Of a stretch of DNA of 64,000 nucleotides, positions 1 through 64,000 are shown piece after piece. The DNA is taken from NCBI RefSeq assembly GCF_011009015.1, contig NZ_CP048878.1, forward strand, positions 1,353,501 to 1,417,500, in the 5' to 3' direction. Position 1 is the first letter of the stretch, and each line of letters begins with the position of its first letter. Origin of the DNA: Spartinivicinus ruber (GTDB taxonomy: Bacteria > Pseudomonadota > Gammaproteobacteria > Pseudomonadales > Zooshikellaceae). The translations under genes and the position numbers were made by a program. The notes under the pieces were generated by a model that saw only the letters and a program-made list of their open reading frames with translations, ran no database searches and was not told the DNA's origin.

Positions 1-531
1 GGGGGGTTACGGATCAGCAATGAAGAATTAAGTGGTGCCAGTAGCGCCACCGATCGTGCCCATAAAGGGTTTAAACCCAAAACCCTAACCGTGTCGCTGC
101 AGATCAAACAAAGCCAGCCCGAGCAATTAACCCGGTTGATTGAGTTAGCCGAGGGTGTGGATAAAGCCGGTAAACAAACGGTTTACACGCTGGTGGATAA
201 TACCGCGAAAGCGATGAATATCCGCCAGGTGCAGTTTAACGACAATTTGAGTGCGCGAGAATCCGCCGATAAACGCTTATGGCAGGTGCAATTTACCTTA
301 GCGGAATACCGCTCTGTACCGGAAAAGGTTGAGCAACGCCAACCGAAAAAAGACCCAAAAAAACAGCAAGCCGATGGCCAGCCTATTGGGTCAGATAATC
401 AAGCAAGCAACGAACCGGCATTAACCGAGTTTGAGCAGCTGTTAAAACAAATAGACGAGCAAATAGGCCCCCGTGAAACTGAACAGCCAGCTGATGATCA
501 ATCAGCAGATAATACCGCTAGTGCGGCATGA
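1..531 (+). CDS. Phage baseplate-associated protein, 5' end outside window
   Basis: The frame is open from base 1, so the beginning of the gene lies upstream of the window; the GTG at 91 is probably internal. The C-terminal third (from about residue 105 after that GTG) is rich in Q, P, D and E and looks disordered. It overlaps the next gene by 59 bases, as tightly packed tail operons do. I recognise no catalytic motif; the baseplate assignment rests on the two following tail genes and is moderate. Confidence 0.55.
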   Translation, partial: GGLRISNEELSGASSATDRAHKGFKPKTLTVSLQIKQSQPEQLTRLIELAEGVDKAGKQTVYTLVDNTAKAMNIRQVQFNDNLSARESADKRLWQVQFTLAEYRSVPEKVEQRQPKKDPKKQQADGQPIGSDNQASNEPALTEFEQLLKQIDEQIGPRETEQPADDQSADNTASAA

Positions 532-1156
532 TATCCGCTTAGCCTTAAATACCCCTGGTCGTGCCACCTTTGTGGTACGGCCTAAAGTCCCATTAACAGC
601 AAAAACCGTAGTAAAAATAGCCATGGGTTATGGTGATAATTTACAGCAGGTATTTGTAGGCTATATCGAAAAAATCACCCCAGTGGATAAACACCAACAG
701 CAATTATTCTGCAGGGAATTAACCGGGATTTTGCATTACCCGTTACCCATGAGTTTACGGCATGTGCATTTAAATGAGGTATTAAACCAAATCGCCCAGC
801 AAACCCGACTGACGTTTATTACTCCTGAACAAGCCTACTGCACTACTAAAATCCCTTATTTTTACAGCCTGAATAATGGGCTGTTTGCCATGAGTTCAAT
901 CGCGCAGGCATTTGCTATTGATGATTATTGTTGGCAGCAACAAGGGAATGGACAGGTGTATGTGGGGAGTTGGCAGCACAGTTATTGGCAGGATAAACCG
1001 ATAAAAATCCCTGAACAATTTTTTATTAACCATCAATCCCATAACAGTGCGCAAATTGCAGCAATACCCCAAATACGCCCTGGGGTGTTATTAGACGATG
1101 GCAGCCGGATAAAACAAACCCAAATTAATAACAATCAAATGGTCATATCATGGTAG
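473..1156 (+). CDS. Phage tail/baseplate hub-like protein
   Basis: A 227-residue protein starting at a GTG inside the previous gene. It has the beta-rich opening with the 'phage tail hub' flavour (binding of an N-terminal half followed by an LNEVLNQIAQQ helix, as in gpD/gp44-type hubs). It overlaps the downstream spike gene by 7 bases. Family assignment is inference from length, order and general pattern; no signature residue proves it. Confidence 0.5.
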   Translation: MKLNSQLMINQQIIPLVRHDIRLALNTPGRATFVVRPKVPLTAKTVVKIAMGYGDNLQQVFVGYIEKITPVDKHQQQLFCRELTGILHYPLPMSLRHVHLNEVLNQIAQQTRLTFITPEQAYCTTKIPYFYSLNNGLFAMSSIAQAFAIDDYCWQQQGNGQVYVGSWQHSYWQDKPIKIPEQFFINHQSHNSAQIAAIPQIRPGVLLDDGSRIKQTQINNNQMVISW

Positions 1157-2100
1157 AAGCCATTAAACGCATTGTATTAAGTTTATTTCCAGAACTGGCG
1201 GGTAATTATCATTTACCCCGCTTTGGTCGGGTGGTGGCCATCAGTGATTTACCCAAACAAGGGAGTCTCTGTGATGAGTTTAGGCCTCACTATGCGGTGG
1301 ATATTGAGGTATTAAACGCACAAGGCAAGCCGGATAAAAAATTACCGATATTATCGAGTGTAACCGTACCCATGGCACTAGCAGGCCAGGAAAAAGGCTT
1401 TTATGGCTTACCGGAAGTGGGTACTTGGGTGGTGGTCGGGTTTGCATATGGTCTGCCTAATAAGCCATTCATACAACAGTTATTACCGAATGGCTTATCA
1501 CTCCCCAACCTTGAGCAAAAAGAGCAGCGTTGGCAGCCTAATCCGTCAAGCTACCAACGTTGCGATCACAAGGGCGCCTGGGAACGAACCTCAGACAGTA
1601 GTATCAGGGATGAGAGCTTAAGTTATCAGCTGGAAACCCTACACCAGGAAACCACAGCCCAAACCAGCCAAACGACAGTTACCGAGCACAGCACTGAAAC
1701 GATTGGCGGCACCAAAGCCATTGAGGCAATGGGAGCTCTTAAACTCCATTCCGGTGGTACAGCTGAATTAGCCGCTATTGATAATTTAAAGGTAGCTACA
1801 GGCAATGATAGTCATACTGTCGTAGGTAACGATATGCAAGAGCATATCAACGGGATTAAACACAGCCTGGCCAAACTGAAGCAAATCGCCCAAGTCAAAG
1901 ACGGAGGCAAAGTCTGGTTGGGGAATGAAAGTGACAATGTGTTGCAACTGCTGTCGGAATTTATGGCGGTGGTTGAGCAAGCGTTTTTAGACTTATCCAC
2001 CCATGGCCATACGCCTGCTGGACCAACTAATAAACATAGCCTGATACAGCAGGCGGGTACAGTTAATCAGCAGAATACTCATCTTAAAACAATGCTTTAA
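1150..2100 (+). CDS. Phage baseplate spike-like protein
   Basis: A 316-residue protein. Residues 25-125 resemble an OB-fold of spike proteins (gpV/gp45 type: 'GRVVAISDLP', 'LPEVGTWVVVGF', 'PFIQQLLPNG'). They are followed by a T- and G-rich repetitive stretch (about 165-230) suited to a triple beta-helix, and a C-terminal part with HGHTPAGPTN, a His-rich metal-binding tip motif seen in such spikes. It is the last gene of this cluster; nothing phage-like follows until the island, so this is the end of a different prophage or a remnant. Confidence 0.6.
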   Translation: MVEAIKRIVLSLFPELAGNYHLPRFGRVVAISDLPKQGSLCDEFRPHYAVDIEVLNAQGKPDKKLPILSSVTVPMALAGQEKGFYGLPEVGTWVVVGFAYGLPNKPFIQQLLPNGLSLPNLEQKEQRWQPNPSSYQRCDHKGAWERTSDSSIRDESLSYQLETLHQETTAQTSQTTVTEHSTETIGGTKAIEAMGALKLHSGGTAELAAIDNLKVATGNDSHTVVGNDMQEHINGIKHSLAKLKQIAQVKDGGKVWLGNESDNVLQLLSEFMAVVEQAFLDLSTHGHTPAGPTNKHSLIQQAGTVNQQNTHLKTML

Positions 2101-2113
2101 GAGAAATAATAAT

Positions 2114-2232
2114 CTAGTAGTCTAACAATAGAGTCTTTTCACCTTGACTTATGCTGTATCTCTAAGAAAGAGCCTGTATATCAAAGCAGACAGGCATCAC
2201 CTGTTGCCTTGAGTAGTGAAAGAAGCACTAGT
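2114..2232. repeat. Dispersed repeat, copy 1 (MITE-like)
   Basis: About 119 bases that recur almost identically at 23194-23325. The unit begins CTAGTAGTCTAACAATA and ends GCACTAGT, so CTAGT-type hexamers mark both ends. The second copy has 13 extra bases near its right end. No coding frame is conserved. A small non-autonomous mobile element is the likeliest reading. Confidence 0.6.
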
Positions 2233-2382
2233 AATGAAAAATACAAACGATAGGCATGTGACCTAGAACTTGCTACAGGAGCAAACTTTATCTGTAGCAA
2301 AGCCCTAGGAGACTGATTTGTAAAGGGTGTACTGGTTAGCTTTTATACAAAAAGTTAACCAGTTTTTAGAGTAATGAGCTGG

Positions 2383-2874
2383 TTAAATACCTGTTCTTAC
2401 TTCTTTTGAAGAGCTTTCATTATTTGGTTCTATAAAATAGCGCTTAACCTCATTCATTTTATCTACTAATGCCTGCTTTTTATTCATAGTTTCTCGATGA
2501 TTAAACCTAATGCCTGTCTTACTGTTTACTCTATTAAGGTTTTGGGTAAACGATTCAATTGCATGGTTAAGCTTATAAATAGTTTTTTTATCAAGATAAC
2601 TGAGATTGGATAAAGTGAAGTTAGCCTCAGATATAATCTCTGGCAACATCTCTAGCAAATGGTATTCAGATGATCTGTGCTTAAGAGTCTGTCTTTCTTT
2701 AAGCCAAAGTTCCAATTCTTCGATTTCTTTTATAGTGAGCTTCGCGGCCACGTGAGGAGCGACCTGAGTTAAATGACTATCAAATGATGCCACTACTTTT
2801 TCACTCAATATATTATCTTTACTCACTTGCTCGCGAATGCATTGGACTCGTGAACCAATAATTTTAAAGTACAT
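2383..2874 (-). CDS. Hypothetical protein, 163 aa
   Basis: I do not recognise it. The product is charged and mostly helical (KLTIKEIEELELWLKERQ is a strongly amphipathic helix) with no signal peptide and no transmembrane segment. It is a single gene, transcribed away from the small heat-shock cluster. Upstream on its own strand 'aaaggagc' lies 6 bases before the ATG and is a good ribosome-binding site, which supports the start. Confidence 0.5.
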   Translation of the reverse strand: MYFKIIGSRVQCIREQVSKDNILSEKVVASFDSHLTQVAPHVAAKLTIKEIEELELWLKERQTLKHRSSEYHLLEMLPEIISEANFTLSNLSYLDKKTIYKLNHAIESFTQNLNRVNSKTGIRFNHRETMNKKQALVDKMNEVKRYFIEPNNESSSKEVRTGI

Positions 2875-3185
2875 AATAATGCTCCTTTATTAATGAATAA
2901 TTAAAAGGTAAATAAAAGTTTAATAAAAAAGCAGTTTTTTTGATTTAGGGATTGTAAATTTTCATATGATTAATAAGCCACTTACAATCAACAAAAACTA
3001 GCGCTGATTAGATATGGTTCTGTATATAATGTGTACAGGGTATTGGTAGTAATCAAAAACACCCTGCTGATGTAAATAATATTAATTTTGACTTAGGCTT
3101 TGTCAAGTCCTAAGTAAGCTGCAATTTTATAAATATAATTTATATGTAAAAAACTGCTTATTAAAATAAATTATTTATCTGGGTG

Positions 3186-3213
3186 TTGAACTCTTTAAAA
3201 TAGAACCCATCAT
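3186..3213 (+). promoter_or_regulatory. Candidate sigma-32 promoter for the small heat-shock genes
   Basis: TTGAAC at 3186-3191, 13 bases, then ACCCATCAT at 3205-3213. This follows the sigma-32 pattern CTTGAAA-(11-16)-CCCCATNT with one or two deviations in each box. It lies 86 bases upstream of the first hsp20 gene. The same pattern appears, better matched, before grpE. Confidence 0.5.
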
Positions 3214-3298
3214 ATGTATTGAAAAAAGGAGTTACTTTTAAATCTACAACTGTAAATTGACTGTATGATCTCGTATTGCTTCTAATGGAGGATATGAA

Positions 3299-3763
3299 AT
3301 GACTACACTAGATTTATCTCCCTTATATCGTAGCAGCATAGGGTTTGATCAATTAGCATCAGTATTTGACACAGCTTTTCGCAGTGAGCAAACTGGTTAC
3401 CCCCCTTATAATATCGAAACAATTGATGAAAACCACTATGGTATAACACTAGCTGTAGCTGGCTTCGAAGAGCGTGAGTTAAGCATTCAGGTAGAGCAAG
3501 GAGTGCTCACTGTTAGTGGCAAAAAAAATAAAAATAATGAATCTAAAAAGTTCCTTTATCAAGGAATTGCTACTCGTTCATTTGAACGAAAATTTAATTT
3601 AGCTGACCATGTTGAAGTGACTGATGCCAGTCTAAGTAATGGGTTACTTAGCATTAGTTTGGTTAGAGAAGTGCCTGAGGCAATGAAACCAAAAACTATC
3701 CCTATTAGTCAGGGGAACCATAACGTTCTAGAGCATAAAAAAAAGGAGGGAAAAGTAGCCTAA
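3299..3763 (+). CDS. Small heat-shock protein, Hsp20/IbpA family
   Basis: A 154-residue ATP-independent holdase. The alpha-crystallin domain spans about residues 38-130: 'PPYNIETIDENHYGITLAVAG' opening, 'EERELSIQVEQGVLTVSGKK', 'IATRSFERKFNLADHVEV' and 'LSNGLLSISLVREVPE' match the IbpA layout. A GGAGG sits 8 bases before the ATG. It is cytosolic (no signal) and first of three tandem hsp20-like genes. It probably binds unfolding proteins and hands them to the DnaK system encoded at the right end of this window. Confidence 0.9.
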   Translation: MTTLDLSPLYRSSIGFDQLASVFDTAFRSEQTGYPPYNIETIDENHYGITLAVAGFEERELSIQVEQGVLTVSGKKNKNNESKKFLYQGIATRSFERKFNLADHVEVTDASLSNGLLSISLVREVPEAMKPKTIPISQGNHNVLEHKKKEGKVA

Positions 3764-3831
3764 GTAAAAAGCCATAATAATCTTAAGCGTCTAGCGTCTT
3801 CTTTTAAGGAGGTAAAATATTAACACATAAA

Positions 3832-3855
3832 AGGTGGGTGATTACTCGCCCACCT
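3832..3855. terminator. Hairpin after hsp20 gene
   Basis: AGGTGGGT and CGCCCACCT pair over 7-8 bases around a short loop. There is no T-run on either side, so it may stabilise the transcript end rather than terminate. An unused AAGGAGG lies 20 bases upstream with no start codon near it. Confidence 0.4.
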
Positions 3856-3975
3856 AGCTATGATGGATAAGTGTAATGATTTCTCTTTAATAGTATTTCA
3901 AATCTTGCATTGTAAGCACTACTTAAAACTCATCATTAGTTTTTGAATAATCGTGATTTTAAGGAGGTGATACTA

Positions 3976-4563
3976 GTGTTCGACTTAAAAAACTATAAAT
4001 TCTTATACTTAATTATTAGTTTGTGCATCACTATCATTGGCGTATTAGCCTTTACTACATGGAGATTGTCCTCAGAGCTTAAAACTGTGGAAGGTAATAC
4101 CCCTATAGCGTCAAGTGACATAATTAAACCGCTTCCAGCACCTTGGCCTAAAGATATAGATCCATGGTTAGATAGCTGGGACCCATCTGGTAATTTTTCA
4201 GCACTGCAAAAGCGTATGGATGAAATGATGCAAGTGATGTTACCAGATATGTCCTTCTTTAATATGCAGGGCTTTGGTTACTCTAGCTCTAATCCTAAGA
4301 TCAGAATGGATGAAACAGATACTGAATATAGGGTCACTGTATCAGTTCCAGAAGCCCAGAATATTGAAGTTAACACAGAGCTAAAGAACAATATATTAAC
4401 TATCAATGGTAAAGTAAAACAACAGGAAAGCAGTCAGCAAAGTAAGCTTTTTTATACAAGTCAGTTTTCTCAGTCTGTTACTTTACTTGAACCAGTAGAT
4501 AGCACAAATATGAGGGTTGACAATAAAAATCATAAAGTGGTTATTACGATTCAAAAAACATAA
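3976..4563 (+). CDS. Membrane-anchored Hsp20-like protein
   Basis: The start is chosen at GTG 3976 because AAGGAGG lies 8 bases upstream; the TTG at 3943 has none. The 195-residue product begins with a hydrophobic segment (about residues 9-29, 'FLYLIISLCITIIGVLAF'). A linker rich in P and D follows, with an alpha-crystallin-like domain at about 105-195 ('PKIRMDETDTEYRVTVSVPEA', 'LKNNILTINGKVKQ'). The anchor predicts that the chaperone domain faces the periplasm. Second of three tandem hsp20 genes. Conventional small heat-shock proteins are cytosolic, so this layout is unusual. Confidence 0.75.
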   Translation: MFDLKNYKFLYLIISLCITIIGVLAFTTWRLSSELKTVEGNTPIASSDIIKPLPAPWPKDIDPWLDSWDPSGNFSALQKRMDEMMQVMLPDMSFFNMQGFGYSSSNPKIRMDETDTEYRVTVSVPEAQNIEVNTELKNNILTINGKVKQQESSQQSKLFYTSQFSQSVTLLEPVDSTNMRVDNKNHKVVITIQKT

Positions 4564-4703
4564 AACTATTTCAGCAAAATAAACTGTAAAAATATGACAG
4601 TTTTAAAGTATAAGTATTTACCTATAAGGAGGATAAAAAATCTGATATTTAATAGTATGCCTTGGCTTTAATAGATTTAACAATTGTCAAAGGAGACCAT
4701 GTC

Positions 4704-5249
4704 ATGAATGTAAAAGACTTAATCCCTTGGAACTGGCTAAAAAATGAAGAAGAGAGGGAAAATAAACAGTTAAAAGCAAGTAATATCTATGATCCAACGG
4801 CAAATCCATTGGTACAATTTCATAGAGAAGTTGACCGACTATTTGACAACATGTTCAAAGGAGTTGGCTTTCCTGGCTTCTCAGAAGGATAGTCAAAGCT
4901 ACCAAATAGTTTGTTTAAACCTAGCGTAGATATTAGCGCAAAGGATATAGAATATCTAATTAGCGTGGAGGTACCTGGTGTTGAAGAAAAAGATATTAAA
5001 CTTGAAATAAAGGATCATACACTCGTTATTAGTGGTGAAAAGAAACAAGAAAAGGAAGACAAAGAGGAGCATCATTACCGAGTTGAGCGCAGCTATGGCT
5101 GTTTTCAAAGGGTTTTAGCGATTCCAGAAGATGCAAGCACTGAAGAAATTAATGCATCATTTAAGAATGGTGTTTTATCCATTACATTACCTAGAAGAGA
5201 ATTACCAAATAGAAAGGCTAAACAAATAGAAATTAAGAAAGCTAGTTAA
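4704..5249 (+). pseudogene. Hsp20-family gene interrupted by an in-frame TAG
   Basis: One continuous reading frame apart from a TAG at 4890-4892. Before it: 62 residues from ATG 4704 (AGGAG 8 bases upstream), including 'PLVQFHREVDRLFDNMF', the usual N-terminal arm of class A Hsp20. After it: a complete alpha-crystallin domain ('FKPSVDISAKDIEYLISVEV', 'HHYRVERSYGCFQRVLAIPE', 'ASFKNGVLSITLPR'). No frame change and no other stop, so the nonsense change looks recent. Restart at TTG 4911 could still yield a 112-residue domain-only protein. Confidence 0.8.
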
Positions 5250-5257
5250 AAGTATTT

Positions 5258-5309
5258 GGGTCATGCTTGTTGCAGTTCAATTGCATTCACTTGCAACAAG
5301 ACACGACCC
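5258..5309. repeat. Long imperfect inverted repeat after the hsp20 cluster
   Basis: Arms GGGTCATGCTTGTTGCA (5258-5274) and TGCAACAAGACACGACCC (5292-5309) pair over about 16 bases with single-base bulges. It ends the heat-shock cluster and could be a terminator, but no T-run follows. Confidence 0.5.
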
Positions 5310-6090
5310 GATGTGTATTATTAACAGGCTTCCAAGGCCCTCTATGCTTGTCGTCAGTCCAAGCACAGCAGATAATGTATGTTATCAAGATGGGGCTTGT
5401 TCTCAGTATTGTCTTACAGTTTGTTATCTGTATTTAGTAACTCATTGCTTTTCTTTCTTTAATATTACCCCACTACTTCATTAACACCTACCTTTACTTA
5501 TGTCAGATTATTTTCTTATTTGTGTCAGAGACTGGTTATCATCACTTCCATTCTGCAGGCGCCTGGGAGTGTGCCGGCAGAGCCACCAGAATCCAAAAGG
5601 CTGGAAAAAAGCACTCATCCTCCCCACCTGCGGGTTTTGCGTCATAAAAGTTTTGTGTAATTGAAGTTATGGCAATGCTTAGTAGCTAAGCTTTATTGTA
5701 TAAGGTCTTTAAGAGTTAATTGTTGTTTTCTCAAAATGAAAAATTATCTTAGTTTAAGCAAAAAAATACATTTTCAGTGCAAATTATTTATGTTAAGAAA
5801 ACAAAAGTATTGTCGTATTCAATATAGGTAGCATTTTTAGTTTTAGGCTGTAGTGTCTAACCCTAATTTCTTTTCTTACTTTCTCAAGTAATGGACATGC
5901 CATAATCACCTCTACATACATCACATAGCTATTAAGGTGAAATGATGCTGTATATAAATACAGCGTTAATGGATGAACGTCAAAGTATTATTTGATTTAC
6001 AAACAATTATATGTGAATCAGTTAGTTGGGTGAGTCCTATCAACATTATTCTAGTAATAAGTTTGTGCCTTGGTTAAAATATACTCGATT
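5310..6090. other. Intergenic stretch without a convincing gene
   Basis: AT-rich, with no coding frame that shows a ribosome-binding site plus protein-like composition. The 73-residue frame at 5263-5484 is Cys- and Ser-rich and begins inside the inverted repeat, so I do not call it. The block at about 5555-5640 is noticeably more GC-rich than its surroundings and may be a decayed fragment of unknown origin. Confidence 0.5.
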
Positions 6091-6150
6091 GTTATACGTC
6101 AATGCGACGTAGTACTTTGCGTCAGAGTGACGCTCATTAATAGTTAGTAC
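6091..6150. repeat. Palindromic cassette leader, copy 1
   Basis: A roughly 60-base block beginning GTTATACGTCA and ending CATTAATAGTTAGT. It is closely similar to the block at 46861-46920, including the 52-base distance between the opening GTTATAC and the closing GTTAG. Inside are imperfect inverted ACGTCA.../...TGACG elements. In both places a cassette-like gene and an attC site follow directly. It may be the sequence into which cassettes were inserted. Confidence 0.6.
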
Positions 6151-6155
6151 CACTA

Positions 6156-6529
6156 TGAGCGCAGAAAACGCATTAATAATATCTAGTGAGGAGATTTCAA
6201 AGGATTCCTATATCGAGTTCTTTGAGACTTTGGGTTGCCATTGATATTCTTGACACAAGGATGAAGCCATTGTTCTCGATGAGTACACACAAGTTGGTGT
6301 GTGCCTTATGGACTCAAGCTACATCGAGATGTTTGATGACGATGACTTAAAAAAACTACAGAATGCTTTGGGTGCTCCGCCTAAAACGTTCTTTGAAGTA
6401 AACCGTACAAAAGCAGACGACCCGAATGAGCTATATCTGGCTGTAGCCAAGAAGATGGCAAAGATGTGGCCTGTGGCTGTTCGGGATACACATGAAAAAA
6501 TGGTGCCTTATAGTGAACTCATGTCGTAA
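6156..6529 (+). pseudogene. Broken cassette gene, unknown function
   Basis: ATG 6156 opens a 29-codon frame ending at TGA 6241-6243. A second frame, after a stop at 6251, runs to 6529 with 'AIVLDEYTQVGVCLMDSSYIEMF' (read in two parts) and 'KMAKMWPVAVRDTHEKMVPY'. The two halves look like one small acidic protein split by a frameshift and a stop. Expression from GTG 6299 is possible. The gene ends 7 bases before an attC-like site, as cassette genes usually do. I do not recognise the family. Confidence 0.5.
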
Positions 6530-6535
6530 ATTAAA

Positions 6536-6596
6536 GCTAACAAGCGCGTTAATTAGAGCGCTCGAAGGGTTGCGTCTATTACGCGGGCGTTATGTT
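6536..6596 (+). repeat. attC-like recombination site 1
   Basis: Starts AGCTAAC, ends GTTATGT, 61 bases. The internal arms AAGCGCGTTAAT and ATTACGCGGGC pair with unpaired bases, the pattern of integron attC sites (an 'AAC ... GTT' outer pair and an inner imperfect pair). The AGCTAACAAG start is shared exactly with the sites at 47735 and 48688, and GGCGTTATGT or GGCGTTAGCT ends all three. Confidence 0.75.
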
Positions 6597-6651
6597 TAGT
6601 TGAGCTTCATTGTTCTAAGTCCACTTCCTACAAAAAATCAGAGTATAAATT

Positions 6652-7524
6652 ATGGACAATATTGTGCGAGAGGTCCTGAAAACAAAAATTATGGGGCTCA
6701 AAGCGACAGCCTTCCAAGATGCATTGGATAGAATTTATCTTAGCATTTACGGTGAGGGAAACTTCCAGAGAGTAAAGCAGAAGCACGATGGTGGTTCGGA
6801 TGGAATCATAAATGGTGAAACGGTTTTGGCAGTGTATGCTCCAGAAAAATATATCTTGAATGATTTTAAGAGGAAGGTTAGAGCAGATTTTGAGTCTTAC
6901 ACGAAAAACTGGGAAGCTACACACAGCAAGTGGGAGGTTGTAACCAATTTGGAATCGACCGCACAAATGATACAGTTTGTGAACATGCTTAAGAATGGTG
7001 CATCTCTTATATGTATTGATGGTTTGTTGCAGAAAATTGGTAAGCAGACGTGGACGGTGAAAACGGCGATTTTTAGAGCGCTAGATATCCCTGACCATTA
7101 CTTATCTAACGATGTGATCTCAACAGTAATTGAAGACTTAATTCAAATAAGCACCCAAGATGATCCTTTTGAGCCCTATGAAAAACCAGCCTATATACAA
7201 GATAAAATCGAACTAAATGTTAGTGAGGAACACGTGGCTACGTTTATGGATGAGTATGAAGACTCGCTGGCCATTTTTCCTATAGTATCGACGGTCGTCA
7301 AGTCAAAATCGAACGCTGATGTTGCTGCTATAAGAAACAAAGTAAGGTCCACTTATACATCCTTGTCTGGGAAATTTGAAAAGCGGCTTGATGAGCTTGT
7401 AAAGATTATGTGTCAAAGTAAGTCAATAGATGATTACTATAGTCATAATATGCGCATCGTAATGGTATATTTTTTTGAACAGTGTCTGTTTGGTAAAAAG
7501 CCAAAATCAGAGGTTAATAGATGA
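6652..7524 (+). CDS. ABC-3C system effector-like protein (nuclease-like N-terminus)
   Basis: A 290-residue first gene of a coupled trio with a DUF2326 ATPase. The N-terminal 'KHDGGSDGIINGETVLAVYAP' (around residues 44-64) resembles the restriction-endonuclease-like head of ABC three-component partners: a G-x-DG turn followed by a strand ending in YAP. The remaining helical region matches the C-terminal domain seen in that component. It overlaps the next gene by four bases (ATGA). In family terms this component is thought to be the effector; here that is inference. Confidence 0.65.
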   Translation: MDNIVREVLKTKIMGLKATAFQDALDRIYLSIYGEGNFQRVKQKHDGGSDGIINGETVLAVYAPEKYILNDFKRKVRADFESYTKNWEATHSKWEVVTNLESTAQMIQFVNMLKNGASLICIDGLLQKIGKQTWTVKTAIFRALDIPDHYLSNDVISTVIEDLIQISTQDDPFEPYEKPAYIQDKIELNVSEEHVATFMDEYEDSLAIFPIVSTVVKSKSNADVAAIRNKVRSTYTSLSGKFEKRLDELVKIMCQSKSIDDYYSHNMRIVMVYFFEQCLFGKKPKSEVNR

Positions 7525-7754
7525 TTAATGCGCATGTCGAAATGGATTTAAATCAGCATGTTTCAGTTGTTTCCGCAAAAATTATTGATTTGGTTGAAGC
7601 TGGAAACGAAGTGATTTTAGAAACTTTAATGAGGAAGTTTCTAAAAAAATATGAGTTCTATACCCCTGATCAGTTTATGGAAGGGCTGACCTTCTTGTTC
7701 TCTATAGATTGTTTGAATGTTCAGGACTACAGGGTGATATTAAAAAATGTTTAA
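7521..7754 (+). CDS. ABC-3C middle component-like small protein
   Basis: A 77-residue acidic helical protein translated from an ATG overlapping the previous stop (ATGA). It in turn overlaps the ATPase gene by 8 bases. The double overlap implies translational coupling and fixed stoichiometry. Size and position fit the middle component of ABC three-component systems, which bridges effector and ATPase. There are no recognisable catalytic residues. Confidence 0.6.
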   Translation: MINAHVEMDLNQHVSVVSAKIIDLVEAGNEVILETLMRKFLKKYEFYTPDQFMEGLTFLFSIDCLNVQDYRVILKNV

Positions 7755-9507
7755 GCTCATTGCATTGTCTTCGCCATCAGGTCTTTTTAAAGATATTGTA
7801 TTTAGGGATGGTCTGAACATAATTCTCGGAAGGTATTCAAGATCGGGAAAAGATATCAATGGAATTGGAAAAACTACAATAATTAACCTTATCGATTACT
7901 GTCTTTTAGCGGATGGTGTCAAGTCTGAGCTATTTAAAGAAAAGTATGATTTTCTGAGGCATGAACGTATTCGGCTCGACTTCATGCTTGGTGGTAAGAA
8001 ATATTCAATTGAACGAGGCTTTGAGGATAAGAAAAAGGTATTTTTCACAACAAATGGAGAGGATGCTAAGGAGTTCATTGATAGTGATCTTAGATTGATA
8101 CTAGGCTCAGAAATGGGGAAGGGGCAGGCTGGTATATATGAACCAATTTGGTTTAGGACGCTGATGTCGTTTTTTGTACAGAATGACCATAATTTTTTGC
8201 AAAGAGATGCAACGAATGTTCTGAAATTTACTATTGGTAAGCGCCAACCTGAGCTTTTCACCTATATTTTTTTAATTTTAGGCATTGATAATAGTCTTAT
8301 ATGGGATTTTGACAATAGCAGTGTTGAATTGAAGAGATTGCGAGCAGATCAAACGCGCATTAATAAACAAATAGTAGAGCAAACAGGAAAATCAATAGAG
8401 GACTTTAGAGGCGAGTGTGACTCTGTTGCAAGGAAAATTGATAAGCTAGAAGAGGGATTGGATAACTATCAATTCGATGATAATAGCGCCGCCCTCGAAG
8501 ATAAGCTGCAAGCACTCAGTGAACAAATATCAGGTTTAAATAAAAAGTATATATATCTAGTAAGCAAGCACAGAGATATTCAAGAGAGCCTCCAGATTGA
8601 TGTCGATGTAGACCCTGATGAGGTTTCTGGATTTTACTCGGAAATTCATTCTGAGTTTTCTAGCTTTATAAGAAAGAGTCTCAATGAAGTTATTGAGTTT
8701 AGGAAGGAAATAGCTACAAATAGACGAAAATTTCTTAAGGAACGCGAGGCTCAATACCAAGGGCAATTGAGCGAGATAAAGAATAAACTAATTTCACTTG
8801 AAGCAGAGCGATCTAGGATTTTTAAAATGCTAGATGAAAAATCCGCATTTGATGCACTAAAGTCTGCTTATACTAATCTAATCGAGGAGAAAGCTCACCT
8901 TTCTAGTCAGTTTTCTTATATTGAGCAATTGGATCATATAGAAGAATCAATTGCCAGCAAGAAATCATTGGTTAGCTCTACAGTTGCAAAACTTGTGGCG
9001 AAGAAGAATGAAAACATACAAACGGTAGATGAAATAAAAAGTATATTTCTAGATTTGGTAGAAGGTTCGGTAGATATTGATAGTTCAGATGTAAGTCCGT
9101 ATTTCAATATTGAATTCAAATCAATTCAAAACAGTCCAATCAAGCTATCGCTAGAAGTACCTAGAGGTAGTTCTTTAGGTAAGGGGCGATTCAAAATATT
9201 AGCTTTTGATCTCACTGTATTTATCACTTCTGTTTTAAGAAAGACCGAATTCCCAAGCTTTTTAATTCATGATGGTGTTTTCCATGCGATAGCACACAAA
9301 ACACGAATTAAATTTCTTAATTACATCAACAGTAAACTCGGTGAATTGGGTGGCGCTCAATATATTATTACTGTAAACGAGGATGAAATCATATTTCCTG
9401 AAAGTGAAGGCGTTTCAATAGATTTGGACTTTAAATTGGAAGATAAAACATTAATAACTCTTGAAGACAATCCTGATCATATGTTTTTAGGCAAAGAGTT
9501 TGGATGA
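7747..9507 (+). CDS. DUF2326-type SMC/Rad50-like ABC ATPase
   Basis: A 586-residue ATPase. Walker A is GIGKTT (residues 39-44) within 'KDINGIGKTTIINLIDYC'. A long charged middle, about 200-430, is predicted coiled coil. Near the C-terminus an ABC signature-like 'SSLGKGRFKILAFDL' is followed by a Walker B-like strand 'FPSFLIHDGVF', where Gly rather than Glu follows the Asp. This is the standard layout of DUF2326 proteins, the ATPase of ABC three-component conflict systems predicted to sense foreign or damaged nucleic acid. It lies last in the coupled trio. Confidence 0.8.
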   Translation: MFKLIALSSPSGLFKDIVFRDGLNIILGRYSRSGKDINGIGKTTIINLIDYCLLADGVKSELFKEKYDFLRHERIRLDFMLGGKKYSIERGFEDKKKVFFTTNGEDAKEFIDSDLRLILGSEMGKGQAGIYEPIWFRTLMSFFVQNDHNFLQRDATNVLKFTIGKRQPELFTYIFLILGIDNSLIWDFDNSSVELKRLRADQTRINKQIVEQTGKSIEDFRGECDSVARKIDKLEEGLDNYQFDDNSAALEDKLQALSEQISGLNKKYIYLVSKHRDIQESLQIDVDVDPDEVSGFYSEIHSEFSSFIRKSLNEVIEFRKEIATNRRKFLKEREAQYQGQLSEIKNKLISLEAERSRIFKMLDEKSAFDALKSAYTNLIEEKAHLSSQFSYIEQLDHIEESIASKKSLVSSTVAKLVAKKNENIQTVDEIKSIFLDLVEGSVDIDSSDVSPYFNIEFKSIQNSPIKLSLEVPRGSSLGKGRFKILAFDLTVFITSVLRKTEFPSFLIHDGVFHAIAHKTRIKFLNYINSKLGELGGAQYIITVNEDEIIFPESEGVSIDLDFKLEDKTLITLEDNPDHMFLGKEFG

Positions 9508-9515
9508 AATTGAGG

Positions 9516-9590
9516 CGACAACTATTCTGACATAAGGGGCTGGCATTTCTTACCTCAAAGCAATTCAATCGCATTCTTTAGTTGTTAGGT
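9516..9590 (+). repeat. Possible degenerate attC at the cassette end
   Basis: ACAACTA (9518-9524) and TAGTTGT (9579-9585) form a perfect 7-base inverted pair, and the sequence ends GTTAGGT, which fits the GTTRRRY core. The left core (GCGACAAC) departs from the consensus. Homology to the second RRM locus begins 3 bases later, at 9593, so this is also the edge of an inserted segment. Confidence 0.35.
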
Positions 9591-9592
9591 AA

Positions 9593-9959
9593 ACCTGTTC
9601 AAGACTTTCTCTATCAAGCAATTTGTGTGATTGGTTGCTGGTAGAGTGATTCCTATCAACACACATTATATAGAGAAGCATTCATGAAAATGTACGTTGG
9701 CAACCTGTCATATAATGTCACAGCTGAAGATTTAAAAGAAACCTTTTCCACTTATGGTGCCGTAGCAGATGTAACGCTGATTACTGACCGGGATTCTGGT
9801 CAGTCTAAAGGCTTTGGCTTTGTTGAAATGGAGAATAACTCTGAAGCGGATGCGGCGATCAAAGGACTAAATGGTAGTAACCTACAAGGTCGAGATATGA
9901 AAGTGAATCAAGCTCAGCCAAAATCTAACAGTCGTCCACAACGTAGACCAAGGTATTAA
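9593..9959 (+). repeat. Left arm of inverted RRM duplication
   Basis: This segment, with the RRM gene and its leader, is repeated in reverse at 10479-10846. The homology ends abruptly at ACCTGT on the left. Arms are separated by about 520 bases that contain the attachment-site copy. Confidence 0.85.
9684..9959 (+). CDS. RRM-domain RNA-binding protein, copy 1
   Basis: A 91-residue single RNA-recognition-motif protein. RNP2 is 'MYVGNLS' (residues 3-9) and RNP1 is 'KGFGFVEM' (about 42-49), followed by a basic tail ending PQRRPRY. It resembles the cold-induced bacterial RNA-binding proteins of marine gammaproteobacteria and cyanobacteria. The leader (about 90 bases, conserved in both copies) may be regulatory. 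It differs from copy 2 at two residues (STYGA versus SVYGT). Confidence 0.9.
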   Translation: MKMYVGNLSYNVTAEDLKETFSTYGAVADVTLITDRDSGQSKGFGFVEMENNSEADAAIKGLNGSNLQGRDMKVNQAQPKSNSRPQRRPRY

Positions 9960-10205
9960 TAACGAATTTAGCTTCAAGCACTGAAGGTATTAAGTGGTGT
10001 AACTTTTGCCTTTAGTGATTAACCAAATTGTCACGAAGTTTTCATACTGACGAGCAAATCTTTTCCTTTGATTTGGGTTTTGAGTGCGAAACGAGTGCGA
10101 AAATTGTCCCCAATTACACACAAAACCTCACCCTGTAAGGTTTTCAGGTAATGTTATAAGTAATTGATTTTAAAGGGATTTTAGGAAATTTAAGGTGAGT
10201 GGAAT

Positions 10206-10231
10206 TGGTGGAGGCGGCGGGAATTGAACCC
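10206..10231. other. Attachment site, left (duplicate of tmRNA 3' end)
   Basis: 26 bases identical to 53454-53479, the 3' end of ssrA (starts TGGTGGAGGCGGC, ends GAATTGAACCC). The identity stops at once on the inner side. Only this short piece of ssrA is present here, so it is the far end of an element integrated at the tmRNA 3' end. Upstream similarity (GTGGAA before the repeat in both) suggests the ancestral junction. Confidence 0.85.
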
Positions 10232-10423
10232 TGTAGCAATAAAAGCTTAAACATTTATTCTTAAAGGTTATTTATGACTAAGCTGTAACGTTGGGGTGAA
10301 TAATGGGGACGGTGATTCCTCCTACTTTACACATTTAGACCTGCCTAGAGTATTGATTTCATTTAAATTTTTAGCAGGTTCAAACTATTCTAATCAGTGT
10401 AAAAGATGAATCAACATCTGACC
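10232..10423. other. Island left end, no gene seen
   Basis: About 190 bases between the attachment site and the RRM hairpin. They contain TGGGGTGAATAATGGGGAC near 10290-10310, resembling the TGGGGAA motifs near the other end. No coding frame stands out. Confidence 0.4.
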
Positions 10424-10459
10424 AATTTGGTGAGATAAAAAGTGCTTCCTCACCAAATT
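10424..10459 (-). terminator. Hairpin downstream of RRM copy 2
   Basis: AATTTGGTGAG and CTCACCAAATT pair perfectly over 11 bases around a 14-base loop, 20 bases after the stop of the leftward RRM gene. No strong T-run follows on the minus strand. Confidence 0.5.
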
Positions 10460-10478
10460 AAATTTAAAGCTCTAAGTA

Positions 10479-10754
10479 CTAATACCTAGGTCTACGCTGT
10501 GGGCGGCTGTTAGATTTTGGTTGAGCCTGATTCACTTTCATATCCCGGCCTTGCAAGTTACTACCATTCAGGCCTTTGATTGCGGCGTCCGCTTCCGAGT
10601 TATTCTCCATTTCCACAAAGCCAAAGCCTTTAGACTGGCCAGAATCCCGGTCAGTAATCAGCGTTACATCTGCTACGGTACCATAAACTGAAAAGGTTTC
10701 TTTTAAATCTTCGGCTGTGACATTGTATGACAGGTTGCCAACGTACATTTTCAT
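10479..10754 (-). CDS. RRM-domain RNA-binding protein, copy 2
   Basis: A 91-residue protein identical to the copy at 9684-9959 except at two positions; several synonymous base changes show the copies have diverged for some time. RNP1 KGFGFVEM and RNP2 MYVGNLS are intact. The upstream leader is shared with copy 1 to base 10846. It lies on the island side of the attachment site whereas copy 1 lies outside it. Confidence 0.9.
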   Translation of the reverse strand: MKMYVGNLSYNVTAEDLKETFSVYGTVADVTLITDRDSGQSKGFGFVEMENNSEADAAIKGLNGSNLQGRDMKVNQAQPKSNSRPQRRPRY

Positions 10755-11160
10755 GAATGCTTCTCTATATAATGTGTGTTGATAGGAATCACTCTACCAG
10801 CAGCCAACCACACAAACTGCTTGATAGAGAACAAGGATTGACAGGTTCATGGAAACAGCAAAGATTTACAGTTCTGAAATTTCAGGAAAGAGAAAGTAGC
10901 GGATAGGTTCGCTAAGCTTCTATCAAGCCAGGACTTACTAATGAACTTAGTCAAAGCCCGATGCTATCATGGTTTTATAGCAATATCTCTTGAAATCTGT
11001 GTTGGTAGATAAAATATGCCTGATAAAGCTGTATAGAAATAAACGACGACCAACTTTTGCGTTACGTGTTGATTAAAATTTAAACAGTTGTTAGTATCTT
11101 GCTCCAGCTTACTAAGCACGATAGTTCTTTAATCTGGCTAGTTATAACCTGGAGTTCTTT
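10755..11160. other. Divergent intergenic region
   Basis: About 400 bases between the leftward RRM gene and the rightward DUF4234-like gene. The first 92 bases are the conserved RRM leader. The rest shows no gene or obvious RNA; GGAG sits 6 bases before the next ATG. Confidence 0.4.
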
Positions 11161-11655
11161 ATGAGTGTTGACCAAAGCCCGTATGCAGTTCCTAATGCTA
11201 ATCTAGTAGCTGATTCCTCGAAAGATAATGGTATTTCTCAGTTACCCCGTTTTAGTGCATGGGGAGTATTTTTTTTAACACTAATTACACTTGGAATTTA
11301 TTACTATATCTGGATGTATAAAAGGACAAAGGTAATCAATACTGTTTGTAATAAAAAAATTCCAACTGGGTTAACAAATACAGCTATTTCGCTATATATA
11401 ATAAATTTTCTGATGAATATTTATATAGGTGCTGTCGGAGAAGGAGTTGACAGCTCGGTAATCATGGTAGAAAACATAATTAGTATAGTCGCAGTAATTC
11501 TTTCAATTATTTGGCTGTATACAATTAGAAATAGATTGCATGTTATTGAGAATGTATCTAAAGACAGCAAGTTTTGGATAGGCGGTATATTAACCTTTTT
11601 CTTCTCCACTATTTATCTACAGTACAAGATTAACCAAATGATTGATGAAAAATAG
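11161..11655 (+). CDS. DUF4234-like membrane protein
   Basis: A 164-residue inner-membrane protein. The cytoplasmic N-terminus (about 30 residues) is followed by 'FSAWGVFFLTLITLGIYYYIWMYKR', a typical DUF4234 first helix with the TLGIYYYIW motif. Three further hydrophobic segments follow, at about 60-80, 93-115 and 135-152. Function of the family is unknown. It is a single gene with its own terminator, inside the island. Confidence 0.7.
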   Translation: MSVDQSPYAVPNANLVADSSKDNGISQLPRFSAWGVFFLTLITLGIYYYIWMYKRTKVINTVCNKKIPTGLTNTAISLYIINFLMNIYIGAVGEGVDSSVIMVENIISIVAVILSIIWLYTIRNRLHVIENVSKDSKFWIGGILTFFFSTIYLQYKINQMIDEK

Positions 11656-11673
11656 TCTTAAAAATAGCTTCTT

Positions 11674-11704
11674 AACCCAGCTAATTTTAGCTGGGTTTTA
11701 TCTT
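11674..11704 (+). terminator. Rho-independent terminator
   Basis: AACCCAGCTAA pairs with TTAGCTGGGTT around a two-base loop, followed by TTTATCTTTT. It ends the DUF4234-like gene. Confidence 0.8.
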
Positions 11705-11734
11705 TTGGTATTAGACAAGTTAATAAACGAGCAA

Positions 11735-11918
11735 CTAAAATAATTTTGCCGAAACATCTGCGAACCCTTGTTTTAACCTTTCCCCGCTTTGCTCAATAAA
11801 CGCACCATAATGTCTGTTAAGCATCTCGATTCCTTTATGGCCTAATTGACCTGCAAGCCAGAATAGGTTTTCATTTTGAGCAATCATCAGACAGGCAAAG
11901 CTGTGTCTAGCTTGGAAA
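11735..11918 (-). pseudogene. Tyrosine integrase, C-terminal remnant
   Basis: About 61 codons encode the end of a tyrosine recombinase (ARHSFACLMIAQ, LGHKGIEMLNRHYGAFIEQ) ending in TAG. It is nearly identical at DNA level to 13598-13730 of the intact integrase but has a different last 16 residues, so it derives from a related but separate integrase. The rest of that gene is missing; the reading frame ends in unrelated AT-rich DNA. Confidence 0.85.
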
Positions 11919-12081
11919 AAAATTCGTTTAGATTTTATATCTAGAATACCCAGTCAACTATATACTATAACAGTACGCTTTTATATAAAAAAGAGTTATA
12001 TTTTAATATCTTTATAAGACATTATACATATGTCAGTATTGTAATCTTATCATGGATTGATTAGATAAAAGGGAATTTTAT
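11919..12081. other. AT-rich junction between integrase remnant and GNAT gene
   Basis: Very AT-rich, with no coding sequence. It likely carries the promoter of the gene pair that follows: TTGTAA-like and TATAAT-like words occur but no convincing spacing stands out. AAGGGA lies 10 bases before the ATG at 12082. Confidence 0.3.
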
Positions 12082-13140
12082 ATGTTAAATTGGCAATATC
12101 TAAAATTCAAAGATATTAATTTAGAGGATAGTTTTTTTGATTCTTTGAAAGAAGATTACAGCGAGTTTTCTGACTGGTTTGAGCGAAAATGTGAAAATAA
12201 CGCTTATGTTTTTAAAAACGATAATAATGAAATTGATGGGTTTCTTTATCATAAAATAGAGGAGGAGGCTGTTACAGATATAAGCCCTCCTTTGCCCCCT
12301 AAAAAAAGACTTAAAATCGGCACCTTTAAAGTTAATGCTCATGGTACGAGACTAGGCGAACGCTTTATAAAAAAATCGTTAGACTTTGCTCTGCTCGAAG
12401 GGGTTAGTGAAGTTTATGTAACTATTTTCCCTAAACACGAAGCTTTAATTGATTCTTTTAAGAGATATGGTTTTCGAGAGGTTGCTGATAAAACGACTAC
12501 TAATGGCGTCGAACTGGTTTTATTGAAACAAATGGGAGTGTATATAGGTGAAGTAAAGTCTGATTATCCTTATATAGATAACACTGGCAGGAAGTTTATT
12601 TTATCTTTGTACCCTGAATGGCATAGTAGGTTATTACCTGATTCAATATTAAACACTGAAAGTAAAGATGCAGTTGTAAAAGATATATCACATACAAACA
12701 GTATTCATAAAGTTTACTTGACTGCTATGTCGGGTGTTGAAAGTTTGTGTAAAGGCGATATATTAGTAATTTATAGAACTTCTGATAAAAAAGGTCCTGC
12801 ACACTATAGATCGGTTGCAACATCTATCTGTGTAGTTGAAGAAACTAAGGATATTAGTTGCTTTTCAACTTTAGATGAGTTTATTGGTTATACAGCGTCA
12901 TATAGTATATTTAAAAAGAGAGAGTTAGAAGCGTTCTATTCAGAAAAGAAATACCCTACTATTATCAAGTTTTGCTATAATGTTGCATTAAGTAAAAGAG
13001 TTACTCGAGGTGAGATGATAGATGATTTGGGTATGAGTGCTAACCAATACTGGGGTTTCTTCGAGTTAACAGAAAGTCAGTTTGAAGGTATTATTAAAAA
13101 AGGCAAAGTAAATGAAAGTCTTATTATCAATAAAGCCTGA
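12082..13140 (+). CDS. GNAT acetyltransferase fused to a PUA-like domain
   Basis: A 352-residue protein. Residues 1-150 form a GNAT-like domain: 'IGTFKVNAHGTRLGERFIKK' replaces the acyl-CoA loop Q/R-x-x-G-x-G/A, then 'VYVTIFPKHEALIDSFKRYGF' is the classic GNAT motif B. Residues about 155-275 look PUA/EVE-like ('LCKGDILVIYRT', 'GPAHYRSVATSICVVEE'). The C-terminal tail has a helix-turn-helix flavour. It overlaps the ASCH gene by 29 bases. It acetylates an unknown substrate, perhaps RNA-linked. Confidence 0.65.
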   Translation: MLNWQYLKFKDINLEDSFFDSLKEDYSEFSDWFERKCENNAYVFKNDNNEIDGFLYHKIEEEAVTDISPPLPPKKRLKIGTFKVNAHGTRLGERFIKKSLDFALLEGVSEVYVTIFPKHEALIDSFKRYGFREVADKTTTNGVELVLLKQMGVYIGEVKSDYPYIDNTGRKFILSLYPEWHSRLLPDSILNTESKDAVVKDISHTNSIHKVYLTAMSGVESLCKGDILVIYRTSDKKGPAHYRSVATSICVVEETKDISCFSTLDEFIGYTASYSIFKKRELEAFYSEKKYPTIIKFCYNVALSKRVTRGEMIDDLGMSANQYWGFFELTESQFEGIIKKGKVNESLIINKA

Positions 13141-13486
13141 ATATGCAGAAAAAATACTTTCTGGAATTAAAAAGTATGAATTTAGAAAGTCTATATTTAA
13201 AGACCAAAGGGTTACAACAGTAGTTATATATGCAACAAAACCAGTTGGGAAAATTATTGGCGAGTTTGAAATAGATGATATATTACAAGATAAACCGACT
13301 TTAATATGGAGGAAAACTAAGAGGTATTCAGGTATAAGTAAGGAGTTTTTTGAGAAGTATTTTAATGGAAGAAATAAGGCTTTTGCTATAAAAGTTAAAA
13401 ATCCATCAGCTTATAATGTACCTTATGAACTAACGAAGCTGATTCCGCACGGTGTTCCACCGCAATCATTTTGCTATCTTCGCTAA
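13112..13486 (+). CDS. ASCH-domain protein
   Basis: A 124-residue protein opening 'LLSIKPEYAEKILSGIKKYE', the ASCH signature (SIKPxYAxxIxxGxKxxExR), with 'VVIYATKPVGKIIGEFEI' following. ASCH folds are PUA-like and bind RNA or modified bases. It overlaps the GNAT/PUA gene, so the two are probably made together and may act as a pair. Sandwiched between a broken and an intact integrase, hence cargo of the element. Confidence 0.8.
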   Translation: MKVLLSIKPEYAEKILSGIKKYEFRKSIFKDQRVTTVVIYATKPVGKIIGEFEIDDILQDKPTLIWRKTKRYSGISKEFFEKYFNGRNKAFAIKVKNPSAYNVPYELTKLIPHGVPPQSFCYLR

Positions 13487-13497
13487 AAATTTTATTT

Positions 13498-13532
13498 GTA
13501 TCATGCTATTACTAATAGTATCTGCATGATAC
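13498..13532. terminator. Hairpin between ASCH gene and integrase
   Basis: GTATCATGC and GCATGATAC pair perfectly over 9 bases around a 17-base loop. It separates two convergent genes; no long T-run follows. Confidence 0.45.
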
Positions 13533-13550
13533 ATGCTCTAAAAAGTCCAC

Positions 13551-14804
13551 TTAGAAAATTTTTTTTGCAACATTAGAATAGTTTTGTTTTGGTTGATATC
13601 TTTCCCCGCTTTGCTCAATAAATGCACCATAATGTCTGTTAAGCATCTCGATTCCTTTATGGCCTAATTGACCTGCAAGCCAGAACAGGTTTTCATTTTG
13701 AGCAATCATAAGACAAGCGAAGCTATGCCTTGTTTGGTATGGGTTTCTATATCGTATCCCTGACCTCTTGATTGCTGGCATCCAGCCAGTCATTCTTAGC
13801 TGTTTATCGTTTGTCCATGGCTTATTTTGGGTAGGGTGGTGGAATACATAGGCATCTTGGTTAAGCGTATAGTTAGCTTGATCTTCCAAGGCTTTGACCA
13901 CAGGCTCTAACATGATCACCTTGCGGATACCTTTCTTGCCAGTTTTGGTGCCTTTCATAACACCATCAACTTTAGCCTGGTCTACCAAGATATAGCCTTC
14001 TCTGAAGTTTATCTTTTCCCAAGTAAGCCCAATCAATTCGCTCGTGCGCATGCCAGTAAAAAAGGCTGTTGTAAAAATGTTTCGAACCTGGCCATCCATA
14101 TGAGATAAGATTTGTTCAATTTCCTGTATATTGAAAGGGTCGCATTCATACTCACTTTCTTTGGCTTCCTTGACAATCTCCTGGTCAATATCAATGTCAT
14201 CAAGAGGGCTGCGCAGTATGACTTTATCTGCTACAGCTTGCTTTAGTATCTGCTTAAGGGGGATTAGGTTGTTAACAATAGTTTTGCGCTTACACGACAA
14301 GCTTTTGTTATACATCCACTCCCGTATGTGTTTTGGCTTTAGCTCCTGAACGGGAGTATCACGGAAGTAGGGCATCAGTTGACCCGTAATAGCTTTTTTG
14401 TAATTTCTGGCTGTACTTCTTTCCTTAAGCTTGTCAACTTTTTGCAAGTACTCTTCCAGCAAGTCTCCTACAGTAACACTGTCATGGTATGTTTCACCGA
14501 ACAGGGTGCATCGCTTTGATTCAGGAAAGTGGTTGGAGTACTTAAATGTTCGACGCTGAATTTCGTATATGATTGACCCACGTTTACTGTCGGCATAAAC
14601 AATGTCTTTCTTGATATCATTGGTAAAGTGCTTCTTGTGGGTAGGTGTTTCTAACTTAGGTATTTTTCTGCATGTAATCGTTTCGCGGCATTTGACTCCT
14701 TTGTAAGAAAAGTAAATTCTGCAGCTCACGGTAGACTTAAGTACTCGAAGCTCCAGGCCAGCAGGAACTTCGATATTTTTAATGATTTCGTCAATTTCAC
14801 TCAT
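13551..14804 (-). CDS. Phage tyrosine integrase
   Basis: A 417-residue site-specific recombinase. The N-terminus resembles the P4/lambda-type arm-binding part. The core-binding domain is about 115-205 ('TVGDLLEEYLQKVDKLKERS'). In the catalytic domain, 'FFTGMRTSELIGLTW' carries the first Arg, 'RHSFACLMIAQ' the second Arg near 359, 'LGH' His near 382, and 'MLNRHYG' the nucleophilic Tyr near 392. It presumably integrates the element at the ssrA 3' end. Last gene of the leftward lysogeny operon, 6 bases after the excisionase gene. Confidence 0.9.
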   Translation of the reverse strand: MSEIDEIIKNIEVPAGLELRVLKSTVSCRIYFSYKGVKCRETITCRKIPKLETPTHKKHFTNDIKKDIVYADSKRGSIIYEIQRRTFKYSNHFPESKRCTLFGETYHDSVTVGDLLEEYLQKVDKLKERSTARNYKKAITGQLMPYFRDTPVQELKPKHIREWMYNKSLSCKRKTIVNNLIPLKQILKQAVADKVILRSPLDDIDIDQEIVKEAKESEYECDPFNIQEIEQILSHMDGQVRNIFTTAFFTGMRTSELIGLTWEKINFREGYILVDQAKVDGVMKGTKTGKKGIRKVIMLEPVVKALEDQANYTLNQDAYVFHHPTQNKPWTNDKQLRMTGWMPAIKRSGIRYRNPYQTRHSFACLMIAQNENLFWLAGQLGHKGIEMLNRHYGAFIEQSGERYQPKQNYSNVAKKIF

Positions 14805-14810
14805 GGTGGT

Positions 14811-15197
14811 TTATCTATATGTATAAGTACTTTTTGCAGCAAAGTTATTCACTTCTTTGAGGTTAACCCAGATAACACCATCTGCTGCTTTCCGATATTC
14901 ACAACCTTCTTTCCATATGCCCCTACTTTTTTTATGGTAGAAGGCATTTGCAGTATCACCTGATAATTCATAATATTTTTTTAGTTTAACCCACTGTAAC
15001 ATGTCTTGATCTAGCCCCTGTATTTCGTGGTCAGTATGTTCGTAAAGGTAAGCGAAATTTACCCAAAAATTACCATCTGCTGCTTTTCGATATTCTCGCC
15101 CTTCCAACCATTCTCCTTTGTTTCTTCGTTGGTTAAACTCAATAACGCTTACATTGAATAATTGCCGATATTTAGTAGCCCTTATCCACTTAAGCAC
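14811..15197 (-). CDS. Excisionase-like protein with two tandem DUF1233-type domains
   Basis: A 128-residue protein made of two copies of one domain. Residues 1-55 contain 'EWLEGREYRKAADGNFWVN' and residues 66-120 contain 'IWKEGCEYRKAADGVIWVN'. The 'W..A.KY...FNVS...' helix-turn-helix precedes each. Single-domain versions are predicted phage excisionases. A tandem fusion could bend DNA at two adjacent sites as one chain. It lies directly upstream of the integrase in the same operon, consistent with control of excision. Confidence 0.75.
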   Translation of the reverse strand: MLKWIRATKYRQLFNVSVIEFNQRRNKGEWLEGREYRKAADGNFWVNFAYLYEHTDHEIQGLDQDMLQWVKLKKYYELSGDTANAFYHKKSRGIWKEGCEYRKAADGVIWVNLKEVNNFAAKSTYTYR

Positions 15198-15207
15198 GAT
15201 ATTCTCC

Positions 15208-15543
15208 TTAACTCATTACTCCAATAAATGGCTGATTGGTTTTAGTGTTTCGACAAAAGCCTGTTTCAATTTCATCACGTTCGACTTTTATGTGTTTAGG
15301 TGCACTAACACTTAGCTTTGCCTGCCCTATTGACTTAGATAAACTCTCCCTATTGCTAGGGTAGGGGTAAACAGTTATCTCGTGATTCAACTTAAGGGGG
15401 TGGCCAAACTCAATGTCTTTAATACTTATATGACCTCGATGCAAGGTAGTGAGCGTTACTCCGCCCACTCTTCTCGCTCGCATTACCAGCCGGTAATCCC
15501 CAACCTTCAGGGATTCACCGATACGACGTGTTACAGTCAACAT
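15208..15543 (-). CDS. CsrA-like RNA-binding protein with an internal insertion
   Basis: A 111-residue protein. Residues 1-28 ('MLTVTRRIGESLKVGD...') match strands 1-2 of CsrA, and residues about 76-98 ('AKLSVSAPKHIKVERDEIET') match its strands 4-5 and helix, including the RNA-binding VxRxEI motif. Between them lie about 45 unrelated residues. CsrA itself is about 60 residues. It probably binds GGA-containing mRNA, for host or phage post-transcriptional control. It lies in the lysogeny operon between the excisionase and hypothetical genes. Confidence 0.7.
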   Translation of the reverse strand: MLTVTRRIGESLKVGDYRLVMRARRVGGVTLTTLHRGHISIKDIEFGHPLKLNHEITVYPYPSNRESLSKSIGQAKLSVSAPKHIKVERDEIETGFCRNTKTNQPFIGVMS

Positions 15544-15545
15544 AA

Positions 15546-15947
15546 TTAAACAGCTCCTAAATAGTGCGTGTACATTACCCCTCGGAAATTTTTAGGGGGT
15601 GAGATTCCAGCTTTTCTGCAATCACTTTTTATACTTCTTATCTGGTCGTGAGTAAGCCAAATAAAGTGTGGCTTACGACCTTTATTCGCCTCAAAAACTT
15701 GAATGTATTGGTAAATTTTATTAACTAGCTTTTGGTTATCTTTACTCAATTTTTCAGCATCAAAGTCATTATTTTTTAATTTATTTGAGGCAACCATTTT
15801 AGCTATTGCCTGGTTAGCGATACCTGCAGACTGATCAAGAATAAACTCAGTGACGCCTATTTCATTACTATTAGCATCAATACGACGATAATTAAACACC
15901 CTGGTGCGTGGTTTCCATGGTTGTAAGTCCAGTTCGTTATTGATCAT
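15546..15947 (-). CDS. Hypothetical phage protein, 133 aa
   Basis: Unrecognised. Its C-terminal half ('IYQYIQVFEANKGRKPHFIW', then 'PPKNFRGVMY') resembles the whole of the next gene upstream in the operon ('AKQYIEYYTLAKNRKPRQLH', then 'PPYTINGVRL'). The two therefore share a small domain by duplication. The start is two bases from the CsrA-like gene's upstream edge, so the operon is tight. Confidence 0.5.
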   Translation of the reverse strand: MINNELDLQPWKPRTRVFNYRRIDANSNEIGVTEFILDQSAGIANQAIAKMVASNKLKNNDFDAEKLSKDNQKLVNKIYQYIQVFEANKGRKPHFIWLTHDQIRSIKSDCRKAGISPPKNFRGVMYTHYLGAV

Positions 15948-15964
15948 GGTTATCGGCGTCTTCC

Positions 15965-16180
15965 TTAGTTTAAGGGTATAAGCCGCACGCCATTAATGGT
16001 ATACGGCGGCTTGCAATTGTATTTAATTAAGTTCGTTTTAAAGGCTTCCAACTGCTCTTTAGTAATATGTAATTGTCTTGGTTTTCTATTTTTAGCGAGG
16101 GTGTAATACTCAATATATTGTTTGGCTTTCTCGTATATCTTTAAATTCTTTTTAGTTAACTCCATTCGATTGATTTCCAT
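15965..16180 (-). CDS. Small hypothetical phage protein, 71 aa
   Basis: A basic 71-residue protein consisting only of the domain it shares with the C-terminal half of the neighbouring 133-residue protein. AGAAATT-type ribosome-binding sequence 'ggagaaat' lies just upstream of the ATG. Function unknown. Confidence 0.5.
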   Translation of the reverse strand: MEINRMELTKKNLKIYEKAKQYIEYYTLAKNRKPRQLHITKEQLEAFKTNLIKYNCKPPYTINGVRLIPLN

Positions 16181-16209
16181 GTCAATTTCTCCATAATAGA
16201 TAGTATTAG

Positions 16210-16704
16210 CTACTTAATGAGGTCAACTGGCATAAATATTTCGTCAATTCTTGGTTTTTCTAAAAAGCTTTCTTTGATAGTAAATCGATAGCCTTCCCCT
16301 AATGTTCTAAATAAGCCATAAGACTTCCAGTCACACGCTTTACCTTCTTTTGACTTCACACCAGAATTACACTCATAAGGATTAGTTGAAATACCATTGC
16401 ATGCAGGGCACTTGAAAGCGACTGTTTTTATTGCAGCTTTCAAGTCTTCTAGTGTTTCATATACATCAACACCTTCTAGACTGGGAAAGTTTGACTCTTG
16501 ATAATAGTTAATGGCTGAATAATTTCTGGTTTTTTCGATAGCAGAGATAATTTCGTACTCGGAGTAGCCAAGTTTTTCTGAGTATTCGGTAAGCATTTTA
16601 TTCAAAAAGGACTCAAGTTTAACTGCTCTGTCTTCACCGACTTTTCCTTCCCAACTACCTCTAGCCTTCTCTTTAAGTTCATTGATGATGGTTTGGGTAT
16701 TCAT
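16210..16704 (-). CDS. Hypothetical phage protein with a zinc-ribbon-like motif
   Basis: 164 residues. The middle holds 'FKCPACNGISTNPYEC' and later 'GKACDW', four cysteines spaced like a zinc ribbon (about residues 99-126). The N-terminus is helical and charged. It lies in the leftward early operon. A ribosome-binding site 'aaggagat' precedes the ATG. Nucleic-acid binding is a guess from the cysteines. Confidence 0.5.
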   Translation of the reverse strand: MNTQTIINELKEKARGSWEGKVGEDRAVKLESFLNKMLTEYSEKLGYSEYEIISAIEKTRNYSAINYYQESNFPSLEGVDVYETLEDLKAAIKTVAFKCPACNGISTNPYECNSGVKSKEGKACDWKSYGLFRTLGEGYRFTIKESFLEKPRIDEIFMPVDLIK

Positions 16705-16780
16705 TAATTATCTCCTTTCTTCAGGCAATAAGGTGCCGTGGCTCAAAATTGAGCGTTTAAAAAACTATTGCTTAATTAAT

Positions 16781-16987
16781 TTAAAAACTTGCTGGTTCTA
16801 CAAATAACTTATGCCGGGTTTTATCAAGCACATATCGCATACGACAACGCAGACGGTTATGAGTGGCCAAATCAGCTTGATATTTTTCGGTTATTTTATC
16901 CCATAGTAAGTCGGCTTCTGTTTTTCTCCTCCTTAGCTGTTGATTATTAATTATTTCGTTTTGAGGTAATCGAGTAGCCATAGTCAT
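16781..16987 (-). CDS. Small basic hypothetical phage protein
   Basis: 68 residues, rich in Arg ('QQLRRRKTEADLLWDKI', 'NRLRCRMRYVLDKTRHK'). It starts four bases inside the end of the RdgC-like gene (ATGA-type overlap), so it is translated with it. No family recognised. Confidence 0.45.
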   Translation of the reverse strand: MTMATRLPQNEIINNQQLRRRKTEADLLWDKITEKYQADLATHNRLRCRMRYVLDKTRHKLFVEPASF

Positions 16988-17490
16988 GCGGCTACCGTAT
17001 TTGCTAGCGTCATGGATGTTTTCCCTCTACCAACCATTTGAATAAATAATTGTAGAAATAACTTATTTACATCGATATCTTGGTTGTTAACAACTAAGCA
17101 GCCTCGCTCCGTATCAATATAAACCTCAACGACTGTAGTTATTTTGGGTGCCCGAGGAATCAGCCCGGTTCTAATTTCTTTCCATACACATTCAATTTGC
17201 TGTTTAGTCAAACGTTCTCCCGTAAGGTCTTTATGGTCTTCAACAGCTTCAATGACACGCTGTCTTAAAACCGTAGGTGATAATACCTTTTTCTCTAATT
17301 TAACTTTGAATACGGCTAATTTTTTTCGTGTCTCCAGATAACTACCTTTTTTAACCGGTACAAAACCATAACTTAATTCTTGATATTTACTACAAGGGGT
17401 AAACTCCGCATCTCTAACCCCACCTAATAACCGCTCAACAACATAATCAGCATTAGCATTTAGCTGATATACATTTGCGTTTTCATACAT
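16984..17490 (-). CDS. Short RdgC-like protein
   Basis: 168 residues resembling the N-terminal half of RdgC, a ring-shaped DNA-binding protein of about 300 residues that limits RecA access to duplex DNA. Matching landmarks are the opening 'NANVYQLNANADY', 'FTPCSKYQELSYGFVPV', 'KKVLSPTVLRQRV' and 'GLIPRAPKITTVVEVYID'. The usual C-terminal half is absent. Phage use could be to modulate host recombination. It overlaps the LuxR-like gene by 31 bases. Confidence 0.7.
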   Translation of the reverse strand: MYENANVYQLNANADYVVERLLGGVRDAEFTPCSKYQELSYGFVPVKKGSYLETRKKLAVFKVKLEKKVLSPTVLRQRVIEAVEDHKDLTGERLTKQQIECVWKEIRTGLIPRAPKITTVVEVYIDTERGCLVVNNQDIDVNKLFLQLFIQMVGRGKTSMTLANTVAA

Positions 17491-17900
17491 AGCTCGTCTC
17501 CTTTTGAGTTATCTAATGGCAAATACTCCAGCCGTCTTCCCGTCCGTTGTACTATGCGGACTTGCCTGGGTTTATCAGGGTTATCATTCATCACCATCGG
17601 CACACTATTAACGAGAAATGCAGCTAATAACATCATCACCACTGGCGAAACATTAAGGGTGACGATCTTCAGCCGTATTAACTCGGCCACTAAATGCGCT
17701 CGATTAGCAGTTTTAAGCTTGTAATGTACGTTTTTTATTCTGCTGCTCACTGAGTTGGGTTCTACACCCTGCTCACGAGCAATGACTTTATCAGTCTTGC
17801 CGGATAGTAAACCTAAGCAGTATTCAGTCTCACGTGGGGCTAAATATGGGTTGTCCAAGTGAGCTTGCCAGTGTCCATCTGTAGTTATTGTGCTGTCCAT
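17460..17900 (-). CDS. LuxR-type HTH protein with a C-terminal membrane segment
   Basis: 146 residues. A LuxR/GerE helix-turn-helix lies at about 20-80 ('LAPRETEYCLGLLSGKTDKV', 'NSVSSRIKNVHYKL'). A hydrophobic segment follows at about 84-104 ('SPVVMMLLAAFLVNSVPMVM'), then a short basic tail. There is no receiver domain. The layout predicts a membrane-tethered DNA-binding protein. As first gene of the leftward operon it may regulate lysogeny genes; that is inference. Confidence 0.65.
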   Translation of the reverse strand: MDSTITTDGHWQAHLDNPYLAPRETEYCLGLLSGKTDKVIAREQGVEPNSVSSRIKNVHYKLKTANRAHLVAELIRLKIVTLNVSPVVMMLLAAFLVNSVPMVMNDNPDKPRQVRIVQRTGRRLEYLPLDNSKGDELCMKTQMYIS

Positions 17901-18067
17901 AGCGTTGTAATCAGAAATAAAATATGAGTCCTTAAGTAAATTTTGAATTCATATTTATATTTGTATATGGTTGCAAGGAAGTATAGTTGTATATATCTAT
18001 TAGAGGGTTGACTACTAATAGGTATTAGCTATTTTCTGGGTGGGAGACTGGGGCGGATACAGGTGGG
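17901..18067. promoter_or_regulatory. Region between the repressor end and the leftward operon
   Basis: Both flanking genes are on the minus strand. The stretch is AT-rich near 17930-17990 and probably holds the promoter for the leftward operon, but no single pair of boxes is clearly best. Confidence 0.3.
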
Positions 18068-18736
18068 CTATTTGGCTTTTTCTCTTCGCTCAATAACATC
18101 AAGCAATGAGTTGATCATTTGAAGGTCGTACTGGCTTAGCTTATGTTCTAGCGCTAATTGTGTGACTCTTATAGAGGTTTTACTTGCTCCTTCAACCACT
18201 TTATTTCGTGAGCTGCTTTCACTATCGGGTTTAGTAGTTGGTTGGTCATCATCGGCATCATCTAGCCATTCTTTTGTAACGATACCTTCATCTGATTTAA
18301 GCCACCCATAAGGGCAATCTAAAACTTCACTTAATCGTTTAACTACAAGTTTTTTTGGTTTGTTACGCCCTGACTCCCAAGCTGCAAATGTCGGGGTTGA
18401 AACGCCTAATTTTTCTGCAATCTCTTTCTGAGTTAGGTTGCGATACTTGCGGACAGCCTTCAGTCGGTCTTTGAAGTCACTATTCTTATCAAACCCTGTC
18501 TCAAGCCAATCATCAGTTATGTATGTTTCATCAGAAGCAAGCCATTCTATGGGTATGTCAAATATATTTGACATCTCTCTAAGCACTATCTGTGATGGGC
18601 TTGTTCTTCCTGTCTCCCAAGCACCTACAGCAGACTTAGTCACACCTAGCTTGTCAGCAAGCTCCTGTTGTGACAGGTGTGTAGCCTGTCTTGATACTCT
18701 GAGTCTATCTTTTAGCTCGCTATTTTTAGTATTCAT
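18068..18736 (-). CDS. Phage repressor with two tandem XRE helix-turn-helix domains
   Basis: The start is set at ATG 18736, since the upstream extension lacks conserved character. 222 residues. The first HTH is at about 7-65 ('LRVSRQATHLSQQELADKLG') and a second, clearly homologous HTH at about 85-140 ('LKAVRKYRNLTQKEIAEKLG'). Each is followed by '...WLASDE.YIT.DWL' or 'WLKSDEGIVTKEWL'. There is no LexA-type peptidase part. The C-terminal helix may dimerise. It is divergent from the early promoter and so is the likely lysogeny repressor. Confidence 0.8.
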   Translation of the reverse strand: MNTKNSELKDRLRVSRQATHLSQQELADKLGVTKSAVGAWETGRTSPSQIVLREMSNIFDIPIEWLASDETYITDDWLETGFDKNSDFKDRLKAVRKYRNLTQKEIAEKLGVSTPTFAAWESGRNKPKKLVVKRLSEVLDCPYGWLKSDEGIVTKEWLDDADDDQPTTKPDSESSSRNKVVEGASKTSIRVTQLALEHKLSQYDLQMINSLLDVIERREKAK

Positions 18737-18828
18737 TCTTGCATATAAAAATTTTAATGAAAAATAGTAACCAAAATCGTTGCCTGTATTGACAACAAAG
18801 TATTCAGTTAATAATATTCTAGACATAT

Positions 18829-18863
18829 AAAAAAAGCCGGACCTCCTTCACAGGAAGCCCGGC
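18829..18863 (-). terminator. Terminator upstream of the repressor
   Basis: On the minus strand GCCGG...TCCT/AGGA...CCGGC folds into a strong stem, followed by a run of seven T. It lies about 95 bases upstream of the repressor start and would end any leftward transcript arising near 19 kb. A short regulatory RNA or attenuator is possible. Confidence 0.65.
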
Positions 18864-19021
18864 CTCATAATAAACCCTTATCAACACTAACACTAGTGCT
18901 TGAGAGGCACCCTTACGCCAAAGTTTGGGGGTGAGTGTTAAAGGAGACGGGAACACCCGGCTCTCGTCGTTCTAGCGCTCATGTTGTGTAAAAACTATAC
19001 CGAGTTTCTGTTTAGCTGTCA
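18864..19021. other. Possible small leftward RNA / operator region
   Basis: About 160 bases between the terminator and the rightward promoter. It is GC-richer than its neighbours, with words such as GGGAACACCCGG and CCCTTACGCC. No protein frame with a start signal is visible. Being directly upstream of a leftward terminator it could encode a short RNA. Confidence 0.3.
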
Positions 19022-19050
19022 TTGAAACTAACAAGTATGTCTACTTATAC
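19022..19050 (+). promoter_or_regulatory. Early rightward promoter (pR-like) with operator
   Basis: TTGAAA (19022-19027), 17 bases, TTATAC (19045-19050). The GTATG...TATAC words within it form an imperfect inverted repeat that may be a repressor operator. It drives the leader peptide and the replication genes. Confidence 0.6.
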
Positions 19051-19076
19051 AGTATCCAATATAAAGGAGAGCTGAT

Positions 19077-19127
19077 ATGGAAGTAGTAAAACCACGATGC
19101 ATTAATCCAAAGTCCCAGTCTGGGTAA
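19077..19127 (+). CDS. Leader peptide, 16 aa
   Basis: MEVVKPRCINPKSQSG, preceded by AAAGGAG 7 bases before the ATG. It occupies the place where a Cro gene would be expected. Too short to classify; it could be a leader or the remnant of a Cro-type gene. Confidence 0.4.
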   Translation: MEVVKPRCINPKSQSG

Positions 19128-19276
19128 CTTAACCGTTATCAATTATTGGGTTTAACGCTCAATAAACTTAATTAAAACCTAATTTAGTGGCTAGCAAATC
19201 AATTGTTTTTGCTGGCAGGGTCTTTTTACGCGCTGATTTTCTTAGCTGTAGATTGGCGGGGATAAATTTCAGGCAT

Positions 19277-19316
19277 AAAAAAACTGCTTTACCCGTCAAA
19301 GCGAAGCAGTTTTTTT
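19277..19316. terminator. Bidirectional terminator before the replication genes
   Basis: AAAAAAACTGCTT and AAGCAGTTTTTTT are perfect 13-base arms around a 14-base loop. It ends the leader transcript in the absence of antitermination, in the position of a lambda tR1-type site. Confidence 0.75.
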
Positions 19317-19339
19317 AACAACAAAAGGATGTAGATATT

Positions 19340-19399
19340 ATGCAGAAAACTGCCGAAAAAATCAACACCAATGCAGTAATTCAGGAGGGGTGTTTATGA
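19340..19399 (+). CDS. Small ORF, 19 aa, coupled to the replication gene
   Basis: ATG 19340 with AAAGGAT upstream. Its stop overlaps the ATG of the replication gene (ATGA at 19396). AGGAGGGG inside its 3' end serves as the next ribosome-binding site. Probably a translational-coupling leader. Confidence 0.4.
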   Translation: MQKTAEKINTNAVIQEGCL

Positions 19400-20265
19400 G
19401 TGTACAAGCGATTGCTTGGGCGTTTACCCTCTCAAACCTTGAACCCAATAAAAAAATAGTTTTATTAGCGTTGGCAGATAATGCGAATGATCAGGGTTAC
19501 TGCTGGCCGGCTATGGATACAATTGCGGAAAAAACATCATTATCACGTTCAACAGTCAAACGACATATCAAGTCTTTAGCAAAATTAGGTGTATTAACAA
19601 AGTTTGAACGAGCCGCTGCTAGTGGTGCAAGCACATCCAATTATTTTTATTTACATGTAGGCTGCCAAATTAATTTAAATACCCTCTCTGAAACTGAAGA
19701 AAATGAGGGGGATCAAAATGACCCGCCCTTGAATATTGAGGGAGTTCAAAATGAACTACCTGAAAATATAGGGGGTTCACCAGTGAACCGGGAGGGGTGC
19801 ACTAGTGACCTGGGGAGGGGTTCACCTGTGACCCCCAAACCATCATTAGAATCATCATCTACAACGACAACAACTTCGCGCGAGGTCAAAAATTCAGAGC
19901 CTGATATTTTTCAAAAAAAATACGAAACCCGAATAAAACCCCAGGGTGATCCCATGACGGAGGATTGGAGTCCTGACTGGAAACGAGTAAAAGCCAGTTT
20001 AATCCGAGCAGGGATTAATCCTGACTTTGCCAACTTAAAACTTGATGAGTTTAAGCTCTACTGGATTGGTCGGGGTGATTTGCATCCAGCTTGGACAGCC
20101 CGTTTTATTCAACATTTGATAGATCAGTGGCCACGCCATCAAAGGCAACAACAGCTTGATCAAGCTTTGGATCAAAAAACCGAGCAGCAAGTAAAACAAA
20201 TCCAGAAGCAGTGCGAAAACATGCAGTCAGGAGAAGGCTGGATCAACGACTTAGGAGACTTTTAG
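19396..20265 (+). CDS. Phage replication initiator-like protein (lambda O type)
   Basis: The start is ATG 19396 because AGGAGGGG lies directly upstream. 289 residues. An N-terminal winged helix-turn-helix runs over about residues 10-90 ('PAMDTIAEKTSLSRSTVKRH'). The linker is rich in N, E and S. A C-terminal DnaT-like part follows ('WSPDWKRVKASLIRAGINPD', 'LYWIGRGD'). This organisation fits proteins that bind the phage origin and load a helicase partner. The lambda P-like gene follows at 2 bases. Confidence 0.75.
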   Translation: MSVQAIAWAFTLSNLEPNKKIVLLALADNANDQGYCWPAMDTIAEKTSLSRSTVKRHIKSLAKLGVLTKFERAAASGASTSNYFYLHVGCQINLNTLSETEENEGDQNDPPLNIEGVQNELPENIGGSPVNREGCTSDLGRGSPVTPKPSLESSSTTTTTSREVKNSEPDIFQKKYETRIKPQGDPMTEDWSPDWKRVKASLIRAGINPDFANLKLDEFKLYWIGRGDLHPAWTARFIQHLIDQWPRHQRQQQLDQALDQKTEQQVKQIQKQCENMQSGEGWINDLGDF

Positions 20266-20267
20266 TC

Positions 20268-20999
20268 ATGGAACAAGTAAACCAAATCGTTTCAAAAATC
20301 AATTTTAAACCTGTGCAACAGGATATACACCACAACCAGCAACAAACAATCAACCGAGAGCAAACTGAAAAAATCATTAATCAGGTTTTTGAGCGAATGA
20401 AATCCATCAGACCCGCTTGGCGGTTGTCATTGCCTGATGATCGAGCAGAGGCCGTTGCTAAAAAAGAATGGACCAAAGCATTTATCAAAAATGGCATTTT
20501 GAGTTTTGAGCAGTTACGCCATGGGTTTGATAAAGCTCGGTCAATTGATGATAAATATTTTCCTGCTCCTGGCACGTTCATCAAATGGTGTACACCTCAA
20601 CCTGAAGATTTGGGATTACCTGAGCCAGAAACGGCTTACCTTGAAGCATGCAAGCATGCTCATGAGCTTAACCCTGGCAAAGCTAAATGGACTCACCAAG
20701 CCGTATACGAAGCCGCAAAACAAACGGGTTTCTTTGAATTAAAGTCAATGGCAGAAAAACACATACTGCCTGTCTTCACCAGAAACTACGACTTTATCAC
20801 CAAGAAAATACTCAAGGGCGAGCCCATCAGTGATATACCCAAAGCGTTACCTGGCCAAGTACAACAAACCATTGCTGAACGAAACAAGGCTTACCACGAT
20901 GATCAGCAAAAAAAGCAGTTACAAGAAAAAGGGCTGGATCAATTAAATAACCCAAAGGACGCAATGAACGAAATATATCGGATGTTGGGCAGGAATTAA
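20268..20999 (+). CDS. Replication protein P-like
   Basis: The start is ATG 20268 with AGGAG upstream. 243 residues. The central 'AFIKNGILSFEQLRHGFDKA' followed by 'FPAPGTFIKWC' matches the lambda P family, which recruits the host helicase DnaB to the origin. The C-terminal region ('PKDAMNEIYRMLG') is also typical. It directly follows the O-like gene. Confidence 0.8.
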   Translation: MEQVNQIVSKINFKPVQQDIHHNQQQTINREQTEKIINQVFERMKSIRPAWRLSLPDDRAEAVAKKEWTKAFIKNGILSFEQLRHGFDKARSIDDKYFPAPGTFIKWCTPQPEDLGLPEPETAYLEACKHAHELNPGKAKWTHQAVYEAAKQTGFFELKSMAEKHILPVFTRNYDFITKKILKGEPISDIPKALPGQVQQTIAERNKAYHDDQQKKQLQEKGLDQLNNPKDAMNEIYRMLGRN

Positions 21000-21148
21000 A
21001 AAAAGCACTGCTTCGTCAACGCAGGTTGAGGGAGTAGTGAGTAAAACGAAGCAATGCACACGGGGGCTACCGTGCAATCAATATGACCCAAGCCAATTAT
21101 AGAAGTTCACATCTTGTGCTTTATGATTACAAAATGAGGACATGCACC

Positions 21149-21493
21149 ATGTCGATAATGAATGAACTAACTGAAACCATTGGAGAACAAGCAGCTATAA
21201 AGCTAGGTCAGTGTCTTGGGGGGGCTAGGGTATACATCCCCCGTGTTATAGGCAAGGACCACCTTATCACTTTGGCAGTGGGGCAGGAGTTAGCCAGTAA
21301 GATCGCAGTCCGTTTTAAAGGCCAAACCATTAACTTGCCAGCTAAGAATGAGTTTAAGACGCTTAGAAACCGAATGGTAAGGCAAGAGTATGAAAAGGTA
21401 AAACCAAGGTCAGGTGCTTCTAGAGGAGACCTTATTGCGATTAAGTATGGGCTTTCACGAAGACAAGTATTTAATATTACGAAAAATAAATAA
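21149..21493 (+). CDS. Mor/C-type transcription activator-like protein
   Basis: The start is taken at ATG 21149, with GAGGA 10 bases upstream. 114 residues. 'ELTETIGEQAAIKLGQCLGG', then 'YIPRVIGKDHLI', then a C-terminal helix-turn-helix ('GDLIAIKYGLSRRQVFNI') match the Mu Mor/C family, which activates middle or late promoters. It lies after the replication genes, so it may activate downstream genes or the convergent cargo. Confidence 0.75.
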   Translation: MSIMNELTETIGEQAAIKLGQCLGGARVYIPRVIGKDHLITLAVGQELASKIAVRFKGQTINLPAKNEFKTLRNRMVRQEYEKVKPRSGASRGDLIAIKYGLSRRQVFNITKNK

Positions 21494-21547
21494 AATTTTT
21501 ATAGATAACTTCTCCTATTCTAAAGCAGTTAATAACATAAAATTGAG

Positions 21548-22360
21548 TTACGCTAACTTTTGTGTATCAGATGGAGGTGTAGGGCCTTCCATAATTACTA
21601 GCACACTCTTTGTATCATTATTTGTTTTTAAATATTGTAAATTGAATTCTTTAACCCATATTAAATCCATTTTACAATGATGTAGATTAGCTCCTTCTAG
21701 ATTGGCTCCTTCTAGATTAGCTCCTTCCAGATTAGCCCCTGCTAGGTTAGCTCCTGCTAGGTTAGCTGCATTTAGTTTAGCTTTGTTTAGGTTAGCTTCT
21801 TCTAGGTCAGCTTCTATTAAGTTAGCCAATCTTAGTTTAGCCATCTTTAGGTTCGCCATCTTTAGGTTCGCCATATTTAGGTTAACTCTTATTAAGAAAG
21901 CTCTTTCTAGATTAGCATTGTTTAGGTTAGCTTTATTTAGGTTGGCTTTGTTTAGTCTAGCCATCTTTAGGTTCGCCATCTTTAGGTTCGCCATATTTAG
22001 GTTAGCTCTTATTAAGAAAGCTCTTTCTAGATTAGCATTGTTTAGGTTAGCATTGATTAGATTAGCATTGTTTAGGTTAGCATTGTTTAGGTTAGCCATT
22101 TTTAGGTTCGCTTCTTCTAGATCAGCATTTTCTAAGTCAGCTTTTACTAGATTAGCTTCTATTAAGTTAGTCATTTTTAGGTTGGCTTCTTTTAGATAAG
22201 CCTTTCTCATATTTTCTTTACAAAGATCAATCTGGCTTAAGTTATCTAAACTTAAACCCCACGCTTCAAGCGCTTCATTGAAAGAAACTTCTGAATTATG
22301 TTCTAGTTTATTTACTATTTTCTCAAGTTCGTCGAATAATTCTTTAGGATTTGTCAGCAT
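21548..22360 (-). CDS. Pentapeptide-repeat protein
   Basis: 270 residues. Residues about 55-245 are an uninterrupted run of A-N/D-L-x-x repeats ('ANLNNANLNNANLINANL'). They predict a right-handed quadrilateral beta-helix that can mimic DNA, as in gyrase-protecting Qnr and MfpA, or act in other roles. A helical N-terminus precedes it. A block of about 90 bases is duplicated inside the gene (21840-21930 and 21960-22050). It is opposed to the phage operons and so is accessory cargo. Confidence 0.85.
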   Translation of the reverse strand: MLTNPKELFDELEKIVNKLEHNSEVSFNEALEAWGLSLDNLSQIDLCKENMRKAYLKEANLKMTNLIEANLVKADLENADLEEANLKMANLNNANLNNANLINANLNNANLERAFLIRANLNMANLKMANLKMARLNKANLNKANLNNANLERAFLIRVNLNMANLKMANLKMAKLRLANLIEADLEEANLNKAKLNAANLAGANLAGANLEGANLEGANLEGANLHHCKMDLIWVKEFNLQYLKTNNDTKSVLVIMEGPTPPSDTQKLA

Positions 22361-22385
22361 TAGCTATCCTTCTATCTATAGCAAT

Positions 22386-23111
22386 TTATTGAGAATTTTC
22401 AAGATAATACTCATGAGATTTATTGCTGATTAGCTTTGAGATTTTGTTTCTTAAATATACCTTCACTAAACCACTAAAAGGTATTTTGTACTTAGGGTAA
22501 TGAGTTATAATAATGTCATTACAATAAACTATAAAGCTCGAATGATATTCTAGTGAATGTTCTTCACTCCTAACTATACCTAATTTTTTTTTAGTCAATT
22601 TGCCTGACAAAGGATGATTAATCTTTGTAGACTTAAAGCGCCACTCAGGCTTTTTAGGATTTGATGAGTTTCTCTCAATTATACAAAAATGATTATCGTA
22701 TTCATATCCTCTAAAGTTACATTCACTAATAGACTTTTTATCCATGCCTTTATTATCAAAATAAGGTTTTACCCCTTTTATTCCTAGCCCTGTATTTGCT
22801 TCGTGAGTCGAAGATCTTTCAGTTGCATTATTTTCATTAAGTTTGTATGTCATTTCTAAATCTAGCATATAACTTAATTCGTCTTCAGAATGAATATCAA
22901 ATTTTGCATTTTTTAATGATAAAACTAAGGTAGCAGCAGTTAATTGAAAACGGATAGCTCTATCAGTGAGCTTGTTATTTTCTTTGTTTGACCATTTAGC
23001 CTCGCAAAATTCCAAGCTGATTTTTAAATGATGTATTTTTTTATGAGGTACCTTTTCAGAAATAATACTATGATTCACACCTATGTCGCTAGTTGTCGTG
23101 TTAGGGGCCAT
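22386..23111 (-). CDS. Hypothetical protein upstream of the pentapeptide gene
   Basis: 241 residues, unrecognised. The mix of beta-strand and charged residues suggests a soluble protein; no signal or transmembrane segment. It ends 25 bases before the pentapeptide-repeat gene on the same strand, so they form a two-gene cargo operon. A copy of the dispersed repeat lies 80 bases upstream. Confidence 0.5.
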   Translation of the reverse strand: MAPNTTTSDIGVNHSIISEKVPHKKIHHLKISLEFCEAKWSNKENNKLTDRAIRFQLTAATLVLSLKNAKFDIHSEDELSYMLDLEMTYKLNENNATERSSTHEANTGLGIKGVKPYFDNKGMDKKSISECNFRGYEYDNHFCIIERNSSNPKKPEWRFKSTKINHPLSGKLTKKKLGIVRSEEHSLEYHSSFIVYCNDIIITHYPKYKIPFSGLVKVYLRNKISKLISNKSHEYYLENSQ

Positions 23112-23193
23112 TATTTATATTGCCTTTTAAGAATTATTCTTATAAGTGGTATAGTCGAATAACATCCAAGGTTCAATTTATAATTGATTGATA

Positions 23194-23325
23194 CTAGTAG
23201 TCTAACAATAAAGTTTTTTCACCTTGACTTATGCTGTATCTCTAAGAATGAGCCAGTATATCAAAGCAGACAGGCATCACCTGTTGCCTTGAGTAGTGAA
23301 AGAACTTTTTGGTTGAAGCACTAGT
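23194..23325. repeat. Dispersed repeat, copy 2 (MITE-like)
   Basis: Nearly identical to 2114-2232 except for 13 extra bases before the right end. ACTAGT hexamers occur at both ends (23193-23198 and 23320-23325). It sits next to the pentapeptide cargo operon, inside the island, whereas copy 1 lies outside it. Confidence 0.65.
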
Positions 23326-23466
23326 CTACTGTCAATTATAAATTTACTATAATGTAGCTAAAGTGCAATATTGCACCTAAACATGCCTTTTTTTTCCCTT
23401 CATAATTTACCTAAGCCTCAGTTTTAAACTGGTTTCTTTTTTCAATTTAGATTCAGGAGCAATAAA
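23326..23466. promoter_or_regulatory. Intergenic region before the Ref-like gene
   Basis: About 140 bases, AT-rich, with no gene. AGGAG lies 8 bases before the TTG start at 23467. A promoter for the following delayed-early genes is likely but not resolved. Confidence 0.3.
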
Positions 23467-23829
23467 TTGCTATCTGGACGTACAGTAACCAAAGAGCAGA
23501 AACAATTTCATGATACCCTGGCAGAACACGTCGGCTGTATTGCATGCAGAAAAGCAGGCAGCTACAACAACTGGGTATCAATCCACCATATCGATGGCAG
23601 AACTAAAGACCACGCTCATTGGTATGTATTACCCCTATGTGCTGGACACCACCAAGACGGAACCGGCCATAACATATTAAAAGGCTGGGCAATCCACCCA
23701 TACAAGGCACGTTTTGAAAAGCGCTACGGCACCCAACATCAGTCGTATATCGAATGCTTACACCTACTTGCTAAAAACCACTGTCCTCTACCAGAAGGAT
23801 TAAAAACTTGGATAAGGGAAACAAAATGA
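23467..23829 (+). CDS. Ref-like HNH nuclease
   Basis: 120 residues from TTG with AGGAG upstream. 'HVGCIACRKAG', 'VSIHHIDGRT' and 'VLPLCAGHHQDG' form the zinc-binding and HNH-like core of the phage P1 Ref family, RecA-dependent nucleases that cut at D-loops. P1 Ref is longer; this is the C-terminal catalytic part, as in many prophages. It overlaps the next gene by ATGA. Confidence 0.75.
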   Translation: MLSGRTVTKEQKQFHDTLAEHVGCIACRKAGSYNNWVSIHHIDGRTKDHAHWYVLPLCAGHHQDGTGHNILKGWAIHPYKARFEKRYGTQHQSYIECLHLLAKNHCPLPEGLKTWIRETK

Positions 23830-24089
23830 CAAGCATCAACTTGCCACTCATAAAACAGCAGTTTCCAAAATCAATGTTTAAGCAGTTAGTCAAGCCCGCT
23901 GTCAGTAAAACCGCAATAAACGTAAAGCCCGGTCAGTGGGTATGGGAAGACGGAAAAGGCAACACATACAGCCTAGATGGAATAGTTGAATGGCACACCC
24001 GCAGTGGACCAGACAATGAAGCTCAAGCCATGTACGAAGTTTATTTAAAACTAAGCCAATTACATGGCCACGCAGTAGAAAGGTGTTAA
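23826..24089 (+). CDS. Hypothetical phage protein, 87 aa
   Basis: Start ATG 23826 overlaps the Ref-like stop. 'VKPGQWVWEDGKGNTYSLDG' is a short beta-rich motif; the family is unknown to me. It sits in the delayed-early nuclease block (Ref-like, Vsr/DUF559-like). Confidence 0.45.
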   Translation: MTSINLPLIKQQFPKSMFKQLVKPAVSKTAINVKPGQWVWEDGKGNTYSLDGIVEWHTRSGPDNEAQAMYEVYLKLSQLHGHAVERC

Positions 24090-24121
24090 TCAACTAAGGA
24101 CATAAATAACGGGGGTGAGGT

Positions 24122-24367
24122 ATGAACTGGAAAAAATCAATTTGTCAGTGTGGATTGGGTGAACAGCATTATCGCTATGATCGAGAAGATTGGGCCGGTG
24201 TTACTTACTGTCATGGAAATGACGGTAAAACACTGACTAAGAAATGGATCGGTTTTACTCCTGATGGGCAAACCACTAGAGCATACAGGATTCCTGAAAA
24301 CCTTATGAAAAAGATTGATGATCTTTTCCCTATAACAAAAAAAGAGCTAATCAGTGAGCAAGCTTGA
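24122..24367 (+). CDS. Small hypothetical phage protein, 81 aa
   Basis: Opens with a CQC...YCH group ('KKSICQCGLGEQHYRYD', 'GVTYCHGNDG') that may bind zinc. It overlaps the next gene by 14 bases, supporting co-translation. No function assigned. Confidence 0.45.
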   Translation: MNWKKSICQCGLGEQHYRYDREDWAGVTYCHGNDGKTLTKKWIGFTPDGQTTRAYRIPENLMKKIDDLFPITKKELISEQA

Positions 24368-24671
24368 AACCACTTTAGAATTTTACTTAAAAGCACACAA
24401 GCTACCTAAGCCACTCACTGAATATAGATTCCACCCAACTAGAAAATGGCGCTTTGACTTCGCCTGGCCAGATAAAAAGTTAGCCGTTGAGGTAGAAGGC
24501 GGTGGATGGGTAAACGGAAGACACAACCGAGGCAAGGGCTTTGCCAACGACATGGAGAAATACCACGAAGCAATGAGCCTCGGCTGGAACATCTACCGCT
24601 GCAACAGCGAGCTAATCCACAGTGGCCGAGCGGTAGAGCTTATACAAAAGCTGTTGTCTGCTAGTTCCTAG
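24354..24671 (+). CDS. PD-(D/E)XK-type phage nuclease (Vsr/DUF559-like)
   Basis: 105 residues from GTG. 'WRFDFAWPDKKLAVEVEGGG' contains the D...E-x-E core of PD-(D/E)XK nucleases, and 'GFANDMEKYHEAMSLGWNIY' matches the following helix and strand. Such small proteins occur in the delayed-early region of many prophages and are thought to process branched or replicating DNA. The metal-dependent nuclease role is known from the fold, not shown here. Confidence 0.75.
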   Translation: MSKLETTLEFYLKAHKLPKPLTEYRFHPTRKWRFDFAWPDKKLAVEVEGGGWVNGRHNRGKGFANDMEKYHEAMSLGWNIYRCNSELIHSGRAVELIQKLLSASS

Positions 24672-24676
24672 TAGGC

Positions 24677-24910
24677 GTGCTAGACAGTCTGAGACCGAAT
24701 TAGGGGGTGAGACACACAACAAACTAAGTACAACGCATTAAGTCTAAATCAGTCGCTAATACCTGAATTAGAGCGGCTAACACCAAATCAACAAGCATAA
24801 ATCAAGAAAACCAACAACAAGAATAAAGCCTCCAATTTGCCGCTACTTATCGTGCTAGAGAGGCTAAGACCATATTAGTAAGAACGAATAAACCCTTGAA
24901 GGAGTGAAGT
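24677..24910. other. Non-coding stretch with imperfect direct repeats
   Basis: CGTGCTAGACAGTCTGAGAC (24677 onward) is echoed by CGTGCTAGAGAGGCTAAGAC at about 24849. Between them lies GAATTAGAGCGGCTAACACC, a weaker third echo. There is no protein frame. It lies directly upstream of the antiterminator and could be a binding region for a regulator. Confidence 0.4.
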
Positions 24911-25483
24911 ATGGTAAATGCAAACGTAATGGCATTATTAGCCCATGGCAGTATCAATTACGAAGGTGTGCCTGGTGGTACTCCCCAATTAACCGCTGAA
25001 GATGTTGCTGGTGCATTAGGTATGGGTAACCTACCACGAGAGGCGTACTTATTAGGATTGTTAAAGTATGCAGGTGATAAGACTGTGTTGTATGAGTTGG
25101 ATACCCTGGTTCAAAAGTATGTGATAGGTGTGGGGGTGAAGGAGAAATGGCGCGAACCATGGCCAAATGACAAAAAGCGTTCCCTAATTTTCTTTAAACA
25201 ATTTGCAAGACAGATGATTAATGAAGTGATAACAGAAAACATTTGTAATTCCTGTAAAGGAACAGGTGTTGATCGTCGTTCAAATAAGTATAGAAAATGT
25301 AATTGTAATAATGGAAAACGGGAGCCGTTAAAAAAAGACTTAGCTAAATTTTGTGGTATGAGTGATAAATGTTGGCGTGAGCGCTGGCACACACGTTATA
25401 CAGAAACATTAAAGCAAATTCATTATTGGCATGGTCAGGTGCTTTGGCATTTAAATGAATTTGTTGAAAAAAAATCAGAATAA
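24911..25483 (+). CDS. Q-type phage antiterminator
   Basis: 190 residues. The middle contains a zinc-binding module ('NICNSCKGTGVDRR', then 'KCNCNNGKREPLKK') followed by a helix-turn-helix-like part ('LAKFCGMSDKCWRERWHTRY'), the lay-out of the 21/82-type Q proteins. It is followed at once by a promoter and terminator of late type, exactly where Q acts, so it is expected to let RNA polymerase read through into the lysis and head genes. Confidence 0.8.
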   Translation: MVNANVMALLAHGSINYEGVPGGTPQLTAEDVAGALGMGNLPREAYLLGLLKYAGDKTVLYELDTLVQKYVIGVGVKEKWREPWPNDKKRSLIFFKQFARQMINEVITENICNSCKGTGVDRRSNKYRKCNCNNGKREPLKKDLAKFCGMSDKCWRERWHTRYTETLKQIHYWHGQVLWHLNEFVEKKSE

Positions 25484-25486
25484 GTT

Positions 25487-25515
25487 TTGACAGGGTGCGC
25501 TGAATTGTGTACTCT
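25487..25515 (+). promoter_or_regulatory. Phage late promoter (pR'-like)
   Basis: TTGACA (25487-25492), 17 bases, TACTCT (25510-25515). The -35 box is consensus and lies 4 bases after the antiterminator stop, matching the Q-pR'-tR' arrangement of lambdoid phages. Confidence 0.75.
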
Positions 25516-25577
25516 AACTCCAGAATGTATTTTTATGTCTAAATTAAAGTGCATTCAAGTATAGAAAGTTTCGGGAA

Positions 25578-25607
25578 AAGCCTCATCATTCGATGGGGCT
25601 TTTTTTA
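25578..25607 (+). terminator. Late-operon terminator (tR'-like)
   Basis: AAGCCTCATC pairs with GATGGGGCTT (one wobble) around ATTC, followed by TTTTTT. It lies about 60 bases after the late promoter. Q-modified polymerase would read through it. Confidence 0.8.
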
Positions 25608-25643
25608 TGCCTGCAGAAAACCATTTCCCTACTAGATATCACT

Positions 25644-25817
25644 ATGGACACTACTAATTTATACGCTGGCTCGCTTGTTAGATTAAAATCAGGCGGGCCA
25701 GTAATGACTGTTATTAATGTAAATACTTCAACTGTCGAATGCCGTTGGTTTGATGGTGCTACCCCACATAAAGACGTATTCCCTAAATCTACTTTAGAGC
25801 AAGTTAATTCTTTTTAA
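25644..25817 (+). CDS. YodC/DUF2158-family small protein
   Basis: Start ATG 25644; the extension to 25593 runs through the terminator and is rejected. 57 residues: 'AGSLVRLKSGGPVMTVINVN' and 'VECRWFDG' match the DUF2158 family, a small SH3-like barrel of unknown function often found in phages. First gene of the late operon. Confidence 0.75.
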   Translation: MDTTNLYAGSLVRLKSGGPVMTVINVNTSTVECRWFDGATPHKDVFPKSTLEQVNSF

Positions 25818-25819
25818 CT

Positions 25820-26242
25820 ATGAAAATCACTAAACTCGTTGTGCATTGTTCTGATACACCAGACGATAGAGATATATCAGCTGAGGATATCCATCGCTGG
25901 CATAAAGAACGGGGGTGGGATGGCATCGGATACCATAAAGTGATTAAACGTGATGGCACCGTTGAGAATGGACGCCCTGAGTTCTGGCCTGGTGCACATG
26001 TTAAAGGCCATAATCAATGTAGCCTGGGTGTTTGCTTAATTGGCCGTAACTGCATTACTTCCGGTCAGTTAATTAGCTTAGGAAAAGTAATTGACGATTG
26101 GCTATTGAAATATCCTGATGCTGAAGTAGTTGGCCATTGTGGTTTAGACCCTGGGAAAACCTGCCCTAACTTTGATGTGCCTGAGTGGTGGATTTCGGTT
26201 AAGGATATTAGGAAATATAGCCAGAATGGAGTTAACGATTAG
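25820..26242 (+). CDS. Endolysin, N-acetylmuramoyl-L-alanine amidase (T7 lysozyme type)
   Basis: 140 residues. Zinc ligands and catalytic residues of the Amidase_2 fold are visible: 'LVVHCSDTP', 'GIGYHKVIKRDG', 'GHNQCSLGVCLIG' and 'VVGHCGLDPGKTCPNF'. There is no signal peptide, so it needs the neighbouring holins to reach the peptidoglycan. It overlaps the next small gene by 17 bases. Confidence 0.9.
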   Translation: MKITKLVVHCSDTPDDRDISAEDIHRWHKERGWDGIGYHKVIKRDGTVENGRPEFWPGAHVKGHNQCSLGVCLIGRNCITSGQLISLGKVIDDWLLKYPDAEVVGHCGLDPGKTCPNFDVPEWWISVKDIRKYSQNGVND

Positions 26243-26396
26243 CTTTTTCATTATTCTTGCAGCCACCTTTATTGGCACTGCATTACCTGCCATTGGTTTA
26301 TTAATTTACTGTAATCACCAACGCAATAAGTATTCCCAAGACTACTTAAATAGAAAGTGCAAACTAAATGATAGCCACTATCATCACAGCCGTTAG
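26226..26396 (+). CDS. Small membrane protein of the lysis cassette
   Basis: 56 residues from ATG 26226, overlapping the end of the amidase and the start of the next gene. One hydrophobic segment (about residues 6-27) is followed by a basic tail. Position and layout suggest a spanin component or accessory lysis protein; the exact role is open. Confidence 0.5.
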   Translation: MELTISFFIILAATFIGTALPAIGLLIYCNHQRNKYSQDYLNRKCKLNDSHYHHSR

Positions 26397-26760
26397 TAGT
26401 TTATTTCAATCCTATTTAACCAACAAACAACACAAAGCCGAACTTAAGCAAGCCATCCACCAAAAGCAATTAGACGAAATTCAGCAAGGTAATATCAGTG
26501 CTTCAGAGCTAGATTCGTTGAGTATTCAGTCGCGAGGCTGGAAAGATGACTTTTTGTTGATTATTACGGTTTTACCCCTAGTCATTTGTTTTTTGCCTGA
26601 CATGAGTATTTATATTCAGGATGGCTTTGATGCCTTAAAAGCTAGCGTGCCTGAGTGGTACTTATATGCCTTAGCCCTTGTTTTTATCGATACCTTTGGA
26701 TTTAGAAGAATACTGCGTAGTGTGTTAGTTCAGTATTTAACGAATAAATTTGGTAAATAA
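26368..26760 (+). CDS. Holin-like protein (GTA 3-TM type)
   Basis: 130 residues. An amphipathic N-terminal part with a charged helix (about 20-50) is followed by 'SRGWKDDFLLIITVLPLVIC' and two further hydrophobic stretches with 'GFDALKASVPEWYLYALALV'. These match the three-helix holin family described in gene-transfer agents. It probably opens the inner membrane for endolysin release. Confidence 0.7.
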   Translation: MIATIITAVSSLFQSYLTNKQHKAELKQAIHQKQLDEIQQGNISASELDSLSIQSRGWKDDFLLIITVLPLVICFLPDMSIYIQDGFDALKASVPEWYLYALALVFIDTFGFRRILRSVLVQYLTNKFGK

Positions 26761-26780
26761 CTGACAACACGGTTAACCAG

Positions 26781-27002
26781 ATGGTAACTGACAAAATCAT
26801 ATCCAATGCCCCTTATGTCGCCAGTGCTGCCACTGTGATTGCAGGTCTAACACTTAAAGACTGGGGTGTGATAATCGGTATTATTCTGACCACGACTACT
26901 GTTGTTGTTAATTGGGTGTATAAGCACCGGCAGGATAAACGAGAGACGGTTTTGTTTTATCAGCAGGTAAATCGAGGTGGTGCTGATATAGATAAAGAGT
27001 AA
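26781..27002 (+). CDS. Second holin-like membrane protein, 73 aa
   Basis: Two hydrophobic segments (about 8-25 and 27-46, 'DWGVIIGIILTTTTVVVNWV') and a charged C-terminus 'KHRQDKRE', the class II holin layout. With the preceding gene it may form a holin/antiholin pair. A terminator follows. Confidence 0.65.
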   Translation: MVTDKIISNAPYVASAATVIAGLTLKDWGVIIGIILTTTTVVVNWVYKHRQDKRETVLFYQQVNRGGADIDKE

Positions 27003-27025
27003 GGCTTCCTACAACCCCCAACCTT

Positions 27026-27048
27026 GCTCACTCTTGTGGGCTTTTTTT
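27026..27048 (+). terminator. Terminator after the lysis cassette
   Basis: GCTCAC-TCTT-GTGGGC (one wobble) followed by seven T. Late transcription must pass it with antitermination. Confidence 0.65.
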
Positions 27049-27074
27049 AAAACAATAAAGAAGATAGGTAATTT

Positions 27075-27806
27075 ATGAATATTATTCCTTTCGAATTTAA
27101 TCACTCATCAATTCGTGTTATCGACAAAAATGGTGAACCTTGGTTTGTGGCTAAAGATGTTGCAAAACTATTAGGTTATAGCAATCCAAACGCTACAATA
27201 GGTCGTCATTGTAAGGGGGTAACGAAACGTTACCTCCCCACCACTAGTGGAGTTCAAGAGTTAGCGATCATTCCGGAAAGTGATATATTTAGGTTAATTG
27301 TTAAATCTAAACTTCCAGAGGCTCAAAAGTTTGAAGAGTGGGTAATGGGAGAAGTATTGCCAAGTATTCGCAAAACTGGCAGCTATGGACTAACTCAAAT
27401 TGATTGGTCTAATCCACAACAAATTGCAGGTATCTTGGCTCAATCAATGGAAAAAATACAAGAACAAAGCCTGCAAATAGAAGTAATGAAACCGCAAGCA
27501 GAGGCCTATCATCGCATTGCTGAATCCGATGGTGCATTGTGCATTACTAATGCAGCTAAAGACTTACAAGTGAGGCCAAAAGATTTATTTAATTGGTTAT
27601 CTGAAAATAAATGGATATATCGCCGGACCGGTAATGCCAACTGGATAGCGTATCAGGATAAAATTCAACGTGGCCTGTTAGAACATAAAGTGACTGAAGT
27701 ATACCGTTCCGATGGAACAGAAAAGATAGTTGAGCAAGTTAGGGTTACCCCAAAAGGACTAACATTTCTAGCAAAACAGTTGAATCAAGCATTATTAGTG
27801 CATTAA
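27075..27806 (+). CDS. Phage antirepressor (Bro-N plus KilAC)
   Basis: 243 residues. The N-terminal Bro domain (about 1-105) has 'PWFVAKDVAKLLGYSNPNAT' and 'WVMGEVLPSIRKTGSYGL'. The C-terminal ANT/KilAC domain (about 125-240) has 'ITNAAKDLQVRPKDLFNWLS' and 'RRTGNANWIAYQDKIQRGLL'. Such proteins counter repressors or regulate lysis-lysogeny. It is unusual in being inside the late operon, flanked by terminators on both sides, and may be independently controlled. Confidence 0.85.
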   Translation: MNIIPFEFNHSSIRVIDKNGEPWFVAKDVAKLLGYSNPNATIGRHCKGVTKRYLPTTSGVQELAIIPESDIFRLIVKSKLPEAQKFEEWVMGEVLPSIRKTGSYGLTQIDWSNPQQIAGILAQSMEKIQEQSLQIEVMKPQAEAYHRIAESDGALCITNAAKDLQVRPKDLFNWLSENKWIYRRTGNANWIAYQDKIQRGLLEHKVTEVYRSDGTEKIVEQVRVTPKGLTFLAKQLNQALLVH

Positions 27807-27834
27807 TTTAACCAGTAAACTCAAAAGGAAGCTT

Positions 27835-27858
27835 GCCCACTTCGGTGGGCTTTTTTTT
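27835..27858 (+). terminator. Rho-independent terminator
   Basis: GCCCAC-TTCG-GTGGGC followed by eight T, a textbook strong terminator after the antirepressor. Confidence 0.9.
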
Positions 27859-27869
27859 AGGTATTTATT

Positions 27870-27968
27870 ATGCGATTTATCTTATTAGTCGTTTTAGTCT
27901 CTTCACTATTTAATTACTCACTAACTACTACTGACGTAGATAGCAACACTAAAGAACATCATGCCTAA
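27870..27968 (+). CDS. Small signal-anchored peptide, 32 aa
   Basis: Begins MRFILLVVLVSSLFNYS, a hydrophobic leader, then a short acidic tail. The stop overlaps the HNH gene's start region. There is no strong ribosome-binding site, as the T-run is directly upstream. Could be a short membrane peptide; low certainty. Confidence 0.35.
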   Translation: MRFILLVVLVSSLFNYSLTTTDVDSNTKEHHA

Positions 27969-28326
27969 GCGCACACCTCGTCCTTGTCGATCATTAGGTT
28001 GCAATGGTTTAACCCGAGAAAAACACGGTTATTGTGAGCAACATAAACAACAAGCATCAGGCTGGACTCAGTGGCAAAAGAACAAAGGTAATCGTCACCA
28101 GCGTGGCTATGGTAAGCCATGGGAAAGACTGCGCAAGCTAGTACTAGAACGTGATACTTACTTATGCCAAGCGTGTTTATTAATGAATAAATACACACCT
28201 GCGAATAGTGTTGACCACATTAAACCCAAGAGCCAAGGCGGTGATGATGCACTTGAAAATCTACAAGCCATTTGTCGTCCTTGTCACCAGAAAAAAACCG
28301 ATCAAGAAAAAAATTATCGTCGCTAA
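27961..28326 (+). CDS. HNH endonuclease next to the terminase
   Basis: 121 residues. Zinc cysteines lie in 'YLCQACLLMNK' and 'AICRPCHQKK'; the HNH core is 'ANSVDHIKPKSQGGDDALEN'. HNH proteins in this position assist the terminase in cutting cos ends in HK97-like phages, and a cos-like sequence follows directly. A basic Cys-rich N-terminus precedes it. Confidence 0.85.
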   Translation: MPKRTPRPCRSLGCNGLTREKHGYCEQHKQQASGWTQWQKNKGNRHQRGYGKPWERLRKLVLERDTYLCQACLLMNKYTPANSVDHIKPKSQGGDDALENLQAICRPCHQKKTDQEKNYRR

Positions 28327-28395
28327 GACTGCCTGAGAGCCTTTCTAAGCAATGCTGCCCACAATTAATGGCAAGGTATTAATAATAATGCCATA

Positions 28396-28406
28396 GGGGG
28401 GCGGGG
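28396..28406. other. Candidate cos site
   Basis: GGGGGGCGGGG followed by TTAATCTCT lies in the 160-base gap between the HNH gene and the small terminase. A G-rich cohesive-end motif in this position is common in HNH-bearing cos phages. There is no gene in this gap. Confidence 0.5.
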
Positions 28407-28487
28407 TTAATCTCTGTGGCTTGTAGCTAGGTATCGAGCGTTTCAAGAATTTTTTTATTTCCGCGAAATTAAAAATTACAACATGCG

Positions 28488-28940
28488 ATGGCTAGAGGTC
28501 GAAAACCAAAGCCCACCCAGCAGAAGTTACTCGCGGGGAATCCCGGCAAACGGGCTTTAAATCATGATGAACCGAGTTATGGTGCACTGACTAATGTTGA
28601 CCCACCTGCCTGGTTGGATGCTACTGCTACAGAGTTGTGGGGCTATCTAGCCCCGAAGTTAATCAAGAGTGGTGTATTAACTGAAGTTGACTTTCATAAC
28701 CTGGAAATCTTTTGTACGGCATACGCGCGCTGGCGGGCCGCTGAAGCAGCGATAGAACAACACGGCATTATGGTCACAGATAACAACGGTAACTTAAAGA
28801 AAAGCCCGGCTTGTACCGTGGCGAACGAATCCATTAAACAGGTGGATAGCTACGGTGCCAAGTTGGGTCTTGATCCTGCCAGTCGTGCTCGATTAGCGGT
28901 TGGCCAGCCAGCGGAAGAAACCAACGAATTTAATCTATGA
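28488..28940 (+). CDS. Terminase small subunit (P27 family)
   Basis: 150 residues. 'RGRKPKPTQQKLLAGNPGKR' is the typical opening and 'ESIKQVDSYGAKLGLDPASR' the typical end of P27-family small terminases. It recognises the packaging site and recruits the large subunit, whose gene overlaps by four bases. Confidence 0.9.
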   Translation: MARGRKPKPTQQKLLAGNPGKRALNHDEPSYGALTNVDPPAWLDATATELWGYLAPKLIKSGVLTEVDFHNLEIFCTAYARWRAAEAAIEQHGIMVTDNNGNLKKSPACTVANESIKQVDSYGAKLGLDPASRARLAVGQPAEETNEFNL

Positions 28941-30634
28941 CGAATTACGAGCGAGCTGAACATTATGCGAAAGCGGTGGTCTCTGGTGACATACCGGCTT
29001 GCCAATACGTTATTCAAGCGTGTCAGCGCCATTTAACTGACTTAACCCAAGTTGATGATCCTGATTTCCCTTATTATTTTGATGAGGAAAAAGCCGAGCG
29101 CATTTGTAAATTTGTTCAGCTACTGCCGCATACCAAAGGCAAGTGGGCCTCTAAAAAGCAAAATATTCATTTAGAGCCCTGGCAGTGTTTTGCGTTTGGT
29201 GTGCCATTTGGCTGGTGCAGAAAAAAAGACCACACCCGCCGTTATCGTGAGGTGTATTACGAAGTCCCCCGTAAAAACGGCAAGTCCATTTTGGCGGCAG
29301 GCGTTGGCTTATATTGCTTTGCCATGGATGGTGAGTTTGGTGCAGAGGTTTACTCAGGCGCTACCACTGAAAAACAAGCCTGGGAGGTGTTTCGACCAGC
29401 CAAAATCATGGTCGAGAAAAGGCCGAAGCTGCAGGAACATGCGGGCATTCAAATCAATGCGAAAAACATGCATATTGTATTAGATCATGCCCGCTTTGAA
29501 CCGTTGATTGGTAATCCGGGTGATGGTGCTTCACCCAGTTGTGCATTAATTGATGAGTACCACGAACACCAAACCAGTGATTTATACGACACCATGCGTT
29601 CAGGTATGGGCGCTAGAGAGCAGCCATTATTATTTGTGATTACCACGGCAGGCTTTAACATTGCTGGGCCTTGTTATGATAAACGACAAGAAGTGATTAA
29701 TATCCTTAACGGTTCCGTGCCGAATGATGAACTGTGGGGGCTGATTTATACCATTGATGAAGACGACGACTGGACCCAACCGGAAGCATTAATCAAAGCC
29801 AATCCGAATTACAATGTATCGGTATTGGAGGATTTTTTATTATCCCAGCAAGCCAGTGCTGTCGCCAATGCCAGCCGCCAAAATCCATTTAAAACGAAGC
29901 ACCTGAATGTTTGGGTCAATGCCCGTGAAGCCTGGATTAATTTAGTCGATTGGCATCGTTGCTGTGATAAAAGGTTATCCCTTGACGATTTTAAAGGCGA
30001 TGAGGCTGTTTTTGCCATTGACTTATCCTCACACATTGATATTTGTTCTTTTGTGCAGGTATTTACCCGTCAAGTCGCAGATAAACAGCATTATTATGCC
30101 TTTTCTCGTCACTATTTACCGGAAGACACGATCTATGACGAGAATAATAAAAACCACTCTGCGTATCAGCAGTGGTTAAACGAGGGTTATTTAACGAAAA
30201 CTGATGGGGCTGAAATTGATTACAGTCAAGTCAGGCAAGATATTCTAGAACTATCCGAGCAACATCAAGTCAGGGAAATTCCCCATGACCCTTGGGGCGC
30301 GGTACAACTGGCACAAGAACTGGATCAATACCATTTAAATCCGGTTAAATTTCCTCAAACCACCTCTAACTTTTCACCGGCGATGAAAGAGTTAGAAGCC
30401 GCGATAAAAGCCCAACGACTTCACCACGATGGCAACCCCATTTTAACCTGGATGATGTCGAACGTAACGGTGAAAGAAGACGCTAACGAAAATATCTTTC
30501 CGCGCAAAGAAAAACCCCATAACAAAATTGATGGTGCCGTTGCATTAATTATGGGTATTGGCCGCTCGATGCTCGACGATGACAACCCTTCATTAAATAA
30601 AGTGTACGAAAACCACGGCATTCGTTTTCTATGA
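28937..30634 (+). CDS. Terminase large subunit
   Basis: 565 residues. The ATPase domain has Walker A 'VPRKNGKSILAAG' (about residues 109-121) and Walker B 'SCALIDEYHEH'. The C-terminal nuclease carries 'FAIDLSSHIDICSF' and a later 'IPHDPWGAVQLA'. It motors DNA into the HK97-type capsid and cuts it. The next gene (portal) starts 4 bases before its end. Confidence 0.95.
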   Translation: MTNYERAEHYAKAVVSGDIPACQYVIQACQRHLTDLTQVDDPDFPYYFDEEKAERICKFVQLLPHTKGKWASKKQNIHLEPWQCFAFGVPFGWCRKKDHTRRYREVYYEVPRKNGKSILAAGVGLYCFAMDGEFGAEVYSGATTEKQAWEVFRPAKIMVEKRPKLQEHAGIQINAKNMHIVLDHARFEPLIGNPGDGASPSCALIDEYHEHQTSDLYDTMRSGMGAREQPLLFVITTAGFNIAGPCYDKRQEVINILNGSVPNDELWGLIYTIDEDDDWTQPEALIKANPNYNVSVLEDFLLSQQASAVANASRQNPFKTKHLNVWVNAREAWINLVDWHRCCDKRLSLDDFKGDEAVFAIDLSSHIDICSFVQVFTRQVADKQHYYAFSRHYLPEDTIYDENNKNHSAYQQWLNEGYLTKTDGAEIDYSQVRQDILELSEQHQVREIPHDPWGAVQLAQELDQYHLNPVKFPQTTSNFSPAMKELEAAIKAQRLHHDGNPILTWMMSNVTVKEDANENIFPRKEKPHNKIDGAVALIMGIGRSMLDDDNPSLNKVYENHGIRFL

Positions 30635-31839
30635 GTTTTTTTAAAAAACTGTTTACCAAAAGTCAGGCGGTCCCATTTGATTCCCATGCTTTGCTGCAAG
30701 CGTTAGGCATGGGTTATGAAACTGATACCAATATCACGGTTACGCCTGAGAGTGCCATGCGTTGTTGCACGGTGTTTTCCTGTATTCGGGTATTGGCTGA
30801 ATCAGTTGGCCAGTTACCGCTGAATTATTTTGTGCAGCAAGGTGAAAAACGGGTAAAAGCCACTGGGAGTCGTCTTTATCACCTACTTAAACTGTCGCCG
30901 AACAGTTATATGACCTCCCAAGAGTTATGGGAGTTGTGCATTACCCATTTATGTTTGCGAGGTAATTTTTACGCCTATAAAAATACGGTAAAGGGTGAGC
31001 TACGGGAACTACTACCCTTAAACCCAGATAACGTAGAACCCAAATTACTGGACAATTACACCCTGGTTTACGATGTCACCTTCGCTAATGGTAGCCGCGA
31101 CATTCTTACCGCTGATGAAGTCTTCCATGTAAAGGGGTTTTCCGTTGATGGCATCAAAGGCGTGTCACCCATTAGCTATGCCCGCAATGCCATTGGCTTG
31201 GGTTTAGCCACGGAAAAACACGGTTCTAAATTATTCAGTAATGGGGCGCGTCCTGGGGGCATTTTAAGCACGGATCAGCAGTTAACGGATGATGTGGTTA
31301 AGCGGGTTAAACAAAGCTGGGATGATCAATATCAAGGATTAGATAACGCCCATAAAGTCGCGATTTTAGAGGCGGGTTTACAATGGGTGAGTGTGGGCAT
31401 GACGTCAGATGATGCTCAGTTTTTAGAAACCCGCAAATACCAACGCTCGGAAATTTGTGGGTTATTTCGCGTGCCACCCCATATGGTGGGTGATTTAGAA
31501 AAAGCCACGTTTTCCAATATTGAACATCAAGCCCAAGAATTTGTGGTCAATGCACTGGTGCCGTATTTAACCCGGATTGAGCAGCGGATTCAGGTGAGTT
31601 TAATTCCTGAAGTCAAACGTGCCAGCCACTTTGCCAAGTTTAATGTGAATAGCCTGTTGCGAGGGGATATGAAATCCCGTGCCGAGTTTTACACCAAGCT
31701 GCAACAAACCGGCTCACTATCGCCCAATGAAATTCGGGCACTGGAAGATTTAGACCCAAGGGATGGCGGCGATATTTATTTAACCCCCATGAATATGCTG
31801 ATTAATGGTAAAGAGCCAGAGAAAAATGAAACTCACTAA
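30631..31839 (+). CDS. Portal protein, HK97 family
   Basis: 402 residues. 'RCCTVFSCIRVLAESVGQLP', 'LYHLLKLSPNSYMTSQELWE' and 'FRVPPHMVGDLEKATFSNIE' are hallmark stretches of HK97-type portals, which form the ring through which DNA passes. The C-terminus includes the usual 'GDMKSRAEFYTKLQQTGSLS'. It overlaps the protease gene. Confidence 0.95.
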   Translation: MSFFKKLFTKSQAVPFDSHALLQALGMGYETDTNITVTPESAMRCCTVFSCIRVLAESVGQLPLNYFVQQGEKRVKATGSRLYHLLKLSPNSYMTSQELWELCITHLCLRGNFYAYKNTVKGELRELLPLNPDNVEPKLLDNYTLVYDVTFANGSRDILTADEVFHVKGFSVDGIKGVSPISYARNAIGLGLATEKHGSKLFSNGARPGGILSTDQQLTDDVVKRVKQSWDDQYQGLDNAHKVAILEAGLQWVSVGMTSDDAQFLETRKYQRSEICGLFRVPPHMVGDLEKATFSNIEHQAQEFVVNALVPYLTRIEQRIQVSLIPEVKRASHFAKFNVNSLLRGDMKSRAEFYTKLQQTGSLSPNEIRALEDLDPRDGGDIYLTPMNMLINGKEPEKNETH

Positions 31840-32476
31840 GATTGCTAAACCCTTTGAAATTAAATCGATAGACGAGTCAGGGGTATTTGCGGGTTATGGC
31901 TCGGTGTTTGATGTGGAAGACAGTTACGGTGATGTGGTTGAAAAAGGCGCTTTTTTACAATCACTGAATCAGTGGCAACAGAAAAATAAATTACCGGCTT
32001 TATTGTGGCAGCACCGTTATGACGAGCCTATCGGCGTCTATACCAAAATGGTGGAAGATAATCACGGCCTGTATGTAGAGGGGAAATTATTAATAGACGA
32101 TGATCCCTTAGCGAAGCGGGCGTATGCCCATTTAAAAGCCGGTTCAGTCACCGGGTTATCGATTGGCTTTACTACTCCCCAAGGTGGTGGCGAATGGGAT
32201 GAAGACACCGACACCTATCGTCTAAAACAAGTGAAATTATGGGAAGTGTCCTTAGTGACGTTTCCTGCTAATGAATCGGCCACGGTGGATGGCGTTAAAT
32301 CCGCCATTGACGGTGGCCCCAAAACCTTTGAGCGATTCCTGCGCGAAGCCGGTTTATCGCGAGCCCAAGCCAAAGGCTTAATGGCCGATGGTTATCACGC
32401 CTTGAATCAGCGAGACGCTGAGTTATCAAGTACCGTGAATCAATTGCAATCCCTTATTCAAACCTTAAAAGGATAA
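31826..32476 (+). CDS. Prohead protease, HK97 family
   Basis: The start is set at ATG 31826 inside the end of the portal gene. 216 residues. The catalytic His is in 'LWQHRYDEPIGVY' and the Ser in 'LKAGSVTGLSIGF', matching the herpes-protease-like family that removes the scaffold part of the capsid protein. It lies directly before the capsid gene. Confidence 0.9.
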   Translation: MKLTKIAKPFEIKSIDESGVFAGYGSVFDVEDSYGDVVEKGAFLQSLNQWQQKNKLPALLWQHRYDEPIGVYTKMVEDNHGLYVEGKLLIDDDPLAKRAYAHLKAGSVTGLSIGFTTPQGGGEWDEDTDTYRLKQVKLWEVSLVTFPANESATVDGVKSAIDGGPKTFERFLREAGLSRAQAKGLMADGYHALNQRDAELSSTVNQLQSLIQTLKG

Positions 32477-32480
32477 ATCA

Positions 32481-33692
32481 ATGGCTTACGCTGAAGAGAT
32501 TAATAAAACAATTGAGGCATTAGGTGGTGCCTTTAATGAGTTTAAAAAAACCAATGATGAACGCTTAACGACCTTAGAAAAAGGTGACGCGCTGGATGGA
32601 TTGGTGGAAGGCAAACTGAAGTCAATCAATGACAAACTCTCAGAACTGGAAAAGCTCAAAGGTCAGTTTGAAGAACTGGAAACCAAAGCGAATCGCCCCG
32701 GCAGCACGTTTGGCGGTAAACAACAAAACGCCGAATATGAAAAAGCCTTTGATCAATTTGTCAGAAAAGGTAAAACCGACCAGATCGATGATTTAAAAAC
32801 CAAAACCATGCAAACCGGCAATGATGAGGATGGCGGTTATGCGGTACCGGAACAATTAGACCGGCAAATTATCGGTTTTGGCCGTGATCAAGTGGTGATG
32901 CGTTCGGTTTGCGCCAGCCAAACCTTATCAACGCCTGAGTTTAAAAAATTACGTAAAGAAGGCCGAGCCACATCCGGCTGGGTAGGGGAAACAGACCCAA
33001 GACCACAAACGGATACCCCTAAACTCAAAACGATTACACCCATCTGGGGAGAGATTTACGCCAATCCTGAAGCCACGCAAACCATGCTGGATGATGCATT
33101 TTTTAATGTACAACAGTTTTTAGTGGGGGAAGTTGGCGAAGAATTTAGCGAACAAGAAGAAATTGCCTTTACCCGTGGTGATGGTAACGACAAGCCAAAG
33201 GGATTGTTTGCTTATCCTCGCACTTTGGAGACCGATGATAAAAGAGCGTTTGGCAAATTGCAGTATTTGGATACCGCCACCGCTAAGCTCGAAGCAGATG
33301 ACCTGTTAAAGCTGTTGTACGCTTTAAAACGTAAATACCGCACCGGTGCTCGCTGGATGATGAACAGCACCAGTGTTGGGCAAGTACGGCTGATGAAGGA
33401 TAATGACGGTAATTATTTATGGAGCCCTGGCTTACAAGCCGGTGAGCCTTCACGGCTACTAGGCTATTCGCTGACAGAAAATGAGCAAGTCGATGACATT
33501 GCCGCGAAAAAAGCGCCGATATCCTTTGGTAACTTTAAGCGGGCGTATTTGATCTTAGATCGGATTGGTACCCGAGTGTTGCGCGATCCCTACACCAATA
33601 AACCCTTTGTGTCGTTTTATACCACCAAGCGGGTGGGGAATATGTTGTTGGATAGCAATGCTGTTAAGGTATTACAAATTAAAGGGGGTTAA
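32481..33692 (+). CDS. Major capsid protein, HK97 family
   Basis: 403 residues. The N-terminal delta/scaffold region (about 1-85) is charged and coiled ('LGGAFNEFKKTNDERL'). The mature fold starts near residue 110 ('TGNDEDGGYAVPEQLDRQII'), with E-loop and P-domain landmarks 'ATSGWVGET' and 'FNVQQFLVGEVGEEFSEQEE'. The prohead protease would remove the scaffold region. Confidence 0.95.
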   Translation: MAYAEEINKTIEALGGAFNEFKKTNDERLTTLEKGDALDGLVEGKLKSINDKLSELEKLKGQFEELETKANRPGSTFGGKQQNAEYEKAFDQFVRKGKTDQIDDLKTKTMQTGNDEDGGYAVPEQLDRQIIGFGRDQVVMRSVCASQTLSTPEFKKLRKEGRATSGWVGETDPRPQTDTPKLKTITPIWGEIYANPEATQTMLDDAFFNVQQFLVGEVGEEFSEQEEIAFTRGDGNDKPKGLFAYPRTLETDDKRAFGKLQYLDTATAKLEADDLLKLLYALKRKYRTGARWMMNSTSVGQVRLMKDNDGNYLWSPGLQAGEPSRLLGYSLTENEQVDDIAAKKAPISFGNFKRAYLILDRIGTRVLRDPYTNKPFVSFYTTKRVGNMLLDSNAVKVLQIKGG

Positions 33693-33698
33693 CCACTT

Positions 33699-33725
33699 TT
33701 AATAGCCAGAACTCCTGGCTATTAA
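33699..33725. terminator. Hairpin between the capsid gene and a reversed cargo gene
   Basis: TTAATAGCCAG and CTGGCTATTAA are perfect 11-base arms around a 5-base loop. It separates convergent genes and can act in both directions, though the following T-runs are weak. Confidence 0.65.
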
Positions 33726-33731
33726 TAAATG

Positions 33732-34031
33732 TTACATTTTACACACTCTAATTTTTTCAGTGACAGTTTCTAAAAATTCATCACTTGCCCCCATACGTTT
33801 TTTGGCCTCTTCAGGAGAATCAAACCTAGGTGCAGAACCTAATGATGTATAGCCACCGCTTGTAGTCGCATAGCATCCTGAAACCCAGCCTCTACAGGTT
33901 TTATTCGATCTAACAACCCATTTAGTAACCGTTATTTCTTGCTGTTTGTATTTTGGGCAGGAATAAATATTTTCATATGCATTGGTAGTATTTATACAGA
34001 TGAGGCCAAAGAATAGTAGGTATTTCTTCAT
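33732..34031 (-). CDS. Small secreted protein, reversed cargo gene in the head operon
   Basis: The start is taken at ATG 34031, which opens a clean signal peptide 'MKKYLLFFGLICINTTNA', likely cut after Ala18. The mature part, about 81 residues, has four cysteines ('YSCPKYK', 'KTCRGWVSGCYA', and the last at C-x-M). It is transcribed against the phage late operon, with the hairpin at its 3' end, so it is a typical lysogenic-conversion cargo gene. Function unknown. Confidence 0.65.
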   Translation of the reverse strand: MKKYLLFFGLICINTTNAYENIYSCPKYKQQEITVTKWVVRSNKTCRGWVSGCYATTSGGYTSLGSAPRFDSPEEAKKRMGASDEFLETVTEKIRVCKM

Positions 34032-34203
34032 ATAAAATATGTTCCTGGAAAGGTGCATGAATATTAAATGTTTTAAAAAAATACATTAACCATGTTACTT
34101 AAAATATGTGCAATTTCAACGTATAAAATGTGCAAATTCAGTGCAAACTTTAGATTGGTACTCTTTACCAAATTGCTATCTACATTTCATACTTTAAATC
34201 AAG
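34032..34203. promoter_or_regulatory. Divergent AT-rich region in the head operon
   Basis: About 170 AT-rich bases between the cargo gene and the connector gene. It presumably contains the cargo gene's promoter; no coding frame. Confidence 0.35.
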
Positions 34204-34512
34204 ATGATTAACCTTGAGTTAGTAAAAAAGCATCTCAATATTGATGAGGCGTTAACCGAAGATGACGCCTATTTGCAAGTATTAACCGAGGCGGCTATCG
34301 CTAACTTTGAAAGCACCACACAACGTCCGTTAGTGAAGGAAAACCCTACTGATACAGCCGTGATGATCACCCGTGAAATTGAAATTGGTTTACTCATGCT
34401 AATTGGCCACTGGTATAACAACCGGGAGTCTGTAGTGATTGGAGGGGTTGTCAGCGAATTACCGTTATCGACCCAAGCTATTTGGAATAAATACCGTTTT
34501 AAATCCCTATGA
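34204..34512 (+). CDS. Head-tail connector (gp6 family)
   Basis: 102 residues. 'LVKKHLNIDEALTEDDAYLQ' followed by 'AAIANFESTTQRPL' and 'MLIGHWYNNRES' is the signature of HK97 gp6-type connectors, which form the ring below the portal. It overlaps the closure gene by four bases. Confidence 0.9.
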   Translation: MINLELVKKHLNIDEALTEDDAYLQVLTEAAIANFESTTQRPLVKENPTDTAVMITREIEIGLLMLIGHWYNNRESVVIGGVVSELPLSTQAIWNKYRFKSL

Positions 34513-34829
34513 GAGCCGGCCGCTTAAAACATCGTATTGCCATTGAAAAACCTGAGTTGATTAAGGATGAATTTGGCCAGCCCACTAAAAATTGGGTCGT
34601 GGTATGTACAACAAGAGCCGCCATTGATCCCATATCAGGTAAAGAGTTTTTTGCTGCCCAGCAAATTAATAACGCCATTAATTACAAAATAACGATTCGC
34701 TATCGGCCAGGGATTAAGTCACAGTATCGGGTGAAGTACAAAGATCGAGTATTTGAAATTCATGCGCCACTTAACCCCAGAGAAGCTAATCGCGAGCTAC
34801 AGCTGATGTGTGAAGCGCATGAAACTTAA
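34509..34829 (+). CDS. Head closure protein
   Basis: 106 residues. 'MRAGRLKHRIAIEKPELIKD' and 'WVVVCTTRAAIDPISGKEFF' match phage head-closure (SPP1 gp16-like) proteins that seal the packaged head. Confidence 0.9.
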   Translation: MRAGRLKHRIAIEKPELIKDEFGQPTKNWVVVCTTRAAIDPISGKEFFAAQQINNAINYKITIRYRPGIKSQYRVKYKDRVFEIHAPLNPREANRELQLMCEAHET

Positions 34830-35229
34830 TCTGAATTTAACCGATGTGGAAGAGTTAACCGAGCAGTTTCGTGATATTGAAGAAAAGCTCATTAACCGGG
34901 CAGTACGGCAAGGATTGTTAGAAATTATCAAGCCGGTTAAAAAGCAGATGAAGCAGAATGCACCGATTGATACCGGTGAACTAAAAAAAGCGCTTAATCA
35001 TAAATCATTTGCTAAAGACCAATTTGCGGTGGTTTATTCCGGCATTTCGCAAAAAAAACACCAGCCATCGGTCGTACAAAAAGCGTTAGCCATGGAATAT
35101 GGCAACAACCGGCAAAAAGCCAAGAAGCCCTTTATTCAACCCGCTGTTGATCAATCCAATTTTTCCAACGCTAAGCAGGAGGTTATCGAGCTGATTGAAA
35201 AAAGGCTTGATGAATTGCTAAATGATTGA
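34819..35229 (+). CDS. HK97-gp10-like tail-head joining protein
   Basis: The start is set at ATG 34819. 136 residues. 'LINRAVRQGLLEIIKPVKKQ', 'MKQNAPIDTGELKKAL' and 'AMEYGNNRQKAKKPFIQPAV' match the gp10 family, which joins the tail to the head. It overlaps both neighbours. Confidence 0.9.
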   Translation: MKLNLNLTDVEELTEQFRDIEEKLINRAVRQGLLEIIKPVKKQMKQNAPIDTGELKKALNHKSFAKDQFAVVYSGISQKKHQPSVVQKALAMEYGNNRQKAKKPFIQPAVDQSNFSNAKQEVIELIEKRLDELLND

Positions 35230-36082
35230 AATTAAAATCCAACAAGCCTTGTCCGCATTAGTGGATGATCGAGCTTACCCAACCATACTACCTGAAAAAG
35301 CCAAATACCCAGCCATCACTTACCATCGGGTGAATGCAGCTCAAGGCAGTGGCCGTATTAATACCACTGAAATCAGTGGACAAAACAGCGTATTTCAGGT
35401 GGTTGTTTGGAGCCAAAATTATGGCCAAGCACATTTGCTACAAAAGCAGTGTATAACTGAGTTTGCAAGCTTGGGGCTGCAACTGATATCCAGTGCGGAT
35501 GGCTTTGAACCCGAAAAAATGCTGCACTCGGTGATTATGGAGTTTGAGTGCTGGGGTGATTTAGCCTTAGTGGCAGATCGGCAAAGCACCCCAGACAAAA
35601 GCCCAATTAAACAGTTTTTAAATAATGTACAGCAGCAGCTGTCTACGGTTTCCAATACCGCGCTGACTGATTACCAACTAGTTCAGCCGGTATTACCCGC
35701 CATTGTCCTTAAGCTACGACAAATTAAGCCTGCTAACGATTGGAGCGGGCCTGGCGCAGTAGAATGTAACTTAACTGCCTATTGTTGCCATCAAGTCGGC
35801 TACGCTGGGGATTTGGCGACTCAAGTATCATTACTGATTAATGCAAATCAATGGGACTTAGGCGACGCGCTGGACTTCCCGAAAAACATTACCGCTGATC
35901 AAGAAGTTATGTCACTGGGTGAGACACCCTACGAGCGCTGGCAAGTGAATTGGCAGCAAGTGATTAGAACCGAAGCATCAATCTGGCAAGACAGCGGTAC
36001 ACCACCAACCACTGTCTTATGCAGTGATGCCCCTGAGATTGGAATCCCCCATAAAGATGACTACCGAGTTGTTTCGCGTTAA
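35222..36082 (+). CDS. Fused tail-completion protein (DUF3168-like plus gp37-like)
   Basis: 286 residues. Residues 1-125 resemble the DUF3168 tail-terminator family ('IQQALSALVDDRAYPTILPE', 'VFQVVVWSQNYGQAHLLQKQ'). Residues about 140-260 resemble a tail protein of gp37/DUF1834 type ('PVLPAIVLKLRQIKPANDWS', 'AVECNLTAYCCHQVG'). Normally these are separate genes. The fusion lies at the seam between the HK97-type head and P2-type tail, so it may be the adaptor that makes the mosaic work. Confidence 0.6.
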   Translation: MIEIKIQQALSALVDDRAYPTILPEKAKYPAITYHRVNAAQGSGRINTTEISGQNSVFQVVVWSQNYGQAHLLQKQCITEFASLGLQLISSADGFEPEKMLHSVIMEFECWGDLALVADRQSTPDKSPIKQFLNNVQQQLSTVSNTALTDYQLVQPVLPAIVLKLRQIKPANDWSGPGAVECNLTAYCCHQVGYAGDLATQVSLLINANQWDLGDALDFPKNITADQEVMSLGETPYERWQVNWQQVIRTEASIWQDSGTPPTTVLCSDAPEIGIPHKDDYRVVSR

Positions 36083-36629
36083 TGAGCTTTACCGGCTTTT
36101 AGTTAACTTAATTCGCCCTGGCACCATTCACCAAGTTGACCATCAACGCACTCGCGTCAGGGTTCAAATTGATGAATTAACCTCTGGTTGGTTACCTTGG
36201 TTAACTACCAGAGCTGGTAATGACCAAAGCTGGTGGGCACCGGAAGTGGGTGAGCAAGTCATTGTGTTATCCCCCAGTGGCGAATTAGCCAATGGTTTTG
36301 TGTTACCGGCTGTCTATCAAAACAAGTACCCAACCCCTAGCCATGATCCAGATGAGTCGGTATGGCAGTTTAAAAATCATGCCCGGTTTAGCTATCACCG
36401 AGGCAATGATGAATTAATCATTGAGTTAACGGGGGCAGGTAATACCAAGCTAATTAGCCCTGAAGGTATTCATTTTGTCGGTGATTTATTGGTTGAGGGA
36501 AATATTAAAGCCACTCAAGAAATAACCGATCACACCCGCAGTATGCAGGCGGATCGGGATATTTATAACGGACACAAGCATGATGTTGTTGGCCACAGTA
36601 CAGCGGTGCCAACAGGGAACAGACAGTAA
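36057..36629 (+). CDS. Baseplate spike protein V
   Basis: The start is ATG 36057. 190 residues. The OB-like N-terminus ('LIRPGTIHQVDHQRTRVRVQ', 'GWLPWLTTRAGNDQSWWAPE', 'EQVIVLSPSGEL') and the HGHKHDV-like tip ('IYNGHKHDVVGHS') match P2 gpV, the membrane-piercing spike. It is the first tail gene; gene W follows only after an inserted channel gene. Confidence 0.9.
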   Translation: MTTELFRVNELYRLLVNLIRPGTIHQVDHQRTRVRVQIDELTSGWLPWLTTRAGNDQSWWAPEVGEQVIVLSPSGELANGFVLPAVYQNKYPTPSHDPDESVWQFKNHARFSYHRGNDELIIELTGAGNTKLISPEGIHFVGDLLVEGNIKATQEITDHTRSMQADRDIYNGHKHDVVGHSTAVPTGNRQ

Positions 36630-36630
36630 A

Positions 36631-36658
36631 TTGCACAGTTAGGCTAGCTACATACTAT
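36631..36658 (+). promoter_or_regulatory. Promoter of the channel cargo gene
   Basis: TTGCAC (36631-36636), 16 bases, TACTAT (36653-36658), directly after the V gene and 39 bases before the channel ATG. AGGAG precedes the start. A private promoter is typical of phage cargo genes. Confidence 0.6.
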
Positions 36659-36696
36659 CCTTGCCTAATCATGGATGATTGATTTAGGAGATAGCT

Positions 36697-37401
36697 ATGG
36701 ATAGTATGCAAGCACTAAAGCTGAGTAATAAAGATGAGCTGATAAAACTTGCTGATTATTTAATATATGCATTTATAATTTTATCAGTCTTTACTTTCTC
36801 AATTGAAACCCTACCAGATTTATCAGCCTCTAGTCGAAAACTGTTAAGGTATCTAGAAATTGTAACAGTGATTGTTTTCACTATTGAATATGTATTGAGG
36901 ATTTTCTTTGCAGATCGCAAACTAAAATATATTTTTAGTTTCTATGGTCTAATTGATTTGCTAGCAATTTTGCCGTTTTACATAGCAACCAGTCTTGACC
37001 TAAGAGCACTAAGAATTGTTAGGCTATTTAGGTTGCTAAGAGTATTAAAGATTATTAGATATTCACAAGCTATTCGGCGTTATCACCGGGCATTGATAAT
37101 TGCAAAAGCCGAGTTAGTATTATTTGGTTTTACAGCAATTATTTTGTTATATCTAGCTGCAGTGGGTATTTATTATTTTGAAAGTGTTGCTCAGCCAGAA
37201 CAGTTTCAATCGATTTTTCACAGCTTGTGGTGGGCAGTAGCTACCTTAACAACTGTCGGTTATGGAGATGTATACCCAATTACATTGGGTGGTAGGCTAT
37301 TTACCTTTGTGATTTTAACCATAGGGCTTGGCTTTGTGGCGGTGCCAACAGGTTTGCTGGCATCTGCATTATCCCAAGCAAGGAATGAAGAAGATCAATA
37401 A
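36697..37401 (+). CDS. Voltage-gated potassium channel, six-helix type
   Basis: 234 residues. It has S1-S6 architecture. The voltage-sensor helix S4 is 'LRALRIVRLFRLLRVLKIIR', with arginines at every third position. The selectivity filter TTVGYGD is at residues 185-191, and a pore helix and S6 follow ('GRLFTFVILTIGLGFVAVPT'). It should pass K+ across the inner membrane on depolarisation. The gene interrupts the phage V-W baseplate order and has its own promoter and terminator-like hairpin, so it is cargo. Confidence 0.9.
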   Translation: MDSMQALKLSNKDELIKLADYLIYAFIILSVFTFSIETLPDLSASSRKLLRYLEIVTVIVFTIEYVLRIFFADRKLKYIFSFYGLIDLLAILPFYIATSLDLRALRIVRLFRLLRVLKIIRYSQAIRRYHRALIIAKAELVLFGFTAIILLYLAAVGIYYFESVAQPEQFQSIFHSLWWAVATLTTVGYGDVYPITLGGRLFTFVILTIGLGFVAVPTGLLASALSQARNEEDQ

Positions 37402-37408
37402 TTTAAGT

Positions 37409-37437
37409 GTTACGGGAGTTCTCGTAACGGTATTTTT
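37409..37437 (+). terminator. Terminator-like hairpin after the channel gene
   Basis: GTTACG...CGTAAC with an inner extension, followed by GGTATTTTT. It abuts the ATG of gene W at 37438. Confidence 0.55.
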
Positions 37438-37773
37438 ATGCAAGGCACCAACCGACAAACTGGTAAACCCCTTTCTATCCTCGATCACCTCCGCCAATCC
37501 ATCACCGACATTCTGACCACCCGCATTGGTACAAGACTGATGCGGCGTGATTATGGCAGTCGTTTACCTGAATTAGTGGATCGCCCCATGAATGGTCAGT
37601 GGTTAGTGGAAATCTATGCAGCGACTGCTGAAGCCTTAATCCGTTGGGAACCCCGTTTAAAGGTTACCAAGGTGCAAGCGTTTCGTGGTGAACCTGGCGA
37701 GTTATTGATTGCGTTAGAAGGGATTTATTTACCCGAAGGCAAACCCATTACCTTGGATGGCATCATTGTATGA
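37438..37773 (+). CDS. Baseplate protein W (gp25-like)
   Basis: 111 residues. 'HLRQSITDILTTRIGTRLMR' and 'RDYGSRLPELVDRP' match P2 gpW and T4 gp25, a conserved wedge component that starts sheath assembly. It lies after the inserted channel gene and overlaps J by four bases. Confidence 0.95.
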   Translation: MQGTNRQTGKPLSILDHLRQSITDILTTRIGTRLMRRDYGSRLPELVDRPMNGQWLVEIYAATAEALIRWEPRLKVTKVQAFRGEPGELLIALEGIYLPEGKPITLDGIIV

Positions 37774-38666
37774 GCGAATTTACCGCCATTGATTTATCAC
37801 AGTTACCTGCACCGGATGTGATCGAGCCGATTGATTACGAGGAAATCCTCGCTTCCATGCTGGCCGATTTACAAAAGCGCGATAGCAGCTTTACGGCACT
37901 GGTCGAATCTGACCCGGCCATGAAGATTCTAGAAGTTTGCGCTTATCGTGAAATGTTGAAGTGCCAGCAATTTAATGAGCGGACTAAAGCCGTCATGTTA
38001 GCTTATGCGCAAGGTTCGGATTTAGATCATTTGGGTGCGAATTACGGCGTTAAGCGTAAAGTCATTAAACCGGCTGATGATAATCAAGTGCCACCGACAC
38101 CCGCTGTGATGGAATCTGATGAAGACTTTCGTCGTCGTATTCAATTAGGCCCCGAAGGCTATTCAACCGCTGGCCCGGTAGGTGCCTATTTAGCTCACTC
38201 GCATAATGCCCATGATCAAATTGCCGATGTCTCGGTGTATTCTGATCAGCCGGGCGAGGTGGTTATTACTTTTTTACGGCGACCATTGGCTGATGAAGCG
38301 GATATGGCACCGGATGAGGAAATAAAACAGGCGTTGTTAACCGCGTTAAATGATGAAGATGTCAGGCCATTAACTGATCATATTACTGTGCAAGCGGCGG
38401 AAATTATCGACTATGCCATTGATGCGAAACTGCATGTACAACAAGGGCCGTCTTCCAAAACCATTATGGATACGGCGACGGCTGCCTTAAATACGTATGT
38501 TGATCAGTGTTATAAGCTGGGTAAAACCGTCGCCTTATCGGGTATTTATGATGCGTTGCATATGGGGGGCGTTACTCGCGTCGAATTAATTGCTCCAACT
38601 TCTGATATTCAAGCCAAAGTTTTTCAAGCGCCTAAAGCTAAATCTATTTTCATTACCCTCGCATAA
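37770..38666 (+). CDS. Baseplate assembly protein J
   Basis: 298 residues. 'YEEILASMLADLQKRDSSFT', 'LAYAQGSDLDHLGANYGVKR' and 'FRRRIQLGPEGYSTAGPVGA' match P2 gpJ, the baseplate wedge. The operon continues to I after 4 bases. Confidence 0.95.
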   Translation: MSEFTAIDLSQLPAPDVIEPIDYEEILASMLADLQKRDSSFTALVESDPAMKILEVCAYREMLKCQQFNERTKAVMLAYAQGSDLDHLGANYGVKRKVIKPADDNQVPPTPAVMESDEDFRRRIQLGPEGYSTAGPVGAYLAHSHNAHDQIADVSVYSDQPGEVVITFLRRPLADEADMAPDEEIKQALLTALNDEDVRPLTDHITVQAAEIIDYAIDAKLHVQQGPSSKTIMDTATAALNTYVDQCYKLGKTVALSGIYDALHMGGVTRVELIAPTSDIQAKVFQAPKAKSIFITLA

Positions 38667-38670
38667 CTTC

Positions 38671-39366
38671 ATGAGTTTACTACCGAATAACACCACTCCT
38701 TTAGAGGAAGGGTTAGCCGACAGTACCCGTCGTATCAGTGAAATACCCGCTTACCCTAATCACGTCTGGCATCCTGAGTCTTGCCCGGCTAATTGTTTAC
38801 CCTGGTTGGCTTGGGCCTTATCGGTGGATGAATGGGACGAAGCTTGGGAAGAGCAAACCAAGCGTAATGTCATTAAGGCATCCATTGAAGTGCATCGACA
38901 TAAAGGCACCCTTGGCGCGGTAAAAAAAGCGTTGGCTGCAACAGGTGTAGATATCACGGTAACCGAATGGTTTGAATATAACGGCCAGCCTTATACGTTT
39001 AAAGCCGATGTGAATTTAGAAACCCGTGGCCTTACTGAAAAAGAATACGACAATATTAATCGGCTAATTAAGCGTACTAAAAATGTTCGGAGTCATTTTG
39101 ACTTAACCGTTTATTTAACCAATAAAACAAAAATGCCGCGTGTGGCAGTGACATGTCAACAAGGTCAACAAACCACGGTTATTCCCTATTTAACCAAAGA
39201 AATGAATAGCCAGCTGTGTACTTGTTTGACGTCCGGTTACCAAAGTGCTGTGACACACCAGATTTATCCATTTATTACAACGCAACTGACAAGCAACATT
39301 TGCCGGGTACTGGTGACGGGCTATCAAGCAGTTAATACCATCACGATCTATCCCAAAGGAGCCTAA
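38671..39366 (+). CDS. Tail protein I
   Basis: The start is ATG 38671. 231 residues. 'LADSTRRISEIPAYPNHVWH', 'LPWLAWALSVDEWDEAW' and 'HRHKGTLGAVKKALAATGVD' match P2 gpI (tail protein I), the wedge-fibre connector. Confidence 0.95.
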   Translation: MSLLPNNTTPLEEGLADSTRRISEIPAYPNHVWHPESCPANCLPWLAWALSVDEWDEAWEEQTKRNVIKASIEVHRHKGTLGAVKKALAATGVDITVTEWFEYNGQPYTFKADVNLETRGLTEKEYDNINRLIKRTKNVRSHFDLTVYLTNKTKMPRVAVTCQQGQQTTVIPYLTKEMNSQLCTCLTSGYQSAVTHQIYPFITTQLTSNICRVLVTGYQAVNTITIYPKGA

Positions 39367-39368
39367 AT

Positions 39369-40685
39369 TTGAATCAAGAATACTTTAGTCTGCTCACTAA
39401 GCTTGGGCAGGCCAGGATTATTAATGCCCAAGCATTGGGTAAAACGGTTAAAATCACCAAACTGAAAGTGGGTGACGGTGGTGAAGATGGCGGTAAAGAA
39501 ACCAACCCCAAAGAAACGGATACATCACTGGTTAGAGAAAAATGGCAGGGGCCTATTAATAGTATTTTCCAAGACCCGGATAACGATCATTGGCTGGTGA
39601 TTGAAACGGTCATCCCTGAAGAAGATGGTAACTTTTATATTACTGAATTTGGACTGTATGATACAGATGATAATTTAATTGCCATCGGTAAATACCCGAA
39701 AACGTATAAACCCACTTTGGCTCAAGGTAGTGGTAGTAGCCTATATATAAAGGTTATTTTTGAGCTAAGTAATACAGCGAATGTAGAACTTAAAATTGAT
39801 CCTGCAATTGTATTGGCTTCTCGCTCATATGTTGAAAACTTGTTAGCCAATAGTTTTTCACAAATACCGGTTGCTGCAGAAATACTGAATGACGATAACC
39901 GGCTTAAAGTCAATCTGAGTAGCCAATTATTAACGATAAAGCCCAATCAAATTATACGCTGGCGCGGGTGGAAAAACTTCAATACGGCAAGTTATTCAGA
40001 AGGTGAACGTACATTCTCCTATGAGCAAGACAAAACCTATCACTTACGATGGTCACCTTCTATAGGCTTCAATTTAAGAGACTTAGAGGATAGCACGTAT
40101 AATACTCATGGTTTGGATGAACAACATGTATCTTTTGATTCAAGCTATGACGATGTGTTGTTAGGGAAAATTGAAAGCAGTGAATTTTACCCAACGATCA
40201 TTGCATCTAAACGGATATATCGACCACAAGTTTCCGGCAATGGTACGCTATGGTTACCGCTAGGCTATCGAGATCGTTCTTTTCGTTTATTAGTCACGAT
40301 TAGAAATCAACAGCAGAAAGGAAATATTTTAATCAAGTCAGTTGATAAGGCGCATACTGCATTATTTACCATGAGAGGAAACAATCATGGTGACAACATG
40401 AATGTTGAATTAGATAGTGATGATGAATTTTGGTTGACAAGCAATAATAGTAACGGTGAAGTCAGTATTAGTACATTAACCGGCGATATCATTGATGACT
40501 TGCTGTATATGCAAAACCATCAAAGCGAATATGTGAAAAAAATTCAACCAGGCAATACGATTGATGGTGATGAAGAGCTTTTTTCGATGGGAATAAAGCG
40601 TTTAACGACTGAACAAGTTAAAAAAGGGCTACCACTGGAATATGAAGATATTGAAAGTGCCACTATTACCTTCGAAGTATTTTAA
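39369..40685 (+). CDS. Tail fibre protein (H-like)
   Basis: 438 residues from TTG with AAGGAG upstream. The N-terminal 160 residues ('YFSLLTKLGQARIINAQALG', 'ITKLKVGDGG') are the conserved baseplate-attaching part of P2-type fibres (DUF3751-like). The rest is divergent and likely the receptor-binding part. No separate fibre-assembly chaperone gene follows. Confidence 0.85.
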   Translation: MNQEYFSLLTKLGQARIINAQALGKTVKITKLKVGDGGEDGGKETNPKETDTSLVREKWQGPINSIFQDPDNDHWLVIETVIPEEDGNFYITEFGLYDTDDNLIAIGKYPKTYKPTLAQGSGSSLYIKVIFELSNTANVELKIDPAIVLASRSYVENLLANSFSQIPVAAEILNDDNRLKVNLSSQLLTIKPNQIIRWRGWKNFNTASYSEGERTFSYEQDKTYHLRWSPSIGFNLRDLEDSTYNTHGLDEQHVSFDSSYDDVLLGKIESSEFYPTIIASKRIYRPQVSGNGTLWLPLGYRDRSFRLLVTIRNQQQKGNILIKSVDKAHTALFTMRGNNHGDNMNVELDSDDEFWLTSNNSNGEVSISTLTGDIIDDLLYMQNHQSEYVKKIQPGNTIDGDEELFSMGIKRLTTEQVKKGLPLEYEDIESATITFEVF

Positions 40686-40744
40686 ATAAATTTACCCTAC
40701 CTTGTATTTTTGACTTCATTCTTTAACCATAAAAAGGAATCCTC

Positions 40745-41941
40745 ATGCCAGGTGAATTTCTCCATGGCGTCGAGGTCGTTGAAATTGACAGCGGCCCACG
40801 CCCAATACGTACAGTAAAAAGCAGCGTGATTGGTTTAGTCGGCACAGCCCCCGACGCGAAAGACGACGTTTTTCCCTATGACACACCGATTTTATTAGCG
40901 GGTAGCTTAAAAAAGGCTAAACAATTAGGTAAACAAGGCACTTTACCTGCCGCCTTGCAAGGTATTTTTGATCAGATTGGGGCGATGGTGGTGGTTATTC
41001 GGGTTAACGATAAACCGCCTGTATCCCCAGAAACCACAGATAATGAAAATACGGCACTGAATGCCATTATTGGTAAGCAAGGTGAACCTAATACCGGGAT
41101 GTATGCCTTCCTGGATGCCAAAAGTACCGTCCATGTCGAGCCCCGGATTTTAATTGCCCCAGAATTTTCGCATATCAAGGCTGCTGCCCAAAAATTGGTT
41201 CTCGTAGCAGAACGATTAGGTGGTATCGCGATCATTGATGGCCCTAATACGACCGGTGAAGAGGCGGTTAAATATCGTGATGTATTTGGTAAGCGTTATG
41301 CTTACCTAATCGACCCCTGGGTTAAAGTCTGGAATAGTGACATCAACGAAGGTAAAGGCGGCATTGTCATTGAACCCCCTTCGGCTCGTGTGGCGGGATT
41401 AATGGCTAAAATCGATAACGATCATGGCTTTTGGCATTCCCCGTCGAATAAATTAATTAACGGTATTTTAGGCACAGCCCGACCGATTGATTTTAAATTG
41501 GGGGATAAAAACTGCCGAGCCAATTATTTAAATAGCCATGATGTCACTACCATTATTCAGGAAGACGGCTACCGTCTTTGGGGTAACCGGACCTGTAGCG
41601 CTGATCCGAAATGGGCGTTTGTCAGTGTGGTGCGCACCGCGGAGATTATTTATGACTCATTGCAACGGGCACATCTATGGGCGGTTGATAGAAATATCAC
41701 TAAAAACTACATCGCCGATGTCACGGAAGGTGTAAATAATTATTTGCGCCGGTTAAAAAATATCGGTGCAATATTAGGTGGCACGTGCTGGGCGGACCCT
41801 GAATTAAATACCCCGGATGCGTTAGCCGATGGCAAGGTGTATTTTAATTTTGATTTTACGCCACCCGCGCCAGCGGAACATATTACCTTCAATGCCACCT
41901 TAACCGACGATTATTTTAAGGAGGTGTTTAATGCACGCTAA
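40745..41941 (+). CDS. Tail sheath protein FI
   Basis: 398 residues. 'EFLHGVEVVEIDSGPRPIRT', 'VIGLVGTAPDA', 'VKVWNSDINEGKGGIVIEPP' and 'ADVTEGVNNYLRRLKNIGAI' match P2 gpFI, the contractile sheath. Confirms a myovirus-type tail. Confidence 0.95.
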   Translation: MPGEFLHGVEVVEIDSGPRPIRTVKSSVIGLVGTAPDAKDDVFPYDTPILLAGSLKKAKQLGKQGTLPAALQGIFDQIGAMVVVIRVNDKPPVSPETTDNENTALNAIIGKQGEPNTGMYAFLDAKSTVHVEPRILIAPEFSHIKAAAQKLVLVAERLGGIAIIDGPNTTGEEAVKYRDVFGKRYAYLIDPWVKVWNSDINEGKGGIVIEPPSARVAGLMAKIDNDHGFWHSPSNKLINGILGTARPIDFKLGDKNCRANYLNSHDVTTIIQEDGYRLWGNRTCSADPKWAFVSVVRTAEIIYDSLQRAHLWAVDRNITKNYIADVTEGVNNYLRRLKNIGAILGGTCWADPELNTPDALADGKVYFNFDFTPPAPAEHITFNATLTDDYFKEVFNAR

Positions 41942-42434
41942 TCACGTCGCTTATGCCACGTTATTTATTGATGGGGCCAGCCAAGCGGGACGGGTTCAAT
42001 CCATTACCTTGCCCAAGCTTACCGTTAAAACTGAAGAGTTTCGAGGCGGTGGCATGGATGGGGTCACTCATTTAGATATGGGAATGGAAGCCATGGAGCT
42101 GAGCTTCACCATTGATGACTGTAATACCGACGTCCTTAAGCATTTTGGTTTCCAAAAAGGCAAACAAGTGCCGTTTAATATTAAAGGCGTCCTGCGCAAT
42201 CCTGGTCAGGGTGAACAAGGGATTGATGCGGTTTGCCGAGGATTGGTGAGTGAGCTGGATTTTGGGGAGTGGAAGCAAGCGGAATTATCCAGCTTAACCG
42301 CCACCCTCAAACTGGATTACTACAAACTCACCATTAACAACCAACTGATTTACGAGATTGATGTGGTTAACCATGTGCGTAATGTGGAAGGCACTGACCA
42401 CATGCAGAATATTCGAGAATTATTAGGCTTATAA
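41931..42434 (+). CDS. Tail tube protein FII
   Basis: 167 residues. 'LPKLTVKTEEFRGGGMDGVT' and 'LDMGMEAMELSFTIDDCNTD' match P2 gpFII, the inner tail tube. It overlaps the sheath gene by 11 bases. Confidence 0.95.
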   Translation: MHANHVAYATLFIDGASQAGRVQSITLPKLTVKTEEFRGGGMDGVTHLDMGMEAMELSFTIDDCNTDVLKHFGFQKGKQVPFNIKGVLRNPGQGEQGIDAVCRGLVSELDFGEWKQAELSSLTATLKLDYYKLTINNQLIYEIDVVNHVRNVEGTDHMQNIRELLGL

Positions 42435-42493
42435 AAAAACAACTATCTCAATCAGCTGACAAGCAAACAAACACACAACACAATAGGAATACC

Positions 42494-42864
42494 ATGAGCG
42501 AAATTATTACTTTACATTACCCCATCGAAATCAATGGCGAAGTGATTAACGAAGTTACTTTACGCCGCCCTAAAACCAAAGACATGAAAAACATTGAAAA
42601 GCGGGGTGGCGGTGAAATTAGTCAAAGCATTCATATGATTGCGGATTTATCCGGCTTGGATATTAACACCATAGAAGAGCTGGACGCTGCAGACTTTCAA
42701 CGCTTGAATGAGGTGGTGGCTGGTTTTTTAGACTCGACTGGCGATCGGTCCAGCAAATCTGTTTAAACCTGTCGTATTATCTGCGAGGTACCCCATTGTC
42801 CGAACTGTTAGACATGGACCTCGACGACCTGCTTGATTGGTACAAATCCCTTCCTAAACAATAA
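42494..42864 (+). CDS. Tail assembly chaperone E, with E' by -1 frameshift
   Basis: E (42494-42766, 90 residues: 'HYPIEINGEVINEVTLRRPK') ends in its own stop. A slippery T TTT TTA (42724-42730) in the E frame would move ribosomes back one base. Translation would then continue as 'LDWRSVQQICLNLSYYLRGT' and on to TAA at 42862-42864, giving about 123 residues. P2 E/E' uses T TTT TTG at the same place. The fusion aids tail-length-setting assembly. Confidence 0.85.
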
Positions 42865-42992
42865 CCATGATAATCAAAGGGAATCGTTTTTAGGGGCGGC
42901 ATCAAATGATGAAGCGAAGGAGCTTATAAAAAATAAGTGACTGAGCTGAAGAATGCAGATAACAAACCCTAAAAATTATTCACGAAGAGTAT

Positions 42993-44993
42993 ATGGCGAA
43001 TAAACTCAACATTGCTATCGGCGCTTATATTGATAAGTCGCTGGCAAAGTCCTTTAAAAAAACCGAATCCGCTGCCAGTAAATTAGGTAAAGCCTACCGG
43101 GAAACCAATAAAAAACTGGCCGCTGTACGACAGGTAGATCGGTATCGCCAACGCTTAGCTCAATTACGTCGGCAACAGCAACAAGCCGGGGGAAGTAATC
43201 AACAGTTAGCCAATGCGATTCGGCGTACCGAGCAATCCTTATCACGGGCCTCTCGCTCTGCACAACGCTATGGAGTCAATTTAAATAACCTGGCCCGCAC
43301 CCAGCGACAGTTGCAGCGTACTGCCCGTTTTCAAGGACTTCAGCAATCGGGGATGCGACGGCTTGGCCAGTTAAAAACCGCCGGTAAATGGGCCGCCGGT
43401 GGATTAGCCGGGGCGGCTGGCGGACTGTTAGCCATGGTAAAATCCACGGCTGATCGAGGTGACCCAATTGCCAAACATGCCGCCAAACTGGGATTTACTA
43501 TTGAAGGACTCCAAGAGTATCAATATGCCGCTGAACGCTCTGGGGTATCGACGGCACAGTTTAATACCGCCTCACAACGGATGGTACGACGGGTGTCGGA
43601 AGCCGCTGCCGGGATTGGTAAAACCGGTAAAGCACTCAAAGAATTAGGGTTGGATGCTAAGTGGTTAAACTCACTGAAACCTGAAGAGCAGTTTGAGCAA
43701 ATCTCAGAAGCGATGAAGCATATCCCCAATAAAGCGGATCGTGTACGACTGGCCATGAAGCTATTCGATACCGAAGGTGTCGGCCTGGTGAATATGCTCA
43801 ATGGAGGAAAAGCGGGCCTTGAAGCATTAAGAAAAGATGCCAGAGCCACTGGCAATATAATTTCAAAAGAAGATGCTAAAAATGCCGAGGATTTTCAGGA
43901 TGCCTTTTTAGACTTTAAACAAATCATAGGCAGTGTCAGTACATCCATTGGGGCCAAGTTTATGCCCTTGGTTACCCGCATGATGATTAAGTTTAAAGCC
44001 TTTCATGAAAAATACGGCGCTCGCTTTAATCGATTGCTAATCCAGGTGGCGGATTCCTTAGTGAATGTGGGTCGCTTTATGTGGAGCCTGGGTAAAACGG
44101 TATTTACCGTTGCCAGTCAAATTAATCATTTTATTGAGGCTACCATTGGCTGGAAAAATATCGCGGCTGTCGTCGCTGCTTTAGTTGGGGTGAAATTAGT
44201 GGGTGCGGTATTAGCCGCTGGTACCGCCATAATGGCATTAATTCCAGCCATTAAAGCAGTGGGCTTAGCGATGATGGCCAATCCGATTGGCCTTATCATT
44301 AAAATCATTGCTGTTGGTGCCACATTAATTATTACTAACTGGAGTACGGTTTCTACCTTTTTAGGGGATACCTTTGATGCCATTGCTAATGCTTGCAGCT
44401 ATGCATTTGAAATAATTAAAAAATACTTTCTCAACTTTACGCCACTCGGTTACATCGTTTCCAACTGGGATGGCATCAGTAATTTTTTTAGCAAACTATG
44501 GGATGGGATTGGTAAGGCGTTTGATGGTGGTGTGGCGGGTATTGCTAAGAGTTTTTTAAGTTATTCCCCTTTAGGGTTAATGATGAAAATCTGGCAGCCC
44601 GCCATTGACTGGCTACGTAGTAAATTTAAATGGATTAATACCGCCATTGAAAAACTAAAAGGTATTAAGCGCTGGTTTACGGGCGATGATGAGGAAGACA
44701 AACAAACCGCTGCAGGCAAAGTCAATCAACGGATGCAACAACGCCGAGCCCAGATACAAGCGACACAAGGCGTCAATGCCAAGCAAATCGAAAAGCGGCT
44801 ACAGCAAATCAACCAACAGAAAAACATGAATGTTACCACTCATCTCAATGCACCGATCACAATACAAGGTGCAACAGGCATGTCAGCCGAAGAAATTGCC
44901 CAGCAGGTTAATGCCAAGCTAGAAGAGCGTGAACAGGAAGCCGAAGCCAGGCAGCGAAGTGCTTTATACGATATGGATATGGCTACCCTATGA
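42993..44993 (+). CDS. Tail tape measure protein T
   Basis: 666 residues. Long helical N-terminus rich in Q, R and A ('LAQLRRQQQQAGGSNQQLAN'), then 'LGFTIEGLQEYQYAAERSGV' and hydrophobic central segments at about 390-470 ('MALIPAIKAVGLAMMANPIG'). It sets tail length and probably forms part of the DNA injection channel. It follows E/E', as in P2. Confidence 0.9.
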   Translation: MANKLNIAIGAYIDKSLAKSFKKTESAASKLGKAYRETNKKLAAVRQVDRYRQRLAQLRRQQQQAGGSNQQLANAIRRTEQSLSRASRSAQRYGVNLNNLARTQRQLQRTARFQGLQQSGMRRLGQLKTAGKWAAGGLAGAAGGLLAMVKSTADRGDPIAKHAAKLGFTIEGLQEYQYAAERSGVSTAQFNTASQRMVRRVSEAAAGIGKTGKALKELGLDAKWLNSLKPEEQFEQISEAMKHIPNKADRVRLAMKLFDTEGVGLVNMLNGGKAGLEALRKDARATGNIISKEDAKNAEDFQDAFLDFKQIIGSVSTSIGAKFMPLVTRMMIKFKAFHEKYGARFNRLLIQVADSLVNVGRFMWSLGKTVFTVASQINHFIEATIGWKNIAAVVAALVGVKLVGAVLAAGTAIMALIPAIKAVGLAMMANPIGLIIKIIAVGATLIITNWSTVSTFLGDTFDAIANACSYAFEIIKKYFLNFTPLGYIVSNWDGISNFFSKLWDGIGKAFDGGVAGIAKSFLSYSPLGLMMKIWQPAIDWLRSKFKWINTAIEKLKGIKRWFTGDDEEDKQTAAGKVNQRMQQRRAQIQATQGVNAKQIEKRLQQINQQKNMNVTTHLNAPITIQGATGMSAEEIAQQVNAKLEEREQEAEARQRSALYDMDMATL

Positions 44994-45397
44994 GCTATAC
45001 ACTGCTTAAGCTGGGTGATTTTATCTTCTCGATCAAAACAGCCAGCTATCAACAGCTGCGCCAACAATGGCAATTTAAATGGGCTAGTCAGCCTATTATT
45101 GGTGGTTATCCTCAGCAGCAGTATACCGGAGAAACCGTGCGAACCATGACCTTAACCGGCACCATGTACCCTGGTCAGTATGGCAGTCGTGACAGCCTGC
45201 TTCATATGGTTGAGCTAGCCGGTACAGGTGCGCCTTTTATCCTGGTAGCCGGCACTGGCGAAATACTCGGCTACTGGTGTATTACCCAAGTCAATGAAAA
45301 CGGCTCTTACCCAGATAAAGAAGGCAAGTGCCGTAAAATAGAATTCAGTGTGAGCATAACCTACTATGGCGACAGTCTACCGAACAAAGGACGGTGA
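44990..45397 (+). CDS. Tail protein U
   Basis: 135 residues. 'LLKLGDFIFSIKTASYQQLR', 'QPIIGGYPQQQYTGETVRTM' and 'GTMYPGQYGSRDSL' match P2 gpU. It overlaps T by 4 bases and X by 32. Confidence 0.95.
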   Translation: MSYTLLKLGDFIFSIKTASYQQLRQQWQFKWASQPIIGGYPQQQYTGETVRTMTLTGTMYPGQYGSRDSLLHMVELAGTGAPFILVAGTGEILGYWCITQVNENGSYPDKEGKCRKIEFSVSITYYGDSLPNKGR

Positions 45398-45569
45398 TAC
45401 CCTGGATTGGATTTGTAAACAATATTATGACGATGAAGTTTATGTGCTGCAGGTGTTAGATGCCAATCCGAGGTTAGTGGAGCAAGGGCCTGTATTCACA
45501 GCTGGTATTGAGGTCTTTTTACCTGAAGTTAGCAGAATACCTAAGATAAATGAGGCATTATTTCAGTAA
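45366..45569 (+). CDS. Tail protein X
   Basis: 67 residues. 'VYRTKDGDTLDWICKQYY' and 'VLQVLDANPRLVEQGPVF' match P2 gpX, a LysM-like small baseplate protein. The normal neighbour D lies 246 bases further on, because a tRNA with its own promoter sits between. Confidence 0.95.
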   Translation: MATVYRTKDGDTLDWICKQYYDDEVYVLQVLDANPRLVEQGPVFTAGIEVFLPEVSRIPKINEALFQ

Positions 45570-45573
45570 TACA

Positions 45574-45602
45574 TTGACTTAATCAGTTAATACTCATAGT
45601 AT
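45574..45602 (+). promoter_or_regulatory. Promoter of the phage tRNA gene
   Basis: TTGACT (45574-45579), 17 bases, TAGTAT (45597-45602), then GCGCTCCACGC, a GC-rich discriminator typical of stable-RNA promoters. The mature tRNA starts 14 bases later. Confidence 0.7.
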
Positions 45603-45616
45603 GCGCTCCACGCTGA

Positions 45617-45693
<77 letters not shown>

Positions 45694-45815
45694 ACCGATT
45701 TAAACTCACTTCGATTTTATCCTTCTAAACAAAACCCTTTTTTAAATATCTTCTATTTTATTCATTCCATTTTTTAAAACATTCCTTTATCAATAAAATA
45801 ATACTGCTACCAACA

Positions 45816-46748
45816 GTGATTAATTGTCAAATCAAAATTAATTCCCAGTTAATAGACTTCAGTCGTCATCTAATCAGTCTCGAACTCACCGACGAAGCGG
45901 GTATCAAGTCCGATAGCGTAACCCTCAAGCTTTCTGACCCTGAAGGTAACTTACCCATACCCGCCAAAGGCACCAAGCTATCAGTCGCTATTCAGAATAT
46001 TCATATGGGTGATTTTATTATTGATGAGGTGTCACTCTCTGGCCCACCTAATCAAATGACCATTCAGGCTAAAGGTGCCAACCTTCGCGATCAGCTCCGT
46101 AGCCCTAAATCACGCTCATGGCATCAAAAAAAGTTGGTAGATATTGTTACCACAGTGGCTAATGACAATGGTTTGAAGCCTAAAATTGCAGAAGTATTTA
46201 CTTCTATTGTCATTGATCATATAGACCAGACAGAAGAATCTGATATTAATTTTTTAAGTCGAATTGCGTTAGATCATGGGGCAATTGTTAAGCCAATGAT
46301 GGAACATTTAGTGTTTGTCGAGCGAGGGAAAACCAAAACAGCAACCGGTAAACAATTGTCAGCAATAACAATTTCTAAAATTAACAAATGGAATTTAAAA
46401 GCCCCTGACAGGCAATATTATAAAAGTGTTGCGGCTAAATATCACAGTGCTGAAGGTGGTAAGACAGAGCATGTAAAGGTGGGTAATGGTGAACCGATCT
46501 ATACTATTAAAATGGTATATCCAACCAGGGAAGCAGCCAAAGCCAGCGCTAAAGCCAAGTTAAGTGGGTTAAATGATACAGAAGCCAGTTTAAGTATAAC
46601 TGTGGTAGGTAATCCTGAATTGATAGCTGAGCGGCCAGTGGTTATTCAAGGCATAAGGACATGTGTTGATGGTCGGTGGGTGGTGAAGCAGGCAAAGCAT
46701 TCGGTGAGTGCTTCTGGGTATACGACGAGTGTTAGTTTAATTAAGTAA
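45816..46748 (+). CDS. Tail hub / late control protein D
   Basis: 310 residues from GTG. 'LISLELTDEAGIKSDSVTLK', 'GDFIIDEVSLSGPPNQMTIQ' and 'SPKSRSWHQKKLVDIVTTVA' match P2 gpD, the tail hub. It is the last recognisable phage gene. Confidence 0.95.
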   Translation: MINCQIKINSQLIDFSRHLISLELTDEAGIKSDSVTLKLSDPEGNLPIPAKGTKLSVAIQNIHMGDFIIDEVSLSGPPNQMTIQAKGANLRDQLRSPKSRSWHQKKLVDIVTTVANDNGLKPKIAEVFTSIVIDHIDQTEESDINFLSRIALDHGAIVKPMMEHLVFVERGKTKTATGKQLSAITISKINKWNLKAPDRQYYKSVAAKYHSAEGGKTEHVKVGNGEPIYTIKMVYPTREAAKASAKAKLSGLNDTEASLSITVVGNPELIAERPVVIQGIRTCVDGRWVVKQAKHSVSASGYTTSVSLIK

Positions 46749-46860
46749 AGTATAAAAGAAAGCTAAAAACAATTCAAACTATTAAAAATCAGCTATTTAT
46801 GGAGAATAGTTAAATATTAATCTGGGTATAAAACTGTGAATTTTATCAATTAGTTTGGGG
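46749..46860. other. Gap after gene D
   Basis: About 110 AT-rich bases with no gene. Marks the transition from phage to cassettes. Confidence 0.4.
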
Positions 46861-46920
46861 TGTTATACGTCACTATGACGTAATGTATCACGTCATAGTG
46901 ACGTTCATTAGTAGTTAGCT
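46861..46920. repeat. Palindromic cassette leader, copy 2
   Basis: ACGTCACTATGACGT and ACGTCATAGTGACGT are perfect reverse complements (15 bases each) separated by AATGTATC. The block starts GTTATAC and ends GTAGTTAGCT. It resembles 6091-6150 closely, while the sequences outside do not match. The final GTTAGCT fits the integron core GTTRRRY. Confidence 0.7.
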
Positions 46921-46945
46921 TGACACCATAATTTAGATAGCTCAT

Positions 46946-47740
46946 ATGAAGAATGAACATAAAGATTCTCTAATTTTTTTCCTAGTCTTTGGGTTAATGC
47001 CATTTCTCTCATTTCACTCATTTATTTTTAGCTTAAACTCATATAAAGACTCTCTCGAGATACCTATATTTGTAGTTTTGCCGATTGTTTGGCTTTGTCT
47101 AATGAGAGTAACTAGATATATGCCATCAAGCATGGATAGAGTGATGTCTAGGAATAAGAGTATCGAGTTACCCAAAGCCCCTAAAAAGTTAGCATTAATA
47201 GAGGCCCCTTTCTGGTACTCAATAATTTTCTTAATCCATTACCTTTTGCCTTCCAGCCCGTTCTTGGATAACGGATCAGATAATATAAGTCATTGGGAAA
47301 CCCTTACTGGCTATGGATCATTCTTTCTCGCTAGCATAATTGGGGGGGGTTTTTGTATCTTTGTGATTGAGAATATGTCTGCAATTAGAAAGGAAATAAT
47401 TGCGTCTAAGTGGAAGGAGATGACAAAGAGATTGTCTTCTGTATTCTTTTCATATGTCGGAATTGGTTTACTATTTTCTGGTTTATACAGATGGACTTCA
47501 ATGGCTAATAAACAAGCCTTTTCAAGACCATTTGAGTCAACAATTGATTCTATTTACTTCAGCATTGTTACACTAACAACCCTTGGATATGGAGATATCA
47601 CCCCTAAATCTGATATGGCAAAGGTTTTGGTGATGTTTGAAACTTTAACTGGAGTTATATTTTTAGCCATTATGATAGGTCTCATAATTTCAGTTTCTTT
47701 AACTAATAAAGATGAGCTGCAATGTGAAGAAAAAAGCTAA
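46946..47740 (+). CDS. Potassium channel-like protein, cassette gene
   Basis: 264 residues. The selectivity filter TTLGYGD is at 211-217, with a pore helix before it and a final hydrophobic helix after. Several N-terminal hydrophobic segments precede it (about 8-30, 38-55, 87-105, 120-140, 162-182), without an Arg-rich S4. Probably a non-voltage-gated K+ channel. Its stop codon overlaps the start of an attC site, as expected of a cassette gene. It is unrelated to the channel at 36.7 kb beyond the pore. Confidence 0.8.
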   Translation: MKNEHKDSLIFFLVFGLMPFLSFHSFIFSLNSYKDSLEIPIFVVLPIVWLCLMRVTRYMPSSMDRVMSRNKSIELPKAPKKLALIEAPFWYSIIFLIHYLLPSSPFLDNGSDNISHWETLTGYGSFFLASIIGGGFCIFVIENMSAIRKEIIASKWKEMTKRLSSVFFSYVGIGLLFSGLYRWTSMANKQAFSRPFESTIDSIYFSIVTLTTLGYGDITPKSDMAKVLVMFETLTGVIFLAIMIGLIISVSLTNKDELQCEEKS

Positions 47741-47830
47741 CAAGCAGCAGCAACGGACTGCCAAATCTGTCACTCAAATTGCTTCGCAATTACGTGCCAG
47801 CTTTGCCAGCCGCTGTGCTGGGCGTTAGCT
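47735..47830 (+). repeat. attC-like recombination site 2
   Basis: Starts AGCTAAC, ends GTTAGCT, 96 bases. Inner parts CAGCAGCAACGGACTGCC and GGCAAAG/CTGGC-type segments on the far side pair imperfectly, as in integron attC sites. The long, GC-rich internal arms resemble Vibrio-type sites. Confidence 0.8.
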
Positions 47831-47847
47831 TTCAATCGGAGATATAA

Positions 47848-48693
47848 ATGAGATTGATCATAATTGCACTACTACTTTTTCTTTCATCTTCGTTAAGTTG
47901 GTCGAATGAAATATTAGTTGGTGATGTCTCTTTAGAAATCCCTAACCCAGAGGGGTTTAGTGCTGTTACGCCTAAAATGGCCTTTCTCTCCGAAGTGCTG
48001 AAGAAGTTTGTGGCACCAATGAATGAGGAGTTTGTCTCGTTTATACCTGACGATGTGGTAGAGATAGTTTTGAAGGATGAAATTCCAAACTTGCCTAGAC
48101 GTTTCGCAGTTCAAACCGCCAAAAACCTGATAAACATAACAGTAACTAGCTCAGATTTTGCAACTCTTAAAAAAACCATAAAAACTCAAAATACAGAGTT
48201 AATCAAGAAAGTTGAAGCTCGGCTACCTGAGCTGGTGGGAAAAATAAATGATGGTATAAAAGAGAAATATGATGTTGATCTAGCTTTTTCTGTATATCAA
48301 ATGATCCCGATGCCTGTGCACAAGGAGACTGATCGTACGCTTTCTTATTCGGCATTAGTAAAGTACAACATGAAAGATAAAATGGGTAATCCAGCGCCTT
48401 TTATTTCAGTTGTTACCTCAACATTTGTGCATGTGAAGGGAAAAGTACTCTTTCTATATTCATATGCTGAAGAGTCAGGTTTGGATTGGAGTAAGCAAGC
48501 TTCAAATATCTGGGCTAACAACGTTGTTATATCTAACCCTTCAGATATACAGACAAGTGTTAAAGAAACGGTCCCACCCAGTGTTTCTAGAATTGATTGG
48601 GGACAAGTAGCGGAAAAAGCTTTGATAGGTGCAATCATTGGACTAATTCTTGGTCTTTTGGGATGGATTAAAAAACGAACAAAACAAAGCTAA
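47848..48693 (+). CDS. Secreted/anchored protein, cassette gene, unknown function
   Basis: 281 residues. The signal peptide 'MRLIIIALLLFLSSSLSWS' is cut near 19. The soluble middle, about 230 residues, resembles no family I know. A C-terminal glycine-rich hydrophobic segment ('ALIGAIIGLILGLLGWIKKR') is followed by a basic tail, which predicts an exported domain held by a C-terminal anchor. The stop overlaps the next attC site. Confidence 0.65.
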   Translation: MRLIIIALLLFLSSSLSWSNEILVGDVSLEIPNPEGFSAVTPKMAFLSEVLKKFVAPMNEEFVSFIPDDVVEIVLKDEIPNLPRRFAVQTAKNLINITVTSSDFATLKKTIKTQNTELIKKVEARLPELVGKINDGIKEKYDVDLAFSVYQMIPMPVHKETDRTLSYSALVKYNMKDKMGNPAPFISVVTSTFVHVKGKVLFLYSYAEESGLDWSKQASNIWANNVVISNPSDIQTSVKETVPPSVSRIDWGQVAEKALIGAIIGLILGLLGWIKKRTKQS

Positions 48694-48748
48694 CAAGTAA
48701 AGGTATGGGACGTAGTTTTCAACTCCGCCCATGCTTTAGGCGTTATGT
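48688..48748 (+). repeat. attC-like recombination site 3
   Basis: Starts AGCTAAC, ends GTTATGT, 61 bases. GTAAAGGTATGGG and GCCCATGCTTTAGG pair across the site. Ends the second cassette cluster. Confidence 0.75.
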
Positions 48749-48751
48749 GTA

Positions 48752-48952
48752 AATGATTCAAAAATTCAAAAACACCACCATGGCACTAGCATCTTCAGTG
48801 GAGATACAAGACGCTCATATCCAAATTTCGTTGCTAAAGGGGATGAGATAGTCATTGATTAAGATGAAGCATTAAATGAAATAGAGAATGAATTAACTAT
48901 AACGGAGCCACAAATAAACAGTTTAAATGATCTACCATGTCAGTCGCAATAA
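48752..48952 (+). pseudogene. Possible decayed PAAR-like fragment
   Basis: One frame reads 'HHGTSIFSGDTRRSYPNFVA' then 'KGDEIVID' before a TAA at 48860-48862, and resumes open to a second stop. The HG-T...SGD...GD pattern resembles a PAAR unit. No start codon in this frame and the stop make it non-functional. It overlaps the end of the reversed membrane-protein gene. Weak call. Confidence 0.3.
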
Positions 48953-49240
48953 AATACAAAAGACAATAGGTAGAATTAAAAGAGTCCTGATAATTTTTCT
49001 TTCCAGCTTTACCTGTATTGACTTGCTAAAGTAATAAAGCAGCAATGACAACAATACCATTAAAAATGCCATTATATTAGCACCCAATATATCGTCCGGA
49101 TCAGCAGGGGTTACAGTATCCGGATCAAAAAACTTATACTCATTTGGGTCTGCACTACCAAGAGGGAAAAGGAAAACCCAGTTGAATATGAGTAGTAGGT
49201 ACAACACTATACGTTTTAAAATCTCTATCGTGTAGATCAT
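48932..49240 (-). CDS. Small membrane protein, candidate immunity protein
   Basis: 102 residues with three hydrophobic segments (about 10-28, 54-70, 84-100) and an acidic loop between the first two ('PDTVTPADPDDI'). The ATG lies one base after the effector's stop, so it is co-translated with the PAAR effector. Position and membrane topology suit the cognate immunity protein, though no family is recognised. Confidence 0.55.
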   Translation of the reverse strand: MIYTIEILKRIVLYLLLIFNWVFLFPLGSADPNEYKFFDPDTVTPADPDDILGANIMAFLMVLLSLLLYYFSKSIQVKLERKIIRTLLILPIVFCILLRLTW

Positions 49241-49241
49241 T

Positions 49242-50639
49242 TTATTGTAAGAGTTCTCTCATTTTATCGATTTTTCTGTACAAATCATGGCCATAGTTTG
49301 AGATGCCTCGCTGTCGTATTATATCTAAGTTTACATTAGGGCCTAATAGTTTATGTGGATAACCCATATTGTATAGGTATCCTGAAAGCTCTATTTTGTA
49401 GCGATCAAAGTCATTTTTAGTGTAGCTAGGGTAAATTTGTGAAAGCATATCAGCAAGGTACTTAGTAACAACAGCAATATTCACTTGTTCATTATTTAAC
49501 AGTTTAATAACATCAACTCTATTGCAGTAAGTTAACTTTTTATCTACTCTTGCAGTTTCAGCAACTCTTCTAATTTGTATTTCAACGTCGCCAAAAGAGG
49601 TTTTTTCTGGAGCCCGAGTAATTTCTAGCCATTCAGTCATTGACCTTACTTCATGACCAACTATATTCAATAAGCCAGCGTCTCCTCCTACTTCTGACCA
49701 AGCTATTCCAGCAATAACTTCAGGCATGATGTTATGCCTTCTAGCTGATAAAGTAATACCTGTTTTATTATCTTTTACCCAGGAATTTTTAAACTGAGCT
49801 AAGTTAGATTGCGCTGGATCGCCACCAAGACCAACAGCCCGCATAGCTTTAACAAAAGCATGGCCTAGGTAGTCCAAGTTATCCCAATCATGATCAGGCT
49901 GTTTTGATTCTTTAATTAACTCCTTATACTCGTCATGAGTACAAATATTAGTGCCAAATAGACTATCTTTATTTACATTTTTACAAAATGTGACTTTTAA
50001 CTTGCCAATTGCTGAAAAAATTTCAGTACGTAACTTGACTTCATGTATTTGATGTTGGGAGGCATGTATCTGCGTTTTGTCATACATTAGTGAATCATTA
50101 AGTGGGCTTAACTGCTTGCTTATTTCAAGCTCAGCTTGTCCTGCTGGAATTTTTAAGATTGCTATTCCTTGTTCATTAGTTTTACTTCCATTAACAGATG
50201 CACCTGGAATAGGGCAACCTTTAAAATCAACAACTTTAATAGTTACATCAACCATGTTTTGATTTTGTAAAGGTGCCACAAACTGAGAGGCTAAGCTTTC
50301 AGGTGTTACGTTATTCAGGTTCACATCTTTAAGTAATCCTGCTGCTTCAAGGTCTTCTTTAGCAGAGCTTGTAGAGCTAAAATTAACTTGATCAAAGCCA
50401 AGCTGAGTACTTGAGTCATTAGTAACAAGAACATTACCATTGCTCACTTTACTGCCAACCATGGCAATTGGCTTATTATCAACTTTAATACATGGATGCC
50501 CAGTAAGTATAACACTGCCATCACTCAGCTTATCCCCAACACGAGCAACAGGTTTACCACTTTCTATATGATTGGGACTGCCTTCAACTACCGTATTTCC
50601 ACCTGAATCTTTATCGCCAATGCGTACCCACTGAATCAT
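49242..50639 (-). CDS. PAAR-domain type VI secretion effector
   Basis: The start is ATG 50639 rather than the TTG upstream. 465 residues. The PAAR cap is about 1-80 ('VRIGDKDSGGNTVVEGSPNH', 'PVARVGDKLSDGSVILTGHP'). A beta-rich middle is about 125-215. A C-terminal domain at about 290-400 has 'IAGIAWSEVGGDAGLLNIVG' and 'KTSFGDVEIQIRRVAETA', resembling lysozyme-like T6SS effectors with a catalytic Glu in W-x-E-x-GG. It would be delivered on the VgrG spike; the small gene downstream may protect the producer. Confidence 0.75.
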   Translation of the reverse strand: MIQWVRIGDKDSGGNTVVEGSPNHIESGKPVARVGDKLSDGSVILTGHPCIKVDNKPIAMVGSKVSNGNVLVTNDSSTQLGFDQVNFSSTSSAKEDLEAAGLLKDVNLNNVTPESLASQFVAPLQNQNMVDVTIKVVDFKGCPIPGASVNGSKTNEQGIAILKIPAGQAELEISKQLSPLNDSLMYDKTQIHASQHQIHEVKLRTEIFSAIGKLKVTFCKNVNKDSLFGTNICTHDEYKELIKESKQPDHDWDNLDYLGHAFVKAMRAVGLGGDPAQSNLAQFKNSWVKDNKTGITLSARRHNIMPEVIAGIAWSEVGGDAGLLNIVGHEVRSMTEWLEITRAPEKTSFGDVEIQIRRVAETARVDKKLTYCNRVDVIKLLNNEQVNIAVVTKYLADMLSQIYPSYTKNDFDRYKIELSGYLYNMGYPHKLLGPNVNLDIIRQRGISNYGHDLYRKIDKMRELLQ

Positions 50640-50746
50640 TATACTGCACCACAACTGCTTACTGTCTTTGTAGCGAGCAGTTTATATGGCACTAGTAGGA
50701 TGTGCTGGTATTGATTCAGATTTGGATTTTTCGTAACAAGCAGAAA

Positions 50747-51625
50747 TTATGTAGTTTTATTATTCCCTACCAAGTGTCGTAGTTTGCTTTTTAACTGTTG
50801 GCTTAATTCGATAACGTGAGGCAAATGTTCTCGTTGTTTATTTAAGTAAAGGTATACATCTAATGAGCCAATTTCCTCTTCGCCAATTATTTTGACTAAT
50901 CTAGATTCACTTTTAACAAAACAACAGGGTAACATCGCTAAACCAGCGTTATCAGTAGCTGCTGTCAACCGTGCATGAGGGCTATTGCTACGATAGGATC
51001 GTTTCATTTTTGCAGACTTTTTAAGCCAACCAGAAGGAGCAAGGTGTTCGCCACTGTCTTCAAAGTCAACCAGCCAATGATCTTCTAGCTTTATTTTCTT
51101 TTTATTTTTTGAGTGTTTTTTCAAATACTCGGGAGTGCCGTAAAGAGCAAAAGGTACTGAATACGCGCCAAGGCAAGCATAATTACTTGGTGCCGTTTTA
51201 TTCCATAACAAGGCAATATCTGTCTCTGAAAACCGAGCTAATGGGCTGGCCGTAAAACATTGCACCATTAGCTCAGGATGCAATTCACTTAATGGGATAA
51301 TAATTTTAGACGTCAACAACCCGGATATTATCTCTGGTGCAAACAGTCGAACGGTACCCGTCAACCCAACTTCTTCTTGCAAAATAGATTTTACTTCAGC
51401 AGCAGCTAATACCATTTTTTCTATGAAGGGCAAAAGCGCTAACCCTGTGGGGGTAAGGGTACAACCTGATGGGTCTGCATCAAGAAGATGGGTTTGTACA
51501 GCCTTTTGAAAGCTTTTTATATTTCGTGAGACAGTTGCCTCTGATACCCCGAACTCAGTAGCTGCCGCCACCATGGTACCGTGCCTTGCAACAGCATGAA
51601 AATAGCGCAAATGATCCCAGTTCAT
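50747..51625 (-). CDS. LysR-family transcription regulator
   Basis: 292 residues. The N-terminal winged HTH (about 1-60: 'WDHLRYFHAVARHGTMVAAA', 'SEATVSRNIKSFQKAVQ') is followed by an effector domain. It is divergent from the cupin gene 107 bases away, which it most likely controls. Inducer unknown. Confidence 0.9.
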   Translation of the reverse strand: MNWDHLRYFHAVARHGTMVAAATEFGVSEATVSRNIKSFQKAVQTHLLDADPSGCTLTPTGLALLPFIEKMVLAAAEVKSILQEEVGLTGTVRLFAPEIISGLLTSKIIIPLSELHPELMVQCFTASPLARFSETDIALLWNKTAPSNYACLGAYSVPFALYGTPEYLKKHSKNKKKIKLEDHWLVDFEDSGEHLAPSGWLKKSAKMKRSYRSNSPHARLTAATDNAGLAMLPCCFVKSESRLVKIIGEEEIGSLDVYLYLNKQREHLPHVIELSQQLKSKLRHLVGNNKTT

Positions 51626-51732
51626 AATCTATACCTACAAAAATGCAAGATGGTCTTTCATATTTGTCTATTTATAATACATTTTAAGTGTTATATGCTA
51701 GTAGCCAGTTGTACTATTGAGGTGTTGTAAAG

Positions 51733-52047
51733 ATGAATCACACGAATTTCCCCTTGAAAATTCAGCAGCTGGAAACATTTAGTAATCGATTCGAGGCTTT
51801 TAAGCTTAACGCCGAAAACTGCAAAGTATTATTTGCCATGTATCCAGGTGGATCAGTAATAGAGCCTCATAGCCACAATACTGGTAACTGCGGGGTCGTT
51901 ACTCGCGGCAAACTATATCTGACCGTTGATGGGCAAGAGAGCGAATATAGCCCTGGTGACTGGTACCAAGTCAGTACAAATCAAGTGCATTCTGCAAGGT
52001 TTTTAGAAGACACTGAGGCAATTGAGTTTTGGTTTTCTGATAAATAA
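51733..52047 (+). CDS. Cupin-domain protein
   Basis: 104 residues. A single cupin barrel: 'PGGSVIEPHSHNTGNCGVVT' supplies metal-binding His residues, and 'SPGDWYQVSTNQVHSARFLE' the second His motif. Probably a small metal-dependent enzyme or sensor. Its promoter region is shared with the divergent LysR gene. Confidence 0.85.
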   Translation: MNHTNFPLKIQQLETFSNRFEAFKLNAENCKVLFAMYPGGSVIEPHSHNTGNCGVVTRGKLYLTVDGQESEYSPGDWYQVSTNQVHSARFLEDTEAIEFWFSDK

Positions 52048-52262
52048 CGCAGTATAGAATCAATTTAATATTTAAATATCTAGTTAAAGGATTATTAGAA
52101 TGTCTGGAGCGCCTCCATGGGGTCGCTTTCCCCTGACTAGGAAAAATCTACATAAAAAAAATGAACATGATAAACCAGGGGTAAGTTCGAGCCGCGACAA
52201 AAGAAAGAAAACGATAAAATGTTTAAGTTAAACCCTCTCCGCTGGAGAGGGACTATAAGACA
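52048..52262. other. Gap with GC-rich hairpin
   Basis: No gene. CCCTCTCC-GCT-GGAGAGGG (52234-52252) is a perfect 8-base hairpin just after AGTTAAA, without a T-run. It separates convergent genes. Confidence 0.5.
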
Positions 52263-52502
52263 TTAGCAGTGGTTGTTTAAATTGATTTTTCCAAGGAGTG
52301 TACCAAGCACTTGGCAGCAGTATTCAATAGTAGAAATAATTTCACATAAATCTTTTTCTGATAATTGAACTTGATTGTCTGAATCACTTTTTTGCTGATT
52401 TTCTTCCTGATAGATCTCTATAAGAGGTTTAGTAACTTTGAGTATTTTAATAAGGTTGATTGTTGCTAGAGGATTGGATTTCCAGGGGTTGTTTTTGGAC
52501 AT
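52263..52502 (-). CDS. Small hypothetical protein, 79 aa
   Basis: A 79-residue acidic protein, helical, with Cys in the C-terminal half ('LCEIISTIEYCCQVLGTLLG'). No recognised family. AAAGGAT-type ribosome-binding sequence lies upstream of the ATG. Confidence 0.45.
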   Translation of the reverse strand: MSKNNPWKSNPLATINLIKILKVTKPLIEIYQEENQQKSDSDNQVQLSEKDLCEIISTIEYCCQVLGTLLGKINLNNHC

Positions 52503-52846
52503 ATAAATAATCCTTTTATAGAGATGACCTTGTATCTAGAACAGCGATTTCACTAAATATTTTGATTAATTAAATTAATAATGTTGGCTGGGTGTTCCGT
52601 TCGCAAACTTTCCTCCTAATTTTTGACTATCTCAGGTGCTAGCTTCTAAGAACTTGCGTTCAAGCAGCTAAAAAAGAAATTACAATTAATCATATGTGAA
52701 GTAAATCATATTCCATTGAGTGATAATTGAGCATTTGTAAATTTCCCAAATCGTGTTGGATTTTAGCATCAGCTTTTTGGGATTTTTCAAAAACTGGGAG
52801 TGAAATTCATACGAAATATTCGTTATAGACCCATAATGAAAGCATT
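52503..52846. promoter_or_regulatory. Divergent promoter region with operator
   Basis: About 340 bases without a gene. ACGAA-ATA-TTCGT (52811-52823) is a perfect inverted repeat 23 bases before the HTH gene start, likely its autoregulatory operator. Confidence 0.5.
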
Positions 52847-53206
52847 ATGAAGAGAAGTACCAAAGTGAGTCCAGAAGTAAAGGCAGTCGGGGATAGGCTT
52901 AGAGGAGCAATTGATAATCATTCATTGTCTGTTGAACAAGTTGGACAAAAGATAGGGCTTAGCTCATCACAACTTTATGATCGTATGAAGTATGGCAATC
53001 TAAAGCTACAAGAAGCTGTCGTACTTAGTCAGCTGCTTGATATCGATTTGGCCTGGCTAGCAATGGGATATGAAGAAATTCCAAACTTGGAAGGAATTGT
53101 CACCAAGTTCATTGAGCTTTACCAAACTAAACCAGAAACCGTTGAGAGTTTGTTAACGACTATTGACTGGCTGTGGTTTGAGGAAAGGTATAGAGGCAAC
53201 AAGTAG
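52847..53206 (+). CDS. Small helix-turn-helix regulator
   Basis: 119 residues. An HTH at about 15-70 ('RLRGAIDNHSLSVEQVGQKI', 'SSSQLYDRMKYGNLKLQEAV') is followed by a helical tail. It lies 248 bases inside the right attachment site, and it probably regulates the island end or itself through the upstream inverted repeat. Confidence 0.7.
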   Translation: MKRSTKVSPEVKAVGDRLRGAIDNHSLSVEQVGQKIGLSSSQLYDRMKYGNLKLQEAVVLSQLLDIDLAWLAMGYEEIPNLEGIVTKFIELYQTKPETVESLLTTIDWLWFEERYRGNK

Positions 53207-53453
53207 ATTGATAGCCTAAGTATGGGTGAAGCCTCATCAATGATTGTGGGGAACGATTGAAGTACCCATGCTGCTAACCTGTTGATTTATAGTGAACTAT
53301 TTGGGGAAGTATGGGGAAATCGTGGGTACTGCGTGGGGAATTCGGCGCTAAAAAAGGGGGAATTTAGGCAGTACCTGCACTAAAGTTTGATTTAAGTATG
53401 TTAGCTAAGTGTTTGATATTAAAAGAGATATGTAATTTTAAAATGTGTGGAAG
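53207..53453. other. Island right end with repeated TGGGGAA motifs
   Basis: No gene. TGGGGAA occurs four times (53247, 53302, 53312, 53334), within 95 bases and 115-210 bases from the attachment core. Such spaced short repeats suit arm-type binding sites of the integrase. Confidence 0.5.
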
Positions 53454-53479
53454 TGGTGGAGGCGGCGGGAATTGAACCC
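53454..53479. other. Attachment site, right (inside ssrA)
   Basis: 26 bases identical to 10206-10231. They form the last bases of tmRNA including CCA, so insertion restores the gene. Confidence 0.85.
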
Positions 53480-53824
53480 GCGTCCGCCAGCTCTCTGCCT
53501 TCGGCTCTACATGTTTAGATTCGTCTATTTAGTTAGCTCAAAACAACCCGACGATCAGGATGTAATAAGCGAGCCTGAAAATTAGTTTAACTGATCCGCC
53601 TCAGGCATGCTTCACAGCGATCTTGTTTAAATTGACAGTTGAAACCAGCCAACAAGTAAGCCAATTACAACCGCTAGCTGGGTATTAAGCAGCTAGAGCG
53701 CCTTGGGCGCCGAAGTTATCGTCGTTTGCGATTACTATTTTGCAGCTTTTGATTTACGAGATTGGCTGCCATCTCGACATGCACCTGAAGGTTTCGTAAC
53801 CGTCGTCGAATCCAAATCGCCCCC
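53454..53824 (-). ncRNA. ssrA: Transfer-messenger RNA
   Basis: 371 bases. The 5' end reads GGGGGCGATTTGGATTCGACG and the 3' end closes with ...TTCAATTCCCGCCGCCTCC-ACCA. The resume codon GCA opens a tag ANDDNFGAQGALAA followed by TAA. The T-arm TTCAATTC is present. It rescues stalled ribosomes with SmpB, whose gene lies just beyond its 5' end. Its 3' end is the integration site of the island. Confidence 0.95.
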
Positions 53825-53888
53825 GAAACCTTAATGGATATTAGTTAAGATAAGGGTTTTGGGATTAAGTTTCAACCCTAAAATAAAA

Positions 53889-54365
53889 CTAGTGGCGCAT
53901 AAGCCGTTGCTTTTGTTTTTGCCAGTCTTTTTCTTTTTCAGCTGCTCGCTTATCGTAATCTTTTTTGCCTCTAGCGATAGCAATTTCGCACTTAACCAGA
54001 TGTTTTTTCCAGTAAAGGGCAGTACAGATACAGGTTTGCCCCTTTTGTTGGGTAATGGAAAATAATTTGGCTAATTCTTTGCGGTGAAGTAGTAATTTTC
54101 TATCTCGTTGAGGGTCTGCTACAACATGGGTGGATACAGTGCTTAAAGGAGTAATGTTGGCACCTACCAGCCAGGCTTCACCATCCTTTAGTAATACATA
54201 GCTATCTACTAGTTGCACTTTGCCTGCGCGGAGGCTTTTGAGTTCCCAGCCAGATAAGGCTATTCCCGCCTCAAACCGTTCATCGATATGGTAGTCGTGG
54301 CGTGCTTTTTTATTGAGAACAATTGTACTGCTGGACTGACCAGACTTTTTCTGTTTCTTTACCAT
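53889..54365 (-). CDS. smpB: SmpB, tmRNA-binding protein
   Basis: 158 residues. '[20 protein letters not shown]', '[20 protein letters not shown]' and the C-terminal '[20 protein letters not shown]' match SmpB, which delivers tmRNA to stalled ribosomes. It is immediately upstream of ssrA on the same strand, the usual arrangement. Confidence 0.95.
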
Positions 54366-54541
54366 AGTGGCATATTATACGGTTATATAACAAAATGTGC
54401 TATTACTCTGTGGTATATGTTCTTGTTTGACAGGGGTAAATGACTAAAATGCCACATCTTAACCTGTTAAGTGTTACTAGCGCTAAGCTCGTTATGCTTT
54501 CTGGGTTTGTATACGCCAATTAAAACTACAAGAGGTTACAC

Positions 54542-55912
54542 ATGGCTGAAGCGCATAAGGCTGTAAGTGGGACTTGGGCCACGCGGTGGACTTTTATTTT
54601 GGCTGCTACTGGGTCGGCAGTCGGTTTGGGGAACATTTGGAAATTTCCATATATTACTGGGGAGTATGGGGGAGGTGCGTTTGTTTTAGTTTATTTAGCC
54701 TGTATTGCAGTGGTGGGGATTCCCATCATGATGTCAGAAGTGTTGATTGGGCGTCATGCTCGTCGCAATCCCATTGATGCAATGGGTGATCTTGCTGTAG
54801 AGTCCGGCTCGACAAGGGCATGGAGTTTAGTTGGCTGGATGGGGGTGCTAGCTGGCTTCTTTATTTTGTCGTTTTACAGTGTTATAGCAGGTTGGGCCCT
54901 TAATTATACAGCCGATATTGGTATGGGTTTGTTTAATGGGGTTAGTGCAGAACAAACTGGAAAAATGTTTGGTGAGTTAACGGGAGACCCTAGAAGACTC
55001 ATTTTTTGGCATACCTTGTTTATGATTTTGACAGCAATCATCATTGCCAGAGGTATTCACAGAGGCCTGGAAGCCAGTGTGCGAATTATGATGCCTGCAT
55101 TATTTATCTTGCTGTTAGTTATGGTGGGTTACAGTATTACTAGCACAGATAAGTTCGGAGAGGGGGTAAAATTTTTATTTGCCTTTGACTTCAGTAAGCT
55201 AACGGGTGAGGCTGTATTAGCTGCTATGGGGCATGCATTCTTTACTTTAAGTCTGGGTATGGGTGCAATCATGACTTATGGTGCCTATATGCCAAAACAG
55301 GCTTCTATTGGGGGTACTGTTGTGACAATTGCTGTGCTGGATACAGTTGTAGCATTAGTCGCGGGTATGGCTATATTCCCAATTGTATTTGCCAATGGTT
55401 TAGAACCTAGCGCAGGCCCAGGTTTGCTGTTTGTCTCGTTACCTCAAGCTTTTGGTAGCATGGGTGGTGGACAGATTTTTGGCACTATTTTCTTCTTGCT
55501 GGTTTCTATTGCTGCTTTAAGTTCGGCCATTTCCCTAATTGAGCCTGCGGTTGCTTATATAGTTCAGCGCCATAATGTTTCTCGAGTTACTGCTACTATT
55601 AGTTTTAGTGTGATTGTATGGCTACTTGGGTTGGGTACAGTATTCTCATTTAATGAATGGGCAGAGGCAAAACTGTTTGGTAAGACATTCTTTGACCTAC
55701 TGGATTTTCTAACAGCCAATATTATGCTGCCACTAGGTGGTTTGCTGATATCAATATTTGCAGGTTGGATATTAAAACGCTCAATTGTGTTAAATGAATT
55801 GGCGATGCAAAACCTGGTGCGTTTTAATACATGGCGTGCTGCTGCTCGGGTGTTTTCGCCGTTAGCTGTGCTTGTGATATTTGTGGTGACGTTGTATAAA
55901 GCGATTAGTTAA
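54542..55912 (+). CDS. Sodium-dependent transporter of the NSS/SNF family
   Basis: 456 residues. 'WATRWTFILAATGSAVGLGN' then 'IWKFPYITGEYGGGAFVLVY' is the signature first helix with unwound GSAVGLGNIWKFP. About 11 transmembrane helices follow. It couples Na+ to uptake of an amino acid or similar compound; substrate unknown. AGAGG precedes the ATG. Confidence 0.9.
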   Translation: MAEAHKAVSGTWATRWTFILAATGSAVGLGNIWKFPYITGEYGGGAFVLVYLACIAVVGIPIMMSEVLIGRHARRNPIDAMGDLAVESGSTRAWSLVGWMGVLAGFFILSFYSVIAGWALNYTADIGMGLFNGVSAEQTGKMFGELTGDPRRLIFWHTLFMILTAIIIARGIHRGLEASVRIMMPALFILLLVMVGYSITSTDKFGEGVKFLFAFDFSKLTGEAVLAAMGHAFFTLSLGMGAIMTYGAYMPKQASIGGTVVTIAVLDTVVALVAGMAIFPIVFANGLEPSAGPGLLFVSLPQAFGSMGGGQIFGTIFFLLVSIAALSSAISLIEPAVAYIVQRHNVSRVTATISFSVIVWLLGLGTVFSFNEWAEAKLFGKTFFDLLDFLTANIMLPLGGLLISIFAGWILKRSIVLNELAMQNLVRFNTWRAAARVFSPLAVLVIFVVTLYKAIS

Positions 55913-55958
55913 CCACGTATTCAATTAGCCAGTTATTGTTTGGATTGTCATAAACCCT

Positions 55959-56390
55959 ATGACACAAATCAGTCGTTCAGCCCTGGTCCTCTACTCGGCC
56001 AGGGCAATGTTTAATCTTGTCAATGATATTAAATCTTATCCCCATTTCCTGCCTTGGTGTGTTGATACCACCATACACGAGCAAACAGATAAGTTAGTAG
56101 AAGCAACTCTTTTCTTAGCAAAAGGAGGGTTGAAGCATAGCTTTACTACTCGAAACCAACTTGATTACGGTAATACCATTACCATGGAGCTGGTCGAAGG
56201 ACCTTTTAAAAATTTGACTGGTGAGTGGGAATTTCTGCCATTAGAAGAAAATGCCTGTAAAGTTTCTTTAGAGTTACACTTTGAGTTTTCAAGTAAAGTG
56301 ATGGAAGCCACCATAGGTAGTTTGTTTAATGGTGCTGCTAACACCATGGTGGATGCATTTTGTAAACGAGCAAAAGAATATTATGGCTGA
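55959..56390 (+). CDS. ratA: RatA / Coq10-type START-domain protein
   Basis: 143 residues. 'TQISRSALVLYSARAMFNLV', 'YPHFLPWCVDTTIHE' and 'LVEGPFKNLTGEWEFLPLEE' match RatA/Coq10 proteins, which affect ribosome subunit joining in E. coli and ubiquinone handling in others. It overlaps rnfH, a pairing seen widely in gammaproteobacteria. Confidence 0.9.
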   Translation: MTQISRSALVLYSARAMFNLVNDIKSYPHFLPWCVDTTIHEQTDKLVEATLFLAKGGLKHSFTTRNQLDYGNTITMELVEGPFKNLTGEWEFLPLEENACKVSLELHFEFSSKVMEATIGSLFNGAANTMVDAFCKRAKEYYG

Positions 56391-56697
56391 AGAAATTCAA
56401 GTAGAGGTGGCCTATGCTTTGCCTCATAAACAAAAAATTATCACTATGACTGTTCCCAAAGGAATTACTGTATATGAAGCAGCACGACAGTCTGGAATTG
56501 ATCAGGTGTTTCCTGAAATAGACTGGGAAAACTGTAAATATGGTGTGTTAGGTAAGGCGGTAGCTAAACCGAAAGAAAGAGTTTTAGAGCAGGGTGAGCG
56601 GGTTGAAATTTACCGGCCACTTATTGCAGACCCTAAAGAGGTTAGAAAAAAACGAGCTGCTCAAGCCAAACAAAAGCGGGAAGCTGAGCAGCCGTAA
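56383..56697 (+). CDS. rnfH: RnfH-family protein (RatB)
   Basis: The start is ATG 56383, overlapping the ratA stop. 104 residues. 'QVEVAYALPHKQKIITMTVP' and 'DWENCKYGVLGKAVAKPKER' match the RnfH ubiquitin-like family. Exact role not settled. Confidence 0.9.
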   Translation: MAEEIQVEVAYALPHKQKIITMTVPKGITVYEAARQSGIDQVFPEIDWENCKYGVLGKAVAKPKERVLEQGERVEIYRPLIADPKEVRKKRAAQAKQKREAEQP

Positions 56698-56786
56698 TAT
56701 TTAAAGAATTTACTGACAGTGGAGGGGATGCATTAACTGATTTGCTTTAGTTAATAGATATCCTCAAGTCTAACTACTAGTGAGAG

Positions 56787-57251
56787 CTACTCAATAATAT
56801 TCTCAATTACTCCTTCTTCAATGGGAGCTGCTTTAGTCTCGCTAGAGTCATCAGTTGATACTGCTTGTTGTGGTTGAGTGATGGCTGGTGTTGGCTCTGG
56901 GCGGAAGTCGCCAGTAAAGTGGCTGAGTTTGCCATCGTTAAAAAACAAGCTCACTGTTTCTTGAACACGCGTTTTCCCGCCTGGCTGAAAGCTATAAATA
57001 TAGTCCCAACGCTCTTGCTGAAAGGTATCAACGAGTAGTGGCGTACCCATAACGTAACGAACCTGCCGTTTAGTCATACCTGGCCTAAGTTGATTAATCA
57101 TTTCTTGAGTAACAACGTTGCCTTGCTGAACATCAATTTTATGTACACCAGGAAAACTGATTGTTTGCCGCTCATTTTCACTAAAAAAAGAGCAGGCGGA
57201 TAAAGATGTTAAGCTTAATAAAATAATGAGTCGCATTATGGTCTTTTGCAT
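56787..57251 (-). CDS. bamE: BamE, outer-membrane assembly lipoprotein
   Basis: The start is ATG 57251, giving a lipoprotein signal '[13 protein letters not shown]' with lipidated Cys20. 154 residues. '[20 protein letters not shown]' and '[20 protein letters not shown]' match SmpA/BamE, which supports BamA in inserting outer-membrane proteins. Divergent from fur, with which it is often linked. Confidence 0.9.
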
Positions 57252-57342
57252 CTTGGATAGACTTCCACTATCTTGGGTCAAAATGTGATAATACCTTACT
57301 TCTTGGCATCTGCTAAGTGCACTGTTTATATAGGATAGGGTT

Positions 57343-57744
57343 GTGGAAAATCAAGAGTTACGAAAGGCAGGCCTCAAAGTTACCTTGCCTCGGGTAAAAA
57401 TTTTGCAAATTCTCGAAAGCAATGAGCAGCGTCATATGAGTGCAGAAGATGTATATAAAGCACTTATGGATGCTGATGAAGATGTAGGTTTGGCGACCGT
57501 TTATCGGGTTTTAACCCAGTTTGAAAGCGCAGGGCTAGTGGTTCGGCATAATTTTGATGGGGGCCACTCGGTATTTGAGCTGGCTCAGGGAGACCATCAT
57601 GATCATATGGTGTGTATGGAAACTGGAGAAATTGTTGAGTTTTGTGACAAGGATATCGAACGGTTGCAACATGAAATTGCCGAAAAATACGGTTTTGAGC
57701 TGATAGATCACAGTTTGGTTCTTTATGTAAGGCCAAAAAAATAA
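57343..57744 (+). CDS. fur: Ferric uptake regulator Fur
   Basis: 133 residues from GTG. '[20 protein letters not shown]' opens the winged helix, and '[20 protein letters not shown]' the recognition region. Metal ligands are in '[18 protein letters not shown]'. It lacks the longer His/Cys-rich C-terminus of E. coli Fur (148 residues). Fe(II)-bound Fur represses iron uptake genes. Confidence 0.95.
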
Positions 57745-57762
57745 TTTAAACGAATTGTTATG

Positions 57763-57788
57763 AAAAAGCCGACTGATGTCGGTTTTTT
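57763..57788. terminator. Bidirectional terminator between fur and recN
   Basis: AAAAAGCCGAC-TGAT-GTCGG followed by TTTTTT, with an A-run on the other side. Serves both convergent genes. Confidence 0.8.
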
Positions 57789-57818
57789 CATTTATTGATG
57801 TTGTCTCAGTAAAGTAAA

Positions 57819-59501
57819 TTAACTCGTTTGAGCATTTATTAACATTTCTTCTGCATAAGCGAGCGTTTGATCAGTAAGTTTAACGCCACCCAATAACCGG
57901 GCAATTTCAGATACTTTTCCTGCAGCGTTTAAGGTTTCGATTTGAGTATACGTTGCATTATTTTTTACGGCTTTTTTCACATTAAAGTGATGATGACCTT
58001 GGGATGCTACCTGCGGCAAATGAGTTACGCACAGCACTTGGCCTTGGTCTCCAATTTGCCGTAATAATGCGCCAACCACTTCAGCTGTGCCGCCACTAAT
58101 ACCCACATCAACTTCATCAAAAATTAATGTTGGCGTTGTGCTAGTTTGCGCAGTGGTCACCTGTATTGCCAAGCTAATGCGTGATAGCTCACCGCCAGAT
58201 GCTACTTTTTGAATGGGTCTTAAAGGTTGGCCAGGGTTAGCTGTTACTAGAAATTCAATATTGTCTAATCCTGAAGCTAAGGGTTTGCTGCTTGAGATTG
58301 CGTCAATTTTTACTTGAAACTGACCTTGAGGCATACCTAGTCGGTTTATTTCTGAGGTAACCGCTTTGCTAAGTTTAGCAGCAGCCAGTTGTCTTTTTTT
58401 AGATAGCTTTAGTGCCAGCTGAAAATATTCAGCTGCCAGCTTTTTAGTAATTGCTTTTAGTTCAGCAATTAACTCATCTGAAGCGGCTAAATGGCTTAAT
58501 TCGTCTTCCAGTTGTTGCTGAAAGGCGACAAGTTCTGTGGGATGAATACGGTGTTTTCGAGCAATATCATAAATGCAGCTCAGTCGATGCTCTATTTCCT
58601 GTAAGTGTTGTGGATCAGCCTGAGATTGCTGAATGACGTGCTGTAATGAAGACTCGGCCTCTTCAACTTGAATCTGGGCATTGATCAATAGTTGTTGTGC
58701 TTCTAGCAACTGGGGATTGTCAGTATTTAAACTGGAAAGCACTTGTAGTGAATGATTAAGTAATTGCAGTAAATTGGCTGATTCGCTTTCACTACAAATA
58801 TCTATCACTTGTTGGCAATTTTGCTGTAAAGAATCAATATTGCTTAACAGCTTTTGCTCTTTTTCTAAGGCTTCTACTTCTCCGTCGTGCAATTCAAGGG
58901 CGTTCAATTCACTGAGCTGATATTCAAGTAGTTGTTGTTTAGCTTGTTGCTCTTCAGATTGGCGGGTAATAATGTCAAGTTGCTGGGTTTTTCGTAGCCA
59001 TTTTCTATAGATAGTCACTAACTGTTGATAAAGGGGGGTAAGCTGGCCATAGTCATCCAGTAGTTGACGATGACAGTCTTTTTTCAATAAAGAGTGGTGT
59101 GCATGTTGACCATGAATTTCCAGTAATAAACCACCAATCTCTCGTAAGTCTTGTAATGGAGAGGGGCTGCCATTGATATAGCTGCGTGAGCGTCCTTCTC
59201 GGCTGATGACACGACGTAAAATACACTCATTACCACACTCACTTTCTAATTGCTTGGTTTTAAGCCAGGCTTGAGCTTCAAGGCAGTTACTCAGTTCAAA
59301 AGTGGCAAGAATTTCAGTTTTATCTGCACCACTTCGTACTATTGATGACTCTGCACGTTCTCCTAAAGCAAGGCTTAAGGCATCCAGCATAATGGACTTG
59401 CCAGCACCGGTTTCACCCGTAATTGCAGTCATGCCAGCAGGGATATCAAGTTCAAGCTGATCGACAATAGTAAAGTTCTTTATAACAAGCTGTGTCAGCA
59501 T
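57819..59501 (-). CDS. recN: DNA repair protein RecN
   Basis: 560 residues. Walker A 'GETGAGKSIMLDALSLALGE' (about residues 30-49), a coiled-coil middle, and C-terminal 'VASGGELSRISLAIQV' (ABC signature) followed by 'LIFDEVDVGISGG' (Walker B). An SMC-like protein acting at double-strand breaks. The intergenic region upstream may hold a LexA site: CTGTTTATTTGTACAGTATATAC near 59585 contains CTGT...ACAG words. Confidence 0.95.
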   Translation of the reverse strand: MLTQLVIKNFTIVDQLELDIPAGMTAITGETGAGKSIMLDALSLALGERAESSIVRSGADKTEILATFELSNCLEAQAWLKTKQLESECGNECILRRVISREGRSRSYINGSPSPLQDLREIGGLLLEIHGQHAHHSLLKKDCHRQLLDDYGQLTPLYQQLVTIYRKWLRKTQQLDIITRQSEEQQAKQQLLEYQLSELNALELHDGEVEALEKEQKLLSNIDSLQQNCQQVIDICSESESANLLQLLNHSLQVLSSLNTDNPQLLEAQQLLINAQIQVEEAESSLQHVIQQSQADPQHLQEIEHRLSCIYDIARKHRIHPTELVAFQQQLEDELSHLAASDELIAELKAITKKLAAEYFQLALKLSKKRQLAAAKLSKAVTSEINRLGMPQGQFQVKIDAISSSKPLASGLDNIEFLVTANPGQPLRPIQKVASGGELSRISLAIQVTTAQTSTTPTLIFDEVDVGISGGTAEVVGALLRQIGDQGQVLCVTHLPQVASQGHHHFNVKKAVKNNATYTQIETLNAAGKVSEIARLLGGVKLTDQTLAYAEEMLINAQTS

Positions 59502-59672
59502 ATAGCCCCCTCAAATGATAAAAATGGCTCACCTGGAAATGGCTTGAGCAGCTAAAAACCTTTTATCAAATCAAAAATTGTTAACTGTTTATTTGTACAG
59601 TATATACGTTTATGCAGGTGTATATGTCAAGAGAGTGGACTTATTTTTTAGTCTAAAAAAGACAGTCTTGTC

Positions 59673-59702
59673 TGGTTGAAAGCTTCACCTTTAACCCCAT
59701 AT
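59673..59702 (+). promoter_or_regulatory. Heat-shock (sigma-32) promoter of grpE
   Basis: TGGTTGAAA (59673-59681), 13 bases, CCCCATAT (59695-59702), a close match to the sigma-32 consensus. It lies 66 bases before the grpE start. Confidence 0.85.
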
Positions 59703-59768
59703 AGCACCAGTAAGAGACTTTAAGCCGCTAAAAACTCATACAAATGATTATTTTGAGGAGGACCGGGG

Positions 59769-60401
59769 ATGAGTGAAGAGAAGTCAGCATCAAATGAGCC
59801 AGAAAACAACACTAGCAATGAGCAAGTTGATCCCCTGTTAACTGAAGAGCTGGAAGCAAGCTCTGGCGAGGTAGGTGAGCAAGCGCAAGAAGGTGCTTCT
59901 GTGGAAGTATTGCAACAGCAGTTAGAGGCTGCATTAACTGAAACCGCGCAAGCAAAAGATCAGGTTATTCGTGCTCAAGCTGAGATGCAGAATATTCAGC
60001 GTCGAGCAAAGCAGGATGTAGAAAAAGCACATAAGTTTGCTTTAGATAAGTTTTCAAATGAACTTCTGCCAGTTGTTGATAGTTTAGAACGAGCGTTAGA
60101 AACAGCTGCTCCTGCGGCAGATGAAGAAGCTGTTAAAGCGATGCATGAGGGGATTGAGTTAACCCTTAAAATGTTCTTAGACGTGCTTAAGAAATTTAAT
60201 ATTGAGCAGCTTGATCCTGTGGGTGAGCCATTTGACCCTCAATATCATGAAGCAATGGCAATGCAAGAAAGCCAAGATGCTGAGCCTGGTACTGTGTTGG
60301 CGGCTATTCAAAAAGGCTATTTACTAAATGGTCGTTTGGTTCGCCCTGCGATGGTAGTTGTGGCTAAAGCCAGCGAAACAAAAATTGATGAAAAAGCTTG
60401 A
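59769..60401 (+). CDS. grpE: GrpE, nucleotide exchange factor
   Basis: 210 residues. The acidic N-terminus (about 1-45) is followed by a coiled coil and '[20 protein letters not shown]', then '[14 protein letters not shown]' and '[18 protein letters not shown]', the GrpE signature. It releases ADP from DnaK. GAGGAGG lies 7 bases before the ATG. Confidence 0.95.
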
Positions 60402-60550
60402 AATTAACTAAATAGCACACATATTCAAAAGCAAGATTTATAGGTTATCACTGGCAAAGTAACGATACCTGCAAACAGCGATAACTGAATTAAAGTTAGA
60501 GTATTTTATTTTCTCTGTTGGTTGAGTAGCAGAGAGGGGAGAGAGTTGAA

Positions 60551-62470
60551 ATGGGCAAAATTATTGGTATTGATTTAGGAACTACAAACTCTTGTGTTGC
60601 CATCATGGATGGTGACCCAAAAGTAATTGAAAACTCAGAAGGGGCGCGTACGACACCTTCTGTTATTGCATTTACTGATGAAGGGGAAACGTTAGTTGGT
60701 CAGCCTGCAAAGCGTCAGGCAGTTACTAATCCTAAAAATACCCTTTTTGCAATTAAGCGTTTGATTGGCCGCCGCTTTAAAGATGATGTGGTACAAAAAG
60801 ACATCAAGATGGTGCCTTATACAATTGTTGAGGCAGAAAATGGTGACGCTTGGGTTGAAGTAAAAGGTGATAAAAAAGCGCCACCGCAGATTTCTGCAGA
60901 AGTTTTGAAAAAAATGAAGAAAACGGCTGAAGACTACCTTGGTGAAAAGGTAACTGAAGCAGTTATTACTGTACCTGCTTATTTCAACGATTCTCAACGT
61001 CAAGCGACAAAAGACGCTGGTCGTATTGCAGGTTTGGATGTAAAACGGATTATTAACGAGCCGACAGCAGCAGCGCTAGCTTATGGTTTAGATAAGAAGC
61101 GTGGTGACTCCACAATTGCTGTTTATGATTTGGGTGGTGGTACATTTGACGTATCGATTATCGAAATTGCTGAGGTTGATGGTGAGCACCAGTTTGAAGT
61201 GTTATCTACTAATGGTGACACTTTCTTAGGTGGTGAAGATTTTGACTTACGCTTAATTGATTATTTGGCTGATGAGTTCAAGAAAGAGTCTGGAATTGAC
61301 CTGCACAACGATCCATTAGCGTTACAGCGGTTAAAAGAAGCAGCAGAAAAAGCAAAAATTGAGCTTTCATCCAGCCAGCAAACAGATGTTAACTTGCCTT
61401 ACATTACTGCTGATGCATCAGGGCCTAAGCACCTTAATGTAAAAGTAACGCGTGCTAAATTAGAGTCTTTAGTTGAAGATCTAGTTGAGCGTTCAATTGA
61501 GCCTTGCCGAATTGCGCTAAAAGACGCAGATATTGATATTTCAGATATCAATGAAGTTATTTTAGTCGGTGGTCAAACCAGGATGCCTCTGGTTCAGGAG
61601 AAAGTAAAAGCATTCTTTGGTAAAGAAGCGCGTAAAGATGTTAACCCTGATGAAGCCGTTGCTATTGGTGCTGCAATCCAAGCGGCTGTGCTAGCGGGTG
61701 ACGTTAAAGATGTATTGCTACTTGATGTAACACCATTAACTTTAGGTATTGAGACAATGGGTGGTGTAATGACCCCGCTTATTGAGAAAAACTCAACTAT
61801 CCCGACCAAAAAGTCTCAGGTGTTTTCAACAGCAGAAGACAATCAGACAGCAGTGACTATTCATGTTTGTCAGGGTGAGCGGAAGCGTGCGCAAGAAAAT
61901 AAATCGCTTGGTCGTTTTGATTTAAGTGACATTCCACCTGCGCCGCGTGGTGTGCCACAAGTTGAGGTGAGCTTTGATATTGATGCCAATGGTATTTTGC
62001 ATGTGTCTGCAAAAGACAAGGCTACCAACAAAGAGCAGTCTATAGTAATCAAAGCATCTAGCGGTTTGTCAGATGATGAAATCGATAAGATGGTACAGGA
62101 TGCTGAAGCCCATGCAGAAGAAGATCGCAAGTTTGAAGAGCTGATCGGCGTACGTAACACAGCAGACTCTATGATTCATGCGACTCGTAAAACCTTAGAC
62201 GAAGCAAAAGATAAGGTTACTGCTGATGAGAAGGAAAATATTGAAAAAGCCATTAGCGAGCTTGAAGAAGTTGTGAAGGGTGATGATAAGGAAGCCATTG
62301 AAGCAAAAACAAAAGCGTTAACAGATGCTTCTGCAAGTTTGGCGCAAAAACTGTATGCGGAACAAGCAGCTGAAGGACAGGCTCAACCACAAGGTGAAGC
62401 TGGTGAAGAGCAGAAGAAAGCTGAAGACGCTGTTGATGCAGAGTTTGAAGAAGTTAAAGATGACAAGTAA
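60551..62470 (+). CDS. dnaK: Chaperone DnaK (Hsp70)
   Basis: 639 residues. '[20 protein letters not shown]' (phosphate loop 1), '[20 protein letters not shown]', '[20 protein letters not shown]' and '[20 protein letters not shown]' are invariant Hsp70 motifs. The C-terminal acidic tail ends EFEEVKDDK. It works with GrpE and DnaJ, and the same operon order is usual. Confidence 0.98.
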
Positions 62471-62506
62471 TTGCCTTTGGCATATTTGTTTTCAATAGCA
62501 GTCTGG

Positions 62507-62538
62507 ACAACGCGGGAGTAGCTTCCCGCGTTGTTGTT
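62507..62538 (+). terminator. Hairpin between dnaK and dnaJ
   Basis: ACAACGCGGGA and TCCCGCGTTGT pair over 11 bases, followed by TGTTT. It could attenuate dnaJ relative to dnaK. Confidence 0.7.
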
Positions 62539-62602
62539 TCTGTGATAAGGAGACTGCAAAGCATTACTATTAACCAGTGAATGAACTGGCAGGTTATTGT
62601 TT

Positions 62603-63754
62603 ATGGCCAAGCGTGATTATTATGAAGTGCTCGGAGTTGCTAAAGATGCCTCAGAGCAAGACCTAAAAAAAGCCTATCGCCGGATGGCGATGAAGTACCA
62701 TCCAGATCGTAATCCTGACGATAAGGATGCTGAAAATAAGTTCAAAGAGGTCAATGAAGCCTTTGAAATCTTATCTGATTCTCAAAAACGGGCTGCATAT
62801 GATCAATATGGCCATGCAGGTGTTGATCCCAGTCAGGGCGCCGGTGGGTTTGGTGGCTTCGGTGCTGCAGGAGCTGGCAGTTTCAGTGATATTTTTGGTG
62901 ATGTGTTTGGTGATATCTTTGGCGGCGGTGGTGGTGGCCGTAGCCAAAGTAGTGTTCAGCGCGGTGCTGACTTACGTTACTCCTTAGAATTAGAGCTGGA
63001 AGAAGCGGTTAAAGGGGTAAGCAAAAAAATTCGCATTCCTACTCAAGTAGAATGTGGTACGTGTGATGGATCAGGTGCGAAAAAAGGCTCTAAGCCTGAA
63101 AGTTGTACCACTTGTGGTGGTGTTGGCCAAGTAAGAATGCAGCAGGGTTTCTTCTCTGTGCAGCAAACCTGCCCTGCTTGTCATGGTAGTGGCAAAGTTA
63201 TCAAAGATCCGTGTCACTCCTGTCATGGCTCCGGACGAACCGAGGAATATAAAACACTGTCTGTTAAGGTTCCTGCGGGAGTTGATAGCGGTGATAGAAT
63301 TCGCCTAGCTGGTGAAGGGGAGGCGGGGTTTAATGGCGGGCCTCCAGGTGACCTTTATGTGCAAGTTTATGTCAAAGATCACCCTATTTTTCACCGAGAT
63401 GGCAAACATCTTTATTGTGAAGTACCAATTAGCATAATTGATGCGGCGCTTGGCGGTGAGTTAGAGGTGCCCACTTTAGATGGTCGAGTCAAACTGAAAG
63501 TGCCGGCTGAAACCCAAACTGGAAAATTATTCAGACTAAGAAATAAGGGGGTTACTCCCGTTCGAGGTGGTTCTCAAGGCGATTTACTGTGTCGAGTGGT
63601 AGTAGAAACACCAGTAAATCTCACAGTCAAACAGAAAGAATTGCTGAAAGAGCTTCAGGACTCCTTCGAAGCGGAAGGCCATCACCGGCAGTCGCCAAAA
63701 AAGACTTCGTGGTTTGAGAATGTCAAAAACTTCTTTGGTGATATGAAGGTTTAG
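62603..63754 (+). CDS. dnaJ: Chaperone DnaJ (Hsp40)
   Basis: The start is ATG 62603. 383 residues. The J domain has '[12 protein letters not shown]' with the HPD motif. A Gly/Phe-rich linker follows, then four CxxCxGxG zinc motifs ([32 protein letters not shown]), then the substrate-binding domain. It stimulates the DnaK ATPase. Confidence 0.97.
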
Positions 63755-63765
63755 GGGGAGTAATT

Positions 63766-64000
63766 ATGACCCGAGTGGGGATAGTAGGTGTCTCTGGCCG
63801 GATGGGCAAAGCTCTGGTGGAGGCTTGCCAAAATGATCAACAAGTTGAACTTGGTCTGGCTGTACAAAGAGCGGGTAGTAGTTTAATTGGCGTTGATGTG
63901 GGGGAGCTGGCTGGTGTTGGTAAAGCTGGTCTGGTAGTGGTTGATAGTCTTGTTGAGCAAATTGATCAGGTGGATGTAGTGATTGACTTTACTCGCCCTG
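63766..64000 (+). CDS. dapB: Dihydrodipicolinate reductase, 3' end outside window
   Basis: 78 codons visible from ATG 63766 (GGGGGAG upstream). 'RVGIVGVSGRMGKALVEACQ' carries the GxxGxxG NADPH loop with the DapB-specific GVSGRMG, and 'LGLAVQRAGSSLIGVDVG' follows. Lysine/diaminopimelate biosynthesis. The gene continues past the window. Confidence 0.92.
   Translation, partial: MTRVGIVGVSGRMGKALVEACQNDQQVELGLAVQRAGSSLIGVDVGELAGVGKAGLVVVDSLVEQIDQVDVVIDFTRP

Follow-up and report, generated by a model that had tools for sequence, protein, structure and literature searches.

A Kv-type potassium channel gene as cargo between the baseplate genes V and W of a Spartinivicinus ruber prophage

Morons are phage cargo genes with their own promoter and terminator and an odd base composition, and are expressed from the repressed prophage. 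The viral channel Kcv, which is located in the membrane of the virion, is small and consists of a pore only. Ion-transport genes have already been annotated in phages, as PHROG 7872 and in several phage records. The interval between cI and the integrase gene of K139-like P2 phages has been described as an anti-phage hotspot (PMC9122126). For chlorovirus Kcv, depolarisation of the host has been reported to block a second infection (PMC7019647), and RexB-type effectors together with Kcv may, by analogy, be taken as precedents for exclusion via membrane ion flux (PMC6426606, PMC7019647). In a study of Pseudomonas putida, activated RexB gave no depolarisation signal (PMC12894663), which counts against a simple depolarisation model. 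Among the listed titles and abstracts of matching open-licence literature, there was no study of a bacteriophage K+ channel and no V–W cargo hotspot.

The channel gene and its prophage

The window, that is, the whole analysed stretch of 64,000 nucleotides (G000:C1:1353501-1417500), comes from a genome of 6.69 Mb in four contigs and contains a prophage of approximately 43 kb, which spans about 10206-53479 at the 3′ end of the tmRNA gene between two direct repeats (Table 1). Pfam identified the P2-type tail genes V, W, J, I, fibre, sheath, U, and D, and the head genes are HK97-like by inspection only. The channel gene KCH1 is placed in the late operon and shares the strand of V and W, with V on its 5′ side and W, J, I, and the tail fibre gene on its 3′ side (Pfam, PHROG). 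The earlier note had located a channel between V and W, and this position was confirmed, the interval that it reported (36631-37437) corresponding approximately to the whole insert from the V stop to the W start. Elsewhere in the window, two near-identical 91-aa RNA-binding-like proteins are encoded in opposite directions at 9684-10754, flanking the attL-like repeat, and a 241-aa ORF on the minus strand of the early region (22386-23111) weakly matched TIR-like ThsB in PADLOC (5.5e-5).

Table 1. Features of the prophage (positions in the window) and V–W cargos of related prophages
Feature	Position	Strand	Evidence or description
attL-like repeat of tmRNA 3′ end	10206..10231		26-bp exact direct repeat
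Baseplate gene V, left slot edge	36051..36629	+	Pfam Phage_base_V 1.3e-19
V–W cargo slot, 808 bp insert	36630..37437		GC 0.355 (prophage 0.403, V 0.45, W 0.49); sister comparison
KCH1, Kv-type K+ channel, 234 aa; V–W cargo of the window prophage	36697..37401	+	Pfam, PHROG, PDB, residue conservation, AlphaFold2 model
Hairpin and T-rich tail immediately 5′ of W; slot edge or W leader	37408..37437	+	Folding, terminator scan, L097 comparison
Baseplate wedge gene W (gp25-like), right slot edge	37438..37773	+	Pfam GPW_gp25 1.1e-15
Baseplate gene J	37770..38666	+	Pfam Baseplate_J 1.9e-21
KCH2, second K+ channel, 3′ of D	46946-47740		Pfam Ion_trans_2 5.5e-15
attC-like site after KCH2	47735-47830
281-aa gene, 3′ of D	47848-48693
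attC-like site after the 281-aa gene	48688-48748
attR-like repeat, tmRNA gene 3′ end	53454..53479		26-bp exact repeat; tmRNA by ARAGORN and Rfam
L093 V–W cargo			85 aa
L094 V–W cargo			123 aa
L095 and L054 V–W cargo			164 aa, four hydrophobic segments
L097 V–W cargo		−	163 aa, DUF6174
L098 V–W cargo			135 aa, mannan-binding-lectin domain
L099 V–W cargo			186 aa
L102 (G004, other genus of the family) V–W cargo			283 aa

The KCH1 reading frame is intact, with AGGAG 5′ of its ATG. Its product matched Pfam Ion_trans (1.6e-37) and Ion_trans_2 (1.2e-17) as well as PHROG 7872 (1.3e-48), the entry of which gives the function as unknown, and in a phmmer search of the PDB the top match was Kv4.3 (5.3e-27), with KvAP at 3.9e-16. 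The AlphaFold2 model, built on a 43-sequence alignment, had a mean pLDDT of 86.8, and its helices (14-37, 44-71, 82-96, 102-119, 137-162, 173-184, and 197-233) match S1–S6, the S4–S5 linker, and the pore helix. Human Kv4.2 ranked first in a Foldseek search with this model (TM 0.79-0.81 by query length). The charge ladder of S4 (R103, R106, R109, R112, R115, and K118) was kept at each position in 74-78 of 78 relatives, F61 and E64 of S2 in 77 of 77, and D87 of S3 in 78 of 78; the filter TTVGYGD (185-191) was kept in 75-78 of 78 relatives, its residues T-V-G-Y-G-D (186-191) in 77-78. KCH1 thus shows the marks of the Kv type, namely six transmembrane helices with a pore helix and re-entrant loop, an S4 ladder with acidic partners in S2 and S3, and the selectivity filter. 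The six-helix channel with Arg-rich S4 and TTVGYGD filter claimed by the earlier note was accordingly found in Pfam, in the PDB, in the conservation among the 78 relatives, in the AlphaFold2 model, and in Foldseek, and both its sequence and its predicted fold place KCH1 among the Kv channels.

Over the 122 codons shared with the C-terminal half of a copy in the congener G002, KCH1 is 85% identical in amino acids and 73.5% in nucleotides. The differences are distributed as 24/6/67 by codon position (dN 0.09, dS not estimable), and this bias towards the third position is what a selected protein shows, though part of the record may predate the phage. The GC3 of KCH1 is 0.26, compared with 0.42 in V, 0.46 in W, and 0.42 in J. 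In the host, dnaK has a GC3 of 0.31, so that the low GC of the slot comes close to host composition, and the contrast with the phage neighbours is to be read with caution.

The promoter that the earlier note assigned to KCH1, TTGCAC-16-TACTAT, shares 7 of 12 bases with the consensus, too few to be reached by a 9-of-12 scan; that scan, which covered promoters of the consensus type only, returned two sites in 36500-37500, compared with 3.6 in shuffled sequences, and neither lies within 36630-36696. An own promoter of the consensus type is thus not supported. The hairpin described as terminator-like is present at 37408-37429 (MFE −11.4 kcal/mol; equally good in 2 of 200 shuffles), and the terminator scan found one element against 0.6 expected by chance. 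However, the sister prophage L097 carries a similar hairpin 5′ of W behind an unrelated cargo, and the view that the hairpin is KCH1's own terminator, specific to the channel, is thereby weakened.

The V–W junction and its variable cargo

Sister prophages were sought by a search of 145 genomes with J and were found in the window's own genome and in two congeners. The V–W slot is occupied in eight of the nine sister prophages with readable V and W, the window included, by seven cargo types (Table 1), and in L100 the V–W gap is 11 bp. KCH1 itself is held by one of the nine. No similarity among the cargo types was detected by BLASTP at E below 1. Mean pairwise identity was 0.75 over the last 60 bases of V and 0.76 over the first 60 bases of W, compared with 0.30 over the first 40 and 0.39 over the last 40 bases of the slot, the GC content of which is 0.29-0.36 across sisters. 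When the cargo of G004 is counted as an eighth type, seven of the eight look membrane-bound or exported, as judged by eye from hydropathy and signal-like N-termini, the exception being the 186-aa protein. The sister count excludes L096, the contig of which ends before V and the remaining slot end of which is 66% identical to the L099 cargo, L101, in which J is truncated and the adjoining W missing, and L086 and L087 (IMG isolate), which nearly duplicate L093 and L095.

In 16 more distant phages, three of which (L088-L090) are near-identical contigs, the V–W junction measured −4 to +6 bp in 14 and 81 and 102 bp in two. V and W thus abut in most of these relatives, in line with the earlier note, which has them adjacent in P2-type phages. 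Since this junction is filled by different cargos in the sister prophages, or measures just 11 bp, KCH1 is to be regarded as inserted cargo, in agreement with that note, and the same comparison speaks against misassembly; the possibility that KCH1 is a host gene misplaced by the assembly was rejected. As regards channels at this junction in other prophages, cargo was found to recur there, but among the nine readable sister prophages the channel was present in that of the window only. KCH1 also bears marks of a moron, being an extra gene between genes that are adjacent in relatives and having a base composition unlike that of V and W, and it is very probably an intact channel gene carried as a moron. 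The KCH1 slot contains no second sizeable gene or partner gene, and neither the comparison of the other slot proteins with Pfam nor that of KCH1 with PADLOC gave a match to a defence family. The V–W slot provides a list of further uncharacterised envelope cargos.

The junction of the capsid gene with the first connector gene (33692-34204) is likewise variable. It is 511 bp long in the window prophage, where it holds a minus-strand 108-aa signal-peptide-like ORF, and measures 382-384 bp in three sisters and 32 bp in two. The tail genes are interspersed with a tRNA-Met (cat) gene at 45617-45693, 5′ of D, and the stretch 5′ of D varies from 26 to 1039 bp across sister prophages.

Downstream of D, the genes for KCH2 and a 281-aa protein are each followed by an attC-like site, and a third such site is located at 6535-6595, outside the prophage and near a partial phage region (1-2100). 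A strict attC pattern missed sites visible by eye, and a relaxed pattern with a shuffle control was used; the three sites of the window compare with a mean of 0.125 and a maximum of 1 in 40 dinucleotide shuffles. By inspection, a full hairpin ending in TAGTTAG follows D in four of ten sister prophages (window, L093, L099, and L034), only its right end is found in L094 and L096, and the other four have no hairpin; the sequences diverge just past it. Further attC-like sites occur in L093, L094, and L099. The 30-base hairpin tail was found at 14 places (up to three mismatches) in the five related genomes G000-G004, some on other contigs, and at none in a reversed control. No integron integrase above the cut-off was detected in the genome, and KCH2 has no relatives in the phage records or viral contigs. 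The stretch 46849-48748, in which KCH2 and the 281-aa gene follow the hairpin whereas sisters have different genes there, apparently represents integron gene cassettes whose site in the phage is conserved. Clusters of attC sites have been reported in phages, one of them 3′ of a terminator hairpin whose ends read GTTRRRY (PMC9892861). For KCH1, the relaxed scan detected no attC-like site at or near the gene's edges, and its being an integron cassette was rejected.

Relatives of the channel in phages and bacteria

Among 50,697 phage records, 14 matched KCH1, the top identities being below 60%. The channel lies just after the repressor region in PLE2, Dulem virus 33, and JNU_P5 and elsewhere in Humcor1; a match in 'Acinetobacter phage MD-2021a' was set aside, its contig carrying acnB and tamB. 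A broader profile found 47 viral contigs, two of them the L193 and L011 contigs again, and eight (L211-L218) reach at least 53% identity. Two channels are 62% identical: that of a Microbulbifer prophage (G019, the contig of L132) is flanked by terminase and neck genes and, across from these, by HNH and endolysin genes, and that of a Mu-like viral contig (L193, the same contig as L213) is located in a baseplate operon between a gp44-like hub and a gp45-like region on the opposite strand. In the P2-like L212, L214, and L215, channels 58-60% identical to KCH1 lie between the integrase gene and CI/CII-type regulators. The L212 interval encodes a TIR protein matching SpbK (PADLOC 1.6e-44), separated from the channel by two ORFs, and an AbiV protein (Pfam 3.5e-27, PADLOC 4.9e-6), the L215 interval a HEPN protein and a DUF3800 protein, and the L214 interval has only a weak HepT-like match; the scanned neighbours were hand-chosen, with no background rate to set these matches against. 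The L212 channel itself had no PADLOC match. The channel of L211 adjoins P2 gene D directly on the opposite strand, that of L217 is near the terminase gene, that of L218 is beside a repressor gene, and the L216 contig ends at the channel. In five of the other 39 contigs (L223, L224, L226, L227, and L254), a repressor-like ORF lies directly 5′ of the channel. The location of relatives beside repressor or integrase genes in several phages points to expression of KCH1 in the lysogen, which we consider likely.

In one scan of GTDB genomes, 217 loci were confirmed. The best 80 of these 217 relatives, 52-69% identical to KCH1, come from Pseudomonadota, Planctomycetota, Verrucomicrobiota, KSB1, and other phyla, and no neighbour was common to more than seven of 81 loci. 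In a comparison with 119 reference proteins, which is an insensitive test, single phage-like neighbours were matched at four bacterial loci besides L132 and L193. Since the majority of relatives belong to bacterial genomes, where no phage neighbours were recognised beside them, the channel family is not specific to phages or to defence. Of 72,556 plasmid records, 102 matched, and the full-length proteins among the matches listed are approximately 36-41% identical. A Kv-like channel gene of 277 codons, its product 38% identical to KCH1, belongs to the host itself, as do other Ion_trans_2 genes. In G022 (L033:100-2568), a 52-71% identical channel is split by an IS605-type orfB.

The nearest kin of KCH1 in the genus are, to judge from their sequences, decaying. 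The G002 copy is broken, its N-terminal half being about 55-59% and its C-terminal half 85% identical to KCH1, and lies beside a related prophage, just outside what by eye appears to be a tRNA-Arg 3′ fragment; ARAGORN detected no whole tRNA at this locus. G001 carries a shorter channel remnant at the same host locus. In a quick tree of 88 rows, the 10 phage rows required nine label changes, at least four of them forced by starred branches. Shuffled labels required about the same number, indicating that the phage rows are simply not clustered, and bacterial rows may include unrecognised prophages. The first tree omitted L132 as a copy of G019, and the second, that of 88 rows, omitted ten rows for their length or distance (PLE2, Dulem 33, Humcor1, L011, G035, G007, G013, G021, G052, and the G001 host). 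The channel subfamily appears to have entered phages several times from the bacterial gene pool.

Possible roles and comparison with known systems

Considering these results together, we tentatively favour, at somewhat short of even confidence, the following scenario, in which KCH1 is a moron expressed in the lysogen and might serve as a membrane effector against phages. A temperate phage whose tail is of P2 type would have acquired a complete Kv-type channel gene from the bacterial gene pool in its V–W slot. Made in the lysogen, KCH1 may assemble in the inner membrane as a tetrameric K+ channel. Channels of the Kv family are closed at the resting potential. Depolarisation of the membrane by an incoming phage might open KCH1, and the resulting K+ flux could make the second infection fail or abort, KCH1 acting as a one-gene membrane effector in the manner of RexB or Kcv. 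The intact reading frame with Kv signature residues, the third-position-biased divergence, the variable slot, and the repeated appearance of the channel in phages support this scenario, whereas the lack of a PADLOC match, of a consensus promoter, and of a sensor partner such as that of RexAB, together with the host's own Kv-like channel, count against it. The anti-phage role, taken separately, is possible but somewhat doubtful, the one line of evidence that favours superinfection exclusion or abortive infection being the neighbours of the channel in relatives. Of the effects that the earlier note named, the results bear on superinfection, not on biofilm signalling or lysis timing. More generally, stand-alone Kv channels may constitute an unrecognised anti-phage system, in which one Kv subfamily repeatedly occupies cargo hotspots (between int and cI, between V and W, and next to D) and detects depolarisation with its own sensor to exclude or abort infection, so that sensor and effector would be one protein of about 234 residues; we regard this generalisation as speculative and on the unlikely side. 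If true, a voltage sensor would double as an infection sensor, and bacterial electrophysiology and phage competition would be joined in a manner testable with one gene.

An alternative is lysogenic conversion independent of phage defence, in which the K+ conductance would tune the K+ content, osmotic response, or electrical signalling of the host and the phage would benefit from a fitter host. Such a role is in keeping with the wide occurrence of the subfamily in bacterial genomes without fixed neighbours and with the mannan-binding-lectin-like exported protein among the slot cargos, which resembles host-surface biology. However, the host already possesses a Kv-like channel and other Ion_trans_2 genes, and phage-borne relatives lie in int–cI intervals, one of them with known defence genes; we consider this alternative unlikely on the whole. 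It is less probable still that KCH1 is a neutral passenger, picked up by chance and without a selected role in this phage. Its presence in one of nine sister prophages and the decay of the related copies in G002 and G001 would fit a passenger, but the frame is intact, the residues are conserved, the divergence is biased to the third position (with the reservation on its age given above), and the subfamily appears repeatedly in unrelated phages. A late function, in which induction would lead to transcription of KCH1 as part of the baseplate operon and the channel would aid lysis or particle release via membrane potential or turgor, agrees with its place in the late operon on the strand of V and W and with the failure to find an own promoter by consensus, but is improbable given that KCH1 is missing from eight of the nine sister prophages, that the L097 slot cargo is on the opposite strand, that the channel is opposite to the late genes in L211 and L193, and that several relatives adjoin repressors.

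The scenario of a lysogen-expressed moron can be set against several described systems. KCH1 resembles the prokaryotic Kv channel KvAP and the transmembrane part of Kv4 and Kv2 in its six helices, S4 ladder, S2/S3 counter-charges, and TVGYGD filter, and differs from them in being carried by a phage and in having 234 aa without a cytoplasmic domain; it is a predicted channel, known here from sequence and model. With PHROG 7872 and the annotated 'ion transporter' genes of PLE2, Dulem virus 33, JNU_P5, and the archaeal virus Humcor1, it shares the presence of an Ion_trans-type channel in a phage genome, but identity to these is below 60%, and theirs lie in the repressor region or at other places than the V–W junction. 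Like the cargo hotspots of P2-like phages, the slot holds short, fast-turnover cargo between conserved phage genes, whereas the hotspots described by Rousset et al. are near cos or between cI and the integrase gene (PMC9122126). The RexB-type effectors (lambda RexB, CarolAnn gp43, and P. putida RexB) are likewise prophage membrane proteins, and ion flux or damage to the membrane has been proposed as their mode of action (PMC6426606, PMC12894663). RexB depends on a sensor of the RexA type and is not known from these sources as a Kv channel, whereas KCH1 has no partner gene in its slot. Kcv is, like KCH1, a virus-encoded K+ channel, but KCH1 has a full voltage sensor and is located in a temperate phage.
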